This document shows, piece after piece, positions 1 to 50,181 of a stretch of 50,181 nucleotides of DNA (positions are counted from its first letter, which is position 1; each line of letters begins with the position of its first letter). The translations under genes were made by a program, and so were the position numbers. The stretch is taken from assembly GCA_029865325.1 (NCBI GenBank), contig JAOUHF010000005.1:1-50181 (forward strand), read 5' to 3'. The notes beneath the pieces were generated by a model. That model did not search any database, was not told where the DNA came from, and saw nothing but the letters and a program-made list of their open reading frames with translations. The DNA is from Thermoleophilia bacterium. Lineage in GTDB: Bacteria > Actinomycetota > Thermoleophilia > Gaiellales > Gaiellaceae.

Positions 1-184
1 CCTCTGTCACGCTCGATGGTCGAACAGCGCGATCTTCCCGGCATCCGGCAATTCCCCGATCCGACTCAGGGGACTCCCGTGCTCCGTAGTTGCCCGAACG
101 GAGACTCGGCGCATATCCCGATGCCCTTCCGCGCTTCACTGACGACGATGGTGCCAGGAGTCTGCCCGCAGGAATGGGGAGTCC

Positions 185-1951
185 ATGACACCGAACGCGA
201 TCGTCAAGTCGGCTTCCAAGCTCGAGGTCACGCCGAACCTGCTCGACTACGACGCCGCCCGCGCACGCGGATTCTGGGAGCACGCCCGCGAGGAGCTCGA
301 CGGGCTGCCGGGTGATCGTGGCCTGAACATCGCGCACGAGGCAGTCGACCGTCACGCCTTCGGGGCGCGGGCCGACCACCTCGCTCTGCGCTGCCTCGAC
401 AAGCGTCGGGAGGTTCACGACTTCACGTACGCGGAGCTCGGCGCCGAAGCGAGCCGCTTCGCCAACGCGCTCCGCGGCCTCGGAGTCGCAAAGGGCGACC
501 TCGTCGGCGTGCTCGCCGGGCGCATCCCGGAGCTCTACGTCGCCGCGCTCGGAACACTCAAGAACCGCAGCGTCTTCAGCCCGCTCTTCTCCGCCTTCGG
601 TCCCGAGCCGATCCGGACCCGTCTGGCTATCGGGAATGCGATGGCCTTGGTGACGACGGAGCTGCTCTACGAACGAAAGGTGGCGGCCCTTCGGCCGTCG
701 CTTCCCCACCTCGAGCACGTCATCCTCGTCGGCGAGGGCGGCACGGAGACAGACGTGCCGGGGACGTACGACTACCGACGCCTGCTCGAGGCGGCCGACG
801 ACGTCTTCGAGATCGGGCCGACCGATCCCGAGGATGTCGCCCTCGTCCACTTCACAAGTGGGACGACGGGCAAGCCGAAGGGGGCCGTGCACGTCCACGG
901 AGCGATCGTCTCGCACCACATCACGGGAAGACTCGCGCTCGACCTCCACCCGGACGACGTCTTCTGGTGCACCGCGGACCCCGGTTGGGTCACCGGCACC
1001 TCATACGGGATCATCTCCCCGCTCTCGAACGGCGTGACGGCGATCGCCGACGAGGGAGATTTCGAAGCGCAGCGCTGGTACGGGATTCTCGAGTCCGAGC
1101 GCGTGTCGGTGTGGTACACGGCGCCGACGGCGATCCGGATGATGATGAAAGCCGGCGTCGAGCTCGTCCGCGAACATGAGTTCCCCGCCCTCCGCTTCCT
1201 CGCCAGTGTGGGCGAGCCTCTCCACCCGGCAGGAGTCGTCTGGGGCGAAGAGGCGTTCGGCTTGCCCTTCCACGACAACTGGTGGCAGACCGAAACCGGG
1301 GGGATCATGATCGCGAACTTCGCGGCCATGGACATCCGTCCGGGGTCGATGGGGAGGCCGATGCCCGGCGTCGAGGCGGGCATCGTCCACCGCCGCAAGG
1401 ACGGCGGCGTGGATGAAGTGACAACTCCGGGCGAACAGGGCGAGCTCGCGCTCCGGACTGGCTGGCCCTCGATGTTCCGCGCCTACCTCGGCGAATCCGA
1501 GCGCTACGAGCGCTGCTTCGCGGGCGGCTGGTACATGACAGGCGACCTCGCCTTCCGTGACGCCGACGGCTACTACTGGTTCATCGGTCGTGCCGATGAC
1601 GTGATCAAGAGCTCGGGCCACCTGATCGGGCCGTTCGAGGTCGAGAGCGTCCTGCTCGAGCACCCCGCCGTCGCCCATGCGGGCGTGATCGGCAAGCCCG
1701 ACCCCGTTGCCGGCGAGATCGTGAAGGCATTCGTCACTCTCAAGCCCAACTACGTTCCCTCGCGCGAGCTCGAGAAGGAGCTCCTGGCACACGCGCGCGT
1801 TCGACTCGGCGCGGTAGTCGCTCCGAAGGAGATCTCCTTCACAGACGAGGTGCCGGCGACACGGAGCGGCAAGATCATGCGTCGCCTGCTCAAGGCCCGC
1901 GAGCTCGGTCTCCCGGAGGGAGACGTCTCCACCCTCGAGACCGGCGAATGA
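185..1951 (+). CDS. acsA: Acetyl-CoA synthetase (AMP-forming acetate-CoA ligase)
   Basis: A 588-residue ANL-superfamily ligase that activates acetate (possibly other short acids) to acyl-CoA through an acyl-adenylate in the cytoplasm. Visible motifs are the P-loop-like A3 motif [10 protein letters not shown] (about residues 225-234), the [10 protein letters not shown] core motif near residue 366, the [11 protein letters not shown] hinge region, and the C-terminal [13 protein letters not shown], which contains the catalytic lysine that is acetylated in this family. The length matches the shorter Bacillus AcsA type rather than the 650-residue enteric Acs. A purine-rich GGAATGGGGAG just upstream supports ATG 185. 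The first 184 bases of the window hold no supportable gene. The stop overlaps the E1 alpha start (ATGA), so this is the first gene of the acyl-CoA operon. Confidence 0.9.
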
Positions 1952-2979
1952 GTGCTCGCGCCGGTGGAGGCCACTCGACCCGCAGTCGGCCCAAAGCAGC
2001 GAGGGCGCCCACGCTCGACCGGGAGCACGGCTTGGAGCTGCTGCGCGAGATGCTCCGCATCCGCCGCTTCGAGGAGCGGGCGGCCGAGCTGTACAGCCTG
2101 GCTAAGATACGCGGCTTCCTCCACCTCTACATCGGCGAGGAGGCCGTCGCCGTCGGCGTGATGCAGGCGCTGACGCCAGACGATGGAATCGTCGCCACAT
2201 ACCGCGAGCACGGCCAGGCGCTCGCGCGCGGGCTTCCTGCCGGGTCGTTGATGGCAGAGATGTTCGGCAAGGCGAACGGCTGCAGCCACGGCCGCGGCGG
2301 CTCCATGCACTTCTTCGACATCTCACGGCGCTTCTACGGCGGGTACGCGATCGTCGGTGGGGGCATGCCGATCGCGGTCGGTCTCGCGCTCGCCGACAAG
2401 CTCCAGCAGCGCATGCGGGTCACCGCCTGCTTCTTCGGCGAGGGGGCCGTCGCGGAGGGTGAGTTCCACGAGTCCCTCAACCTCGCCGCGCTCTGGCAGG
2501 TGCCCGTGCTCTTCCTCTGCGAGAACAACCTGTACGCGATGGGAACGCCGATCGCGCAGGAGCTCGCGCAGACCGACATTCACCTACGCGCCGAGAGCTA
2601 CGGCATTCCGGCCCAGGCCGTCGATGGGATGAGCGTCCTCGACGTCGAGGCGGCTGCGCGCGTCGCCGCCGAGGAGGTCCGTAGTGGCGGCGGGCCACGG
2701 TTCCTCGAGTTGCGCACGTATCGCTACCGCGCACACTCGATGGCCGACCCCGATCTCTACCGCACGAAGGAGGAGATCGAGCACTGGAGGGAGCGCGACC
2801 CGATCGCGCTCTTCGAGACGCGCCTGCGCGAGGCGAGCCTGCTCACGGACGCCGACGTCGCCACGCTCGAGTCGGACATCGCGACCGAGCTCGACGAGGC
2901 CGTGGCCGTCGCCGAGGCCGGCCCGTTGGAGCCGACGGAGGATCTGCTGAAGGACGTCTACACACCAACGGGCGCATGA
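1948..2979 (+). CDS. 2-oxoacid (pyruvate/acetoin type) dehydrogenase E1 alpha subunit
   Basis: A 343-residue thiamine-diphosphate-dependent E1 alpha that, with E1 beta, decarboxylates a 2-oxoacid and passes the acyl group to the lipoyl arm of E2. The TPP motif is recognisable as [13 protein letters not shown] followed by ENNLYAMG (about residues 172-202), and [10 protein letters not shown] near residue 115 is typical of the PdhA/AcoA family. The first 25 residues are basic and probably disordered. The start ATG overlaps the acs stop and the stop overlaps the E1 beta start, so translation is coupled. Sequence alone does not separate pyruvate, acetoin and branched-chain substrates; the neighbouring acetyl-CoA synthetase favours an acetyl-CoA-producing role. 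Confidence 0.9.
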
Positions 2980-3956
2980 CCACGGTGAAGCTCACCTATC
3001 GGGAGGCCGTGCGCGCTGCGCTCAGCCACGCGCTTGCAACGGACGAGCGGGTCTTCCTCATGGGCGAGGACCTGGGTGGCTACGGAGGAGCGTTCGCCGT
3101 GAGCCTCGGCCTGCTCGACGAGTACGGCCCGGAGCGGGTGCGCAACACGCCCCTCTCGGAGTCCGGCTTCGTGGGTGCCGGGATCGGCGCAGCGCTCGGT
3201 GGGATGCGCCCCATCGTCGAGGTGATGACGATCAACTTCAGCTTGCTCGCCCTCGACCAGGTCGTGAACAACGCGGCGACCCTTCACTACATGTCAGGCG
3301 GGCAGATGAGCGTGCCCCTGGTCGTGCGCATGGCGACGGGCGGCGGGCGCCAGCTTGCCGCTCAGCACGCGCACAGCCTGGAAGCCTGGTACGCCCACAT
3401 CCCGGGCATCCGGGCCCTCGCGCCCGCGACGGTCGACGATGCGCGCGGCATGCTGCTCGCAGCCGTCGAGGATCCGGATCCCGTGTTCATCTTCGAGCAC
3501 GCGACGCTCTACCCCCTCGAGGACGAGGTGGAAGAGGAGCCGCGCCCGGTCGACATCGCACATGCGATCGTGCGCCGCGAGGGCATGGACGTCACCCTCG
3601 TCACCTACGGCGGCTCCCTCGGAAAGTGCCTCGACGCAGCCGAGCAACTCCAGCAGGACGGGATCGAGGCAGAGGTCATCGACCTGCGGACGCTGCGCCC
3701 ACTCGACATGAGCACCGTCCTTGCCTCGCTCGCGAAGACTCACAGGATCGTGATCGTGGACGAGGGCTGGAGGACGGGAAGTCTCGCAGGCGAGATCAGT
3801 GCTCAGATCATGGAGTCCGGGTTCGACCTGCTCGACTGGCCGGTGCAGCGCCTGTGCAGCGCCGAGGTACCGATCCCGTACGCGAAGCACCTCGAAGACG
3901 CGGCGCTCCCCAGCGCGGGGCGGGTGGCGGCCCTCGTCAGGGAAATGGCGATCTGA
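2976..3956 (+). CDS. 2-oxoacid (pyruvate/acetoin type) dehydrogenase E1 beta subunit
   Basis: A 326-residue partner of the preceding E1 alpha. Typical E1 beta features are [11 protein letters not shown] near residue 29, [17 protein letters not shown] near residue 52, the aromatic strip after the conserved [15 protein letters not shown], and the C-terminal transketolase-C domain with VDEGWRTGS. It completes the TPP active site, which lies at the alpha/beta interface. The gene overlaps E1 alpha by four bases and E2 by one base (TGATG). No E3 (dihydrolipoamide dehydrogenase) gene occurs in the window, so the complex must borrow one from elsewhere. Confidence 0.9.
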
Positions 3957-5128
3957 TGGCCGAGTTCGTCATGCCCACGCTCGGCGCCGACATGAGCGTC
4001 GGCACGCTCATGACGTGGCTCAAGCAACCGGGAGAGACAGTCGCCCGGGGCGACATCATTGCCGTCGTTCACACCGACAAGGCTGACGTCGAGGTCGAGG
4101 TGTTCACGAACGGTGTGCTCGAGCGCGTGCTCGTCGAACCGGGTGCGGAGGTTCCCGTCGGCACAGTGCTCGCTGTGATCCGCGAGGACGGTGCGCCAGC
4201 CGCTCCGCCCTCCGCTGCTCCTGCCCCTGCGGCTCCCGCTGCGCCGGCCCCCGCCGAAGCCGGCGCGCATATCGCGATCTCACCCTCCGCGCGGCACCTC
4301 GCAGAGGAGCTGGGAGTCGACCCAGCTCTGATCGAGGGGTCCGGCCCAGGTGGACGCATCCAGCGCAAGGACGTCGAGGCAGCCGCAGCCGCCGGCGAAG
4401 CCGCTGCCGCTCCACCGCCGGCGCCTCCCCCCGCGCCGCCAACCGGGCTCGCGGTCGAGGACCGCAACGCAGCGATGCGGCGGGCGATCGCGGCCGCGAT
4501 GAGCCGCTCCAAGCGAGAGATCCCGCACTTCTATCTCGGCCAGACGATTCACATGTCGAACGCGATCGCCTGGCTTGCCCAGGAGAACCTGCGCCGGCCG
4601 GTTCCCGAGCGTCTGCTCCACGGTGTCCTGCTCCTAAAGGCGATTGCACTCGCTCTGCGCGAGGTGCCCGAGCTGAACGCAGTTTGGCAAGGCGAAGAGC
4701 TGGTTCTACGGGAGGACATCAACGTCGGCGTCGCCATCGCGCTGCGCGGCGGCGGTCTCGTCGCACCTGCGATCCACAGGACCGATCAGCTCAGCATGGA
4801 CGAGCTGATGCACGCGTTCCGCGACCTCGTCTCGCGGGCTCGCTCATGGTCGCTGCGCTCGAGCGAGATGACCGATCCGACGATCACGGTGACGAGTTTG
4901 GGCGAGCGCGGCGTCGAAACTGTATTCGGCGTCATCTTCCCGCCGCAGGTCGCGATCGTGGGCTTCGGCACTCTGGTCGAGCGGCCCTGGATCTCGGAGG
5001 GCCAGGTGCTGATCTGTCCCGTCGTGAACGCGAGCCTATCCGCCGACCATCGCGTCACCGACGGCCACCGCGCGAGTGCATTCCTTGCGGCAATCGACCG
5101 GCTACTACAGGAGCCCGACGAGCTATGA
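3956..5128 (+). CDS. Dihydrolipoamide acyltransferase (E2)
   Basis: A 390-residue E2 core protein. The N-terminal lipoyl domain (about 1-80) carries the HTDKADVE motif with lysine 42 as the lipoylation site. An Ala/Pro-rich linker follows, then a peripheral-subunit-binding domain (about 105-142, [13 protein letters not shown]...GPGGRI), a second Ala/Pro linker, and the acyltransferase domain (about 165-390) ending in [10 protein letters not shown], which carries the catalytic His and Asp. The true start is ATG 3956: the open frame extends upstream to 3626 only through E1 beta coding sequence, and the protein aligns from [10 protein letters not shown]. It has one lipoyl domain, as in AcoC or BCKDH E2. 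The stop overlaps the acyl carrier protein start. Confidence 0.9.
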
Positions 5129-5373
5129 CCCGAGACGAGATCACAGAGGCGGTGCTCCGCGCTCTCTCCGATGTCGCACCCGAGGCCGACCCTGCGACGC
5201 TTCGGCCGGATGTCAGCCTGCGCGACCAGCTCGACATCGATTCGATGGACTTGCTCAACTTCGTCATCGGCATCCACGAGCAGGTGCACGTCGACATCCC
5301 GGAGGCCGACTACGCGCGCCTCCAGACCCTTGACGAGGTAGTCGACTACCTCGTCGGGAAGACGGCGTCGTGA
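5125..5373 (+). CDS. Acyl carrier protein
   Basis: An 82-residue acidic four-helix carrier protein. The phosphopantetheine attachment serine is in the motif [13 protein letters not shown], equivalent to the DSL motif of canonical ACP. It starts at ATG 5125, overlapping the E2 stop, so it is translated with the dehydrogenase complex rather than with fatty acid synthesis genes. Canonical ACP sits beside fabF or fabD; an extra ACP behind an E2 gene suggests a dedicated carrier that accepts an acyl group from this complex or the synthetase. That role is inference. The matching acpS in this window lies at 44387-44761. Confidence 0.85.
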
Positions 5374-5502
5374 ATTCGAGGCCCGCTCGGGTCGGCGCCG
5401 CAAGCCCTGCGCAGACGAGCGGCTGCGAAGGCGTGCTCGCAGGAGAGAGGGCATCAACCGAGCGCCCGAGAGCGACTTGGCCACCTAGGAGTTCCCTGAG
5501 AC

Positions 5503-5910
5503 ATGGCCGTACGACCCCTCAGCGCCCTTCTTGACCGGTTCCGTCGCGGCGTCGCTGTGCCTGCCGCGGTCGGCGACGACCTCGTCGCCGAGCTCGCTCC
5601 CGTCTTCGCGTCGCTCGAGCGGTTCGAGATGGAGGCCCAGGAGATGCGGCAAGCCTCGGCCGAGCGGGCCGAGGCGCAGCTCGCGGAGGGACGTGAGCGG
5701 GCGGCCCTGATCTCTGCGGACTGGCGCGAGGCGGCGGAGGCTGAGAGATCCCGGGCGGCGCAGGAGCGTCTACGGCGATCGCGCGAGGAGGCGCTGGAGA
5801 TCGAGGCGGAAGGTCGCGCCGAAGCCGACCGCGTCAGGATAGAAGCATCCATGCGGATACCCGAGCTCGTCGCCGAGATTGTCCGGTGTGTCGAGGGAGG
5901 CTCCCCATGA
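5503..5910 (+). CDS. V/A-type ATPase peripheral stalk subunit G/H
   Basis: A 135-residue protein whose residues about 35-120 form a nearly continuous charged coiled coil rich in Glu, Arg and Ala, as expected of the stalk subunit that pairs with subunit E. No catalytic motif is present; identity rests on the coiled coil, the length and its place at the head of the ATPase operon. An AGGAG about 11 bases upstream of ATG 5503 is the likely ribosome binding site. A 129-base gap separates it from the ACP gene, so it may have its own promoter, though none is obvious. Confidence 0.75.
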   Translation: MAVRPLSALLDRFRRGVAVPAAVGDDLVAELAPVFASLERFEMEAQEMRQASAERAEAQLAEGRERAALISADWREAAEAERSRAAQERLRRSREEALEIEAEGRAEADRVRIEASMRIPELVAEIVRCVEGGSP

Positions 5911-5938
5911 GCAACGCTCGCCTCCCGGAGGCTGGCCA

Positions 5939-6848
5939 ATGAGCATCGGTTGGGTAGGAGCGAGCGTTCGCGCACGGCTCCTCCTGCGGCGGCGGATCGG
6001 GCAAGATCGCACGGCTCAGCTCGCCCGCAGTCCCTCCCTGCGCGACGCCCTTCTCGGGCTCGCGGGCACGGCCTACGGCCGGCAGCTCGAACCCGGCTTG
6101 AGCCTCGAAGCTGCGCAGCGAGCGGTGGCCGCTGCGACGCTTCTCCACCTTCGCCTGCTCTCGGGGTGGCTGCCACCCGGGCGCGCTGAGTCCCTGCGGG
6201 CACTCGCCGCCGGGTACGAGCTCGCCAACGTCGAGGACCGGCTCGCCTACCTCCACGGAGCCGAGCTCCGCCCCCCTTTCGATCTCGGCGGCCTCGCGAG
6301 TGCGTGGCCGCGGGCATCGCAGGTTGTCTCCCCGGTCGAGCTTCGAGACGCTCTCAGGGGCTCCGCCTGGGGCGATCCCGGTGGAGACAGCGTCGAGGAG
6401 GTCCACCTCGGGCTCCGCGCCTCGTGGGCGGATCGCCTGCTCGCAGACGTGCCCGAGATCCGCCACCTCGTCGCCGGCGCGCTGGCGCTGTTGCTCGGGA
6501 GAGAGCTGTTCGTCACCGGCCGCCCGGTCGAGCTTCTCCTCAGACCACACGTCTCGGCAGTGGGGTCCGACTGGGAGCGAGCGCGAACGTTCCAGGAGCT
6601 CGCGGCTGGGCTGCCCGCCCAAGCGAGGTGGGTGCTGGACGGCATCGACGGACCGGATCAGCTCTGGCGGGCCGAGGTCAGGTGGTGGACTCGAGCCGAG
6701 GAGGACGGCGAAAAGCTCGTCCGCCGGTCGCGCGAGGGTCGTGCGGAGGTTACGGGCGCCGTGTTGTTGCTCGCGGTCGACACCTGGCGAACGGCGTCCG
6801 CCCTTGCAGCCGCGGCGGCAGGTGGCGCCGAGCTCGCGGAGGTGCTCC

Positions 6849-6862
<14 letters not shown>
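5939..6862 (+). CDS. V/A-type ATPase subunit C (AC39/d-like central-stalk connector)
   Basis: A 307-residue protein resembling the V0D/AC39 family, the funnel-shaped subunit that seats the central stalk on the rotor ring. The AC39-like segment YELANVEDRLAYLHG occurs near residue 95, and most of the protein is predicted helix with no membrane segment. ATG 5939 was chosen because a strong GGAGG (5926-5930) lies eight bases upstream; the longer frame from 5879 would run back into subunit G. Thermus subunit C has a similar length (about 320). The gene overlaps subunit I by 14 bases. Family similarity is moderate, so operon context contributes to the call. Confidence 0.75.
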
Positions 6863-8864
<2,002 letters not shown>

Positions 8865-8886
<22 letters not shown>

Positions 8887-9380
8887 GCCTCGATCCGGTG
8901 CGCGAGGCGCTCCTCGCCCAGGCAGAGGCGGAGGCGGAGGGTCTCGTCGGTCGGGCGGAAGACCGGGCGGCCGCGCAGGTTGCGCAGGCCGAGGAGCAGA
9001 AGGCGGCCCTCGTCCACCGTGCACGGGCCGAGGGTGAGGCCGCCGCCGAGCTCGAGGCGGCCTCCGAGCTCACGCGCGCGCGACGAAAGGCGCGAACGCT
9101 GGTTTTCGAGGCCCAGCGTGCGGTTTACGATGACGCACGACGGGAAGCTCGAGCCGCCGTGCAGCGCCTGCGTTCGGAGCCGCGGTACGAGGAGCTGCTC
9201 GAACTCCTGGCCGCCTTGGCACGCGAGGAGCTCGGTTCCGAGGCCGAACTCGAGTTCGATCCCGCGGACGGCGGCGTCATCGGGCGTGTTGGCAACCGGC
9301 GCGTCGACCACACGTTGCCTGCACTCGTCGAGCGGTGCCTGGCCGAGCACGCCGCCGATCTGGAGCGGCTGTGGGCGTGA
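8865..9380 (+). CDS. V/A-type ATPase peripheral stalk subunit E
   Basis: A 171-residue protein with an N-terminal charged helix (about 8-100, rich in Ala, Glu and Arg) and a C-terminal globular domain with RYEELLELLAALAREEL and the typical beta segment FDPADGGVIGRVGNRRVD. This is the subunit E layout: the helix pairs with subunit G/H and the head contacts subunits A and B. ATG 8865 gives a 22-base overlap with subunit F. The stop overlaps the subunit A start (GTGA). Confidence 0.85.
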
Positions 9381-11098
9381 CCGCGGGAACGGTCGTGCGG
9401 GTCAACGGACCGGTCGTCGACGTGGCCGGGATGGATTCCGTAGCGATGCTCGAGCTCGTGGAAGTCGGCGAGGCCCGTCTTCCGGGAGAGATCATCGCGC
9501 TCGAGAGGGGTACCGCCACGGTCCAGGTGTACGAGTACACGGGCGGTCTTCGGCCAGGGGAGCCGGTCGAGGCGAGCGGCGGGCCGCTCATGGCCGAACT
9601 CGGCCCCGGGCTTGTCGGCGGTGTCTTCGATGGGATGTTGCGCCGCCTCGCAGGAGCCCCGGAGTTCCTCGAAGTCGGGGCCCGACCGGCGACGCTCGAC
9701 CGCTCGCTCCGTTGGCGGTTCGTACCCGTGGTCGTCGAGGGAGAGGATCTGGAGGCAGGCGCCGTGCTCGGTTCCGTCCCCGAGACGCCCACAGTGGAGC
9801 ACCGCGCGCTCGTGCCACCCAGGATCGCCGGGCGCCTCGAGTGGATCGCGCCCGAGGGCGAGTACACGGTCGAAGAGCCGATTGCCCGCGTCGCCGGCCG
9901 GGAGCTGACTCTCCTGCAGCGTTGGCCCGTACGCCGCCCCAGGCCCGTTCGCGCAAGGCTCCACGCCGGCGCCCCGCTCGTCACCGGGCAGCGCGTGCTC
10001 GACCTCCTGTATCCGCTTGCGCGCGGAAGCACCGCCGCGGTGCCGGGGGGCTTCGGCACCGGCAAAACGGTGCTTCTTCAGCAGATCGCCAAGTGGTGCG
10101 ACGCCGACGTCATCGTCTACGTTGGCTGCGGAGAGCGCGGGAACGAGCTCGCTGACGTCCTCCAGGAACTCTCGGAGCTCGAGGATGCGCGTACGGGCCG
10201 GCGGCTGCTCGACCGCACCGTGCTCGTGGCGAACACGTCGAACATGCCCGTGCTCGCACGCGAGGCGAGCATCTACACCGGCGTGACGGTCGCCGAGTAC
10301 TTCCGCGACCAGGGTCACGAGACGGTCGTCATCGCGGACTCCACCTCTCGCTGGGCCGAGGCTCTGCGCGAAGTCGCCTCTCGCACCGGCCAGCTTCCGG
10401 CCGAGGAGGGCTATCCGCCGGGGCTCGCGTCGGCTCTCGCTGCGTTCTACGAGCGCGCGGGTCGCGTACGCACGCTTGCCGGCGCCGAGGCCTCCGTCAG
10501 CGTGCTCGGCGCCGTCTCGCCTCCCGGTGGAGACATGGTCGAGCCCGTTGCCGCGCACACGCGCCGCTTCGTTCGCGCAGTCTGGTCACTCGACCGCGAC
10601 CTCGCCTACGCCCGTCACCACCCAGCCGTGAGCTGGCGCGACTCCTTCTGCCGCGACGCAGACGCTCTCGCCGGCTGGCACTCGCTGCACGGCGACTGGA
10701 ACTGGGGAGAGCGGCGAGTCCGCGCGCTCAGCCTCCTCGCGGAGGCTGACCGCATCGAGGCGATCGCGCAGCTCATCGGTGCCGGGTCGCTGCCCGACGT
10801 GGAACGGATAGTGCTGCTCTCCGGTCGCCTGCTGCGCGAAGCGGTGCTCCAGCAGAGCGCGCTGAGCGCCAACGATGCGCACTGCGAGCCGTCGAAGCAG
10901 GCAGCGCTGCTCGACATGGTGCTCGCATTGCACGACTGCTTCCGTCGTCTGCTCGACCAGGGCGTGCCCGCGACGCGGATCGAGGAGACCGACCTCGCCG
11001 AGGCGACACGCGTGCGTGACGAGGCCGGCCCGGGCGACGTCGAGGCAGTCGAGGCCGTACGGGGCCGTCTGCTCGCCACGCTAGGGGGGCTCCTGTGA
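9371..11098 (+). CDS. V/A-type ATPase catalytic subunit A
   Basis: A 575-residue catalytic nucleotide-binding subunit. It has the N-terminal beta-barrel (TAGTVVRVNGPVVDV), the non-homologous insertion typical of A subunits (about residues 115-190), the Walker A motif GGFGTGKTV (usually GPFGSGKT), then YVGCGERGNE with the catalytic Glu, and Walker B around VVIADSTSRWAEALRE. The start is uncertain: GTG 9371, with GGAG five bases upstream, or GTG 9377, which forms a GTGA overlap with the subunit E stop. The protein differs by only two residues. It sits in the usual A-B-D order. Confidence 0.95.
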   Translation: MGVTAGTVVRVNGPVVDVAGMDSVAMLELVEVGEARLPGEIIALERGTATVQVYEYTGGLRPGEPVEASGGPLMAELGPGLVGGVFDGMLRRLAGAPEFLEVGARPATLDRSLRWRFVPVVVEGEDLEAGAVLGSVPETPTVEHRALVPPRIAGRLEWIAPEGEYTVEEPIARVAGRELTLLQRWPVRRPRPVRARLHAGAPLVTGQRVLDLLYPLARGSTAAVPGGFGTGKTVLLQQIAKWCDADVIVYVGCGERGNELADVLQELSELEDARTGRRLLDRTVLVANTSNMPVLAREASIYTGVTVAEYFRDQGHETVVIADSTSRWAEALREVASRTGQLPAEEGYPPGLASALAAFYERAGRVRTLAGAEASVSVLGAVSPPGGDMVEPVAAHTRRFVRAVWSLDRDLAYARHHPAVSWRDSFCRDADALAGWHSLHGDWNWGERRVRALSLLAEADRIEAIAQLIGAGSLPDVERIVLLSGRLLREAVLQQSALSANDAHCEPSKQAALLDMVLALHDCFRRLLDQGVPATRIEETDLAEATRVRDEAGPGDVEAVEAVRGRLLATLGGLL

Positions 11099-12513
11099 GC
11101 GCCGGACAGCACATCGAGTACTCGGGGGCATCCTCCGCACGAGGCCCTCTGCTCGTGATCGAAGGCGTGGAGGGAGTCGGCTGGGACGAGGTCGGGGAGA
11201 TTCACCTCGACTCGGGCGAGGTGCGACACGGGATCGTGCTCGACGTGCACCGCGACTGGGCCGTGGTCGAGGTGTTCGAGGGCACGGCCGGGCTGCGTCT
11301 CGACGAGGTCCGCATCTCGTTCTCGGGAGGCCCGTTGCGAATCCCGGTCGGTGAGAGTTGGCTCGGCCGCGTCTGCAACGGTCGGGGCGAACCGCTCGAC
11401 GGGGGGCCACCAATCTTTGGCCGGGAGCGGCGGGAGGTGTCCGGGCGCCCGATCAACCCCGCGTTCCGCGAGACACCGCGTGATGCGATTCTCACCGGAG
11501 TCTGCGCGATCGACGGCCTCGCTACCCTCGTCCGCGGCCAGAAGCTGCCGATCTTCTCCGTCGGCGGTCTGCCGCACCTCGAGCTCGCCGCTCAGGTGGC
11601 GGCGCAGTCGCGCGTCGCGGAGGACGAGCCCTTCGCCGTCGTTTTCGCCGCGGTCGGCATCACGCACGCAGACGCCTCCGATGTCCGCGACATCCTCGAG
11701 CAGCGCGCCACGATCGGCGACATCGTCCTGTTCGTGAACACTGTCGAGGATCCGCTCGTCGAGCGCATCGCGACCCCGCGTATCGCCTTGACGGTCGCCG
11801 AGTATCTCGCATTCGATCGCGGCCGCCACGTGCTCGTCGTCATCGCCGACGTCACGAGCTATTGCGAGGCGGTACGCGAAGTGGCTGCGGCGCGAGGCGA
11901 GGTGCCAAGCCGCCGAGGGTATCCCGGCTACCTCTACAGTGATCTCGCATCTCTCTACGAGCGGGCGGGTCGAGTCCGGGGACGCCCCGGATCGCTCACG
12001 CAGCTTCCGGTCGTGACGATGCCGGCCGGCGACATCACGCACCCGGTTCCCGATCTGACCGGCTACATCACCGAGGGTCAGCTGGTGCTCTCCCAGGAGC
12101 TGGACGCGCAAGGCATCTACCCGCCCTTCGATGCGCTCGGGTCGCTCTCGCGTCTGATGCGGCTCGGTGCAGGGCCCGGGCGCACACGGGACGACCACCT
12201 GGAGATTGCAGCTCAGCTCTACGCGCTCGTCGCGCGCGCGCGGCAGGTGGCCGACCTTGCAGACGTCGTCGGAGCCGACGCTTTGGGCCCGAGCGAGCAC
12301 CGCCTTCTCGAGTTCGCCGAGGCCTTCCGGCGAGACTTCCTGTCACAGGGGAAAGTTGAGGCGCACTCGCTCGACGACACGCTCCAGCGAGCCTGGCGGG
12401 TCGCCTCGCAACTGCCGAGGCGGGAGCTTTCGATGGTCTCTACAGCCACACTCGACGCCTACTACCGGCGGCGAGAGGAGGACGGGGATGCGCCTTCGGG
12501 CCCCGCCGGGTAG
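11095..12513 (+). CDS. V/A-type ATPase regulatory subunit B
   Basis: A 472-residue non-catalytic nucleotide-binding subunit that alternates with A in the hexamer. Family motifs include GRVCNGRGEPLDGG near residue 90, INPAFRETPRDAILTGV, the degenerate P-loop region VRGQKLPIFSVGGLPH, VIADVTSYCEAVREV, and the C-terminal YPPFDALGSLSRLMRLG. The GTG start at 11095 overlaps the subunit A stop (GTGA). Its length is close to the Thermus subunit (478). Confidence 0.95.
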   Translation: MSAGQHIEYSGASSARGPLLVIEGVEGVGWDEVGEIHLDSGEVRHGIVLDVHRDWAVVEVFEGTAGLRLDEVRISFSGGPLRIPVGESWLGRVCNGRGEPLDGGPPIFGRERREVSGRPINPAFRETPRDAILTGVCAIDGLATLVRGQKLPIFSVGGLPHLELAAQVAAQSRVAEDEPFAVVFAAVGITHADASDVRDILEQRATIGDIVLFVNTVEDPLVERIATPRIALTVAEYLAFDRGRHVLVVIADVTSYCEAVREVAAARGEVPSRRGYPGYLYSDLASLYERAGRVRGRPGSLTQLPVVTMPAGDITHPVPDLTGYITEGQLVLSQELDAQGIYPPFDALGSLSRLMRLGAGPGRTRDDHLEIAAQLYALVARARQVADLADVVGADALGPSEHRLLEFAEAFRRDFLSQGKVEAHSLDDTLQRAWRVASQLPRRELSMVSTATLDAYYRRREEDGDAPSGPAG

Positions 12514-13111
12514 GGCCGGGAGGCCTTGGCTCGTCCATCGACTCGCGGTCGCCCGCCGCGGCGCCGACGTAATGGATCAAAAGCGGCGCGGCCTCCTCCA
12601 CGAACGGACTCGACTCGTGGCGATCGTCAGCGAGGCCCGCGACGCCTGGGAGGCCGCGGTTCACGAAGCCGAGGTCTGGCTTCAGCGGGCACTGCTCATC
12701 TCGGGACAGCGTTCGCTCGAGCTAGCGAGCTTCCACGTTCCCGAGCAGGCGGAAGTGCACTTGACCTGGCAGCGATCGCTCGGCGTCGTCTACCCGTTGG
12801 ACGCTGAGATTCGGCTTCCCCCCACCCCCGATCTGATCGCGCCGGGCGGAAGCTCCGCGCTCCCGATCGCGGCGTCCGCCTACGGCCGCGCGGTCGAAGC
12901 TGGAGCGCGCTTCGCGACGGCACGATCTGCGCTCGACCGCGTCGAGACCGAGCTCGCGGCCACGACGCGTCGGCTTCGGGCGCTCGAGCGGCGCTGGATC
13001 CCTGCACATGAAAGCGCGCTCGCGGCACTTGCACTCGAGCTGGACGAGACCGAGCGCGAGGATGCCATCCGCGGGCGCTGGTTCGTCGAGCGCCAGGCCG
13101 ACGCCGGCTGA
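12488..13111 (+). CDS. V/A-type ATPase central rotor subunit D
   Basis: A 207-residue coiled-coil rotor shaft protein. The N-terminal helix contains MDQKRRGLLHERTRL and the C-terminal helix contains TRRLRALERRWIPAHESAL, both typical of the D family, in which NxLe and P-x-L-x-x-T-x-x-I segments frame the shaft. ATG 12488 gives a basic N-terminal extension of about 30 residues and overlaps subunit B by 26 bases; a later start is possible. This is the last gene of the ATPase operon. Confidence 0.85.
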   Translation: MRLRAPPGRAGRPWLVHRLAVARRGADVMDQKRRGLLHERTRLVAIVSEARDAWEAAVHEAEVWLQRALLISGQRSLELASFHVPEQAEVHLTWQRSLGVVYPLDAEIRLPPTPDLIAPGGSSALPIAASAYGRAVEAGARFATARSALDRVETELAATTRRLRALERRWIPAHESALAALALELDETEREDAIRGRWFVERQADAG

Positions 13112-13478
13112 ATCGGTGCCTCCCGTCGCTCGCCCTCCTGTCCGCCTGAGAGCGACAGGTCGGGGTTGTTGCCTCTCGGACGTTGTGTCCAGGACTCGGC
13201 GTGAGCAGGCCGTGGAGCGGCTGACGACGGCTGACCCAGGGCGCGCGATCGACGGCAGCTGGCGGTCGTCGATAGCGCGGGACGCGCCGCCTCGTACACC
13301 GGTGCTGGCTGACTCGAGTGGGCTGGCGGTCGAGACATGCTGGCCCAGTGACCTCCACGCGGTCGAGGGAGCCAGTGTGTGCAGGCAACGGGTGCTTGCT
13401 TGCCTGCTACTACCGATTCGGTGCGCATCCAAACGGGCCGTCTAGGCAAGCGACCCTGGTCGCCACGCCGGCCGCGGT
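13112..13478. other. Intergenic stretch after the ATPase operon
   Basis: About 370 bases without a supportable gene. Open frames here have no recognisable protein features and run on from neighbouring genes. The only visible structure is a perfect inverted repeat at 13381-13407. No T-run, promoter box or RNA gene was recognised. Confidence 0.6.
13381..13407. repeat. 8-base inverted repeat, possible transcription end
   Basis: GCAGGCAA and TTGCCTGC form a perfect eight-base stem around an 11-base loop. It lies between the convergent subunit D and M20 peptidase genes and could help end transcription, but it lacks a T-run and is 270 bases beyond the ATPase operon. Confidence 0.3.
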
Positions 13479-14681
13479 TCAACCGGTGATGCTGCGTTGC
13501 CCCCGGCCGGCAAGCCGCGGGCGGGCGACCGGCTCCAGGAGGAGCAAGGCCAGAAGCGCCGTGCGCCCGGGCAGCTGTGTGATGTCGACGCGCTCGTTCG
13601 TCGCATGCGAGCCTTGGCCGACCGGGCCGAGACCGTCCAGCGTGCCGGTGAAGAGGCTGGTGGTGTTGGCATCCGAGCCGCCGCCGACGAGACCGGCTTC
13701 CTCGATCGACAGGCCCAGCTCGTGCCCCAGCCGCTTGGCGGTCGCGAGCAGGGTGCGGTTGCGCAGGAGCGGCTCCATCGGCGGGCGGCGGAAGCCTCCT
13801 TCGACTTCGATCGTGGCCCCCTCGAGGATGGGCTTCAGCCCTCTCACCGCCCGCTCCAGCTTGCGTGCAGCGGCCGCAGTGGGAGCGCGCACGTCGACGA
13901 TCGCGCTCGCCTGTGGAGCGACCACGTTGGGTCGGAGGCCTCCGTCGATCGTGCCGACGTTGACGGTGATCCCGCGGGCGGGGTCGTTGAGGGCAAACAA
14001 CCGCTGCACCTGATGGGACAGCTCGAGGATCGCGCTGATCCCGTGCTCGAAGTCGGCACCTGCGTGCGACGGCCGGCCGTGCACCGCCACTATGAAGTGG
14101 CCGAGGCCCTTACGCGCAATCTTCAGCTTGCCCTCAGCGCCCTCGCCGGACTCGAGCACGAATGCCCGCTCGGCACCGCGCGCGAGCAGGCGAATGAACC
14201 TGGTCGAGTCTCGGCTGCCGATCTCCTCGTCCGTGTTCATGAAGACGACAGGCGTCACGAACGGCCGCAGCCCGAGCTCGCGGAGCGCCCGCAGCGCGAA
14301 CACGATCTCGATCAGACCGCCCTTCATGTCGGCCACACCCGGGCCGAAGAGCTGCCCGTCCTCCTCGCGGAGCGGCATCTCGACGAGCGTGCCGACGGGC
14401 CACACGGTGTCCATGTGGCCGATCAGCAGCTGCCGCGGGTCACCGCGGCGCCGCTGCTTTGGTCGTGCGTACAGGTGGTCGCCCATCTCCCCGCCCCGCA
14501 CTGCGCGGACGACGAAGTCGATCCGCTCGAGCTCCGAGGCGAGGATGCGGAACGGCTCACGCTGGGCTTCGGGATCGAGCGAGGGCGACTCGGCTCGAGC
14601 CAGTCGCTTCAGCAGCTCGACCATCTCCTGCCCGTGCCCTTCGAGCCAGCTCAGCAGTACTCGCGACGGGCTGTCGGCCAT
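13479..14681 (-). CDS. M20-family metallopeptidase (carboxypeptidase G2-like)
   Basis: A 400-residue zinc-dependent exopeptidase or amidohydrolase of the M20/ArgE/DapE/CPG2 superfamily. Metal ligands and catalytic residues are visible in order: GHMDTVWPVG (His plus catalytic Asp), GPGVADMKGG (bridging Asp), NTDEEIGS (catalytic and metal Glu), VLESGEG, and the C-terminal GQGSHATNERVD, which replaces the usual G-G-H-G-x-x-E context with the final ligand His. The dimerisation domain (about residues 190-300) includes HGRPSHAGADFEHG. A longer frame extends upstream, but ATG 14681 starts just after the flavin reductase gene. The substrate is probably an N-acyl amino acid or glutamyl dipeptide; it cannot be fixed from sequence. 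Confidence 0.85.
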   Translation of the reverse strand: MADSPSRVLLSWLEGHGQEMVELLKRLARAESPSLDPEAQREPFRILASELERIDFVVRAVRGGEMGDHLYARPKQRRRGDPRQLLIGHMDTVWPVGTLVEMPLREEDGQLFGPGVADMKGGLIEIVFALRALRELGLRPFVTPVVFMNTDEEIGSRDSTRFIRLLARGAERAFVLESGEGAEGKLKIARKGLGHFIVAVHGRPSHAGADFEHGISAILELSHQVQRLFALNDPARGITVNVGTIDGGLRPNVVAPQASAIVDVRAPTAAAARKLERAVRGLKPILEGATIEVEGGFRRPPMEPLLRNRTLLATAKRLGHELGLSIEEAGLVGGGSDANTTSLFTGTLDGLGPVGQGSHATNERVDITQLPGRTALLALLLLEPVARPRLAGRGQRSITG

Positions 14682-14685
14682 CGTC

Positions 14686-15306
14686 CTACTGCCGGAAGTC
14701 CTCGGGGTACGGGAAGGACAAGCTCTCGCGTACCACGGCGAAGCGGCCGGGAGGAAGGTACGCCAGCAGTCCGAGCCGGTGCACGAGATCGGCGTCGTCC
14801 ACCTCCGAGCCGCGCAGCGCCTCACGGGCAGCGTACGCGGCGCCCACGCGACCGACGATCAGGCTGGCGGAGCCGAACCCGTCGACGATCCGCTCGAGCT
14901 CGCACTCGAGGTAGAGCGGGCACCCCGCGACGACCCGCCCGTCCACGACCCGCGCGGCGGCGGTCGGCACGGCGGCCAGCGCCGGCTTCACGTCACCCTC
15001 GTAACGACCACCGGCAGCGAAGCTCGACTCCACGATCTGCTCGGGCCGCGGGAAGCTGACCGTGAACTGCGGATGCGACTGCACATTGCGGTAGGTCGCA
15101 TGCCGCGGAGTGCAGGCGAAGCAGTAGAGCCCTTCCCAGCCCAGCGGCATGGCCATGTGCTTCGGGGCGAAGTCCCAGCCGTCCGCCTCCTTCGTCCCGA
15201 CTATGACGAGCGGCGCGACCATGAACACGCACTCCCACAGGCCGGCGCCCACGGGTACCTCGATCAGCCCGTCGCGCTCTTCGGCCGGCACGGACGTGTC
15301 GCTCAT
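14686..15306 (-). CDS. Flavin reductase-like FMN-binding protein
   Basis: A 206-residue protein of the flavin reductase / DIM6-NTAB split-barrel family, which binds FMN and either reduces flavin for a partner monooxygenase or acts on small substrates. Visible features are the strand MVAPLVIVGTKEADGWDFAPKH and the RNVQSHPQFTVSFPRPEQ segment typical of the family's flavin-binding loop (T-x-x-N-x-x-x-x-F-x-V-n). It starts at ATG 15306 and is four bases from the M20 peptidase start, so the two are probably cotranscribed. No partner monooxygenase is nearby. A weak -10-like AAGCCT lies six bases upstream. Confidence 0.75.
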   Translation of the reverse strand: MSDTSVPAEERDGLIEVPVGAGLWECVFMVAPLVIVGTKEADGWDFAPKHMAMPLGWEGLYCFACTPRHATYRNVQSHPQFTVSFPRPEQIVESSFAAGGRYEGDVKPALAAVPTAAARVVDGRVVAGCPLYLECELERIVDGFGSASLIVGRVGAAYAAREALRGSEVDDADLVHRLGLLAYLPPGRFAVVRESLSFPYPEDFRQ

Positions 15307-15407
15307 GCGCTCAGGCTTGCACGACGGAGTCGGCGTCGGCATCGGACCTCACACGGATATGGCTGCGCATTTCTACGCGCCCGTTGCCCGTACGCGGCTG
15401 CAGACCG

Positions 15408-15545
15408 TCAGCCAGGCAGCGTCAGCAAGGCGCCGTCCGCCGGGGTGGGGTTGAACCGCTCGTACACGGTGTCGCTCCAAGCGATGAGCTCGCTGCCCGT
15501 CCACACGATCGCGCTGCCCTCGCGAGAGTTGAGCGGCGACGGCAA
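15408..15545 (-). pseudogene. Relic of a Kelch/beta-propeller protein C-terminus
   Basis: About 45 codons end at a stop at 15408. They read like one blade of a Kelch-type propeller: REGSAIVWTGSELIAWSD followed by YERFNPTPADG, similar to the repeat pattern A-V-W-T-G-x-E-L-I-V-W-G-G and Y-N-P-x-x-D. The upstream continuation on the same strand is not recognisable as protein. I read it as a degraded fragment beside the rtcB relic. This is inference from motif similarity only. Confidence 0.4.
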
Positions 15546-15638
15546 GCGACCACCGACGATCGCAGCGAGCGGGACATGCTCGAGCTGGAGCCTGCTCGAG
15601 AAGTCGGTAGAAGAGGAGGCCGCGTTGGCTCGAGTGCG

Positions 15639-15890
15639 ATGGAGCTCTCGTTCGGTACCACCTCTCACGGAGCGGGACGGCGGATGTCCCGCACTCGGGC
15701 GCGCGGCCTGATTGGGGGTGGCGAGCTCCGACGTCGTCTCGAGTCCGACGGGATCGTCGTCCGCTGCCCGTCGAACAAGGGCCCGCCGATCGCGTACAAG
15801 GACGTCGAGCGCGTTGTCGACGTCGTCGAGGCCGCAGGACTCGCGCGCCGCGTTGCGCGGCTTCGGCCCCTCGGCGTGGTGAAGGGTTAG
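15639..15890 (+). pseudogene. rtcB: 3' fragment of an RtcB-type RNA ligase gene
   Basis: An 83-residue frame matching only the C-terminal end of RtcB, the GTP-dependent 3'-phosphate RNA ligase (normally 390-480 residues). It keeps SFGTTSHGAGRRMSRTRA, which contains the histidine that is guanylylated in the family, then GIVVRCPS, AYKDVERVVDVVEAAGL and the near-invariant C-terminus ARRVARLRPLGVVKG. The metal-binding Cys and His of the N-terminal part are absent. The usual G-L-A-E-E-A-P-x-A-Y-K-D-V is shortened to G-P-P-I-A-Y-K-D-V, an in-frame loss of about four codons. The fragment is still open and ends with a normal stop. It is almost certainly a remnant of a once-complete gene. Confidence 0.75.
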
Positions 15891-15945
15891 CCGCAAGAGA
15901 GGCTAGAAGCCCGTGCGGAGCCTCGTCACCGAACCCAGCCTCGCA

Positions 15946-16959
15946 CTAGGAGTCTTCTGTGGGTCCGACCTTCACGAGCATCTTCCCGATGCTGTCGCCG
16001 CGCAGGGCGCCGGCAAACGCGGCGGGCGCGTTCTCGATCCCGTCGATGACCGTCTCTCGGTAGCGGAGCCGTCCTTCGCGCACCCACTGACTCGCAGCGG
16101 CGACGTAGCCCGGGAAGCGATCGACGTGGTCGCTGATCAGGAATCCCTCCATGCGAAGCCGCTTCGTCACCACCATGAACAGGTTCAGCGGAGCCGAAGG
16201 CTCCGAGTCGCCGTAGCGGGACATCACGCCGCAGGCGACGATCCGGCCGTGATTCCGCATCGCGCCTATGGCTGCCTCGAGGTGCTCTCCGCCGACGTTG
16301 TCGAAGTAGAGATCGAGCCCCTTCGGAGCCAGGTCGGCGAGCGCTTGCTGCACAGGCTGCTCGCGGTAGTCAAAGACGCCGTCGAAGCCGAGCTCTCGCA
16401 ACCACGAGACCTTCTCGGGTGAGCTTGCGCACCCGAGAGCGCGGCAGCCGGCGATCTTCGCCATCTGACCTGCAGCGCTCCCGACCGCGCCCGACGCGCC
16501 CGATACAAAGACGGTCTCGCCGGGCTGCAACCTCCCGATCTCGTGGAGCCCGTAGTACGCCGTGAACCCCGGTATCCCGAGCACGCCGAGAGCGGTCGAA
16601 ACGGGCGCGACGGTGGGATCGACCTTCCAGACGTACTTCCCGTCGGAGAGCGCCCACTCGCGCCAGCCGAGCATGTGAAGCACCCATTCGCCTTCCACAA
16701 AGTCCGGGTGGCGGGATATCGCGACGCGACCGACCGCTCCTCCTGACATCGCTTCTCCGAGGGTGTGCGGAGCGACGTATGCGCGGGCGTCGCCGACCCG
16801 CGGCCGCATGTACGGGTCGACCGAGAAGTAGGCGTTGCGGACGAGGAAATGGCCGTCGGTGGGATCGGGGATCGTGGTCTCGGCGACCTCGAAGAGCTCC
16901 TCACCGGGACGTCCGGTCGGACGTCCGACGAGGCGAATCTCCCGGGAGACCCCATCCAT
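15946..16959 (-). CDS. NADP-dependent oxidoreductase (MDR family, PTGR/double-bond reductase type)
   Basis: A 337-residue medium-chain dehydrogenase/reductase of the zinc-free leukotriene B4 dehydrogenase / YncB (CurA-like) group, which reduces alpha,beta-unsaturated carbonyls using NADPH. Seen are the N-terminal PYMRPRVGD motif, the GIPGFTAYYGL segment, and the nucleotide-binding loop SGASGAVGSAAGQMAKIAGCRALG. YFDNVGGEHLEAAI is the family signature. No zinc ligands are visible. ATG 16959 is preferred over upstream in-frame starts because a TATCAT box sits six bases before it. Confidence 0.85.
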   Translation of the reverse strand: MDGVSREIRLVGRPTGRPGEELFEVAETTIPDPTDGHFLVRNAYFSVDPYMRPRVGDARAYVAPHTLGEAMSGGAVGRVAISRHPDFVEGEWVLHMLGWREWALSDGKYVWKVDPTVAPVSTALGVLGIPGFTAYYGLHEIGRLQPGETVFVSGASGAVGSAAGQMAKIAGCRALGCASSPEKVSWLRELGFDGVFDYREQPVQQALADLAPKGLDLYFDNVGGEHLEAAIGAMRNHGRIVACGVMSRYGDSEPSAPLNLFMVVTKRLRMEGFLISDHVDRFPGYVAAASQWVREGRLRYRETVIDGIENAPAAFAGALRGDSIGKMLVKVGPTEDS

Positions 16960-16965
16960 GCGGCG

Positions 16966-16971
16966 ATGATA
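16966..16971 (-). promoter_or_regulatory. TANNNT -10 box (TATCAT), probable leaderless promoter
   Basis: TATCAT on the minus strand lies six bases before the NADP oxidoreductase start, leaving almost no 5' leader. Confidence 0.45.
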
Positions 16972-17035
16972 TGTGTGAGTGGACAGCGTGCCCTCGGGTG
17001 CCTGGCGAGCAGCGTCCCCCCTTGCGCTCGGCTGA

Positions 17036-18094
17036 TCAGGCAGCCGGTTCATGTAGCTCCTGGAGCTCGCGCTCGATCGAGAGCCTTTCGAGCGCGGCTG
17101 TCTCGATTCGCTTCACACGGTCGCTGGTGATTCCCAGCTCGTCTGCCACAGCCCCGACACCCACCGGAGGATCCTCGAGGTAGCGGAGCTCGACGACTCT
17201 CCGCTCGAGATCTGGTAGCGCCCGCACCGCCGAACGCAGCGTCTCCGCGAGAAGACTCACGTGCAACTGCTCGAAGGCCTCCTCGCCTTCCTCTCCTGGA
17301 AGAAGCGCGACGAGCGTCTCTTCTCCCTCCTCGCCGATTGGACGGTCGAGACTCGTAACGGTACGAGCGGCTCGGCGAGTGTCGTCTATCTGATCGAGCC
17401 GGAGACCCGTCTCCTCGGCGATCTCCTCATCGGTCGGGGTGCGGCCGAGAGTGCTCGTGAGGCGAGCCTGGACGCGAGCGATCTTGCGCTCGCGGTCGCC
17501 GATGTGCACGGGAATCCGGATCGTGTGCGCTCTGTTCGCCACTCCTCGCTGCACGGCCTGGCGGATCCACCACGTCGCATAGGTCGAGAACTTGTAGCCG
17601 CGGCGCCAGTCAAACTTCTCGACCGCACGGATGAGGCCGAGGATGCCCTCCTGGATCAGATCGAGCAGAGAGAGGTCGTGGCCTCGGTAGCGTTTGGCGA
17701 TCGAGACGACGAGCCGGAGGTTCGAGTTGATCATCGTCTGCTTCGCCTCCATGTCGCCGCGTTCGATCCGCTTCGCGAGCTCGACCTCTTCCTTCGCCGT
17801 GAGCAGCGGGTAACGCGCCATCTCGTTCAGGAAGAGTTGGAGTGAGTCGGCCGTCGCGGTCGCAAGCTCGCCGTTCTCGTATTTCGGACCGGTCGGGCGC
17901 TCCCGGCGGCCGCAGTCGTCTCGAAGCGTGATCTGCCGCCTGTCGATCTCCTCGAACAACGCCTCGATCTCGGTGTCGTCGAGATCGAGTTCCTCGGCGA
18001 GTCGCTCGACCTCGGAGAGTTGCAGGCAACCTTCCTCATCGCCGCGCGCGAGCAGGTCTGCAACCTCTACCTGCATCCTCGTTGACAGAGTCAT
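17036..18094 (-). CDS. RNA polymerase sigma-70 family factor (RpoD/SigA-like)
   Basis: A 352-residue primary-type sigma factor that directs RNA polymerase to promoters. It has a region 1.1-like domain (about 10-55), region 1.2 ([21 protein letters not shown]), region 2 with [33 protein letters not shown] and [12 protein letters not shown], region 3 with [12 protein letters not shown], and region 4. Region 4.2 reads [17 protein letters not shown], which departs from the canonical V-T-R-E-R-V-R-Q-I-E-x-K-A-L recognition helix. It may therefore be an alternative RpoD paralogue rather than the essential housekeeping factor. A strong AGGAGG (18102-18107) precedes ATG 18094. Confidence 0.9.
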
Positions 18095-18190
18095 AGAACG
18101 CCCTCCTAGTCCGCAGCGGAAGGGTCGCATGGTGCGGGCGGCAGGTGCATCCGTCTTGGCTCGGATCCGCGTGCGGCTTTCCCACACTTC

Positions 18191-18350
18191 GACGCCGGGA
18201 CCGAGCTGCCCGTGGCCGAGCGGCTGCTCGTCGAGGCCGCCTGGCACCAACGCCGGCCGCTGCGCGCCAGCGCCCAGCTCGAGCGCCGCCGCCACGGACA
18301 GCCGGCCGCAGTCCGCACCCGCGCCGACGCGGTCCCGCGCGAGCTCGCCA
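18191..18350 (+). mobile_element. Degraded IS110-family transposase C-terminus
   Basis: The plus-strand frame through 18212 reads [18 protein letters not shown], then [18 protein letters not shown]. This matches the conserved C-terminal transposase_20 segment of IS110/IS116 transposases (L-V-E-A-A-W-H-Y-x-x-R-P, then R-R-x-G-Q-P-x-x-V). Only about 50 codons are recognisable, with no start, no catalytic DEDD domain and no visible IS ends. It is a dead insertion sequence remnant. It lies next to a recombinase relic and a tRNA gene. Confidence 0.6.
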
Positions 18351-18616
18351 GCCAGTCGGGCAGCCGTCTGATGCTCACGGTCTCCGATGACTGCCCTAGA
18401 GCGCGGCGCTCGTTCACGAGCTGCGCGAACACTTCAATCGCGCCGACAAAGATGAAAGAAGATCTCCTGTGAAAGCCTCTGCCGTTCGTGGCCGTCTGCG
18501 CCAAGAAGGTCACCGCGGTTGAGCGACAGTAGGTCGTCAGCCCGCACTCGCGCGTACATCAGCCGAGCGCGAACGTCATCAGGCTGAAGCGGCGGAATCG
18601 TCACTTATCCACCACC

Positions 18617-18781
18617 TCAGATCCCATCCTCCTTCAGCAGCTCGATCCGTGAACGCGAGTCGGCGCGTGCGAGGTAGTCGTCCATGCCGCGAGCGAAGAC
18701 GGCCTCGTGGCGTTCGAGCAGGTGGGCATAGCGGTCGGTCATGTAGCCGAAGGTATGGCCGACAGCGGATGCGTTGCCCAT
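18617..18781 (-). pseudogene. C-terminal fragment of a tyrosine recombinase (integrase)
   Basis: Fifty-four codons from an internal ATG to a TGA stop at 18617 read VGHTFGYMTDRYAHLLERH and then DDYLARADSRSRIELLK. This resembles the end of phage-type integrases: G-H-x-S-x-x-x-T-x-D-R-Y-x-H-L, with the catalytic tyrosine in DRYAHL, then a short helical tail. The upstream core with the R-K-H-x-x-R residues is not found. It lies just downstream of the 3' end of tRNA-Arg on the same strand, the usual position of an integrase beside its attachment site. This suggests the scar of an integrated element. Confidence 0.6.
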
Positions 18782-18841
18782 TTCGTTGCCCAGCTGCGGG
18801 ACTGCGCCTCTCGGCGATGCGCAATCCCGCCCGGTTCCTAG

Positions 18842-18914
18842 TGCGCCCGGCAGGATTCGAACCTGCGACCCGCGGATTAGAAGTCCGCCGCTCTGTCCCC
18901 TGAGCTACGGGCGC
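18842..18914 (-). tRNA. tRNA-Arg (anticodon TCT)
   Basis: A 73-base cloverleaf on the minus strand: acceptor GCGCCCG pairs with CGGGCGC plus discriminator A; D arm GCTCAGGGGACAGAGC; anticodon loop CTTCTAA with anticodon TCT; T arm with GGTTCGAATCC. No encoded CCA is visible. Integrase and transposase relics follow its 3' end. Confidence 0.95.
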
Positions 18915-18983
18915 GCAGGCTGAGGGTAGCCACCGAGGTGGCGGTTCGCCGCCCCGCCGGGACTGGTGTTCTGCCCGCCGCTT

Positions 18984-19415
18984 CTACTGCTGCCCGAGGA
19001 TCGCCTCGTTCGCCGCAGCCCGTGCGGCAACGGCGGCGAGAACCTTGCTCTGGATCGCTGAGTCGCTTCGGAGGAGCCCCGAGAAAGCCCGCTCCGTGAT
19101 GACAAGGACGCGTAGCGGACTCATGGGCGTCACGGTGGCGATGCGCGGCTGATGTGTGAGGAGCGACATCTCACCAAAGAAGTCGCCGGCACCGAGCGAT
19201 CCGACCTTCTTGGAATCGATCGTCACATCCGTGCTGCCCTCCACGATGATGACGAACTCTCTCCCGCTCTCGCCCTGCCGGGCGATCGGCCTTCCCTGCG
19301 GCCAGTCGAGCTCGTCGGCTACCGAGGCGATCGATTGGAACTGCTGCTTCGTGCACTCCTTGAAGAGGGGTACCCGGCGCAACATCTCGATCTTTGCGTC
19401 CTTGCGAAGGCGCAT
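18984..19415 (-). CDS. Cyclic nucleotide-binding domain protein
   Basis: A 143-residue single-domain protein with a cAMP/cGMP-binding fold. The opening helix MLRRVPLFKECTKQQFQSI and the phosphate-binding cassette GDFFGEMSLLTHQPRIATV, with the conserved Gly, Glu and Arg that hold the cyclic phosphate, are clear. There is no DNA-binding or kinase domain, so it is a stand-alone sensor or adaptor rather than a CRP regulator. ATG 19415 was chosen because TACACT lies eight bases upstream. A second stand-alone protein of this type is at 32762-33154. Confidence 0.85.
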   Translation of the reverse strand: MRLRKDAKIEMLRRVPLFKECTKQQFQSIASVADELDWPQGRPIARQGESGREFVIIVEGSTDVTIDSKKVGSLGAGDFFGEMSLLTHQPRIATVTPMSPLRVLVITERAFSGLLRSDSAIQSKVLAAVAARAAANEAILGQQ

Positions 19416-19423
19416 CGACGGCG

Positions 19424-19429
19424 AGTGTA
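19424..19429 (-). promoter_or_regulatory. TANNNT -10 box (TACACT)
   Basis: TACACT on the minus strand sits eight bases before the cyclic nucleotide-binding protein start and suggests a leaderless transcript. Confidence 0.45.
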
Positions 19430-19461
19430 TAACGGCGCCGGCGTGCTGGCGAGAGCGGACG

Positions 19462-20976
19462 CTACGAGGCGCGCAGCACCAGCGGCGCGCAGGCGACGCC
19501 CGTCGCTTCCCGTACCGCATTTCCACGAGCGTCCTTCATAGCGACGGTCAACGTCTTTGCGGTCACCGTCACCTGCGAGTAGCTGTACGTGTCGAGCGCC
19601 GCGCAGCGCATTCCCATCCCGTTCGGCGGCGGAGGCTTGAAGAAGAGCGCGCCGATCGCCGTCCCCGCGCCGGGGGTGCCGAGGAAGCCGTCGATCTCCT
19701 TGGCGAAGGTGTTGGTCGCGACGGGCCCCGTCACGACTTCCCAGATCCCGGAGCCCTCCGGCGGGCCCCCGAGCGTGGAGTGGCGCACCTCGTTGACGAA
19801 GTTCGCATGCGTGTCCGTCGTCAGGAAGACGACGTTCTTCACGTTCGCCTGCAGGAAGCGGAGGAGTCGCCCACGCTCGACCGCGTACCCCTCCCAGCGG
19901 TCGTACGGCAGCGCGTAGTACTGCTGGATCGGAACCTCGTTGACGATGACCTTCCAGCTCGCCTTCGACGCCCTGATCGCCTTCGTGAACGCGCCGTACT
20001 GACGTCCGCCGAGCATCGTGCGGGACGGATCGTTGATCGCTGCGAGGCAGGTCGGCGCGACGGGGTTCTTCAGACCGGGCGCGAGACCCGAGAACGCGTC
20101 GCGTACCGCCTGCGGGGCGGTCGGCGCAAGGTCGCCTCCGCACGCCTGCGACGCCTTACTGCTACGGAACGAGCGCTCGTCGAGGAAGAAGAGCTCGAGG
20201 TGCTTGCCCCAGCGGAACGTTCTGTAGAGGCCGTTCGTAGTCGTCCGCGCCACCGGTGCGTAGTCGCGGAACGCCTTGACTCCCGCGGCGTAGATCGCCC
20301 CACCGTTCTCGGCCCGCGTGAAGTCGTTGATGAACTCGTGGTCGTCCCAGTGGCTGTAGAGGCTCGCGGACTGACGAAGTGTGCGAAGCGAAGACAGCGC
20401 AAGTCCCAGCTTGTACTTCTCCCATTTGGCCGAGACCGTCAGAGCCGGCTTGGCACCGTTGATCTCGCTGTCGGAATAGATCGTGTCGCCGAGATTGATG
20501 TTGAAGTCGTTCTTCTCGGCGGCCATGCGCGCGTAGACCTCGAAGCGATTGAAGCCGGGCTTGCCGTTTGCGCCGGGTGTTGCGTCGGCATCGCCCGAGA
20601 TCGCGAAGCGAACACGAGCATTAGCTCCCGGGCTGGGGGCGGTAACGAACGTCCCAACTTTGCTCACCGACCCGGCCTGGCTGAATCCGTAGTAGTAACG
20701 AGTACTGGGGCGCAGGCCGGCTACGCGCACCGACACCGTAAGGTCGTTGGCCGTTGTCGCGAGGCCGATTCGCGGCAGAGACACGGGGAACAGACGGCTC
20801 TGTGACACGTCCAGCGTCACTCGGCCCGCGCTCGGCGCACGTGTCCAGAGGGTCGCGGAGCTCGAGGTCACCTCGCCTGCAGCGACGCCGTAGCGGAAGC
20901 CCGGGCTTGCCGCACCGGCCGACATGGACGCGAAAGCGAGGATCAAGAGCGCTGCAAAGACGACGGCCCGACGCAT
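19462..20976 (-). CDS. PhoD-like alkaline phosphatase / phosphodiesterase, secreted
   Basis: A 504-residue metallophosphatase of the PhoD family, which releases phosphate from phosphodiesters and monoesters outside the cell. A signal peptide (about 1-23, MRRAVVFAALLILAFASMSAGA) lacks a clear twin-arginine consensus although most PhoD proteins use Tat. An N-terminal fibronectin-like domain (about 25-115, SSATLWTRAPSAG) precedes the metallophosphatase domain. Metal and catalytic motifs visible are NLGDTIYSD, YSHWDDHEFINDF, LFFLDERSFRSS and FLTTDTHANF. ATG 20976 has TAGGCT eight bases upstream. No Pho box was recognised. Confidence 0.9.
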   Translation of the reverse strand: MRRAVVFAALLILAFASMSAGAASPGFRYGVAAGEVTSSSATLWTRAPSAGRVTLDVSQSRLFPVSLPRIGLATTANDLTVSVRVAGLRPSTRYYYGFSQAGSVSKVGTFVTAPSPGANARVRFAISGDADATPGANGKPGFNRFEVYARMAAEKNDFNINLGDTIYSDSEINGAKPALTVSAKWEKYKLGLALSSLRTLRQSASLYSHWDDHEFINDFTRAENGGAIYAAGVKAFRDYAPVARTTTNGLYRTFRWGKHLELFFLDERSFRSSKASQACGGDLAPTAPQAVRDAFSGLAPGLKNPVAPTCLAAINDPSRTMLGGRQYGAFTKAIRASKASWKVIVNEVPIQQYYALPYDRWEGYAVERGRLLRFLQANVKNVVFLTTDTHANFVNEVRHSTLGGPPEGSGIWEVVTGPVATNTFAKEIDGFLGTPGAGTAIGALFFKPPPPNGMGMRCAALDTYSYSQVTVTAKTLTVAMKDARGNAVREATGVACAPLVLRAS

Positions 20977-20984
20977 CGCGCTCG

Positions 20985-20990
20985 AGCCTA
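20985..20990 (-). promoter_or_regulatory. TANNNT -10 box (TAGGCT) upstream of phoD-like gene
   Basis: TAGGCT on the minus strand lies eight bases before the PhoD-like start. It overlaps the stop codon of the upstream ctaG-like gene. Confidence 0.45.
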
Positions 20991-21758
20991 CGCGGCAGTC
21001 GGATGATGGTCAACGTCCTCTCGCCGCTCTTCCTCGGCGAGAAAGCGGAAGAACCAGTACGCGAAGACCGCAAAGAACACGACAGCCTGCTCGACCGCCA
21101 TCAGCATGCCCGCCAACTGTTGATCCTCGAGCGGGTCGAGCCCCCACACACGGTGATGGGCGTTGACGTAGAAGTCGTAGATCGCGTTCGGGACGAGCGC
21201 CATCACTAACCCGATCGGGCTCCCGAGGACAAAGGCCGCGAAGACGTATCCGGCGCGCGCGCCCGAGCCGAGACGGTGCGGCTCGTCCTGGAAGACGCAC
21301 CACCACATCGCCACTCCCGTGAAGAGGTACAGCGCATGCTCGAGATGCAGAAGCGTGCTCGGGTTCTCGAGCGCTGCGTCGTAGATCCAGGGGAGGTGCC
21401 AGATCATGTAGTTCGCGAGCCACAGCGGGAGCGCGACCGCGGGGTGCGTGAGCGCGTGGACGAGGCCACGGCGGGTGAGCCGCGCGGCGAGCGCAGGTGG
21501 GATCCCGAGCACGACGAGGAGCGGCGCCCACTCGGCCAGAACGACGTTCTGGAGAAGATGGACTGTCAGCAGGAAGTGCATCGAGAGCGTGTGGATCGGG
21601 GTGACGCTGACGGCGAGGAGCAGCGCCATCGCGGCGAGGAAGCATCCGATGCGCCAGCGCGGCGCCGGATAGCCGCGGAGCGCGAGAAAGTACGCGGCCG
21701 TGATGAGTGGGACGAGGATGAGCGCCTCGGAGGTCCACGTCCACGCATACGGATCCAC
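20988..21758 (-). CDS. ctaG: CtaG-type cytochrome c oxidase assembly membrane protein
   Basis: A 256-residue integral membrane protein of the caa3_CtaG family, needed for maturation of the copper centre of cytochrome c oxidase. About seven membrane segments are visible. Conserved histidine-containing segments include TPIHTLSMHFLLTVHLLQN, ANYMIWHLPWIYD and LHLEHALYLFTG, followed by FVLGSPIGLVMAL and WGLDPLEDQQLAG. The GTG start at 21758 is favoured by TAGCGT seven bases upstream. No oxidase structural genes are in the window. The C-terminus is acidic and cytoplasmic. Confidence 0.9.
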   Translation of the reverse strand: MDPYAWTWTSEALILVPLITAAYFLALRGYPAPRWRIGCFLAAMALLLAVSVTPIHTLSMHFLLTVHLLQNVVLAEWAPLLVVLGIPPALAARLTRRGLVHALTHPAVALPLWLANYMIWHLPWIYDAALENPSTLLHLEHALYLFTGVAMWWCVFQDEPHRLGSGARAGYVFAAFVLGSPIGLVMALVPNAIYDFYVNAHHRVWGLDPLEDQQLAGMLMAVEQAVVFFAVFAYWFFRFLAEEERREDVDHHPTAA

Positions 21759-21765
21759 GGGCGCT

Positions 21766-21771
21766 ACGCTA
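21766..21771 (-). promoter_or_regulatory. TANNNT -10 box (TAGCGT) for ctaG
   Basis: TAGCGT on the minus strand lies seven bases before the GTG start of ctaG, between that gene and the divergent tRNA-Gly. Confidence 0.45.
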
Positions 21772-21778
21772 ACCGGGC

Positions 21779-21851
21779 GCGGGCGTAGCTCAGTTGGTAG
21801 AGCGCCAGCCTTCCAAGCTGGATGTCACCGGTTCGAGCCCGGTCGCCCGCT
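21779..21851 (+). tRNA. tRNA-Gly (anticodon TCC)
   Basis: A 73-base cloverleaf: acceptor GCGGGCG pairs with CGCCCGC; D arm GCTCAGTTGGTAGAGC; anticodon loop CTTCCAA with anticodon TCC; T arm CCGGTTCGAGCCCGG. No encoded CCA. Confidence 0.95.
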
Positions 21852-21907
21852 TCCCGCCGTCAACCCCGAACGCTGCCACGAACGTTACGAGCATCGCGGT
21901 CGACACC

Positions 21908-21935
21908 TTGCGCAGAGGCTGAATCGATCTACACT
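21908..21935 (+). promoter_or_regulatory. Possible sigma-70 promoter for the Kelch-like gene
   Basis: TTGCGC (21908-21913) and TACACT (21930-21935) are separated by 16 bases. They would give a leader of about 60 bases before ATG 22003, consistent with the clear ribosome binding site there. Confidence 0.35.
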
Positions 21936-22002
21936 CTGCCCCGGGGAGAGGGTCGGCGCTCGCGCGCCGAATCCTCACAAGGGGATTCAAAAAGGGGAGA
22001 CC

Positions 22003-23226
22003 ATGAGGAAGTGGATTGCGAGCGTCGCCGCTGCGACTGCGGTGGCAGGACTGACGAGCGTCGCCGCCGGGGGTGGCGGAGCAACGGACCTCTCGTCCTA
22101 TCAGTGGACGAAGATCCGCGGGAACACACCTGCGTCCTCGAGCATGTGGGCGCCTCGCGCGGGGTTGCAGGCCGTCGAGCTGCGGAACGACCTCTACGTG
22201 ATGGGCGGCCGCGGCGCGTTCAACCCATTCGGCACCCAGCTCTACGACGACGTCTGGAAGAGCTCCGATCTCGGCAAGACCTGGTCGAAGACCGCCGACG
22301 GCGCCCGCTCCTGGCCGGCGCGCGGGTACTTCGGCGCCGTACGTCAGGGCGACGACATCGTGATCATGGGCGGCCAGAACTTCGACACCCTGCCCAACTT
22401 CGGGTTCCCGGGGTGCCCGGGGCTTCCGCCCGGCGTCCCGTGCTTCCCCTTCATCCCGAATTCGACCTTCTTCAACGACGTCTGGCGTAGCCGCGATGGC
22501 ACGAACTGGTCGCGCGCCACCGAGCACGCCGGGTGGACCGGTCGCGCCGGTCTCAGCGCGGTCGTGCATCGCGGAGAGATCTACGTGCTCGGCGGAAGCC
22601 AGGGCGACGACTCGTCCACGGGCGGCACGGGTCGAGTCCTCTACAACGACGTATGGAAGTCGCGCGACGGGCGCAGCTGGACGCAGGTGACCCCTGCTGC
22701 CCGGTGGGCGCCCCGCGCCGGGGCCGCTGTGCTCGTCAAGGACGGGTTCATCTATCTCCTCGGGGGAGAGCGTGGCTTCACCTGCGGGGGCAACCCGTTC
22801 TGCGACGCCGAGCGCGACCTCTACTTCAGCGACGTCTGGCGATCTCGCGACGGTGCGAGCTGGGAGCGGGTGACCGCGAGCGCAGGGTGGTCGCCACGGC
22901 CCGGGCACCAGTGCGCCGTGCTGATCAACCAGATCGCGTGCTTCGGCGGCTACGGAGAGCCAGTGAACCCGACGGACATCTGGGCTAGCAAGGACGGCGC
23001 CACATGGACGGAGCTCACGCCTCCCGCGTCCCCGCCCTGGAAGGCCGACGCAGACGGTGCCAAGTACGACTTCGACGCGCTTTCAGTCGAGGGCGGCCCC
23101 GGTGGCATGCGACCGTCGATCATGACGTTCGGCGGCGATCGGGAGCGGTTCGAGCTGCCGCCGAACGTGAACGCAATGAGGCTCGACAACGACGTCTGGC
23201 GCATGAGTCCGCCGAAGGGCCCGTAA
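22003..23226 (+). CDS. Secreted Kelch-like beta-propeller protein
   Basis: A 407-residue exported protein. A signal peptide (about 1-25, MRKWIASVAAATAVAGLTS) is followed by five or more repeats of about 60 residues. Each carries a W-x-x-R-x-G pattern, a G-G-x loop (YVMGG, VIMGG, YVLGG, YLLGG, ACFGG) and an N-D-V-W-[KR]-S-x-D-G-x-x-W strand (for example YNDVWKSRDGRSWTQVT). This is a Kelch-type propeller with BNR-like Asp-box character, probably for extracellular ligand or glycan binding. No catalytic or cell-wall-anchoring motif is seen. Upstream AGGGGAG supports ATG 22003, and a 12-base-pair terminator hairpin follows at 23239. Confidence 0.8.
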   Translation: MRKWIASVAAATAVAGLTSVAAGGGGATDLSSYQWTKIRGNTPASSSMWAPRAGLQAVELRNDLYVMGGRGAFNPFGTQLYDDVWKSSDLGKTWSKTADGARSWPARGYFGAVRQGDDIVIMGGQNFDTLPNFGFPGCPGLPPGVPCFPFIPNSTFFNDVWRSRDGTNWSRATEHAGWTGRAGLSAVVHRGEIYVLGGSQGDDSSTGGTGRVLYNDVWKSRDGRSWTQVTPAARWAPRAGAAVLVKDGFIYLLGGERGFTCGGNPFCDAERDLYFSDVWRSRDGASWERVTASAGWSPRPGHQCAVLINQIACFGGYGEPVNPTDIWASKDGATWTELTPPASPPWKADADGAKYDFDALSVEGGPGGMRPSIMTFGGDRERFELPPNVNAMRLDNDVWRMSPPKGP

Positions 23227-23238
23227 CGAGCTGAAACC

Positions 23239-23266
23239 GCGGAGGCGCAGACCCCTGCGCCTCCGC
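23239..23266 (+). terminator. Terminator hairpin after the Kelch-like gene
   Basis: GCGGAGGCGCAG and CTGCGCCTCCGC form a perfect 12-base-pair stem with an ACCC loop, 12 bases after the stop. The 3' flank is GCCCTCCTT rather than a T-run. Confidence 0.65.
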
Positions 23267-23358
23267 GCCCTCCTTGCCGTCGGACGGACGGGCACGACAT
23301 AGGAAACGGGACGACCGCACCGAAACGGCACCCCAATGACTGATTCGGAGGTCAACTG

Positions 23359-24051
23359 ATGGATCATCCCCTGGGCGTACGCCTCGGTGCCGAAGCGCTC
23401 GGAACATTCCTCTTCTTCTTCCTCGGCTTCAGCGGGATCGCTGTTGTCGTGGACATCGGCGCCGAGGCGATCACGCCGCTCGGTGTGGCGGCCGGCTTCG
23501 GCTTCGGTCTCGCGCTTGCGATCACGGCGTTCGGTCACATCTCGGGCGGGCACTTCAACCCAGCGGTAAGCACAGGACTCGCCATCGCAGGGAAGTTCCC
23601 CAGCCGCGACGTCGTCCCGTACTGGATCGCCCAGCTCGTCGGCGGGTTCGGCGCGGTCCTCGTGATGGCGATCGTCTACTCGAGCGACGTCACCGACGCC
23701 CTCGGCACACAGCCGGGCAGCGGGATCGACAACTGGGCCGCGCTCGTACTCGAGATCATCGCGACGGCGCTCTTCGTGATGGTCATCCTCACCGTCGCCA
23801 CCGACGACCGCGCCGCGTGGAAGGGCGTGATGGCGCCGTTTTTGATCGGACTGTTCATCTTCACCGCCGCGACAACCGTCGGCCCGGCGTCGGGTGGATC
23901 CTTCAACCCGGCGCGATCGCTCGATCCCGTCCTCTACAACCAGGAGTGGGGCGACGTGTGGATCTACATCGTCGGCCCACTCGCGGGCGGCATCCTCGGG
24001 GGTGCGATCTGGACATATCTCGTCGCCCGCCGCGAGCCTGCGACCGCGTAG
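23359..24051 (+). CDS. Aquaporin (MIP family channel)
   Basis: A 230-residue six-helix channel for water or small neutral solutes. Both NPA boxes are intact: SGGHFNPAVSTG (about residue 69) and SGGSFNPARSLDP (about 184). The arginine after the second NPA is the selectivity-filter Arg. It resembles AqpZ/actinobacterial aquaporins more than glycerol facilitators, because the D-P-A-R glycerol signature is absent. Start ATG 23359 has GGAGG nine bases upstream. A T-rich terminator follows. Confidence 0.9.
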   Translation: MDHPLGVRLGAEALGTFLFFFLGFSGIAVVVDIGAEAITPLGVAAGFGFGLALAITAFGHISGGHFNPAVSTGLAIAGKFPSRDVVPYWIAQLVGGFGAVLVMAIVYSSDVTDALGTQPGSGIDNWAALVLEIIATALFVMVILTVATDDRAAWKGVMAPFLIGLFIFTAATTVGPASGGSFNPARSLDPVLYNQEWGDVWIYIVGPLAGGILGGAIWTYLVARREPATA

Positions 24052-24078
24052 CTCGAGCACAAGTCACACGCGAGTGAG

Positions 24079-24111
24079 GGGCGGCCAAAGAGCCGCCCTT
24101 CGCGCTTCTTT
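24079..24111 (+). terminator. Rho-independent terminator after aquaporin
   Basis: GGGCGGC and GCCGCCC form a seven-base-pair stem around CAAAGA, followed by the pyrimidine-rich TTCGCGCTTCTTT. It also overlaps the 3' end of the convergent small membrane protein gene. Confidence 0.7.
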
Positions 24112-24499
24112 AGTGGAGTGAGAGGAATTCGCCGAGGACGAACATCACCCAGAACGCCCCGAAGAGCAGCGGCCCGAGCAGCAGAATCGATCGCTCACCC
24201 TTGACGACGGCGACGACGCCTGCGGCAAGGGCAGTCGCGACGGCAACTGCGCCCGACAGCCCGAGGGCGAGACTTGCGCCCCAGCCCGGGTCCGTGATGA
24301 CGGCAGCCCCGATCACACCGAGGATCGGGAGCAGCACGACGACACCAGCGGCAAGACCGACGGCCCACCAGCCGAGCCGGGCATTGAGGGAGCGCAAGAA
24401 AGCGCCGCGGGCCTGACGAGTGTGTGAAACCCCGCATGACGGACACGAAACACCTCCTGTGCCACCCGGAGCGTGCCTCCCCGAGAATGACTCGGACAT
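24110..24499 (-). CDS. Small membrane protein with N-terminal CPSCG zinc-ribbon-like motif
   Basis: A 129-residue protein of unknown function. Residues about 18-22 read CPSCG, half of a zinc ribbon. Three hydrophobic segments follow: GWWAVGLAAGVVVLLPILGVIGAA, SLALGLSGAVAVATALAAGVV, and LLLGPLLFGAFWVMFVLGEFL. The start is uncertain. ATG 24499 gives the full motif, but an AGGAGG just inside the frame points at a GTG in another frame, so the N-terminus may be mis-set. It follows acr3 by 26 bases on the same strand and might be cotranscribed with the arsenic genes. Confidence 0.55.
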   Translation of the reverse strand: MSESFSGRHAPGGTGGVSCPSCGVSHTRQARGAFLRSLNARLGWWAVGLAAGVVVLLPILGVIGAAVITDPGWGASLALGLSGAVAVATALAAGVVAVVKGERSILLLGPLLFGAFWVMFVLGEFLSLH

Positions 24500-24525
24500 C
24501 CGTCGAGGTGCGCAGCGTTGCGGAG

Positions 24526-25680
24526 CTAGCCGAGCGTGCCTGCCGCCGACGCTGCGGGCGGTTGGTCGACCGTGTTTCGGCTTCCGCGCGGCTCGGGCCA
24601 CGCGAGCCGACGACGCAGCCAGAGCGCGACGTATACGAGCGCGATGAGCACGGGGACCTCGATGAGCGGGCCCACGACCCCAGCGAGCGCCTGACCGGAG
24701 GCGGCGCCGAAGACGCCGACGGCAACCGCGATCGCGAGCTCGAAGTCGTTGGACGCCACGGTGAACGAGAGCGCCGCGGTCTGTGGGTAGGGGAACCCCA
24801 TGAGCCGGCCGGAGGCGAAGCCGGCGACCCACATGACCGCGAAGTAGACGAGCAAGGGGACGGCGATCAAGACGACGTCGAGCGGCTGTGAGGTGATCTC
24901 CTCACCCTGGATCGCGAAGAGCAGAACGATCGTGAAGAGGAGGCCGTACAGCGTGAGCGGGGCGATCCGGGGGATGAAACGCTGCTCGTACCAGTCGCGC
25001 CCACGTCGGCGGATCCCGATCAACCGTGTCAGGTAGCCGGCGACGAGCGGGATGCCGAGGAAGATCAGAACGGTGCGGGCGACCTCCCAGATCCCGACCT
25101 CGAACCCCTGCGTGTCGAAGCCGAGCCAGCCCGGGAGAAGAGTGAGGTAGAAGTAGCCGAGAAGCGCGTAGGCGACGACCTGGAAGATCGCGTTGAAGAC
25201 GACGAGGACTGCTGCCCGCTCGCGGTCGCCGAGCGCGATGTCGTTCCAGACGAGCACCATCGCGATGCAGCGGGCGAGGCCGACGATGATCACGCCGGTT
25301 CGGTAAGCGGGCTGGTCGGCGAGGAAGATCCAGGCGAGCGCGAACATGAGCGCCGGCCCGACGATCCAGGAGAGGAAGAGCGAGACGCCGAAGAAGCGCC
25401 CGTTGCCGACACCGTCGTCGCTCATGCGCCCGAGATCCTCGTAGCGCACCTTCGCCAGCACCGGGTACATCATCACGAGCAGCCCGAGCGCGATCGGCAG
25501 CGAGACCGTGCCGACCTGGAGTGTCTCGAGCCCGTCGTTCAGGCTCGGCACCAGCGTTCCGAGCAGGAGTCCGCCGGCCATGGCGAGCGCGATCCAGAGC
25601 GGTAGGTAGCGGTCGAGGCGCGAGAGTCGCGCGAGGACGGCTCCGTCGTCCGCCGAGCCGCTCCGATCAGCGACCGTCAT
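24526..25680 (-). CDS. acr3: Arsenite efflux transporter Acr3
   Basis: A 384-residue membrane protein of the ACR3 (bile acid:sodium symporter-related) family that exports arsenite using the proton gradient. About ten membrane segments are visible. The conserved cysteine is in GLARCIAMVLVWNDIALGD and the conserved glutamate in FTVASNDFELAIAVAVG, both needed for transport in this family. It starts at ATG 25680, overlapping the arsC 3' end by 14 bases. It is the terminal core gene of an arsR-arsC-acr3 operon on the minus strand. Confidence 0.93.
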   Translation of the reverse strand: MTVADRSGSADDGAVLARLSRLDRYLPLWIALAMAGGLLLGTLVPSLNDGLETLQVGTVSLPIALGLLVMMYPVLAKVRYEDLGRMSDDGVGNGRFFGVSLFLSWIVGPALMFALAWIFLADQPAYRTGVIIVGLARCIAMVLVWNDIALGDRERAAVLVVFNAIFQVVAYALLGYFYLTLLPGWLGFDTQGFEVGIWEVARTVLIFLGIPLVAGYLTRLIGIRRRGRDWYEQRFIPRIAPLTLYGLLFTIVLLFAIQGEEITSQPLDVVLIAVPLLVYFAVMWVAGFASGRLMGFPYPQTAALSFTVASNDFELAIAVAVGVFGAASGQALAGVVGPLIEVPVLIALVYVALWLRRRLAWPEPRGSRNTVDQPPAASAAGTLG

Positions 25681-26080
25681 CCGTTGCGTCCGTATCGTCC
25701 AGCTCGGGGAGCAAGCGCTCGATCCGTGAGGCGATCTCATCGCGGATGGTGCGTGTCTCGGCAAGGCTCTTGCCGGCCGGGTCGTCGAGGTCCCAGTCGA
25801 GGTAGCGCTTGCCGGGGATGTACGGGCAGGCGTCGCCGCAACCCATGCTCACCACGACGTCCGCCCACTCGGCATCCGCGCGGCCGAGTCGGTGCGGTGT
25901 GCGTTCAGCGAGGTCGACGCCGAACTCGCGCATCGCCCCGACTACTTCGGGGTGAATGTCCTCCGCCGGTGCGGAACCTGCGGAGCGCACCTCATGCGCG
26001 CCGTCCGCCACAAGCCGGAAGAGCGCTTCGGCCATTTGCGACCGGCCGGCGTTGTGCACACAGACGAAGAGGACGTTCAT
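25667..26080 (-). CDS. arsC: Arsenate reductase, thioredoxin-coupled (LMW-PTP type)
   Basis: A 137-residue enzyme reducing arsenate to arsenite so that Acr3 can export it. The P-loop CVHNAGRSQMAEALF has nucleophile cysteine 7. The redox pair lies in MGCGDACPYIPGKRYLDWDLDDPAGK, matching the Cys82/Cys89 relay of Staphylococcus ArsC, which is recycled by thioredoxin rather than mycothiol. ATG 26080 overlaps the arsR stop by four bases. A thioredoxin gene is encoded at 31784. Confidence 0.92.
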   Translation of the reverse strand: MNVLFVCVHNAGRSQMAEALFRLVADGAHEVRSAGSAPAEDIHPEVVGAMREFGVDLAERTPHRLGRADAEWADVVVSMGCGDACPYIPGKRYLDWDLDDPAGKSLAETRTIRDEIASRIERLLPELDDTDATDDGR

Positions 26081-26430
26081 GCAGCACGGTCCGAAACAAC
26101 GGCCGGGCCGCAGACGAGCTCGCCGAGACGGTCGAGCGCACCTGCCACCAGGCGGTAGTAGGAGAATCGGCCGCGACGCTCCCGCTCAAGGAGACCAGCG
26201 TCGACCAGAAGCTTCAAGTGGTAGCTGACCGTCGGCTGAGCGAGCCCGAGTGCCGGCATCAGCTTGCAGACACACACCGCGTCCTCGGCGCCCACGAGCA
26301 GGTTGAGGATCTGCACCCGGTGGCGGTCGGCGACCGCCTTGAACAACCGCTCCAGCTCGACCGCCTGCGCCGCGGTCAACGTCGGCCGGACCAGTGGGCT
26401 GCAGCAGTCGATCAGCGACCTCGGGGGCAT
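26077..26430 (-). CDS. arsR: ArsR-family arsenic-responsive repressor
   Basis: A 117-residue winged-helix repressor of the ArsR/SmtB family. The recognition helix is LGLAQPTVSYHLKLLVDAGLL and the wing follows with RRGRFSYYRL. Likely As(III)-binding cysteines are CVCKL in helix 3 (the classical ELCVCDL site) plus an N-terminal DCCSP pair, so the effector site may use three or four thiols. It is the first gene of the operon, with a palindromic AT-rich region immediately upstream that is the probable operator. Confidence 0.9.
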   Translation of the reverse strand: MPPRSLIDCCSPLVRPTLTAAQAVELERLFKAVADRHRVQILNLLVGAEDAVCVCKLMPALGLAQPTVSYHLKLLVDAGLLERERRGRFSYYRLVAGALDRLGELVCGPAVVSDRAA

Positions 26431-26436
26431 GGGAGC

Positions 26437-26469
26437 AGACTACTACTATTCATCGATGTTTTTGGATGA
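26437..26469 (-). promoter_or_regulatory. ars promoter and candidate ArsR operator
   Basis: On the minus strand TAGTCT (26437-26442) lies six bases before the arsR start. Just upstream is a rare AT-rich patch with the perfect palindrome CATCGATG (26451-26458) and an outer TCATC/GATGA inverted pair (26450-26454 and 26465-26469). Its position around the -10 fits autorepression. Operator identity is inference. Confidence 0.45.
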
Positions 26470-26607
26470 GTCACTTGCCGCAACGTGCGCTCGCGAGCTC
26501 TCGGATGTCGTGACGACGCCGGTCGAGCGATCGTCGGAGAACCCCTCCCCGCGCGACGAGGCGACAACGAGCGCGGCTGCGGTTGCGAAGAGCGCTGATC
26601 TCGCCAG

Positions 26608-26681
26608 TCGGGGCGGACAGACTTGAACTGTCGGCCTCCCGCTCCCAAAGCGGGCGCTCTACCAGGCTGAGCTACGCCCCG
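26608..26681 (-). tRNA. tRNA-Pro (anticodon TGG)
   Basis: A 74-base cloverleaf on the minus strand: acceptor CGGGGCG pairs with CGCCCCG; D arm GCTCAGCCTGGTAGAGC; anticodon loop TTTGGGA with anticodon TGG; T arm GACAGTTCAAGTCTGTC. No encoded CCA. Confidence 0.95.
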
Positions 26682-26702
26682 AGTCGGCACAGTGTAGGCG
26701 GA

Positions 26703-26708
26703 TAGCCT
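26703..26708 (+). promoter_or_regulatory. TANNNT -10 box (TAGCCT)
   Basis: TAGCCT lies eight bases before ATG 26717 of the DMT transporter gene. Confidence 0.45.
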
Positions 26709-26716
26709 GCCACCCT

Positions 26717-27664
26717 ATGGTCGACGCCCCCACGCTGCTCCCCGAGGGGCGACCGGACGACAAGACGAGACTCGGCTACGCGATGGTCGCGACCGCTGCC
26801 ACGCTGTTCGCCGTCAACGGGAGCGTCTCCAAGGTCGTCCTCGGCTCGGGGCTCTCGTCGCTCGAGCTCGCGCAGATCCGGAACACCTGCGCCGCGATCC
26901 TGTTCCTCGCCTTTCTCCTCGTCGTCGCACCCTCGCGGCTGCGGGTCGGTCGCCGGGAGCTCTTGTTCCTCATCGCGTTCGGACTCGTCGGGATCGCGCT
27001 CGTGCAGTGGCTCTACTTCGTGGCGATCGAGAACCTGCCGGTCGGCGTTGCGCTCCTCATCGAATTCACGGCCCCGCTCTTCGTCGCGCTGTTCGCGCGA
27101 TTCGTCTACAAGGAGCACATCCGCAGGCGAATCTGGGTCGCGGTTGCGCTCTGCCTCACCGGGCTCGCACTCGTGGTCGAGCTGTGGGCGGGCGTCGCCT
27201 TCAGCACAGTGGGCGTCACGGCAGCGTTCGGTGGCGCGCTTGCCCTCACGGCGTACCTCCTCATGGCCGAACGCGAGCGACGGCACCGCGACGCCGCCTC
27301 GCTCTCGTTCTACGGCTTCCTCGTCGCCGCCCTGCTGTGGGCCGTAATCCAGCCGCTCTGGGAGTTCCCGTGGGATGTCCTAGGGGAAAACGTGTCGCTC
27401 CAGGGCAACCTCTCCGAATACTCCGCACCCGTCTGGGCACTCGTGAGCTTCATCGTCGTGATCGGGACGATGGTCACGTTCTCGCTCCTGACGGGATCGC
27501 TTCGGCACATCAGTGCGACCCGTGCATCAATCGTGGCGACGCTCGAACCCGTCGTCGCCACCGTCGTCGCCTGGGCCTGGCTCGGAGAGACCTTCGGGCC
27601 GACCCAGCTCATCGGCGGGGGGATCGTGATCGCCGGCATTTTCGTCGCCCAGTCGGCTCGCTGA
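26717..27664 (+). CDS. EamA/DMT-family transporter
   Basis: A 315-residue membrane protein with ten predicted helices arranged as two EamA repeats (about 20-150 and 160-300). Repeat signatures are NGSVSKVVLGSGLSSLELAQIRN in the first half and GSLRHISATRASIVATLEPVVATVVAW in the second. These proteins export amino acids or other metabolites in the drug/metabolite transporter superfamily; the substrate is not predictable. ispH follows 14 bases later on the same strand but has its own -10 box. Confidence 0.85.
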   Translation: MVDAPTLLPEGRPDDKTRLGYAMVATAATLFAVNGSVSKVVLGSGLSSLELAQIRNTCAAILFLAFLLVVAPSRLRVGRRELLFLIAFGLVGIALVQWLYFVAIENLPVGVALLIEFTAPLFVALFARFVYKEHIRRRIWVAVALCLTGLALVVELWAGVAFSTVGVTAAFGGALALTAYLLMAERERRHRDAASLSFYGFLVAALLWAVIQPLWEFPWDVLGENVSLQGNLSEYSAPVWALVSFIVVIGTMVTFSLLTGSLRHISATRASIVATLEPVVATVVAWAWLGETFGPTQLIGGGIVIAGIFVAQSAR

Positions 27665-27666
27665 CA

Positions 27667-27672
27667 TACCCT
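27667..27672 (+). promoter_or_regulatory. TANNNT -10 box (TACCCT) for ispH
   Basis: TACCCT lies six bases before ATG 27679, so ispH may be transcribed independently of the transporter gene as a leaderless mRNA. Confidence 0.45.
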
Positions 27673-27678
27673 GTTCCC

Positions 27679-28632
27679 ATGGTGGAACGAGTTCTCCTGG
27701 CATCTCCGCGCGGCTACTGCGCCGGCGTCGAGCGTGCCGTCGAGACGGTCGAGCTCGCGCTCGAGCACTACGGTGCTCCCGTCTACGTGCGCAAGCAGAT
27801 CGTCCACAACATCCACGTTGTCCGTGATCTCGAGGCGCGCGGGGCGATCTTCGTCGACGAGGAGACGGAGGTGCCCGAGGGCGCAACGGTGGTCTACTCG
27901 GCCCACGGCGTCGCACCCACCGTGTTCGAGAACTCGGCCCGCCTGGGGCACAACGTCATCGACGCGGTCTGCCCGCTCGTGACCAAAGTGCATGTCCAGG
28001 CTCGTCGCTACGCGGAGGAGGGCTACACCGTCGTGCTCATCGGCCACGCGGGACACGAGGAGGTCGTCGGCACGATGGGCGAGGCCCCCGACGCAACGGT
28101 TCTGGTGCAGACCGTCGACGAAGCCGAGGCGCTCGATCTCCCCGCGGACACCAGGCTCGCGTACGTGACCCAGACGACCCTCTCGGTCGACGAGACCGGT
28201 GAGATCATCACGACGCTCCGTCGCCGCTTCCCCGAGATTCGCGCGCCGCGCAAGGAGGACATCTGCTACGCGACCTCCAACCGCCAGTGGGCGGTCAAGG
28301 AGATGCTTCCGGAGATCGACCTGCTCCTCGTGATCGGCTCGCGCAACTCGTCGAACTCGAACCGGCTCGTCGAGACTTCCCGCGCCATGGGTACTCACGC
28401 CTACCTGATCGACGACGAGACCGAGATCGACGAGGCGTGGGTCGACGGTGCGACGACAGTAGGCATCACCTCAGGTGCGTCAGCGCCCGAAAAGCTCGTT
28501 ACGCGCGTCTGCGACTGGTTCCGCGCACGTGGAGTGACGAGCATCGAGCCGTATCGGCTCGTGGAGGAGGACGTCACGTTCCGCCTCCCGGTCGAGCTCC
28601 GCCGCGAGCTCGAGCTCGCCTCGAAGCGCTAG
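27679..28632 (+). CDS. ispH: 4-hydroxy-3-methylbut-2-enyl diphosphate reductase
   Basis: A 317-residue iron-sulfur enzyme catalysing the last step of the MEP pathway, giving isopentenyl and dimethylallyl diphosphate. The three cluster cysteines are in SPRGYCAGVERAV, VIDAVCPLVTKVH and EDICYATSNRQ. Substrate-binding histidines are in YSAHGVAP and LIGHAGHEEV, with TQTTLSVDET and GSRNSSNSNRL near the C-terminal half. ATG 27679 fits both the family N-terminus (MVERVLLASPRG) and the upstream -10 box. The gene's 3' end overlaps the convergent ileS by four bases. Confidence 0.96.
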   Translation: MVERVLLASPRGYCAGVERAVETVELALEHYGAPVYVRKQIVHNIHVVRDLEARGAIFVDEETEVPEGATVVYSAHGVAPTVFENSARLGHNVIDAVCPLVTKVHVQARRYAEEGYTVVLIGHAGHEEVVGTMGEAPDATVLVQTVDEAEALDLPADTRLAYVTQTTLSVDETGEIITTLRRRFPEIRAPRKEDICYATSNRQWAVKEMLPEIDLLLVIGSRNSSNSNRLVETSRAMGTHAYLIDDETEIDEAWVDGATTVGITSGASAPEKLVTRVCDWFRARGVTSIEPYRLVEEDVTFRLPVELRRELELASKR

Positions 28633-31600
28633 ACCCTCTCGATCCGAGGATCATCGCCGGACGCGTCGACCGAGACGGCGAGTGTCTCGCGGGCAATCCA
28701 GTCCGCGTGCTCGAGGAGGTCTGTGTCGGCCTCGGAGAGCGTGAGCCGAATGCGATCGGTGAGCTCGAGTCCGGCCTCCTTCCGCATCGTGTTCACCGCG
28801 TGGATCAGGTCGTAGACCCTGCCGCGCAGCAGAAGGCCCTCGTCCAGATGGAGGTCGAGCGCCACGGTCACGCCGTCCGAGGCCGCGACCGCCCAGCCCT
28901 CCTTGCCGCGGCGCTCGACGAGCACCTCCTCGGACGAGAGCTCGTACCCTGCGGCGCGGAAGCCGCCCGCCGGAAGCTCCTCGAACTTACCGGCTTCGAG
29001 CGCGGCGCGTACCGCTCCGAGCTCTCTTCCGAGCTTCGGCCCGAGCACGGGAAGATTCGGCTTGACGCGGAGCTCGCTCGCATCGACCTGGCCGAAGGAC
29101 ACCTCTTCGACGCGCAGCTCCTCGGCGATCTCGTCCACGTGCGAGGAGGCCAATGGGGCTCCGTCGACGACAAGCGCGCGGAGCGGCTGGCGCAGCTTGA
29201 TGCCCGCCGTTGCGCGCGCCTGCCGACCGAGCTCGACGACTCGGCGGAGCTCGTCGATCTCGGCGAGGAGCGCCGAGTCAGGCTCTCTCACTTCGGGCCA
29301 GCCCGCGAGATGAATCGACTCGGGCGCACCGACACACGGTGCGGTCAGCCCCCGCCAAAGGTGATCCGTAAAGAAGGGCATCAGAGGCGCGACGACGCGC
29401 AGGCCCTGCACGAGCGAATACCAGAGGGTTCGCAAGGCAGTCTCGTCGCCGTCCCAGAACCGCCGCCGCGAGCGCCGGATGTACCAGTTGGAGACATCGT
29501 CGACGAAAGCCTCGTAAGCCTTGACGACATCCACCGTGAGCCAACTCTCGTACGCCGTCGCTGCTTCGGCGACCAGCGCATTCGTGCGTGAGATCAGCCA
29601 GTGGTCAAGAGGATCGAGCTCACCACTCGGCCCACCGGCAAGGTCCTCCCACGCAGGCTCCCAGCCCTCGATGTTCGCGTAGTCGACGAGAAACTTGCAC
29701 GAGTTCCAGAGCGTGAGCAGCTTGCGCTTGATCTCGTGCGCCGGCCCGAAGCCGAAGAGCAGGTTCTGGTTGGGCGGCTGGGCGCAGTACTGCCAGCGCA
29801 TCACGTCGGCGCCCATGCGCGTAAACGCGTCCTCGGCGTCGATCATGTTTCCCCAGGAGCCGTGCATCTCGCGCCCTGACTCGTCGAGCATCTTCTCGTA
29901 GCCGAGGACGCGCCGGAACGGCGCTCTGCCCGTCAGCGCGACCGACATGAAGAGCTGCGAGTAGAACCAGAGCCGGATCTGCTCGCGCATCTCGGAGACC
30001 CAGTCGGCGGGGAACCAGCGCTCCCAGTACGCGTGATCTGGGAGGTCGGCAGTCGAGACGCCCCTGGAGGCTCCGGTCGCATACCCCCCTTTGATCCAGG
30101 CCGGGCTCTCCCAGCCGAGCGTCGCGAACGGGACGATCCCGGCGTCGAGCCAGACATCGCCGACCTCAGGGATTCGAGACACCATCTCGGAACATGTCTC
30201 GCAGCGGATCGGAACCGCGTCGATCCACGGCCGTCGAAGCTCCTCGAGTTGCTCGAGGCCTGAGACGGCCCGCTCGGAGAGCTCGAGCTTCGAGCCGACC
30301 ACTGTGACATGACCGCACGAGCACTCGTAGATCGGAAGCGGGAGTCCGTAGTAGCGCCTGCGCGAGATGTTCCAGTCGCCCATGTTTCGCAGCCAGTCGT
30401 CCATGCGCTTGCCCATGTACGCGGGCGTCCACTCGACCGTCGCGTTCGCGTCGAGAAGCGGCTGGCGAAGCTTTTCGACGGAGAGGAACCAGTCGTCGGT
30501 AATGCGGAAGATCAACGGTGTGTCGCAGCGCCAGCAGTGGGGGTAGCGGTGCACGATCTGCTCGGCGGAGACGAGCCGGCCGCGCTCGCCGAGGTCGGCG
30601 GTGATCTGGTCGGCCGCCTCGACCGTCGTGAGCCCGTGCAGCCAGCCGTAGTCGTCGTAGAAGCGGCCGGAGTCGTCGACGGGCTGGAGGATTCGGAGGT
30701 TGTTTACCTTCGAGAGCTCGAAGTCCTCGCCGCCGCAGCCCGGCGCGATATGGACGATGCCGGTCCCCTCGTCGAGTGTCACGTCGTCCCAAGGGATGAC
30801 CCGGTGCTCCGTCCCCTCGACCGCCGAGAGATGGTCGAACGGTCCGTCGTACTCGAGACCGACGAGCTCCTCTCCGCGGGCGGTCTTCACCGCGGTCGCC
30901 TCGAGAGCGCGAGCGCGCGCAACCCATTCGCCGTTCTCCTGGAGGATGTACTCGGCATCCGGCTTGACGGCGGCCGCGACGTTCGCCGGGAGGGTCCAGG
31001 GAGTCGTCGTCCAGACGACAAGAGCTTCCCCGGGACGATCACGCAGCGGAAGGCGGACGAAGAGCGAGGGGTCGGTCTTGTCCTGGTAGACGCCGCTCTG
31101 TGACAGCTCGTGCTGTGAGATCGACGTGCCGCAGCGCGGACACCACTCGGTGGAGCGGTGCCCCTTGTAGAGCTGGCCACGCTCGAACATGAGCTTCAGG
31201 AACCGCCAGATGTACTCGATGTTCGTGTCGGAGAACGTGAAGTAGTCGTTCCCCCAGTCCATCCACTGACCGAGGCGCTTCGAGCCGCGGGTGAGCTCGG
31301 TCGCCGACCAAATCACCTTCTCGCGACATTTCCGCGCGAACTCCGCAAGGCCGTACTCCTCGATCTCGCGCTTCGAGTTCAGCCCGAGCTCGCGTTCGAC
31401 GCCGACCTCGATCCAGAGGCCCTGGCAGTCGAACCCGTTCTGGTAGCGCTGAGCGAAGCCCTGCAGCGCCTTGTAGCGCTGGAAGACGTCCTTTAGGGTG
31501 CGCCCCCACGCCGTGTGCACGGCGAGTCCCTTGTTGGCCGTGACCGGACCGTCGACGAAGCTGAACGTCGGCCCGCTGCGATTCAGGTCGCGCAGCTTCT

Positions 31601-31694
31601 CGAACGTTCCCTCGCGCTCCCAGATCGCGAGGATCTCGAGCTCGAGCGAGTCATGGTCAGGCTTGTCCGGAAGCGGTGTGAAGATCTGCGCCAC
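28629..31694 (-). CDS. ileS: Isoleucyl-tRNA synthetase with variant signature motifs
   Basis: A 1021-residue class I synthetase that charges tRNA-Ile. It has the Rossmann domain, the CP1 editing domain (about 190-390, including TTTPWTLPANVA and DEGTGIVHIAPGCG), the WCPRCGTS zinc-like cysteines near residue 185, the anticodon-binding domain and a C-terminal extension. The HIGH motif is replaced by HTAW (GLAVHTAWGRTLKD, about residue 54). The KMSKS region reads GREMHGSWGNMID (about residue 605), with Met-His-Gly-Ser in place of Met-Ser-Lys-Ser. Related bacterial IleRS lineages are known with H-H-x-x and M-H-K-S forms; the missing lysine stands out. GTG 31694 follows TAGACT by eight bases. Confidence 0.93.
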   Translation of the reverse strand: MAQIFTPLPDKPDHDSLELEILAIWEREGTFEKLRDLNRSGPTFSFVDGPVTANKGLAVHTAWGRTLKDVFQRYKALQGFAQRYQNGFDCQGLWIEVGVERELGLNSKREIEEYGLAEFARKCREKVIWSATELTRGSKRLGQWMDWGNDYFTFSDTNIEYIWRFLKLMFERGQLYKGHRSTEWCPRCGTSISQHELSQSGVYQDKTDPSLFVRLPLRDRPGEALVVWTTTPWTLPANVAAAVKPDAEYILQENGEWVARARALEATAVKTARGEELVGLEYDGPFDHLSAVEGTEHRVIPWDDVTLDEGTGIVHIAPGCGGEDFELSKVNNLRILQPVDDSGRFYDDYGWLHGLTTVEAADQITADLGERGRLVSAEQIVHRYPHCWRCDTPLIFRITDDWFLSVEKLRQPLLDANATVEWTPAYMGKRMDDWLRNMGDWNISRRRYYGLPLPIYECSCGHVTVVGSKLELSERAVSGLEQLEELRRPWIDAVPIRCETCSEMVSRIPEVGDVWLDAGIVPFATLGWESPAWIKGGYATGASRGVSTADLPDHAYWERWFPADWVSEMREQIRLWFYSQLFMSVALTGRAPFRRVLGYEKMLDESGREMHGSWGNMIDAEDAFTRMGADVMRWQYCAQPPNQNLLFGFGPAHEIKRKLLTLWNSCKFLVDYANIEGWEPAWEDLAGGPSGELDPLDHWLISRTNALVAEAATAYESWLTVDVVKAYEAFVDDVSNWYIRRSRRRFWDGDETALRTLWYSLVQGLRVVAPLMPFFTDHLWRGLTAPCVGAPESIHLAGWPEVREPDSALLAEIDELRRVVELGRQARATAGIKLRQPLRALVVDGAPLASSHVDEIAEELRVEEVSFGQVDASELRVKPNLPVLGPKLGRELGAVRAALEAGKFEELPAGGFRAAGYELSSEEVLVERRGKEGWAVAASDGVTVALDLHLDEGLLLRGRVYDLIHAVNTMRKEAGLELTDRIRLTLSEADTDLLEHADWIARETLAVSVDASGDDPRIERV

Positions 31695-31702
31695 GATCGG
31701 TC

Positions 31703-31708
31703 AGTCTA
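31703..31708 (-). promoter_or_regulatory. TANNNT -10 box (TAGACT) for ileS
   Basis: TAGACT on the minus strand lies eight bases before the GTG start of ileS. No T-box leader is present, since there is no room for one between box and start. Confidence 0.45.
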
Positions 31709-31783
31709 GGGAAGGGTTTCGGCGATCCCGGCGTTCACCTCTAAGCATTCCTATTACCAGGCAGAAAGGATCGAAACAGCCAC

Positions 31784-32101
31784 ATGGCAATCAACGTGAC
31801 AGAGGCGACATTCGAGCAGGAAGTGCTGAACAGCGAGACACCGGTGATCGTGGACTTCTGGGCCGAGTGGTGTGGCCCGTGCCATGCGGTCGCGCCCGTG
31901 CTCGAGAAGATCGCCGAGGAACGAGGAGACGGGATCAAGCTCGTCAAGGTCAACATCGACGAAGAGCAGGCCCTCTCGATCAAGTACGGAGTCATGTCGA
32001 TTCCGACGATGATCCTCTTCAAAGAAGGCGAGCCGGCCGCAGCAGCGGTAGGTGCGCAGCCGAAGTCTGCTCTCGAGCGCTCGCTGGGTCTCGCCGCCTA
32101 A
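31784..32101 (+). CDS. trxA: Thioredoxin
   Basis: A 105-residue thioredoxin. The redox site is FWAEWCGPCHAVAPVLEKI (Cys31 and Cys34), with the buried aspartate in VIVDFWAEW and the cis-proline in MSIPTMILFKEG. It reduces disulfides of cytoplasmic partners; ArsC in this window is one expected client, and peroxiredoxins are others. GAAAGGA about 14 bases upstream is the ribosome binding site, so this gene has a normal leader. Short inverted repeats and a 12-base-pair hairpin follow. Confidence 0.95.
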   Translation: MAINVTEATFEQEVLNSETPVIVDFWAEWCGPCHAVAPVLEKIAEERGDGIKLVKVNIDEEQALSIKYGVMSIPTMILFKEGEPAAAAVGAQPKSALERSLGLAA

Positions 32102-32192
32102 TTACGCCGAAGCCCTTCCGTCGAGCGACGGAACCTGATAGGAAGCTCCTTCCAGGAAGTTTTGTTCGAGGCTTCCCCCTCCCCCTCCCCTG

Positions 32193-32220
32193 CCGAAGGG
32201 CCAGCTCGCTGGCCCTTCGG
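32193..32220. terminator. Bidirectional terminator hairpin between trxA and NUDIX gene
   Basis: CCGAAGGGCCAG and CTGGCCCTTCGG form a perfect 12-base-pair stem with a CTCG loop between convergent genes. It lacks a T-run on either side. A smaller stem (TTCCGTC/GACGGAA, 32116-32133) lies closer to trxA. Confidence 0.6.
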
Positions 32221-32231
32221 TGCGTCCGGGG

Positions 32232-32744
32232 CTAAGCAGACGCTGCCCAGGACCGCAGGGCGGGACCGAGCCAGCGGAACGCAAGCTCGCCCTCGCTTGG
32301 CAACGCATCGAACGCGAACCAGCGAAGCTCGGCGACATCGTCGGCGGCGTTGGGCACTCCGCTGGCGATCCTCACCTCCCAGACGAGGTTGAGAACCTCG
32401 GCGGCGCTCGGCCCGTCGCCGTAGCGATCGCCGAACATCCCCACGAAGTGGCCGATCTCGATCATGAGGCCCGTCTCCTCGAGCAGTTCGCGCCTGAGAG
32501 CGGCGATCGGTTCCTCGCCCGCCTCGAGAAATCCGCCAGGTGTGTCCCACAAGCCGGCGTCGGGCTCGTGGGCGCGGCGCGCAAGCAGAATGCGCCGCTC
32601 ATCGTCGACCACGAGCGCTGAGACAGCCGGAACCGCGTTGGCGTAGTGGACGAAGCCGCACGACTCGCATGCGATGCTGCGCTCCTCGTGGGTGATGGTC
32701 GACGCGCAACGCGGGCAGAAGCGCCATTCGCCCAGAACGCCCAC
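32232..32744 (-). CDS. NUDIX hydrolase with N-terminal zinc ribbon (NudC/ADP-ribose type)
   Basis: A 170-residue NUDIX pyrophosphohydrolase. The N-terminal ribbon FCPRCAST...IACESCGFVHY supplies four cysteines for zinc, and the Nudix box GGFLEAGEEPIAALRREL followed by LEETGL is complete. NADH-type NUDIX proteins share this ribbon layout, but the small size points to a nucleoside-diphosphate-derivative or NUDT-like hydrolase of unknown substrate. GTG 32744 is preferred over the longer GTG 32771 because TACGCT lies six bases before it and the longer form would overlap the divergent gene. Confidence 0.85.
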   Translation of the reverse strand: MGVLGEWRFCPRCASTITHEERSIACESCGFVHYANAVPAVSALVVDDERRILLARRAHEPDAGLWDTPGGFLEAGEEPIAALRRELLEETGLMIEIGHFVGMFGDRYGDGPSAAEVLNLVWEVRIASGVPNAADDVAELRWFAFDALPSEGELAFRWLGPALRSWAASA

Positions 32745-32749
32745 ACCGG

Positions 32750-32756
32750 TAGCGTA
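32750..32756. promoter_or_regulatory. Overlapping divergent -10 boxes
   Basis: The heptamer TAGCGTA gives TAGCGT on the plus strand (32750-32755), six bases before GTG 32762, and TACGCT on the minus strand (32751-32756), six bases before GTG 32744. Both genes appear leaderless and share one bidirectional -10 region. Confidence 0.5.
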
Positions 32757-32761
32757 CGCGC

Positions 32762-33154
32762 GTGTCCCCACGGCACGTACCTGCGTCCGTGACCGAGCTC
32801 GCGCGGGTCGGGCTCTTCGCCGAGCTACCCGGGGAGACGCTGACGAAGCTCGCGGATCGGATGAAGCGCGAGGAGGTGGCCGCGGGCACGGTGGTCATCC
32901 GTGAGGGAGAGCCGGGCGATCGGTTCTACGTGCTGTTGTCGGGAGTCGCCGGCGTGTCGCAGACGTCGATAGGCGACAGACGTGTCCTGCGCGCCGGCGA
33001 GTTCTTCGGCGAGGTCGCGGTGGCGATGCACATCTCGCGCACGGCGACGGTTACGGCGATGACACCCTGCCTGATCGCGAGTTGCGACACCGCGACCTTC
33101 GACGAGCTCGTGCGGCCGCTCTTCGCCGACGACGGTGAGCCCGGGTCTGGCTGA
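32762..33154 (+). CDS. Cyclic nucleotide-binding domain protein
   Basis: A 130-residue single cNMP-binding domain. It opens with RVGLFAELPGETLTKLADR, has the beta-roll GEPGDRFYVLLSGVAGV, and a phosphate-binding cassette FFGEVAVAMHISRTATVTA with conserved Gly, Glu and Arg. No output domain is present. It is divergently transcribed from the NUDIX gene, a possible link to nucleotide metabolism that is only inference. Three AGCCGG copies and a terminator follow the stop. Confidence 0.8.
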   Translation: MSPRHVPASVTELARVGLFAELPGETLTKLADRMKREEVAAGTVVIREGEPGDRFYVLLSGVAGVSQTSIGDRRVLRAGEFFGEVAVAMHISRTATVTAMTPCLIASCDTATFDELVRPLFADDGEPGSG

Positions 33155-33172
33155 AGCCGGAGCCGGAGCCGG
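33155..33172. repeat. AGCCGG hexamer, three tandem copies
   Basis: Three perfect tandem AGCCGG copies directly follow the stop codon of the cNMP-binding protein gene. They are a likely slippage tract; changes in number would not affect coding. Confidence 0.8.
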
Positions 33173-33177
33173 AGGCT

Positions 33178-33200
33178 GGGGTCTGGCTTAACCAGACCCC
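33178..33200. terminator. Terminator hairpin between convergent genes
   Basis: GGGGTCTGG and CCAGACCCC form a perfect nine-base-pair stem around CTTAA. The loop contains the TAA stop of the minus-strand serine hydrolase, and the site lies just after the plus-strand cNMP-binding gene. Confidence 0.55.
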
Positions 33201-34000
33201 ACGAGCTCTTCGAGCACATCGTCGGAGAGACGAGGCCAGGCGTCCTTGGCCCACTCGCCAAACTCGCGCGTCGTCAGCACCGCACAGACGACGCCGGCGT
33301 CGGGATCGACCCAGAGGAACGTCCCCGAGCCCCCGAAATGACCGAAGGCTCGAGGTGACGCGCGCGCGCCCATCCACGTCGGCGTCGCGGTGTTGAGCTG
33401 CACGCCGAGGCCCCAGTCCAGAGGATCGAAGCGGCCGTGATCCGGGAGGACGCCGGTGAGCCCTGAGAACTGAACGCCCGTCATCTCGTCCAGCGTCTCG
33501 GGAGCGAGGAGCGTCGGCCGCAGGAGCTCGCGCCCGATCGCGAGCACGTCGTCGAGAGATGCGTGCATGCCCGATCCGGGATCGCCGCGAGGGTCGATTT
33601 CGACGCCGAGGGGCGCGGAGACGGCGGCGGTGACGTAGTCGACGAACGGCATCTCGGCGCGAGCCGAGAGATGGTCGCCGAGGACCCGGAACGCCTCGTT
33701 CGAGTAGATACGGCGACGGCCCGGCTGCCCAATCGGCGTCGTCCCCTCGAACGGAAGTCCAGACGCGTGCGCGAGAAGATGCCGAACTGTCGAACCCGGG
33801 GGGCCGGCCGGCTCGTCAAGGTCGATGACGCCCTCTTCGGCGGCCACGAGCACCGCGAGTGCGACGACAGGTTTCGAGACAGAGGCCATGCGCACGGCGC
33901 GAGCGCGGTCGCCGCGCGTTGTCACGTTGCCACCCGAATCGACGAACCCCGCGGCGGCGAACGCAACCGGCCACTCGTCGATCTGGTCAAGTACTTGCAC
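33188..34000 (-). CDS. Serine hydrolase of the class C beta-lactamase / DD-peptidase family
   Basis: A 270-residue member of the beta-lactamase superfamily (AmpC/EstB/PBP4* clan). Catalytic motifs are complete: SVSK (nucleophile serine and lysine, about residue 42), YSNEAF (tyrosine motif) and HFGGSG in the K-T-G position. HLLAHASGLPFEG is the usual family segment. There is no signal peptide, so it is probably cytoplasmic and may be an esterase rather than an antibiotic-hydrolysing enzyme. GTG 34000 is preferred over ATG 34039 because TAGTAT lies eight bases upstream and the longer form would overlap the divergent RidA gene. Confidence 0.85.
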   Translation of the reverse strand: MQVLDQIDEWPVAFAAAGFVDSGGNVTTRGDRARAVRMASVSKPVVALAVLVAAEEGVIDLDEPAGPPGSTVRHLLAHASGLPFEGTTPIGQPGRRRIYSNEAFRVLGDHLSARAEMPFVDYVTAAVSAPLGVEIDPRGDPGSGMHASLDDVLAIGRELLRPTLLAPETLDEMTGVQFSGLTGVLPDHGRFDPLDWGLGVQLNTATPTWMGARASPRAFGHFGGSGTFLWVDPDAGVVCAVLTTREFGEWAKDAWPRLSDDVLEELVGSG

Positions 34001-34008
34001 GTCGCGCG

Positions 34009-34014
34009 ATACTA
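34009..34014 (-). promoter_or_regulatory. TANNNT -10 box (TAGTAT) between divergent genes
   Basis: TAGTAT on the minus strand lies eight bases before GTG 34000 of the serine hydrolase. The same 22-base gap must also hold the promoter for the RidA operon; TACTAG (34010-34015), seven bases before ATG 34023, is an imperfect candidate. Confidence 0.4.
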
Positions 34015-34022
34015 GTGGGGCG

Positions 34023-34403
34023 ATGGAGCGACGCCTCATCCCGGGGACAGGCGCGTACGAACCGATAGTCGGCTACTCGCGCGCGGTCGTCGCCGGCGAC
34101 AGAGTGCATGTCTCAGGAACAGCGGCGAACCCGCCGGACGGCTCGCCTCCGCCCGCAGACATCTACGATCAGACTCTCCTCTGCCTCGAGCTCATCGGCA
34201 CCGCGCTCGAGAAGGCGGGATCGAGCCTGGAGCACGTGGTGCGCACGCGGGTGTACCTCACGGATCCCGCCGACTTCGACGGCTTCGCGCGCGCTCACGC
34301 GAAGGTCTTCCGCGAGGTGAGGCCCGCCAATACGACCGTTCTCGCTGGTCTCTTCGATCCAGCATGGAAGGTGGAGATCGAAGTCGAGGCGATGATCTCT
34401 TGA
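34023..34403 (+). CDS. RidA-family (YjgF/YER057c/UK114) protein
   Basis: A 126-residue trimeric-type RidA protein. Members hydrolyse reactive enamine/imine intermediates such as 2-aminoacrylate released by PLP enzymes. Visible are the VHVSGTAANPPDG loop, the segment AGSSLEHVVRTRVYLTDPADFDGFARAHAKVF, the arginine in VVRTRVYL that binds the carboxylate in active RidAs, and the C-terminal KVEIEVEAMIS with the usual E-x-E-x-x-A. It overlaps the GCS2 ligase by four bases through a TTGA junction and is the first gene of a three-gene operon ending in the selenoperoxiredoxin. Confidence 0.88.
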   Translation: MERRLIPGTGAYEPIVGYSRAVVAGDRVHVSGTAANPPDGSPPPADIYDQTLLCLELIGTALEKAGSSLEHVVRTRVYLTDPADFDGFARAHAKVFREVRPANTTVLAGLFDPAWKVEIEVEAMIS

Positions 34404-35620
34404 GCACCGAAAACGGCGACAAGCAGGCGATTCCAGCCTCGATTACCGGAGACGTCAACGAGCCGCGGGCGAGCGTGCTCGAACACCAGTTCGGCGACGG
34501 CGATCCGTACACGCTCGGCGTCGAGGAGGAGTACCAGCTCCTCGACGGGGCGACGTTCGACCTCGTCCAGCACATCGAGACGATTCTGGCGGCGGTGAGC
34601 GGGCACGAGCTCGAGACGCAAATCAACGCCGAGCTCATGCAGTCGGTGATCGAGATCGCGACCCCCGTGTGCCGGAGTGCCGATGACGTTCTGCGCGAGC
34701 TGGTGAAGCTGCGGAGATACGTCATTGACGTCGCGCGGGAGAGGATCATGCGCGTGGGGTCGGCCGGGACGCATCCGTTCAGCCTCTTCGAGGCCCAGCG
34801 CATCACGGCCAAGGACCGCTACCGAGCCCTCATCGACCAGCTCCAGTACGTCGCGCGGCGCGAGCTCATCTTCGGGATGCACGTGCACGTCGCAGTTGAC
34901 GATCCCGAGAAGGCAGTCAAAGTCGTCAACGGCCTTCTCCCCCACCTGGCATCGCTGCTTGCCCTGTCGGCGAGCTCGCCGTTCTGGAGAGGGGAGCCGA
35001 CAGGCCTGGCGTCCAGCCGGCAAATGGTCTTTTCGGCGTTCCCGCGTTCGGGACCGCCGCCGCGATTCCGCGACTACGCCGACTACGCCGAGGTCGTGGG
35101 GCAGCTCGAGCGCTCCGGTTGCATCGCGGACTACACGCACATCTGGTGGGACATCCGCCTGCACCCGCGCCTCGGCACGATCGAGCTCCGGATCTGCGAT
35201 GCGGTCACGCGCGTCGAAGATGCCGTCGCGATCGCCGCGTACTGCCAGGCGCTCGTCAAGCAACTGTGCGAGCAGTACGAGGCGGGCGAGGAGATCCCCT
35301 CTTACCACCGGATCCTGACAAGCGAGAACAAGTGGCTCGCGGCCCGCTACGGCCTCGAGGCGCCCGTCATGGATCTCTCGACCGGAAGCCGAAACCGTGT
35401 ACCCGTCTCGCGCCTGATCCGGCGGGAGCTCGGCGAGCTCAGGCCACACGCGCAAGAGCTCGGCTCCGAACGCGAGCTCGAAGGAGTTCTCGAGATTCTC
35501 GCTCGTGGGAATAGCGCAGAACGCCAGCTCCGGATCTTCTCCAGGAACCGAGACGTCGTCGAAGTTGCCCGTGAGGTCGCGGACGCGACCGAGCGGCTGC
35601 CCGTTCTAGCCCAGGCATAG
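34400..35620 (+). CDS. Glutamate-cysteine ligase family 2 (carboxylate-amine ligase, YbdK-like)
   Basis: A 406-residue enzyme of the GCS2 family, which forms gamma-glutamyl amide bonds, in several members gamma-glutamylcysteine. Core motifs visible are YTLGVEEEYQLLD (about residue 36), SAGTHPFSLFEAQRIT, the FGMHVHVAVDDPEKAV segment with substrate His, SSPFWRGEPTGLASSR, and the WDIRLHPRLGTIELRICDA motif. The start is uncertain: TTG 34400 overlaps the RidA stop (TTGA), while ATG 34364 lies inside ridA. The sequence before residue 30 is poorly conserved. The stop abuts the peroxiredoxin ATG directly. A low-molecular-weight thiol role is inferred from family and operon. Confidence 0.88.
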   Translation: MSTENGDKQAIPASITGDVNEPRASVLEHQFGDGDPYTLGVEEEYQLLDGATFDLVQHIETILAAVSGHELETQINAELMQSVIEIATPVCRSADDVLRELVKLRRYVIDVARERIMRVGSAGTHPFSLFEAQRITAKDRYRALIDQLQYVARRELIFGMHVHVAVDDPEKAVKVVNGLLPHLASLLALSASSPFWRGEPTGLASSRQMVFSAFPRSGPPPRFRDYADYAEVVGQLERSGCIADYTHIWWDIRLHPRLGTIELRICDAVTRVEDAVAIAAYCQALVKQLCEQYEAGEEIPSYHRILTSENKWLAARYGLEAPVMDLSTGSRNRVPVSRLIRRELGELRPHAQELGSERELEGVLEILARGNSAERQLRIFSRNRDVVEVAREVADATERLPVLAQA

Positions 35621-36082
35621 ATGCTCCAAGCCGGCGATCGGGTTCCGGAGGTCGAGGTCTGGGCGGCGCCGCGCGAGGAACCGCAGCCGCTGAACGAGAT
35701 CCTTGGCCCCGGACTGGCGCTTCTCTGCTTCTACCTCTGGGATTGGTCGCCGACCTGAACGGACGAGCTCGTGCTCCTGCGGGACAGGAGCCAGGATCTC
35801 GCCGAGGCCGGCGTTCGACCGCTCGCTGTCTCTCGCGACTCCCCCTGGTCGCACCGGGCCTGGGCAGAGGTGCTCGGGGTCGATGTGCCGCTTCTATCAG
35901 ATTGGAACGCCGACGCGACTCGCGCTTTCGGTGTCGCTTTCGAGCCGCTCGGGATGGCGGATGTCCCCATCCGGTCGATGTTTCTCATACGGGACGGTCG
36001 GGCGATCGTCGCGGCCTGGATGCTCGGCCGTGAGCTACCGGACATCGACGCGGTGATCGAAGCGGCTCGCGCCGCGTCGTGA
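35621..36082 (+). CDS. Selenocysteine-containing peroxiredoxin (TGA at codon 46)
   Basis: A 153-residue AhpC/TSA-type peroxiredoxin-like selenoprotein. Reading TGA 35756-35758 as selenocysteine gives LCFYLWDWSPT-U-TDELVLLRD, where U replaces the peroxidatic Cys in the family's F-Y-P-x-D-W-S-P-x-C-T-x-E-L motif. The frame then continues normally through VRPLAVSRDSPWSHRAWA, VDVPLLSDWNADATRAFGV and MFLIRDGRAIVA, all typical of peroxiredoxins, to a TGA stop. One cysteine remains (Cys36) and none follows U, so it is a 1-Cys type and needs an external reductant. ATG 35621 abuts the GCS2 stop. A hairpin 21 bases after TGA is the likely SECIS. Without Sec insertion only a 45-residue stub would be made. 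Confidence 0.88.
35773..35791 (+). promoter_or_regulatory. Candidate bacterial SECIS hairpin in the peroxiredoxin gene
   Basis: GCTCCTG and CAGGAGC form a perfect seven-base-pair stem with loop CGGGA. The loop begins 22 bases after the TGA and has G at its second position, matching the spacing and loop-G rule for bacterial SECIS elements recognised by SelB. It is embedded in coding sequence. Confidence 0.65.
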
Positions 36083-36083
36083 G

Positions 36084-36863
36084 CTACATCCCCATCGCGT
36101 GGTACCCGGCGTCGACGTACAGCGTCGTGCCGGTCACGTTGCCCGCGTCTTCCGAGAGGAGATATGCGGCCGCGGCGCCACAGTCATTCGCCTCGATGGC
36201 TCGATGAAGCGGTGCGCGCTCCTCGAACATCGTCTCCATCGTGGTGAAGCCCGCGATCGAGCGCGCCGCAAGCGTGCGCACCGGACCTGCCGAGATCGCG
36301 TTCACTCTGATCCCTTTGAAGCCGAGGTCCCACGCCAGGTAGCGAACGGAAGAGTCGAGGGTCGACTTGGCGACGCCCATGACGTTGTAGTGCGGAACCG
36401 CGCGCTCACCGCCGAGGTAGGTCATCGTCACGATCGATCCCCCGCCACGAGCCTCCATCAGCGGCTCGGCGGCGTGGCAGCAGGCGACGAGCGAGTACGC
36501 GCTGATGTCGACCGCCATCCAGAAACGGTCACGTGGGGTGTCGATGAACCGCCCCTCCAGATCCTCCGCTGCGGCAAACGCAACCGAGTGGACAAGGATG
36601 TCGAGCCCTCCGCCAAAAGTGTCGGAGACCTCAGAGAAGACGCGGGCGATGTCCTCGTCCGAGCGGACGTCGCACTCGGTGACGAGCGGGCTGGAGACGG
36701 TCTCGGCAAGGTCGCGGACGTTCTTCTCGATGCGCTCGCCCTGATAGGTGAACGCGACCTGCGCTCCCTCCTCCGCGAGACGTTGCGCGATCGCCCACGC
36801 GATCGAGCGCTTGTTGGCGACTCCGAGGACGAGTGCCTGCTTGCCTTCGAACCTGCCGGCCAT
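36084..36863 (-). CDS. fabI: Enoyl-[acyl-carrier-protein] reductase (NADH), FabI
   Basis: A 259-residue short-chain dehydrogenase-type FabI that reduces the trans-2-enoyl-ACP double bond in each fatty acid elongation cycle. Motifs are GVANKRSIAWAIAQRLAEEGA (cofactor loop), VHSVAFAAAEDLEGRFIDT, MTYLGGERAVPHYNVMGVAKSTLD with the Tyr-x6-Lys catalytic pair (Y in HYNVM, K in VAKS), and AISAGPVRTLAARSIAGF. It is a predicted triclosan target. It is convergent with the selenoperoxiredoxin, one base apart, and divergent from the SDR gene with a 33-base gap. Confidence 0.95.
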   Translation of the reverse strand: MAGRFEGKQALVLGVANKRSIAWAIAQRLAEEGAQVAFTYQGERIEKNVRDLAETVSSPLVTECDVRSDEDIARVFSEVSDTFGGGLDILVHSVAFAAAEDLEGRFIDTPRDRFWMAVDISAYSLVACCHAAEPLMEARGGGSIVTMTYLGGERAVPHYNVMGVAKSTLDSSVRYLAWDLGFKGIRVNAISAGPVRTLAARSIAGFTTMETMFEERAPLHRAIEANDCGAAAAYLLSEDAGNVTGTTLYVDAGYHAMGM

Positions 36864-36869
36864 CCGGCG

Positions 36870-36875
36870 ATCCTA
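36870..36875 (-). promoter_or_regulatory. TANNNT -10 box (TAGGAT) for fabI
   Basis: TAGGAT on the minus strand lies six bases before the fabI start, in the 33-base divergent gap. Confidence 0.45.
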
Positions 36876-36881
36876 AACGGA

Positions 36882-36887
36882 TAGGGT
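36882..36887 (+). promoter_or_regulatory. TANNNT -10 box (TAGGGT) for the SDR gene
   Basis: TAGGGT lies nine bases before ATG 36897, facing away from the fabI box seven bases to its left. Confidence 0.4.
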
Positions 36888-36896
36888 GCCGCGGCG

Positions 36897-37676
36897 ATGG
36901 GCGACGGTCGAGTAGCGGTGGTGACGGGAGCGTCGTCGGGGATCGGCGAGGCGACCGCGCGAGAACTCACCGCCCGCGGCTGGCGCTGCGTCCTGCTCGC
37001 GCGGCGTGCCGACCGACTCGAGGCCATCGCGACCGATATCGGGGCAGAGTGGGAGACCTGTGACGTCTCCGACCGAGCGCAGGTCGACGACGTCGCGGCA
37101 CGCATCCTCGCGCGCTATCCGTCGATCGCGCTCCTGGTCAACAACGCCGGGATCCCGGCCCGGGGCAGCTTTCTCGACATCGACCCCGAGCGGATCGAGC
37201 GGGTGACCGACGTCAACTACCTCGGAGGCGTCTGGTGCCTGCGCGCGTTCGAGCCGGGACTGCGCGCTGCGGCAGCCGCCGGAGGCGCGCATGTCGTGAA
37301 CCTTGTCTCGGTCGCCGGAACCGTGGCCTTCGCCCCGGCAGGTGCGTACTCGGCCAGCAAGCACGCGCAGCTCGCCTTCTCACGCTCGGCCGCGGCGCTC
37401 CTGCGCAGTACGGGGATTCAGGTACACGCCGTGCTGCCCGGCTTCGTCGAGACCGAGGGCTTTCCCCAGCGTACGAAGCTCCGCAGCCGGTTGCTGCGCA
37501 GGTGGGTTATTGAGGCCGACGACGTCGCGAAGGCGATCGTGAAAGCAGTCGAAAAAGGCAAGGGCGAGGTGACGGTGCCCTGGTTCCCGTATCGCCTCAC
37601 GTCGGTCGCGCAAGCGGTCGTCCCAGGGGTCTTCGCGAGGCTCGCCGGTCGAGCGGGCTACCATCGGGGCGAGTAG
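36897..37676 (+). CDS. Short-chain dehydrogenase/reductase (classical SDR)
   Basis: A 259-residue NAD(P)-dependent oxidoreductase. The glycine-rich loop TGASSGIGEATAREL, the NNAG motif (LVNNAGIPARG), the catalytic Ser in NLVSVAGTVAFAPAG, and YSASKHAQLAF (Tyr-x3-Lys) are all present. The C-terminal PWFPYRLTSVAQAVVPG resembles DltE/YqjQ-type ketoreductases that act on membrane-associated substrates. The substrate is unknown. It ends four bases from the convergent methyltransferase gene. Confidence 0.9.
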   Translation: MGDGRVAVVTGASSGIGEATARELTARGWRCVLLARRADRLEAIATDIGAEWETCDVSDRAQVDDVAARILARYPSIALLVNNAGIPARGSFLDIDPERIERVTDVNYLGGVWCLRAFEPGLRAAAAAGGAHVVNLVSVAGTVAFAPAGAYSASKHAQLAFSRSAAALLRSTGIQVHAVLPGFVETEGFPQRTKLRSRLLRRWVIEADDVAKAIVKAVEKGKGEVTVPWFPYRLTSVAQAVVPGVFARLAGRAGYHRGE

Positions 37677-37680
37677 CGAG

Positions 37681-38361
37681 CTAGGCCGGGCCTGACTTTC
37701 GGGACACGTACCAGCCGATCTCGACGTCGTACGGCGTCGCCGGCGCCGGGCCTCGGATCCGCTCTCGGTCGTCCTTGGAGATGCCCGCAAGGTCGAGGCG
37801 CTGCTCGAGATCTATCCGCTCGCGAGTCACTTCCGACGAGATCAAGACGAGATCGTTCGCATCGAGATACCCGCGAATGTCCCCGTCGGGAAGCAGCCGC
37901 TGGTGGGAGGAGTCGCGCATACGCTCGAACCGGTCCATCTCCATGCTCCGCAACGGGTCGATCGATCCCAGCTGATCGACGATGAAGATCCGCCCGCCCG
38001 GACGCGTCACGCGCACGAGCTCGGACACGGCCAGCTCCGGACGCCGCGCGTGATGCAGCACGCGATGGCAGCAAGCAAGGTCGAAGCTGGCGTAGCCAAA
38101 GGGCAGCTTCGTCACATCGCCTTCGATGAAGCTGACGTTTTCCGGCGCTGCGGCGCGCCCAGCCTCGAGGTAGTCGACTCGTGCGTCGATGCCCACTACC
38201 TCCGCAACGTTGGGAGCAAGAGCGAAAGCGAGCGCTCCGGTGCCGCAACCGGCATCGAGCGCCGCCTCCGCGCCGGTGAACGGCCCAAGCAGCCGGCGCA
38301 GGCGCTCGGCCAGATCCAACGCACGTTCCTCCTGCAGCGCCAGGCGCAGTTCGACGCTCAT
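37681..38361 (-). CDS. SAM-dependent methyltransferase (class I, UbiE-like fold)
   Basis: A 226-residue methyltransferase. Motif I is LDAGCGTGALAFALAP with the acidic residue that binds SAM ribose in VVGIDARVDYLEAG. IEGDVTKLPFGYASFDLACCHRVLHHA covers motifs II-III, and RVTRPGGRIFIVDQLG follows. It resembles UbiE/COQ5 and arsenite or small-molecule methyltransferases. It overlaps the cca start by four bases (ATGA) and lies third in the alr-cca-methyltransferase operon. The substrate cannot be assigned. Confidence 0.82.
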   Translation of the reverse strand: MSVELRLALQEERALDLAERLRRLLGPFTGAEAALDAGCGTGALAFALAPNVAEVVGIDARVDYLEAGRAAAPENVSFIEGDVTKLPFGYASFDLACCHRVLHHARRPELAVSELVRVTRPGGRIFIVDQLGSIDPLRSMEMDRFERMRDSSHQRLLPDGDIRGYLDANDLVLISSEVTRERIDLEQRLDLAGISKDDRERIRGPAPATPYDVEIGWYVSRKSGPA

Positions 38362-39389
38362 GAGGCCTCGGTGCTCGCCAACGAGCGTGCAAGATCGAGC
38401 GCGTCGTCGCGCGTCGAGATCGTCCCCGCTGCCCGTTCCTCTTCGATGACAGCGAGGATACGTCCGATTTCGGGACCGGGTGCGATCTCGAGCTCGTCTC
38501 CCCGAACGAGGGGCTCCGCCGGATCGGCGAGGCGCGCGGCTTCGACGACCGCGGAAAGCTCGGCCGCGCCGACGAAGGCGAGCGCGTCGAGCGCCCACGG
38601 CTCCGTATCTCGACGGAACCGATGAATCGCGCGCGGGGACGGATCGTCCGGCGGTCGCGCGTCTACAAGCGTCGTCGCATACCGACGGAGCTCGTTCGAG
38701 ATCGGGAAGCCTGCCAGGCTGGCTCTGAAGACAGCGACCAGACGAAAGTCCGGGTCGTCGAGCGCGTCGATCGGGCCGTCGACTCGGCCGCCGAGCGGTT
38801 CGAGCAACCCCACGTCGTCGAGCCGTCGGTACCCCGCGACCGAGAGCCGTCGGAGCTCGCCGAGGATGCGCTCACCCGCGGGCTGGGTGACGAGCGCGGC
38901 GGAGATGCGGAGAAGCTCCTCCGTGTGCGCATCAACGTGAAAGCCGAGTTCGTCCTCGAGGCGCACCGCGCGGAGGAGCCTCAACGGATCGTCGATGAAG
39001 ACCGAATCCGAGACAGCGCGGATGCGCCGGGCTTCGAGATCATCCTTGCCGCCGTGCGGGTCGCACACAGCACCCGAACCGACCCGTACGGCGATTGCGT
39101 TGAACGCGAAGTCGCGCGAAGCGAGATCGGCCTCGATGCCGGCGGGTAGAGGCGTGAAGTCGATGGTTTGCTCGGCGTCCGGCGCGGCCACGCGCCAGGC
39201 CCCATGGCGCTCCGAGAGTGCGAACGCAGCGCCGCCGAACCGTCGCGCATAGCGAACGGCGGCCTCCCGCGGGTCGCCACAGGCGACGTCGAGGTCGAGC
39301 ACCGGGCGACCGAGAAGCTCGTCGCGGACGGCGCCGCCGACGATCCACGCTTCTTCCTCGCCGAGGATCTCGTGGACCCGCTCATCCAT
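38358..39389 (-). CDS. tRNA nucleotidyltransferase / poly(A) polymerase family (CCA-adding)
   Basis: A 343-residue class II nucleotidyltransferase that adds or repairs the CCA end of tRNAs, which fits the lack of encoded CCA in the three tRNA genes seen here. The catalytic head has AWIVGGAVRDELLGRP and DLDVACGD (G-G-x-V-R-D and D-x-D). The next conserved parts are DFTPLPAGIEADLASRDFAFNAIA (R-R-D-F-T-x-N-A-like) and FIDDPLRLLRAVR. The C-terminal half is helical with little conservation and no HD domain. It starts at ATG 39389 overlapping the alr stop; longer forms would extend far into alr. Confidence 0.85.
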   Translation of the reverse strand: MDERVHEILGEEEAWIVGGAVRDELLGRPVLDLDVACGDPREAAVRYARRFGGAAFALSERHGAWRVAAPDAEQTIDFTPLPAGIEADLASRDFAFNAIAVRVGSGAVCDPHGGKDDLEARRIRAVSDSVFIDDPLRLLRAVRLEDELGFHVDAHTEELLRISAALVTQPAGERILGELRRLSVAGYRRLDDVGLLEPLGGRVDGPIDALDDPDFRLVAVFRASLAGFPISNELRRYATTLVDARPPDDPSPRAIHRFRRDTEPWALDALAFVGAAELSAVVEAARLADPAEPLVRGDELEIAPGPEIGRILAVIEEERAAGTISTRDDALDLARSLASTEAS

Positions 39390-40401
39390 CCTTCGCCACC
39401 CGCCGCGCTCTGCCGGAGCGGGTGTTGAGCCCAGTAGCGATCTCATAGCCGATGGTTCCCGCGACGCGCGCGTGCTCCTCGACGAGGATCCCGTTCCCGA
39501 CGAGAGTCACGGGCGTTCCCGCCGCGAGCTCATCGTCCAGCTCGACCGCGAGCGCGTCCATCGAGATCGTGCCAACGACCCGCCGTCGTGTGCCCTCGAT
39601 GAGGACCTCGGTTCCGGTCATGTCCCGCCGGAACCCGTCCGCGTACCCGACGGGCACGATCCCGATCCACATCGGTCGGTCGGCGACGAACCGGCGGCCA
39701 TAGCCCGTGCTCGCGCCGGGCGCGAGCTTCTTCACGAGCGCCAGATACGAGTCCCAGCGCAGGGCGGGCTCGAGTCCCTCAGCCTCAGGCCCGGCGTCGA
39801 AGGGCGAGATCCCGTACAGCGCGATTCCACAACGAACCGCGTCGAAGCGGGCTTCTGCGTAGCGCAGCGTGGCGGCACTGTTGGCGATGTGCCGCGTCAG
39901 CGATCCGTGACCCGAGGTCGCCTCCTTGAAGCGCTCGACCTGGAGATGCGTGAACGTCGGATCTGACTCCGCAGACGCGAGATGGCTCATCAACCCGACG
40001 ACGTCCCGGCCCGGCGCCGGCAACTCCGAGAGCCCCCAGCGACCCATACCGGTGTCGACCTTGAGGTGCACTCGGACGCCCTCCGGCACGTGTCCGTCGG
40101 CGGCCACGAGCTCGAGTCGCGCCGCCCGTGCCTCACCGATCTCTCGCTCGGAGACGGGGCCCATGACGATGATGCGCGCGTTTCGCAGCGCCGCGCGAAG
40201 GTGGAGCGCTTCGGGCAGCGTCGCGACGCAGAGCGCCGAGGCTCCCGCGTCCAGCGCGGCGCGTGAGACGTCGACCGCGCCATGGCCGTACGCCTCCGCC
40301 TTGACGACCGCCCACAGCTCTGCCCCGCCTGCAGCGCGCAGCAGCGTTTCGGCGTTTCGCCGGATGGCCCCGAGATCGACGGTGAAACAGGATCGCTCCA
40401 C
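39382..40401 (-). CDS. alr: Alanine racemase
   Basis: A 339-residue PLP enzyme interconverting L- and D-alanine for peptidoglycan. The PLP lysine lies in LWAVVKAEAYGHGA (about residue 34). HLKVDTGMGRWG, the CGIALYGISPF segment and STGYGRRFVADRPMWIGIVPVGYADGF are family motifs. GTISMDALAVEL contains the M-D motif near the second active-site region that holds the catalytic tyrosine (YGRRF). It is first in the alr-cca-methyltransferase operon. The start codon is GTG 40401. Confidence 0.93.
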   Translation of the reverse strand: MERSCFTVDLGAIRRNAETLLRAAGGAELWAVVKAEAYGHGAVDVSRAALDAGASALCVATLPEALHLRAALRNARIIVMGPVSEREIGEARAARLELVAADGHVPEGVRVHLKVDTGMGRWGLSELPAPGRDVVGLMSHLASAESDPTFTHLQVERFKEATSGHGSLTRHIANSAATLRYAEARFDAVRCGIALYGISPFDAGPEAEGLEPALRWDSYLALVKKLAPGASTGYGRRFVADRPMWIGIVPVGYADGFRRDMTGTEVLIEGTRRRVVGTISMDALAVELDDELAAGTPVTLVGNGILVEEHARVAGTIGYEIATGLNTRSGRARRVAKDG

Positions 40402-40407
40402 CCGGTC

Positions 40408-40413
40408 ATTGTC
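40408..40413 (-). promoter_or_regulatory. Possible -10 box (GACAAT) for alr
   Basis: GACAAT on the minus strand lies six bases before GTG 40401. It differs from the TANNNT pattern at its first base but has the same spacing. Confidence 0.3.
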
Positions 40414-40437
40414 CGCGATTCGCGGCCCGGGCGCCGG

Positions 40438-40827
40438 CTACTGGATCTGGGTCTCGCAGCTGGGATGGAACGTATCGATGCCTGCGCCTCCGATGCAGAC
40501 GTCTGTTCCAGGGCCGCCGTTCAGCCGATCATTGCCGTCACCGCCTACAAGACAGTCGTCCCTCGCTCCGCCGTTGAGATTGTCGTTGCCCGCGGTGCCC
40601 AGGACGAGTGCAGCCTGACCTCCCGAGCCGCCGCCTACGACGATGACCGTCAGGTTCAACGCGGCGCACGCGGCCGGCTTGAGATCGTTTGCCGTGGGCC
40701 CCGCTCCGATCACCGAGCCTGCTCGGCTCGACGGGACGACGTTCGTCGCCGTGACGGCGACCGCGAGCAAAAATGTGAGAGCAGCCGTAGCAAGCGCGAC
40801 GCGGGCGGTGTGCTTGGCGCGCGGCAT
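40438..40827 (-). CDS. Small secreted RTX-repeat protein, putative signal peptidase substrate
   Basis: A 129-residue protein. A signal anchor (about 9-27, [18 protein letters not shown]) is followed by [21 protein letters not shown]. The C-terminal half carries Gly/Asp-rich RTX-like nonapeptides: [22 protein letters not shown] and GGAGIDTF, a calcium-binding beta-roll, plus paired cysteines ([18 protein letters not shown]) common in actinobacterial relatives. Its ATG overlaps the signal peptidase stop by one base (TGATG). The post-signal motif T-x-N-x-V-P-x-S-x-A-G is shared with the protein at 42516, so both are probably processed by the peptidase encoded between them. Confidence 0.75.
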
Positions 40828-42461
40828 CAGCTTGCCGCAGCGCGGGGAGGCAGCTTCGCCGGAGAGAGAGCAAGCGTGTCCTCTTCGTCTCCGATCTCGT
40901 GTGCCGATTCGGGCTCGAGGCCGATCCCGACGCAATAGCGGTACACAGACGCCCCGTCGTCCACCTGGTAGACGTGCTTTCTCCCCTCTCGCCAATGAAG
41001 GACGATGCGGTCATAGTGCTCCGCAATCCGGTACAGGCTCCCGGCGTCGGTGAGCTCGGTGACGCTTTCCGATTCGGTCGCCGGGAGGCCGGAGATCGTG
41101 ATCATGCGGTCTCCGAAGAGGGATGCGATCTGCGTCGGCTCGCCTCCACTCCGCGCTCGCCAGAGCAGCGCAACGCCGGCAGCAGCGATCAGCGCCGCGA
41201 ACACGAGGCCGAGAAGGGCCAGCCTCCGCGCATTCTCGACCGAGAGGCGCAGGCGGCCGATCGAGAGGGACGAGGGCGAGCGAACCGTGATCGTCTCTCC
41301 CCGGCGGGCAGAGAAGATCGCGGAATCCTCGGCCGAAGTGTTGGGACGAAGGCTTACGGTGTCCAGCAGAAACGGGAGCTTGGGCGAGAACGTCTGCCTG
41401 ACCGGCTCGTCGCCAACCCGCCCGCGAAGCTCGACACCGGCGACGATTCCGAGAGCGAAGGTCGTAGTGCCCGACCCCGTCAGAGCCCTCATCTCCTCGA
41501 CGATGTCGCCGAGCGCAACGAGGTCGAGGCTTCCGGTCGCTCGCGCCGTTGTCCCGTCGAAGCCGATCGTTTCTCCGAGCGGGATGCGCCGAACCCAGCC
41601 CGCGCTGTCCGAGAGGACGGCGGTGAGCTCGACGGCGCCGCGCGCATCGGCGGCCTGCTTGGACTCGAGCCGGTAGTCGAACGCGAGGTCGAGGGCGGGT
41701 ACGAGCTGCAGGAAGACCGATTCTCCGGTGTCCACGACCCCGTCGGGGTAGACGTCGCTCTCCTCCACCGGAGCGCCGTACGAGAACTTTCCGACATGCG
41801 TGTACGCGTCAGGAGTGGTCGCGGCGCGTGTCGACGACCGCGTGTACGAGGCGACCGCGAGCAGGCCGAAGACGGCAAGCCCGACAAGGCCGATGCCGAG
41901 CACGACCTGCGCTGCAGTGCCAGGGCTGGAAGTCGCCCGGTGCTCGCTCGGAGCCGCCGCGGCGATGCCTCGCGTCGGGGTCGGCCGACGGGTCCGGGAA
42001 AGTGCAGCTCCGCCGCCTAGAGCGAGGAACGCGAGGCCGAAGACGATGAGCGCCGCGTGCAGCGGCTGGCGAGCCCAGACGATGGCCGAGCCCACACGTG
42101 GCAGCGAGAACCACAGCTGCCCTTCGATCTCGCTCGCCGTCGGGCGAACGCCGTCGAGGAAGTCGTTGTTATCGCCCTTGAGGACGTATCTGCCGCCGCG
42201 ATCGCGTACGACGCGGTGCAGGACGTGCGCTCCGAGCACGGGGTGGTTGTAGAGGACGATGTCGCCTTTCTCGACGCTCTCCTGCCGACGGATGACCGCG
42301 AGGTCTCCCGTGCGGAGAGACGGCTCCATGCTGTTCCCGTCGAGGATGACGTACCGTGTCGCGCCGCCGAGCTCGGGAGGTGCGAGCACAGCCCACGCCG
42401 CGGCGAGCGCCGCGAAGATCACGACGAAGCTTGCGATCCTTGTTGCGGTGCGTCGCGTCAT
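40827..42461 (-). CDS. Signal peptidase I (SipW/archaeal type) fused to a DUF5305-like domain
   Basis: A 544-residue membrane protein. An N-terminal helix (about 10-30) precedes a signal peptidase I catalytic domain: [19 protein letters not shown] has the catalytic serine, and [13 protein letters not shown] carries a histidine in place of the lysine general base, as in archaeal, ER and SipW-type (S26B) enzymes. [13 protein letters not shown] is the usual third motif. Two further helices (about 125-145 and 180-200) lead to an extracellular domain (about 205-440, [11 protein letters not shown]...) resembling DUF5305, then another helix and a cytoplasmic tail. ATG 42461 follows the small pilin-like gene by 54 bases. 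Confidence 0.82.
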
Positions 42462-42515
42462 GCTCGTCCTCCTGATCGACCGGGCGGAGCGCACGCCCCG
42501 CCCGGTCGGTGAGGG

Positions 42516-42887
42516 TTACTGAACGGCGACCACCCTGAACGAGGTCGCAGAGAGAACGGTCGGGTTCGAGCTGAAGTCGCAGCTCCAGCTGTTGCCAGAT
42601 GTGTTCGTGCAAGCCTGCAAGGCACCGCCCGAGACGACACTGGCGTGTGCTGTGCCGGCAGCGGCACTGAGATCGAACGAGACGGAGTCGATGTTCGCCG
42701 GGTTCCCAGCCTCGAGCTGGTATGCGATGTTCGAGACGGTGTAGCCGCTGATGACACCGGCTCCGTCACCCGCGCTCGAGCCGGGCACGGTGTTCGCCGC
42801 GGTGAACGCGTACGCCGCGAACGCCAAGGCGGCCGCTGCCGCGATGACGAGCACAAGCCGGCGCCGGCGCCTGCTGCGATTGTGCAT
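42516..42887 (-). CDS. Small exported pilin-like/TasA-like protein
   Basis: A 123-residue protein with a basic N-terminus (HNRSRRRRR), a hydrophobic segment (LVLVIAAAAALAFAAYA) and a mature region starting near AANTVPGSSAGDGAGV. The mature part is Ser/Thr/Gly/Ala-rich with two cysteines about 12 residues apart (ACTNTS...WSCDF) and no catalytic motif. Size, export signal and adjacency to a SipW-type signal peptidase suggest a surface filament or matrix subunit. The rule by analogy is TasA/camelysin-SipW; sequence similarity itself is weak. AAAGGAGC precedes ATG 42887. Confidence 0.7.
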   Translation of the reverse strand: MHNRSRRRRRLVLVIAAAAALAFAAYAFTAANTVPGSSAGDGAGVISGYTVSNIAYQLEAGNPANIDSVSFDLSAAAGTAHASVVSGGALQACTNTSGNSWSCDFSSNPTVLSATSFRVVAVQ

Positions 42888-42922
42888 GGGTGCTCCTTTG
42901 GTCGGGGATGGGGACGCCAAGA

Positions 42923-42979
42923 GGGGGCGCGACGAGGTAGTCGGCGCCCCCGATAGGGGAGTCCGTCCCCCGACGGGGG
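42923..42979 (-). promoter_or_regulatory. GC-rich leader with two inverted repeats upstream of the pilin-like gene
   Basis: GGGGGCGC/GCGCCCCC (42923-42930 and 42944-42951) and CCCCC-GAC-GGGGG (42967-42979) lie between the convergent-side nnrDE end and the pilin-like start. They could be an operator, a leader structure or the terminator of nnrDE. No known riboswitch was recognised. Confidence 0.35.
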
Positions 42980-42999
42980 TAGATAGGTCGAACTAGCCT

Positions 43000-44394
43000 T
43001 TAAGAGGATAGTTTTTGGTCGCTGGATAGACCATCGAGCGCCATCGGCAGTGCTGCGAGCAGATCGCTCGCGACAAGCCCGGCGCGGTGCCGAGCGAGCG
43101 CGGCCGCCTGTCCGTGAGCCACGGATGCAGCGGCCGCCGCGCGGATGGGTGACAGCCCCTTCGCGAGGAACGCCGCGACCACTCCGGTGAGGACGTCACC
43201 GGTTCCCGCGGTCGCCAGGGACGGCGGTCCGAGATCGCAGACGACGACACCCTCGCCCGGAGCTGCGACGATCGTGTCCGCGCCTTTGAGAAGAACGACG
43301 GCGCCGAAGCGCTCGGCCGCCTGCTGCGCGGCGGCGAGGCGGTGGGCCCGGACCCAGTCCGAGTCGGTTTCGAGGAGGCGAGCCAACTCGCCGGCGTGCG
43401 GCGTGAGGACCGTGGGCGCCGTGCGATCGAAGAGCTCGAGGCCGAACAGCGCGTCCGCGTCCACGACTGCCGGGAGCTGAACGCGCTCGAGCAGCTCGCG
43501 AACGAGCGCCTGGCGCTGACCGCCGCGACCGAGGCCGGGGCCGAGGGCGAGCGCGTTCGCCCGCTCCGCCGCACGCACGATCGTCTCGGCGGCATCGGCG
43601 TCGCTCCAGCCGATCTTCACCGGCTCGAGCGAAAGCACCTCGGCCGCGGCCAACGCACTCTCCGGAACCGCGAGCGTCACATAGCCCGCGTCAGCGCGCA
43701 GCGCAGCCATCGCCGTGAGGCACGCGGCGCCCGTCATCCCGGGTTGCCCGCCGACGACGAGGACTGAGCCGGACGAATACTTGGTATCCCTGGGCCCGCG
43801 ACGGGGAACGATCGAGAGAAGCGCGGGGGCCGCTCGCCGGTGCACGGTCGGAGCCGCCGCGAGACCGATGTCGGCGACGACCACCCGCCCGGCGTGGAAT
43901 CGGCCCGGCGCAACGGCGAGCCCTACCTTGGCAGCGTGGAAGGTAACGGTGAGGTCGGCGTCGACGACCGCGCCGGCAATCTCGCCCGTCGACGCGTCGA
44001 CACCGGAAGGCAGATCGACCGAGACGATCGGTGCCGGCGCCGCGTTCATGCGCTCGATCAGCTCGGCGGCGTCCGGACGAGGCAGCCCGCGAAACCCGGT
44101 GCCGAAGAGCGCATCGACAACGACGTCGTATCCGTCGAGCTCGGCTGTCTCGTCAGCTACGTGGCCTGCCTCACGCAGTACGCGTGCCGCAACCCTTCCG
44201 TCGCCGCCATTCGATCCGCCACCGCACACGCACGCAAAGCTGCGTGCCGCGGGGAAGGTCAGCATCACCTCTCGCGCCATCGCGGCACCGGCACGCTCCA
44301 TCAACTCGGGCACGGAGTCGGGATAGGCCGGATACCGCTCTTCGGCGGCGCGCATCTCGTCGGCGGAGTAGAGCGGCTCGAAGGGCTCAGCCAT
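43000..44394 (-). CDS. nnrDE: Bifunctional NAD(P)H-hydrate epimerase / ADP-dependent dehydratase
   Basis: A 464-residue repair enzyme that restores damaged NADH and NADPH. The N-terminal epimerase domain (about 1-195) contains VCGGGSNGGDGRVAARVL and VDLPSGVDASTGEI. The C-terminal dehydratase domain (about 205-464) contains VVGGQPGMTGAACLTAMAA, ALALGPGLGRGG, VVDADALFGL, TPHAGELARLL and the ADP-site motif LATAGTGDVLTGVVAAFLAKG. Start ATG 44394 overlaps the acpS 3' end by eight bases. The order HAD phosphatase, acpS, nnrDE is a common actinobacterial pairing for the last two. Confidence 0.93.
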   Translation of the reverse strand: MAEPFEPLYSADEMRAAEERYPAYPDSVPELMERAGAAMAREVMLTFPAARSFACVCGGGSNGGDGRVAARVLREAGHVADETAELDGYDVVVDALFGTGFRGLPRPDAAELIERMNAAPAPIVSVDLPSGVDASTGEIAGAVVDADLTVTFHAAKVGLAVAPGRFHAGRVVVADIGLAAAPTVHRRAAPALLSIVPRRGPRDTKYSSGSVLVVGGQPGMTGAACLTAMAALRADAGYVTLAVPESALAAAEVLSLEPVKIGWSDADAAETIVRAAERANALALGPGLGRGGQRQALVRELLERVQLPAVVDADALFGLELFDRTAPTVLTPHAGELARLLETDSDWVRAHRLAAAQQAAERFGAVVLLKGADTIVAAPGEGVVVCDLGPPSLATAGTGDVLTGVVAAFLAKGLSPIRAAAAASVAHGQAAALARHRAGLVASDLLAALPMALDGLSSDQKLSS

Positions 44395-44761
44395 CGCTGC
44401 GTGGACTGACGACGCAGATCGCAGCGGCAATCTCCCGCGAGTGCGTCATCGAAAGATCGATCGGGCCGGCCTGGACACGCTCGGCAAAAGCGGCCGTGCG
44501 GCCCGACAAATGCACTCCAGGCTTGGGCCGTCCCACGATCTCGATCTCCTTCCAGGTGAAGCGAACGCCGCAGCCGAGCGCCTTTCCTACGGCTTCCTTT
44601 CCCGCGAAGCGCGCGGCATAGCTCTGGGCTGGGTCGGCCCGCGAGTCGCAGTACGCGCGCTCGGCATCGGTGAAGCATCTATCCCGAAAGCTCGCGCGAT
44701 CCAGCGCACGGCGGACGCGCTCGATCTCGATGATGTCGACGCCGACCTTCAAGGCGTCCAT
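44387..44761 (-). CDS. acpS: Holo-[acyl-carrier-protein] synthase
   Basis: A 124-residue phosphopantetheinyl transferase of the AcpS type that converts apo-ACP to holo-ACP using CoA. The magnesium-binding motif is GVDIIEIERVRRAL (Asp), and the second is RFAGKEAVGKALG (Glu and Lys). The C-terminal MTHSREIAAAICV completes the fold. The likely client in this window is the ACP at 5125-5373. ATG 44761 overlaps the HAD gene by 13 bases; a GTG four codons into the protein is an alternative. Confidence 0.93.
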   Translation of the reverse strand: MDALKVGVDIIEIERVRRALDRASFRDRCFTDAERAYCDSRADPAQSYAARFAGKEAVGKALGCGVRFTWKEIEIVGRPKPGVHLSGRTAAFAERVQAGPIDLSMTHSREIAAAICVVSPRSDG

Positions 44762-45543
44762 CCGCCTGCGAGATCCTGCTCGAGCAAGGCCGGAAACTGC
44801 GCGAGAGACGACACCACGATGTCCGGAGAGGGATCGGCCGACTCGAGCGTCTCCGGTCGAAACTTTCCGGTTCTGACGAGTGCGGTTCGCATCCCGAAGA
44901 GTCGAGCCCCGCGAACGTCCGCGTCGACGTCGTCCGTCACGAGCCAGGTCCGCTCGGGCTCGGCGTCCAGCGCGTCGAGCGCCGCCGCAAAGTACGAAGG
45001 GCTCGGCTTCCCGAGAACCGTCGCCTCGACACCGGTCGCATACTCGAGCCCGGAGACGAACGCGCCCGAGTCGAGCATCGGACCGCGGCTCGTCTGCCAC
45101 CATTTGTTCTTGTGCAGGCAGTAGAACGACGCGCCCATCTGGATCTCCCCGAACGCGTGTCCGAGGTTCATGTAGCTGAACACCTGATTGGGCTCGAGAG
45201 TCTCGTCACAGCCACCGATGAGCACCGCCTCGGCGTCGTGACCCACCAGCTCGAGCCCAGCGAGGTCGGGCACGACGGCAGCCATCACAAGAGCGAGCAC
45301 GCGCTTTCCTTTGAGCTCACGCGCGGCGGCGCCCGGCGTCGTCTGTAGCTCGTCGTCCTCGAGCGTGAAGCCCATCTCGCGAAGCTCCTCGGCGAGGCGA
45401 GATCGCGGTCTGGTCGAGTTGTTCGTCACGAAACGCAGGGCGTGCCCCGAACGCCGGAGGCCTGCGACTGCGTCGACCGCGCCAGGGATCGGGTCTCCCG
45501 ACACATGCAGAACCCCGTCGATGTCGAGCAGAATGCAAGCCAT
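44749..45543 (-). CDS. HAD-superfamily phosphatase (NagD/PGP-like, class IIA)
   Basis: A 264-residue HAD hydrolase. Motif I is LLDIDGVLHVSGDP (D-x-D nucleophile), motif II FVTNNSTRPRSRLAEEL, the lysine lies in VLGKPSPSYF, and motif IV is WLVTDDVDADVRGARLFG. The C2a-type cap domain spans about residues 75-170. It resembles the human LHPP / NagD group acting on small phosphoesters or phosphoramidates. ATG 45543 overlaps the divergent arfB start in one CCATGG. Its TAGACT box lies inside arfB coding sequence. Confidence 0.88.
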   Translation of the reverse strand: MACILLDIDGVLHVSGDPIPGAVDAVAGLRRSGHALRFVTNNSTRPRSRLAEELREMGFTLEDDELQTTPGAAARELKGKRVLALVMAAVVPDLAGLELVGHDAEAVLIGGCDETLEPNQVFSYMNLGHAFGEIQMGASFYCLHKNKWWQTSRGPMLDSGAFVSGLEYATGVEATVLGKPSPSYFAAALDALDAEPERTWLVTDDVDADVRGARLFGMRTALVRTGKFRPETLESADPSPDIVVSSLAQFPALLEQDLAGGWTP

Positions 45544-45955
45544 GGAGCGTGAGTCTATTCGCGTCACACGCTCCGTTTCCCTTCCGGTCTCCGAGATTGC
45601 GATACGCGTCTCGCGTTCGAGCGGCCCAGGGGGGCAACACGCCCAGAAGTCCTCCACGCGCGTCGAGGCCGTCTTCGATGTCGAGGCGTCCCGTGCGTTG
45701 AAGGACACGCAGAAGCGGCGCGTGCTCACCCGCACCGGGCCCGTCCTCCGGGCGATCGCGCAGGACGAGCGGAGCCAACTCCGGAACCGCGAGCTCGCCG
45801 TCGAGCGACTCGTCGAGAAGCTTCGAGCAGCGCTGGCGGTTCCGCGTCGCCGGGTCCCTACTCGACCGGGCGCTGCAGCTCGCGAGCGTCGGCTGAGCGA
45901 GAAGAAGCGTCGCTCCAGAGTGAAGAAGCTTCGCGGCCAGCCCGGAGATGAGTGA
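45542..45955 (+). CDS. arfB: ArfB-type peptidyl-tRNA hydrolase (class I release factor domain)
   Basis: A 137-residue protein with the catalytic GGQ motif in SRSSGPGGQHAQKSSTRVE and a very basic C-terminal tail (ERRLSEKKRRSRVKKLRGQ), the layout of ArfB/YaeJ, which rescues ribosomes stalled without a stop codon by inserting the tail into the empty mRNA channel. The conserved arginine and lysine pattern fits mRNA-entry binding. ATG 45542 shares CCATGG with the divergent HAD gene; no other in-frame start is close, and no promoter is visible for this strand. It ends 84 bases before the formate dehydrogenase operon. Confidence 0.9.
   Translation: MERESIRVTRSVSLPVSEIAIRVSRSSGPGGQHAQKSSTRVEAVFDVEASRALKDTQKRRVLTRTGPVLRAIAQDERSQLRNRELAVERLVEKLRAALAVPRRRVPTRPGAAARERRLSEKKRRSRVKKLRGQPGDE
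45552..45557 (-). promoter_or_regulatory. TANNNT -10 box (TAGACT) inside arfB, for the HAD-acpS-nnrDE operon
   Basis: TAGACT on the minus strand lies eight bases before the HAD gene start and inside the divergent arfB coding region. Confidence 0.4.
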
Positions 45956-46026
45956 GCGTGGAACCAACCGCCCGGTACAAGTCTGTTACGTGCCGCTTGT
46001 CCCCCCTGCGCTCCCGAGGCGCGACG

Positions 46027-46032
46027 TAGGAT
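46027..46032 (+). promoter_or_regulatory. TANNNT -10 box (TAGGAT) for the formate dehydrogenase operon
   Basis: TAGGAT lies seven bases before GTG 46040, a leaderless arrangement. No -35 hexamer at 17-18 bases was recognised. Confidence 0.45.
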
Positions 46033-46039
46033 CGAAGGC

Positions 46040-47605
46040 GTGGACGTTCTTCGTGCGACGGTGCTGCTCGCAGAGCTACCGCTCGAGCGCACTCGGCTCC
46101 TCGACAACCTCGGCAGGATTCGCCGCGAGATCGGCCCCATCGGCCCGGAGCTCTCGGACGCTCTCGCCGATCACATGAACATCCGGCGCGGCGAGGTGCA
46201 CGAGGTCGTCTCGTTCTATTCGTTCCTACAAGTTTCCGCCGATGCGGTGCGCGTGTGCACGGGACCCGTATGTGACTGCTTCGGCGCCCGCGAGCTGCTC
46301 GAGCGCACTCCGGGCGCGATCGAGGTCGCGTGCCTCGGTCACTGCGATCTCGCACCGGCGATGACGCGCGGAGACGAGATCGTCCCGCAGGTCACCCACT
46401 CGACGAACAACGGCCCGGCGGTCGGGCTCGGCGCGAGGGACGAAACGCTCGCCGAGTACGCGGCGCGGGGAGGCCTCGACCTTCTTCGGAACCTTCCGCC
46501 GCTCGAGCGAATCGTGGGCGAGTTGAAGGCATCGAGTCTCGCCGGGTTCGGCGGCGCCGGCTTTCCGACGGGTGTGAAGTGGGAGGCGGTCTCACAGGAG
46601 CAGGGCCTGCCATTCGTCGTCGTCAACGCGGACGAAGGCGAGCCGGGAACCATCAAGGACCGCTATGTGATGGAGCTTCGCCCGCACCTCCTCATCGAGG
46701 CGACGCTGATCGCGATGCGCTCGCTCGACGCCACCGAGGGGTACATCTACCTGCGCGAGGAGTACGCGACCGCTCGCCAGAGGCTGTTTCGAGGCATCGA
46801 GGAATTCCAGGCCGCGGGCCTGCTCGAAGGGCTCTCGCTCGAGCTCGTCATCGGAGCAGGCGCCTACATCGCGGGCGAGGAGACGGCGATGCTCGAATCG
46901 ATGGAGGGCCGCCGGGCGATGCCGCGCCTCAAGCCGCCGTTCCCGAGCCAGGTCGGCTATCTCGGTCGCCCGACGCTGATCAACAACGTGGAGACGCTGG
47001 CGCACATCCCGGCAATCCTCCGGAACGGAGGCGAATGGTGGGCGGACCTCGGAATGCGCGGTGCTTCGGGGACGCGGCTGTGGTCCGTCACGGGCGCCGT
47101 CGGCACGCCGGGTTGCTACGAGGCGCCGAGCGGCCTGACGACACGCGAGCTGGTCGACGAGTACGCAGGCGGCTTTACCGGCGACGTAGGCTCGATCGTT
47201 CCCGGCGGCGCCGCGAGCGGGATCCTGCCGCCCGCCGCGATCGACGCGCCGCTCACGCGTGACGGGCTTCGGGAGTACGACGCCGGGCCCGGCTCGGCGG
47301 CCGTGCAGGTCTTCCCCACGTCGTACTCCCCGCTTCGCCTCCTCGCCGAGACGATGCGGTTCTTCGCCGAAGAGTCTTGCCAGAAATGCACGCCGTGCCG
47401 GATCGGCAATCGCGCGCTACACCACCTCTTCGAGGAGCTGGTACACGGCAAAGCTGCGATGACGCGCGAGAAGGTCGACGAGTGGCTGCTCGCGATGGAG
47501 AAGACCTCGATCTGCGGTCTCGGCCAGTCCTCGCCGTTCCCCGTGAGAAATGCGATGGAGTGGTGGCCCGAACTGTTCGCCCCGCTGGAGCAAGGTGTAG
47601 CGTGA
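46040..47605 (+). CDS. NuoE-NuoF fusion: NAD-reducing subunit of soluble formate dehydrogenase
   Basis: A 521-residue diaphorase subunit passing electrons from formate dehydrogenase to NAD. Residues about 1-125 are NuoE-like with a thioredoxin-fold 2Fe-2S site: VCTGPVCDCFGA and ACLGHCDLAP supply the cysteines. Residues about 150-521 are NuoF-like. The FMN loop is GFGGAGFPTGVKW, the NADH-binding part includes NADEGEPGTIKDRYVM, GAYIAGEETAMLESMEG is a signature segment, and the 4Fe-4S cluster is held by ESCQKCTPCRIGN and the Cys in SICGLG. The stop overlaps the fdhA start (GTGA), so the two form one complex. Confidence 0.92.
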   Translation: MDVLRATVLLAELPLERTRLLDNLGRIRREIGPIGPELSDALADHMNIRRGEVHEVVSFYSFLQVSADAVRVCTGPVCDCFGARELLERTPGAIEVACLGHCDLAPAMTRGDEIVPQVTHSTNNGPAVGLGARDETLAEYAARGGLDLLRNLPPLERIVGELKASSLAGFGGAGFPTGVKWEAVSQEQGLPFVVVNADEGEPGTIKDRYVMELRPHLLIEATLIAMRSLDATEGYIYLREEYATARQRLFRGIEEFQAAGLLEGLSLELVIGAGAYIAGEETAMLESMEGRRAMPRLKPPFPSQVGYLGRPTLINNVETLAHIPAILRNGGEWWADLGMRGASGTRLWSVTGAVGTPGCYEAPSGLTTRELVDEYAGGFTGDVGSIVPGGAASGILPPAAIDAPLTRDGLREYDAGPGSAAVQVFPTSYSPLRLLAETMRFFAEESCQKCTPCRIGNRALHHLFEELVHGKAAMTREKVDEWLLAMEKTSICGLGQSSPFPVRNAMEWWPELFAPLEQGVA

Positions 47606-50181
47606 CCGAGATGGTCGAGTTCACGCTCGACGGCCGAAAGGTCGACGCGAACGAGGGCGAGTTGATCGTCCACGCTGCAGCGCGCCACGGCACCTTCATC
47701 CCCACGCTCTGCCACGACGACAAGCTCGATCCGTACGGCGGCTGCCGTATGTGCGTCGTCGACGTCGAGGGCGCGCCTCGCCCGCTGCCGGCCTGCGCGA
47801 CCCGGATCACGGAGGGGATGGCCGTCTCGACCAACGGGCCCATCACCGACTTCCAGCGCACGCTGACCGAGATGCTCCTCTCCGAGCACCTGAGCACGTC
47901 CCCTGGCGGCCGCCCCAACGAGCTGCTCGACCTCGCCAACGAGCTCGGCGCCGAAGCGCCGTTCGTCCTCCCGGACGCGAAGCGCGAGGAATACGACGAC
48001 CGCAACCAGCTCATGGGCTACGACCCCGACGCGTGCATCCTCTGCAACCGCTGCGTCCGCTATACGCAGGAGGTCATGCAGTGCTCTGCGCTCTCGCTCG
48101 AAGGTCGTGGCGGGGACGCCCGGATCGTCCCGACCTGGGGCCTCTCCTGGCTCGACACCGAGTGCGAGCTGTGCGGGGGCTGCCTCTCGGTCTGCCCAAC
48201 CGGAGCGATCTACGAAAAGTTCGAGGAGGGCACGAAGGCCCCGGAGCGCAGCCTGGAGCAAGTTCGAACGACCTGCACGTTCTGCGGCGTCGGCTGCCAG
48301 GTCGACCTCAACCTCGACCCGCAGACAAAGCACATCGTCAAGGTCACCTCGAAGAGCGAGTACCTCCCGAACGAGGGCAACCTCTGCGTGAAGGGCCGCT
48401 TCGCATTCAACTTCGTTCACCACCCGGATCGGCTCACTCAGCCGCTCGTGCGTGGGGACGACGGGGAGCTCCACCCCACGACGTGGGAGCACGCGATCGA
48501 GACCACCGCCACCAGCCTCAAGAAGACCATCGCCGAGCACGGCTCGCAGTCCGTCGGCTTCCTCGCGTCCGCGCGCCTGACGAACGAAGAGAACTACCTC
48601 ATCCAGAAGCTCGCGCGCACCGGAGTCGGGACGAACTCCGTCCACTCCTGCGAATCGACCTGACACGGTCCAACTCTTTACGGCCTGGTCAGGTCGTTGG
48701 GCAGAGGAGCCAGCAGCAACTCGATCGACGAGATCGAGAACGCGAAGTTCCTGTTCGTGATCGGCTCGAACACAACCGAGGCCCACCCGGTGCTCGCGCT
48801 TCGCATCAAGAAGGCCGTGCGAAACGGCGCCACGCTCGTCGTCGCCGACCCGCGGAAGATCTGGCTCACGAAGATCGCGAAGCACCACCTCCAGCTGCGG
48901 CCGGGGACGGACGTGTGGCTGCTGAACGCGATGATGCACACGATCCTCTCCGAGGGTCTTCAGGACGACGACTACATCCGCGACAACACGGACGACTTCG
49001 ACGCCGTCCGAGAGGTCGTCATGCGGTACTCGCCCGAGGACGCCGAGAAGGTCACCGGAGTGCCGGCAGCCGAGATTCGCGCAGCCGCACGCGGCTATGC
49101 GGAGGAGCGGCACGCCGCGATCTTCTACACCCTCGGGATCACCGAGCACGCCTGCGGTGTCGACAACGTCTGGTCGCTCTCCAACCTCGTCCTGATGACC
49201 GGCCACCTCGGCTACGAGTCGACGGGACTGAACGCCCTTCGTGGACAGAACAACGTGCAGGGCCTGAACGACTCGGGCGCGAACCCGATGTACCTCCCCG
49301 GCTACCAGTCGGTCGACGACCCCGAGCTCAGAAGGAAGTTCTCGGAGGCATGGGGCGCCGAGGTGCCCGAGACCCCCGGGTACCGGCTCGACCAGATGAT
49401 GAGCGGACTCCACGACGGCCGCGTCCGGGCACTCGTCCTCATCGGTGAGAACCCCGCGCAGACCGAGCCGAACGCCCGCCATGTCGAGGAGGGGCTCGGA
49501 AAGCTCGATTTCCTGATCTCGCAGGACATCTTCCTCCACGACATGACGCGCAAGTACGCGGACGTCGTGCTCCCCGCGTCGAGCTTCGCCGAGAAGGACG
49601 GCACGTTTACGAACACCGAGCGCCGCGTCAGCCGGGTGCGCAAAGCTGCGCCGCTTCCGGGTGAGGCGAAGCCCGACCTCGAAATCATCCTGCTGCTCGC
49701 GAAGGCACTAGGCGCACACTGGCCGGAGTACCCGGACGCGGAGTCGGTCTGGAACGAGCTCGCGGACCTCGCGCCTGCCTGGTACGGCGTCCGCTACGAC
49801 CGGCTCGAGGAGAACGGCATGCAATGGCCCGCTCCGGAGATCGGTCATCCGGGGACGAAGTTCCTGCATGCGCCGCGTCCGGCGCGGCCCCCTGGCAGAG
49901 GAAAGTTCTTCCCGGTCGAATACCAGCGGCCGATCGAGGAGCCCGATTCCGAGTACCCGCTCGTCCTCTCGACCGGCCGAACGCTCTACCACTACAACTC
50001 GGCGACGATGACGATGCGCGAGTCGGGGATCAAGGACAAGCAGGAGGATCCGTTCTTCGAGATCTCCGCAGAAGACGCCTCCGTGCTCGGTCTCGGTGAG
50101 GGCGACTGGGCGCGTCTCGTGTCGAGACGCGGCGACCTCGAGGCCAGAACACACATCTCGGGACGGGTCTATCCCGGGCTT
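47602..50181 (+). CDS. fdhA: Selenocysteine formate dehydrogenase catalytic subunit (partial, runs off window)
   Basis: The 5' 860 codons of an NAD-linked molybdenum/tungsten formate dehydrogenase; the 3' end lies outside the window. The N-terminal NuoG-like part has a 2Fe-2S site (TLCHDDKLDPYGGCRMC...PACAT) and two 4Fe-4S ferredoxin sites (CILCNRC, CELCGGCLSVCPTG). The catalytic domain has its own cluster (TCTFCGVGCQVDL, NEGNLCVKGRF) and the molybdopterin folds. TGA 48661-48663, codon 354, reads as Sec in SCEST-U-HGPTLYGLVRSLG, the family's U-H motif; the frame stays open and conserved (NNVQGLNDSGANP, GENPAQTEPN, DVVLPASSFAEKDGTFTNTERR). A SECIS-like hairpin follows. GTG 47602 (GTGA overlap) or ATG 47611 is the start. 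Confidence 0.93.
48670..48700 (+). promoter_or_regulatory. Candidate bacterial SECIS hairpin in fdhA
   Basis: CCAAC (48670-48674) pairs with GTTGG (48696-48700) and GGCCT (48682-48686) with AGGTC (48691-48695), leaving the loop GGTC and a seven-base 5' internal bulge. The loop begins 24 bases after the TGA. The apical GGUC matches the loop sequence of the well-studied E. coli fdhF SECIS. Confidence 0.7.

Follow-up and report, generated by a model that had tools for sequence, protein, structure and literature searches.

The locus examined here raises the question of what reduces a selenocysteine-containing peroxiredoxin whose gene directly follows that of a GCS2-family carboxylate-amine ligase, and whether the ligase supplies the reductant. 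Both genes, preceded by one for a Rid-family protein, lie in a 50,181-nucleotide stretch (the window) of the genome of a soil actinobacterium of the class Thermoleophilia. An earlier note on this DNA had proposed that the GCS2 product is the reductant or co-substrate of the peroxiredoxin. No particular small thiol is known, as far as we are aware, to take the place of mycothiol in deep-branching actinobacteria.

The Rid-family gene (YjgF/UK114, PF01042; 34023–34403, + strand) begins with ATG and encodes 126 amino acids. Its stop codon is overlapped by the TTG start of the gene for the GCS2-family carboxylate-amine ligase (YbdK family; 34400–35620, + strand; 406 amino acids), the TAG of which abuts the ATG of the gene for the 1-Cys-type selenoperoxiredoxin (AhpC/TSA family; 35621–36082, + strand; 153 amino acids with TGA read as U). 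All three products scored over their Pfam cut-offs (Rid, PF01042, 89 bits; GCS2, PF04107, 205.6 bits; peroxiredoxin, PF00578, 73.6 bits). The gene coordinates confirm the TTGA overlap and the zero-base junction described earlier, and the reading of the three genes as an operon is supported. The upstream boundary is a conserved neighbour, a serine beta-lactamase-family gene (PF00144; 33188–34039, − strand) divergent from the Rid gene, and the downstream boundary is a convergent enoyl-ACP reductase-like gene (PF13561; 36084–36863, − strand). The start codon of the beta-lactamase-family gene is unsure, and an overlap with the Rid start is possible.

On comparative grounds, the in-frame UGA of the peroxiredoxin gene (35756–35758, + strand) is a selenocysteine codon, placing U46 at the position of the peroxidatic cysteine (context FYLWDWSPTUTDEL). 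Homologues of the peroxiredoxin were present in 54 of the 249 genomes of the class, and the codon-46 column of 55 distinct sequences, the window's included, holds TGA in 43 and a cysteine codon in 12 (TGC in 11, TGT in one). The TGA is in frame in 43 of the 47 genomes of the window's family (f1) that have the peroxiredoxin, and in all four of f3, a related family of the same order. A SECIS-like hairpin with the stem core CTCCTG/CAGGAG (35773–35791, + strand) starts 14 bases past the UGA codon. Throughout the 42 UGA members of the family, 13 of the 15 core bases do not vary and five stem pairs are of the standard type; the next two pairs are standard in 39 and 34 members, and the last is C-G for G-C in five. 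The loop reads CGTGA in 39 of the 42 and CGGGA in the remaining three, the window's among them, and the core is broken in all four Cys members of the family. When the hairpin region alone was folded by minimum energy, five of the 42 preferred another structure, and an Rfam search gave no match at the site. The tenth codon after the UGA, an arginine codon, is AGG in all 42 members; AGG makes up 4.5% of arginine codons in the family loci.

The machinery for selenocysteine insertion is encoded on a single contig (C118) of the window's genome, with a tRNA-Sec (64 bits, anticodon TCA), SelA (525 bits) and SelB (344 bits). Among 16 UGA-bearing family genomes tested, 13 of which had been picked for having no SelB over the cut-off, SelA was found in seven and not in nine; these nine are 78–91% complete, so that missing contigs are a likely, if unproven, cause. 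Genome G063 has neither SelA nor SelB over the cut-off and carries a Cys-form peroxiredoxin, and three others (G009, G096 and G110) have neither factor and no such peroxiredoxin. Four other genomes do have both factors, yet three of them (G039, G138 and G150) encode a Cys-form peroxiredoxin and the fourth, G045, encodes no such peroxiredoxin. Together, the UGA/Cys column, the hairpin core and the insertion machinery uphold the earlier assignment of the protein as a selenoprotein.

The description of this protein as a 1-Cys (here Sec) type also stands, given its membership in PF00578, its predicted AhpE/Bcp-type fold and the absence of a conserved resolving cysteine from the family, f3 and Rubrobacteraceae sequences. 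The best matches of the structure model (pLDDT 96.9) include Bcp4, at Z 22.5, and AhpE, at Z 20.9, and the nearest solved folds are of the AhpE/Bcp type, including Bcp/PrxQ. U/C46 is the sole invariant Cys column in an alignment of 18 rows. The matched stretch holds no other cysteine in 28 of 36 Sec members of the family, 18 of 20 Rubrobacteraceae members, one of four Cys-form members of the family and two of four f3 members. The other three Cys-form peroxiredoxins of the family thus contain another cysteine, and a cysteine 74 residues on is present in two of the four Cys-form and two of the four f3 members. Because no second cysteine is conserved, the enzyme would need a thiol from outside.

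Three small thiols were considered as the source of that reductant or as the reason for the GCS2 gene, and set aside. Mycothiol is an unlikely reductant, since a search of 15 genomes for the mycothiol ligase MshC gave no match over the cut-off in either group (none in eight from the class, none in seven Rubrobacteraceae). This agrees with the available text of PMC4255298, according to which mycothiol genes are absent from non-actinomycete actinobacteria except Acidimicrobium; among the other three of the 18 genomes searched, G290 and G326 gave a match and G402 did not. Glutathione was rejected because no glutathione synthase was recognised in the window genome, whose sole PF02955 match lies in a RimK-type ligase and stays below the cut-offs for glutathione synthase. 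The ergothioneine pathway was rejected as an explanation for the GCS2 gene because EgtD is patchy (present in the window genome and six of seven Rubrobacteraceae; in none of four other family genomes, two f3 genomes and one f7 genome) and because the ligase is not recognised as EgtA, reaching 24.9 of the 370.8 bits required by TIGR03444. With no conserved resolving cysteine and no MshC found, the likelier reductant would be a gamma-glutamyl thiol, which may be gamma-glutamylcysteine.

Two NCBIfam models, PRK13515 (carboxylate-amine ligase) and TIGR02050 (the YbdK family), recognised the ligase over their cut-offs; the glutamate--cysteine ligase equivalogs stayed under theirs, the nearest at 398.9 of 409 bits. 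Its structure model (pLDDT 82.9) matches YbdK (1r8g, TM 0.76) and the plant glutamate-cysteine ligase (2gwc, TM 0.71). In a separate comparison the plant enzyme could be aligned over about 50 residues only, too few for a reading of the amine pocket. Residues invariant among 16 GCS2 rows include E42-E44, E85, H161, H163, R253, E262 and R264.

A second pairing of the two genes was found in Rubrobacteraceae (f23). A scan of named genomes gave ten loci, eight of them from Rubrobacter or Rubrobacteraceae, and in all eight a GCS2 gene lies on the opposite strand, adjoining the peroxiredoxin gene or one gene off; the peroxiredoxin there is a Cys form, 35–40% identical to that of the window. In a sample of the phylum (396 genomes, overlapping the named set), the GCS2 gene is divergent from the peroxiredoxin gene in 20 of 20 Rubrobacteraceae loci with a strong peroxiredoxin match (E under 1e-45), six further genomes of the family having weak matches only and standing outside this count. 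Judged by match extents, the two genes are 110–230 bp apart in 15 of these loci and 789–880 bp apart in five, and one small gene lies between them in the three of the latter that were gene-called. This pairing does not extend to the Rid gene. We estimate, very roughly, that such adjacency would arise by chance with a probability of about 0.002, reckoning with three GCS2 genes (the number in most Rubrobacteraceae genomes examined) among about 3,000 and with two neighbours.

In a tree of 49 GCS2 sequences, including ten linked rows from the window's family and eight from Rubrobacteraceae, the paired Rubrobacteraceae GCS2 groups with the second GCS2 of the window genome and not with its linked one. 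Forcing the paired GCS2 of both groups into one clade was rejected (p-AU 3.1e-6; 21 rows against 25) in a test from which three long-branch rows were omitted and in which three orthologues from loci lacking the peroxiredoxin were grouped with the family's linked rows. The GCS2 of Rubrobacteraceae is therefore a paralogue from a different lineage, and the genes either came together on two occasions or exchanged one GCS2 partner for another. Each of these histories suggests that the peroxiredoxin benefits from having a GCS2-type enzyme at its side. No surplus of common residues marks the two linked lineages of GCS2, which have two such columns as against 1–32 in other group pairs. Whether the peroxiredoxins of the family, f3 and Rubrobacteraceae form one clade was neither shown nor rejected (p-AU 0.31). 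The first peroxiredoxin tree held 50 of 84 sequences, and the later one dropped two more long rows. An earlier clade test without f3 (p 9e-6), made with the first tree, was discarded as not meaningful because f3 nests inside the window's family.

The best-surviving alternative is that the selenoperoxiredoxin is reduced by thioredoxin, GCS2 and the peroxiredoxin being co-expressed stress genes with no metabolite in common. Many Bcp/PrxQ and AhpC enzymes are reduced by thioredoxin, and Bcp/PrxQ types are among the nearest solved folds of this protein. A thioredoxin gene (PF00085; 31784–32101, + strand) lies upstream, its end 1.9 kb from the operon, and is a repeated member of the conserved gene block of the family (cluster 7), so that an alternative reductant may be encoded close by, and NCBIfam models of thioredoxin-dependent enzymes do match the peroxiredoxin, although far below their cut-offs. 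Against this, the enzyme has no conserved resolving cysteine; cluster 7 is absent from the eight Rubrobacter loci, where GCS2 is the conserved partner; and the twofold pairing with GCS2 would be left unexplained. We regard reduction by thioredoxin as possible, if on the unlikely side, and a gamma-glutamyl thiol made by GCS2 as the partner that the sequence evidence favours, with thioredoxin as its main rival.

The arrangement in the window's own family bears on a different alternative, namely that GCS2 and Rid form a non-thiol gamma-glutamyl-amide pathway of their own, the peroxiredoxin being a neighbour by synteny only and the Rubrobacteraceae pairing a coincidence. Linked GCS2 orthologues were counted by hand (best E under 1e-100) in 61 family genomes: 39 have both this GCS2 and the peroxiredoxin, eight the peroxiredoxin alone, four the GCS2 alone and ten neither, six of the double absences falling in a single genus. 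This co-occurrence (Fisher p 2.6e-4, a value that ignores relatedness) does not sit well with a merely syntenic peroxiredoxin. The two genes share a contig in 34 of the 39 genomes and are on different contigs in five. Spacing was counted in 41 loci: the 34 picked for carrying GCS2 and the peroxiredoxin on one contig, three without GCS2 and four without the peroxiredoxin. Of the 32 loci with both genes on one contig and strand, 18 have them immediately adjoining, with −4 to 45 bp between them in 17 loci and 221 bp in the last; in the other 14 they are 1.2–6.2 kb apart, a separation that is easier to understand if GCS2 and Rid are the functional unit. The gap often holds genes for a sigma-70-type factor, a carboxypeptidase and beta-propeller-like proteins, and in two loci the genes are on opposite strands and about 11 kb apart. 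The Rid and GCS2 genes are less than 100 bp apart in 24 of the 32 loci (a partly different 32) with both on one strand, and they persist without this peroxiredoxin in G009, G045, G079 (where GCS2 is in two pieces) and G183, both of which speak for a Rid-GCS2 unit. Conversely, the linked GCS2 is missing from four genomes that do carry Rid and the peroxiredoxin (G003, G138, G063 and G165).

Conservation within the family extends to much of the surrounding gene block, and the adjacency of GCS2 and the peroxiredoxin there is therefore in part plain synteny. In f3, the Sec-peroxiredoxin lies away from GCS2 (four loci). At 20 more distant peroxiredoxin loci (13 with UGA), hand-picked from weaker matches and some on short contigs, no GCS2 was found within the fetched stretches of at most about 5 kb on each side, which again fits a Rid-GCS2 unit. 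A coincidental pairing is, however, difficult to reconcile with the 20 Rubrobacteraceae loci, which use a different GCS2 paralogue and for which chance adjacency is so improbable, and we consider a separate Rid-GCS2 pathway doubtful. As regards the expectation that the three-gene order would be conserved in relatives, the GCS2-peroxiredoxin part thus held in both groups, but the Rid part did not extend to Rubrobacteraceae.

The role of the Rid protein itself must also be reconsidered. The available text of PMC4433059 describes imine hydrolysis by RidA as dependent on an arginine (Arg105/107) and places serine at that position in about 10% of RidA proteins. In an alignment to 2csl, the window protein has Asn103 there, and in 38 distinct sequences, the window's included, the column holds N in 15, S in 12, T in six, A in five and R in none. 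Since the arginine is missing throughout, the claim that this protein removes reactive enamines found no support, and it is probably not an imine hydrolase, as far as residue conservation can tell.

That the UGA is instead a true stop, with the downstream frame a separate or dead gene, is hardly conceivable and was rejected: the nine SelA-less genomes, from a sample largely preselected for lacking SelB and incomplete as they are, weigh little beside the alignment with cysteine, the conserved hairpin, the fixed rare AGG and the insertion machinery on one contig.

We tentatively propose that the locus is a small antioxidant operon in which a gamma-glutamyl thiol made by GCS2 reduces the selenoperoxiredoxin, the role of Rid being left aside; this is a reading that could readily prove wrong. 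The selenoperoxiredoxin would reduce peroxides with Sec46, an activity predicted from its selenocysteine, its family and its modelled fold, and the oxidised selenium would depend on an external reductant. The ligase would supply a gamma-glutamyl compound, with gamma-glutamylcysteine or another small thiol of that kind as the most likely, and this compound could join Sec46 in a mixed selenenylsulfide, to be resolved in turn by a second thiol or by a glutaredoxin-like protein. By analogy with haloarchaea, where gamma-glutamylcysteine takes the place of glutathione, the GCS2-made thiol may stand in for mycothiol in these lineages.

In weighing this proposal, we counted in its favour the selenocysteine evidence, the tight GCS2-peroxiredoxin junctions, the second pairing, the lack of a second cysteine, the absence of MshC, the fold match of GCS2 to YbdK and plant glutamate-cysteine ligase and the AhpE/Bcp type of the peroxiredoxin. 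Counted against it were the finding of two common columns, no excess, between the linked GCS2 of the two groups, the genomes with the peroxiredoxin or linked GCS2 singly, on different contigs or on opposite strands, the partial synteny, the separation in f3, the 20 distant loci without GCS2 and the extra cysteines in three of four Cys forms.

A broader reading, which we think rather unlikely, is that actinobacteria without mycothiol (Thermoleophilia and Rubrobacteria) use as their main small thiol gamma-glutamylcysteine or one of its derivatives, and that the dedicated 1-Sec/1-Cys peroxiredoxin, twice paired with such a ligase, is the peroxidase of that system. If true, this would amount to a glutathione-peroxidase-like system assembled from other parts. 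For these bacteria the operon points to a candidate thiol that can be tested, together with the peroxidase it would serve, and cultured Rubrobacter species, with the Cys version, offer a handy test system.

The components of the proposed system, GCS2 ligases among them, are known already. Bacterial Sec-peroxiredoxins with a T/SxxU motif, in which Sec replaces the peroxidatic Cys as in the window protein, were on record by 2006 at the latest (PMC1794560); the available part of that source has 12 such proteins and, as inferred from its table, five Cys-to-Sec changes. The protein described here differs in being an actinobacterial 1-Cys type in an operon with a GCS2 ligase. For the operon of a GCS2 ligase with a Sec-peroxiredoxin and for their repeated pairing, we found no description in the literature searched, subscription journals being mostly outside its scope.

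Several known systems resemble this one in part. First, the mycobacterial 1-Cys peroxiredoxin AhpE is alike in size, in its single catalytic residue and in its need for an outside thiol, and its fold matches the window model to 2.2 A over 148 residues (at the Z given above). According to the available text of PMC4360819, AhpE uses Cys and is reduced by mycoredoxin-1 or through mycothiol, whereas the window protein has Sec and MshC was not found. Second, the ligase shares with YbdK the GCS2 domain, the family models and the fold described above, but is 27% identical to it. Third, the Rid protein shares PF01042 with RidA and differs in the missing arginine. Finally, the gamma-glutamylcysteine and bis-gamma-glutamylcystine reductase system of haloarchaea, in which gamma-glutamylcysteine is the terminal thiol without a glutathione synthase (PMC7278568), is our proposed analogue; the available text of that source describes no peroxiredoxin operon, and the thiol of the present system is putative.

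The gene for the Rid-family protein (34023-34403) and that for GCS2 are tightly spaced, and the protein may therefore have a part in the GCS2 reaction. The arginine of imine hydrolases was absent from it in each of the 38 distinct sequences compared.

The junction between GCS2 and the peroxiredoxin is occupied in several genera (family loci L067-L099) by an inserted gene set comprising a sigma-70-type factor, a zinc carboxypeptidase (PF00246) and beta-propeller-like proteins. Downstream of the peroxiredoxin, ThiS-family, BNR-repeat and membrane-protein-like genes were seen in one genus, g3 (loci L083, L088 and L091). Two peroxiredoxin copies, G229:C1:84894-85331 and G215:C105:2828-3217, carry an extra in-frame TAG or a TAA and are perhaps decayed. 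Actinobacteria also hold further, more distant Sec-peroxiredoxin lineages (13 UGA loci, L179-L191), in which the hairpin sequence of the window's family was not found; nor was GCS2 found near them within the fetched stretches, which extend at most about 5 kb on each side.

Neither SelA nor a SelB above the cut-off was found in nine genomes with a UGA peroxiredoxin (G085, G123, G135, G174, G177, G205, G219, G235 and G239), which could reflect either incomplete assemblies or divergent machinery. On contig C118 of the window's own genome, tRNA-Sec is adjoined by genes for a RimK-family glutamate ligase (locus L066, 11400-12551) and an Xaa-Pro dipeptidase-like peptidase (L066, 12587-13780; its match falls below the cut-off), a pair lying some 7-8 kb from SelA/SelB.

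The same genome encodes a second GCS2 paralogue (locus L208, contig C174), beside a gene that we take to be glycosyltransferase-like. This paralogue belongs to the GCS2 lineage that is paired with a peroxiredoxin in Rubrobacteraceae.

Follow-up and report, generated by a model that had tools for sequence, protein, structure and literature searches.

A Thermoleophilia peroxiredoxin gene with an in-frame TGA that is almost certainly decoded as selenocysteine

Peroxiredoxins with selenocysteine (Sec) at the active site were first studied in Eubacterium acidaminophilum, according to a citation in PMC13188914. The sequence-only reading of the DNA analyzed here had described such proteins as known in a few bacteria. 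They are not rare, however, as a 2016 survey counts 91 of them in 78 organisms (PMC5029168). A 2026 review describes the motif PxxxTxxU as highly conserved; in a 2006 survey, the Prx family is defined by T/SxxU/C only, and five Cys-to-Sec events and no Sec-to-Cys event are recorded (PMC1794560).

We analyzed a stretch of 50,181 nucleotides from a Thermoleophilia bacterium (hereafter the window) that contains a candidate member of this family. Overall, our data support that the gene is a real 1-Sec peroxiredoxin. Its UGA codon 46 is almost certainly decoded as Sec, as some 90 related actinobacterial genomes share TGA at that position and genes for decoding it are present in this one. The features at the locus are as follows.

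35621..36082, + strand: predicted Sec-containing peroxiredoxin gene (153 residues, AhpC/TSA fold; active-site set S43, Sec46, R118)
35756..35758, + strand: in-frame TGA, read here as selenocysteine (codon 46, peroxidatic position)
35773..35791, + strand: putative apical hairpin of a bacterial SECIS element (GCTCCTG - CGGGA - CAGGAGC)

The frame proposed in the sequence-only reading, from ATG 35621 with TGA at codon 46 through to 36082, was found to have correct coordinates. Its terminal stop is the TGA at 36080-36082, and the TGA at 35756-35758 is the sole internal stop. With that TGA translated as Sec, the product matched AhpC-TSA (PF00578) over residues 5-130 (1.8e-20, 73.6 bits against a Pfam cut-off of 26), and residue 46, the peroxidatic position of AhpC/TSA proteins, aligned to the invariant Cys of relatives, in agreement with the earlier claim that the TGA occupies the catalytic Cys position. 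The T/S of the T/SxxU motif is S43, three residues N-terminal of Sec46, and the proline of PxxxT/SxxU is missing, with L39 in its place. It had also been predicted that annotation would yield a fragment from 35771, and the table-11 ORF list of the window indeed gives just a 103-aa piece starting at GTG 35771. At the region's 68% GC, a frame of 107 codons has a chance of about 1 in 10 of staying open, so the openness of the frame is weak evidence by itself and it is the relatives that decide.

A first contig scan revealed two relatives with TGA at codon 46 (L009 and L010, with 67% and 55% identity, respectively) and eight Rubrobacter relatives (35-40% identity), all with Cys at the site. The search was extended to 399 class genomes, for which the site codons were read from the DNA. 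TGA was present at codon 46 in 78 distinct genomes, 67 of them from the bacterium's own family, 5 from another family of the order, and 6 from a further family of the class. Within the family and order, all 72 Sec loci have TGA at the site, and seven other loci have TGC or TGT. Elsewhere in the phylum, 12 further genomes have TGA exactly there, with different hairpins downstream. No site codon other than TGA, TGC, or TGT was seen among the class and phylum relatives searched. Upstream and downstream of the TGA alike, codons changed mainly synonymously, and the flanks are under purifying selection (downstream of the TGA, dN was 0.15-0.22 and dS 0.66-1.08 in comparisons with L009, L033, and L039). 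The conserved flanks noted earlier were also seen in the homologues, which keep the TGA between intact flanks and not as an isolated nonsense mutation, the opposite of the outcome that the sequence-only reading had named as refuting. Beside the intact TGA copy L108, one genome has a second peroxiredoxin copy (L104, G215:C105) whose site codon is TGC and whose frame is interrupted by a TAA; L104 is perhaps a decaying paralogue.

The seven-base-pair hairpin at SECIS distance that the sequence-only reading had pointed out was also confirmed. Its arms are at 35773-35779 and 35785-35791, its loop (CGGGA) is at 35780-35784, 21 nt after the TGA, and its fold z over 48 nt was -2.4; z was near zero for two other members. 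In the bSECIS model, one of the first two bases of a small apical loop is a G, often with a G or U after it, and the loop lies 16-37 nt from the UGA (PMC13188914); the window hairpin agrees with the model on both loop G position and distance. In most relatives the loop is CGTGA. Codons +6 to +10 after the TGA, encoding LLRDR, are near-invariant CTC CTG CGT GAC AGG in the 72 Sec genes. CGT and AGG are used in 69/72 and 71/72 at the hairpin codons, and elsewhere in the same genes they make up ~5% and ~4% of Arg codons. The Cys relatives have the same LLRDR in other codons, with R-D-R written as CGC/CGG GAC CGC/CGG. Across the alignment 94% of stem cells were paired, and only one pair had changes on both sides; with so little variation in the hairpin, evidence from covariation is thin. 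We consider the synonymous freezing of codons +6 to +10 to be stronger support for a SECIS element than base-pair covariation. Rfam, at gathering and lax thresholds, gave no bacterial SECIS match at the locus. When the genome was scanned with a covariance model built from the putative SECIS, the element here scored 67 bits and the next match 22, so that no other copy was convincing, and no selenoprotein was found in the neighborhoods.

The sequence-only reading had proposed a search for selA, selB, selC, and selD as a test that might refute it, and all four are present. The genome, a draft of 192 contigs that is 95% complete, has selA adjoining selB (Pfam SelA, SelB-wing_3, and SelB beta-barrel), a tRNA-Sec(UCA), and selD, all on contigs other than that of the window; the tRNA-Sec (anticodon tca) shares a contig with selA and selB. 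Among the 67 own-family genomes with the TGA gene, selA was found in 50. In those that are at least 90% complete it was found in 19/21 by hand count, one by a weak partial match. In the other 17 of the 67, selA was not found and selB was not above cut-off either, which is likely caused mostly by incomplete assemblies. Matches of ~200 bits to selB in genomes lacking selA were not accepted as SelB and were taken as EF-Tu-like, because the bacterium's own genome has one 195-bit match of this kind besides its true selB. The association between the TGA gene and selA across the family was modest (Fisher p = 0.016, uncorrected for relatedness) and was not used as main evidence. A second selenoprotein gene is present in the window:

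48268..50178, + strand: formate dehydrogenase alpha (TIGR01591, 725 bits, 1 TGA; cut at the contig end)

The in-frame TGA of this FdhA (48661-48663) encodes the U of the standard STUHGP site. A C-terminal FdhA piece was observed at G000:C21:2-280. Three genomes of the same genus (G045, G277, and G289) have selA with no Sec-peroxiredoxin match; in them the machinery may be maintained by a different selenoprotein, for instance FdhA.

Could the TGA be something other than a Sec codon? If this were an ordinary Cys peroxiredoxin gene hit by a nonsense mutation or a sequencing error, one base would be enough, as that is all that separates TGA from TGC or TGT, and the assembly is a draft. Such an event does not account for TGA at the same codon in ~90 independently assembled genomes, with a downstream part that shows no decay and then a frozen hairpin, and we regard this explanation as already refuted. 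It is also very improbable that the UGA is a genuine stop between two products, a 45-residue leader and a C-terminal protein that restarts at GTG 35771. The window does have this GTG 13 nt past the TGA, but the position is GAG in 47 of the 72 members and otherwise another non-start codon, and the preceding codon is ATG in 37, with the remaining members encoding Leu, Val, or Phe there. Two products would also split the Prx fold before its active-site helix; the Cys orthologues are one frame. We give similarly little credence to UGA being read through as Trp or another non-Sec residue, by reassignment or suppression. Nothing in the genome speaks for it, UGA also terminates genes there (including the peroxiredoxin gene itself), and the site aligns with Cys only. 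The presence of tRNA-Sec, SelA, SelB, and SelD, the SECIS hairpin downstream, and the FdhA Sec codon in its standard place all point to Sec instead.

S43, Sec46, and R118 correspond to the Ser/Thr-Cys-Arg set of peroxiredoxins. The Sec/Cys site at residue 46 and R118 were invariant in the alignments, and S43 and R118 are conserved in close relatives. The AlphaFold model of the window protein had a pLDDT of 96, and its nearest PDB structures were the small monomer-type peroxiredoxins Bcp4, BcpB, PrxQ, and the 1-Cys AhpE. The sequence-only reading had noted a single extra cysteine, Cys36, and had expected the enzyme to need an outside thiol. Cys36 is the only Cys besides Sec46 in the window protein, but it is unlikely to matter; it is not conserved among relatives and was rejected as a resolving residue. 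Apart from the Sec, most of the clade's Sec proteins contain no Cys, so they lack a resolving residue and need a thiol from outside. The codon, the frame, the hairpin, and the decoding genes are all conserved, and in the best reading SelA, SelB, SelC, and SelD insert Sec at UGA codon 46 under the direction of the intragenic SECIS hairpin 21 nt downstream. For the protein we infer a peroxidase cycle in which Ser43 and Arg118 would hold the Sec selenolate, which would reduce a hydroperoxide and become a selenenic acid, and an outside thiol would regenerate the Sec, there being no conserved resolving Cys.

It is unlikely that the protein is a selenoprotein with no peroxidase function, acting instead as a redox relay or thiol-disulfide exchanger. 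The loss of the motif proline in most of the clade, and of the motif Ser/Thr in three relatives outside the class, would fit such a role. S43, Sec46, and R118 are all present in the window protein, however, a second redox residue is absent, and the fold agrees with the 1-Cys peroxidases, which argues for the peroxidase.

The gene immediately upstream of the peroxiredoxin is a potential source of the reductant:

34364..35620, + strand: YbdK/GCS2-family carboxylate-amine (glutamate-cysteine) ligase (PF04107, 1.5e-60; NF010039 over cut-off)

The TAG stop of the ligase directly abuts the ATG of the peroxiredoxin, and the two genes are probable operon partners. A GCS2 neighbor was found at 26/60 testable own-family Sec loci and at 4/6 Cys loci; in Rubrobacter, a divergent GCS2 gene lies within about 1 kb of all 8 Cys relatives. 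Neither MshC nor GshB reached cut-off in this genome, and with MshC below cut-off mycothiol seems unavailable. A gamma-glutamyl thiol from the adjacent ligase is a reasonable, if speculative, guess at the reductant, and provides a testable one in an organism that seemingly has neither mycothiol nor glutathione synthesis. The thioredoxin encoded in the window at 31784-32101 is an alternative. A broader proposal is that Sec relaxes the active site, hence the loss in most Sec forms, from several actinobacterial families, of a motif proline that is near-universal elsewhere, and that the GCS2/YbdK gamma-glutamyl thiol reduces the enzyme. This would make it a glutathione-peroxidase-like system without glutathione or mycothiol; we consider the proposal unlikely.

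In the maximum-likelihood tree, six own-family Cys proteins fall within the Sec clade, in three separate positions (L034/L036, L041/L046/L062, and L078). L034/L036 and L078 are nested under well supported branches, and the exact place of L041/L046/L062 within the clade is not fixed. None of the six has the SECIS codons. The simplest reading of the tree is about three Sec-to-Cys reversions. Cys proteins stand between the first Sec group and the second, which comes from a different family of the class. This suggests either two gains of Sec or a larger number of losses; support for the deep branches here is only moderate. The motif proline is Leu in 69/72 of the clade (LxxxSxxU). Most Sec relatives outside the class lack it too, and it is kept in 16/16 Cys proteins outside the clade, although the loss follows clades and so represents a correlation with few independent events. 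At residue 39 (35735-35737) and in relatives L144-L155, the proline was observed to be Leu, Val, or Thr in most Sec forms, from several families. Outside the class, L152-L154 have Gly in place of the motif Ser/Thr.

These data indicate that a Sec peroxidase has probably been maintained across a whole actinobacterial family, in which gene finders that stop at the TGA would report a mere fragment. The Cys forms that appear to have arisen within the Sec clade, dropping the SECIS codons, potentially offer matched natural pairs for studying the benefit of Sec to a peroxidase. Our search of open papers on Thermoleophilia and Gaiella selenoproteins returned nothing relevant, and the surveys' supplementary species lists may already count some members. 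The spread of the gene through Thermoleophilia and its repeated return to Cys appear not to have been described before.

Judged from its sequence, the window protein is a Sec peroxiredoxin of known kind by fold, site, SECIS, and machinery. It has in common with the Sec peroxiredoxins of the surveys (PF00578, T/SxxU) an AhpC/TSA fold, a peroxidatic Sec, Cys homologues, and a downstream SECIS (PMC1794560, PMC5029168). Its group differs from them in being a large Thermoleophilia clade in which the proline is mostly Leu, the SECIS is nearly invariant, and Sec-to-Cys reversions have probably occurred. PrxU of Eubacterium (Peptoclostridium) acidaminophilum (NF040737) is likewise a Sec peroxiredoxin, but the window protein scored 37.6 bits against that model, which has a cut-off of 270, and belongs to a different subfamily. 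The best structural neighbors among small peroxiredoxins are AhpE of Mycobacterium tuberculosis and BcpB/Bcp4 (TM 0.84-0.88). AhpE also requires an external thiol, although all of these proteins have Cys where the window protein has Sec, and their identity to it is 23-27%. The Rubrobacter Cys peroxiredoxins (L011-L018) have the same active-site context, WSxxC, and a GCS2 gene nearby, as in the window; unlike the window protein, they keep the motif proline, have Cys for Sec, and have no such hairpin in their genes.

Follow-up and report, generated by a model that had tools for sequence, protein, structure and literature searches.

The window analysed here, 50,181 bases long, is a whole contig (C61) of a draft Gaiellaceae genome of 2.59 Mb in 192 contigs. 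Its final gene, fdhA, starts with GTG at 47602 and runs off the end of the window; counted from that start, its frame is interrupted once, by a TGA at codon 354. The features on which the analysis turns are the following.

35621–36082, + strand: peroxiredoxin, a predicted second selenoprotein gene, with TGA at 35756–35758 (DWSPT-U-TDEL) and the hairpin CUCCUG-CGGGA-CAGGAG.
46040–47605, + strand: NuoE-NuoF fusion, the diaphorase/electron-transfer subunit (FdsG plus FdsB-like), recognized by its open reading frame and Pfam domains and overlapping the start of fdhA.
47602–50181, + strand: fdhA; 860 of its codons, one of them TGA, lie in the window, and contig C21 of the genome supplies the last 40 residues and the TGA stop.
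48661–48663, + strand: UGA codon predicted to specify selenocysteine (U354) in the motif U-H-G-P; its counterpart in 6tg9 chain A is Cys386.
48680–48697, + strand: predicted SECIS hairpin ACGGCCU-GGUC-AGGUCGU, with a 7 bp stem (48680–48686/48691–48697), the loop GGUC at 48687–48690 and 23 nt from the UGA to the loop.

The first-pass annotation of this DNA had proposed that fdhA reads through its TGA, and the sequence bears out the description on which this was based: the codon precedes H-G-P-T-L, 506 open codons separate it from the window end at 50181, and a mechanical ORF finder cuts the gene at 48663, as was anticipated for a reading without selenocysteine. The suggested extension past 50181 also succeeded. 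Contig C21 overlaps the window end by 172 nt with one mismatch and supplies the remaining 40 residues and the stop; fdhD lies ~3.3 kb beyond this tail (215.7 bits).

The predicted protein scored 730.6 bits against TIGR01591 (formate dehydrogenase alpha; cut-off 666.25) and contains Fer2, 4Fe-4S, Molybdop_Fe4S4, Molybdopterin and Molydop_binding domains. Its best match among solved structures was the formate dehydrogenase alpha subunit 6tg9 chain A, which we take to be FdsA of Rhodobacter capsulatus, with residues 5–860 aligned. Just upstream, the NuoE-NuoF fusion carries 2Fe-2S_thioredx (10–89), Complex1_51K (163–324) and NADH_4Fe-4S (434–513) domains, so that the N-terminal Fer2 and Fe4S4 domains of FdhA and a NuoE/NuoF-like partner together give the layout of an NAD-linked, FdsABG-like formate dehydrogenase. 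The earlier designation as NAD-linked FdhA was therefore retained, and these sequence matches support identifying the protein as the catalytic subunit of an FdsA-type formate dehydrogenase, soluble and NAD-linked. One relative has an ORF between the NuoE-NuoF gene and fdhA (L063:4320–4967), which presumably resembles a REP-associated transposase.

Counted in the structural alignment, U354 faces Cys386 of 6tg9 chain A, which we assume to be the catalytic residue; this agrees with the annotation's placement of the TGA at the catalytic Sec/Cys position. Of 129 Gaiellales genomes searched, 109 gave some match, and 19 full or near-full fdhA orthologues were recovered at 76–100% identity, the window's included (the 18 others are 76–90% identical to the window FdhA). 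Each of the 19 contains exactly one stop, a TGA at the Sec codon, in the motif UHGP or UHAP, and the 506 codons downstream of it were aligned and conserved. The annotation had also called for a comparison with Cys-containing homologues, and Cys was found at the Sec site in all nine of the remoter order homologues read there (L041–L049). In a scan of named genomes comprising 79 loci, 53 had TGA (18 from Gaiellales, duplicating 18 of the 19 order orthologues, and 35 others), 8 had Cys, and the remaining 18 lacked the site or could not be compared there. Homologues are thus not consistently split at this position: close ones keep the TGA as their only stop and remoter ones carry Cys.

These comparisons bear on one alternative, that the TGA is a real stop produced by a recent nonsense mutation, by decay to a pseudogene or by a sequencing error, and that what lies downstream is a relict or a separate gene. 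The split made by the ORF finder is in its favour, but all 19 orthologues share the TGA and the conserved 506 codons behind it, and these facts, with the Cys found at this site elsewhere and the frozen codons behind the TGA (see below), leave it a negligible probability.

Two further observations concern the wider collection of matches. A second Sec-FdhA type exists within the order (L050, L051 and L159, from G114 and G015); L050 and L051 have TGA at the Sec site, and the catalytic subunit is possibly split, the stretch of L050 with the molybdopterin domain showing no Molybdop_Fe4S4 domain and an equivalent of residues 3–276 lying separately downstream. Among the matches listed in the order search, no genome had both FdhA types. 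In Desulfovirgula, Desulfofundulus, Pelotomaculum and others (L080–L086, L088, L090), the fdhA match spans ~3.5 kb versus 2.6 kb; the Sec-bearing ORF itself is of normal length, and a second related gene nearby has perhaps been joined into the match.

The genome was also considered for the machinery of selenocysteine insertion, which the annotation had expected to be active in the organism. Genes for selA (524.8 bits), selB (330.8 bits; cut-off 242.25) and selD (352.9 bits) were all found over their cut-offs, as was tRNA-Sec (selC; 64.1 bits, cut-off 47), to which ARAGORN assigned the anticodon UCA; an absence of selB or selC, which would have told against the proposal, is disproved. Across the order, 85 of 129 genomes had a selA match, which exceeded the cut-off in 77; among the 85 were 16 of the 19 genomes with a TGA-containing fdhA (14 over the cut-off); G070, G080 and G099, which are 78–86% complete, were not among the selA matches though they carry TGA fdhA. 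G055, from the same genus and assembled as a single contig, gave no match to selA or to the peroxiredoxin, and its best FdhA match carries Cys.

In the peroxiredoxin gene, the in-frame TGA takes the position of the peroxidatic Cys. Matches to it occur in 78 of 129 order genomes, most with one TGA and some without. Sixteen loci were fetched, and a motif search found TGA in 12 and Cys in one and missed three; in the 12 TGA loci the core CUCCUG-CGNGA-CAGG or a close variant lies behind the TGA, though in some of them another structure has the lowest energy. The annotation's selenoprotein call for this gene is well supported, since most matches across the order keep the TGA. Elsewhere in the genome, a thioredoxin/TlpA-like gene (L057; G000:C37:7029–7364, − strand) has TGA in WSSW-U-STC and a GGUC-tipped hairpin of its own whose loop starts 20 nt after the UGA, making it a third candidate selenoprotein.

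One in-frame UGA in each of two window genes could also arise if UGA had been reassigned to an ordinary amino acid, or were read as Trp or Cys without Sec machinery. However, fdhA and the peroxiredoxin both end at TGA and, because fdhA does so on C21, UGA is not a sense codon genome-wide; moreover, the genome has the full Sec machinery with tRNA-Sec(UCA), and each of the extra TGAs falls at a catalytic redox position and is followed by a hairpin. We give both readings next to no credence.

The hairpin behind the fdhA UGA was compared with a published bacterial SECIS model that specifies a loop of 3–9 nt, a stem of 4–16 bp, G in the first two loop positions, a distance of 16–37 nt from the UGA and a minimum free energy of at most −7.5 (PMC13188914). 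The fdhA hairpin fits this description, with a loop of 4 nt, 7 bp, GG, 23 nt and −8.2 kcal/mol. Folding energy proved uninformative as proof of the hairpin and was set aside: when the same codons were recoded synonymously, 1,485 of 2,000 recodings folded as stably as the real sequence, some better. The hairpin therefore rests on conservation, not on energy. In a codon alignment of the 19 genes, 269 columns hold one and the same four- or six-codon amino acid in every gene, and only 20 of these use one codon throughout; within codons +7 to +13 all six such columns are single-codon in all 19 genes (hypergeometric P = 7.8e-8, ignoring shared ancestry). The frozen codons include AGG, a minor Arg codon (57 of 1,164 Arg codons in these genes), and the longest run of identical codons gene-wide, in an ungapped alignment, is +6 to +11, on the hairpin. 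When the same 20 codons were recoded synonymously 20,000 times, GGUC appeared as the loop of a stem of at least 7 bp in only 6 versions, and 3,545 had some stem of at least 7 bp with G at the loop start. Covariation within Gaiellales was absent in the 19 orthologues since the stem never varies. An outer stem, CCAAC/GUUGG, was considered as part of the SECIS and rejected, as it varies without compensation among orthologues.

Selenocysteine might be inserted at U354 while the hairpin is not the SECIS, some other structure or the protein sequence accounting for the conservation. The unexceptional folding energy would allow this, as would the finding that the lowest-energy fold of the UGA-containing stretch is a different helix. 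Against it stand the conservation at synonymous sites, centred on the hairpin; the GGUC loop, common to E. coli fdhF and to 36 of 37 hairpins from other Sec-FdhA genes; and the folding of 19 of 19 orthologues into the hairpin when read from behind the UGA. We judge this alternative very improbable, and conclude that the hairpin at 48680–48697, certified by its conservation, is very probably the SECIS and a putative target of SelB.

The position of the hairpin is what distinguishes the Gaiellales genes. In all 19, the stem occupies 17–23/28–34 nt after the UGA and the loop GGUC starts at 23 nt. In the 37 other Sec-FdhA genes (the 35 named loci together with L050 and L051), a six-pair stem lies at 13–18/24–29 nt with its loop at 18 nt, in every case; the loop is GGUCU in 36 and AGUUU in one. 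The stem of this 18-nt family covaries, pair 15–27 appearing as five standard pair types across the 37 sequences. A full 18-nt-register stem occurs in 0 of 19 Gaiellales genes and a full Gaiellales stem in 0 of 37 others. In a tree of 63 sequences, with eight of the 19 Gaiellales genes as representatives and built by a quick method with SH-aLRT support only and some long branches, Gaiellales stood beside the Planctomycetota Sec-FdhA L079 (SH-aLRT 100). Because this sister has the 18-nt form, the 23-nt form appears derived, and the arrangement is most simply derived by a move of the SECIS 5 nt away from the UGA in the Gaiellales lineage. An independent gain of Sec from Cys in Gaiellales was also considered, but the tree puts the order next to a Planctomycetota Sec sequence within a group in which Sec predominates, so that relocation of a pre-existing SECIS is preferred. 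Since the published distance range is 16–37 nt (PMC13188914), the 23-nt form is a variant within a known kind.

The helix that competes with the SECIS hairpin has two arms.

48656–48664, + strand: 5′ arm CGACCUGAC, which contains the UGA and would pair with 48688–48696; its function is putative.
48688–48696, + strand: 3′ arm GUCAGGUCG, made up of the SECIS loop plus 3′ arm, identified by folding.

When the UGA was included in the folded stretch, ACCUGAC paired with GUCAGGU and this was the lowest-energy structure in 19 of 19 orthologues. The z-score of −2.39 obtained for the UGA-containing stretch reflects this helix and was discarded as evidence for the SECIS. The Thr codon before the UGA is ACC in 18 of 19 genes and ACU in one, both of which keep the pairing, and at most other invariant Thr columns ACG is preferred or usage is mixed. 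It is conceivable, but unlikely, that the Gaiellales SECIS, shifted by 5 nt and so by a non-codon step, is one half of a two-state RNA in which a ribosome at the UGA would free the SECIS, recoding then being gated by ribosome traffic. Four pairs of the helix, however, follow automatically from UGA-C and the loop, and the helix may simply result from UGA-C lying opposite the loop.

Taken together, these results indicate that fdhA almost certainly encodes an FdsA-type formate dehydrogenase catalytic subunit whose active-site residue is selenocysteine, specified by the UGA at 48661–48663 and the hairpin at 48680–48697. Sequence itself shows the UGA and its conservation, the Cys in homologues, the genes of the Sec machinery, the gene order and the constraint on the hairpin. 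According to the model, SelB carrying Sec-tRNA-Sec(UCA) would bind the hairpin via its GGUC loop when the ribosome reaches the UGA, and would deliver Sec in place of a release-factor stop. Sec354 would then ligate Mo or W in the bis-pterin cofactor, and the Fe-S clusters at the N-terminus would probably relay electrons to the NuoE-NuoF subunit and on to NAD.

Judged by its sequence, fdhA is a typical and well-supported case of the selenoprotein family most widespread in bacteria; what is unusual is the position of its SECIS. FdhA has been described as the bacterial selenoprotein family with the widest distribution, its motif being given as UHxP (PMC13188914), and 822 organisms are listed for it (PMC5029168). 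In the titles or abstract starts of the open-licence literature, we found neither a paper on a Sec fdhA from Thermoleophilia, Gaiellales or Gaiella nor a report of a SECIS register shift. The Sec reading makes one gene of what mechanical gene calling splits, and the prevalence of selA shows selenium use to be common in a little-studied actinobacterial order. The nearest outgroup has the 18-nt form, and a 5-nt shift within a single gene family constitutes a natural experiment on the UGA–hairpin distance that SelB tolerates.

The hairpin had been likened to that of E. coli fdhF (L061), and the likeness holds for the letters of the apical GGUC loop and for the UGA-CAC-GG context, but not for position: the fdhF loop lies 18 nt after the UGA rather than 23, and its stem has an unpaired U that the fdhA stem is without. 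The FdsA-like Sec-FdhA proteins of Moorella (L087, L089, L091) resemble the window protein in length and layout, have the Sec codon at its position, a GGUC-type hairpin and 45% identity to it, and differ in having the loop at 18 nt and UHAPTVAGL where the window has UHGPTLYGLVRS. The Planctomycetota sequence L079 is the nearest relative found outside the order, at 50% identity and sister in the tree, whereas its hairpin is the 18-nt form GUGGCC-GGUCU-GGUCAC. R. capsulatus FdsA (6tg9 chain A) is a homologue over the full length (residues 5–860) but has Cys386 where the window FdhA has U354. Finally, the Gaiellaceae locus joins NuoE and NuoF in one ORF, in contrast to R. capsulatus, where FdsG and FdsB are, we assume, separate proteins.
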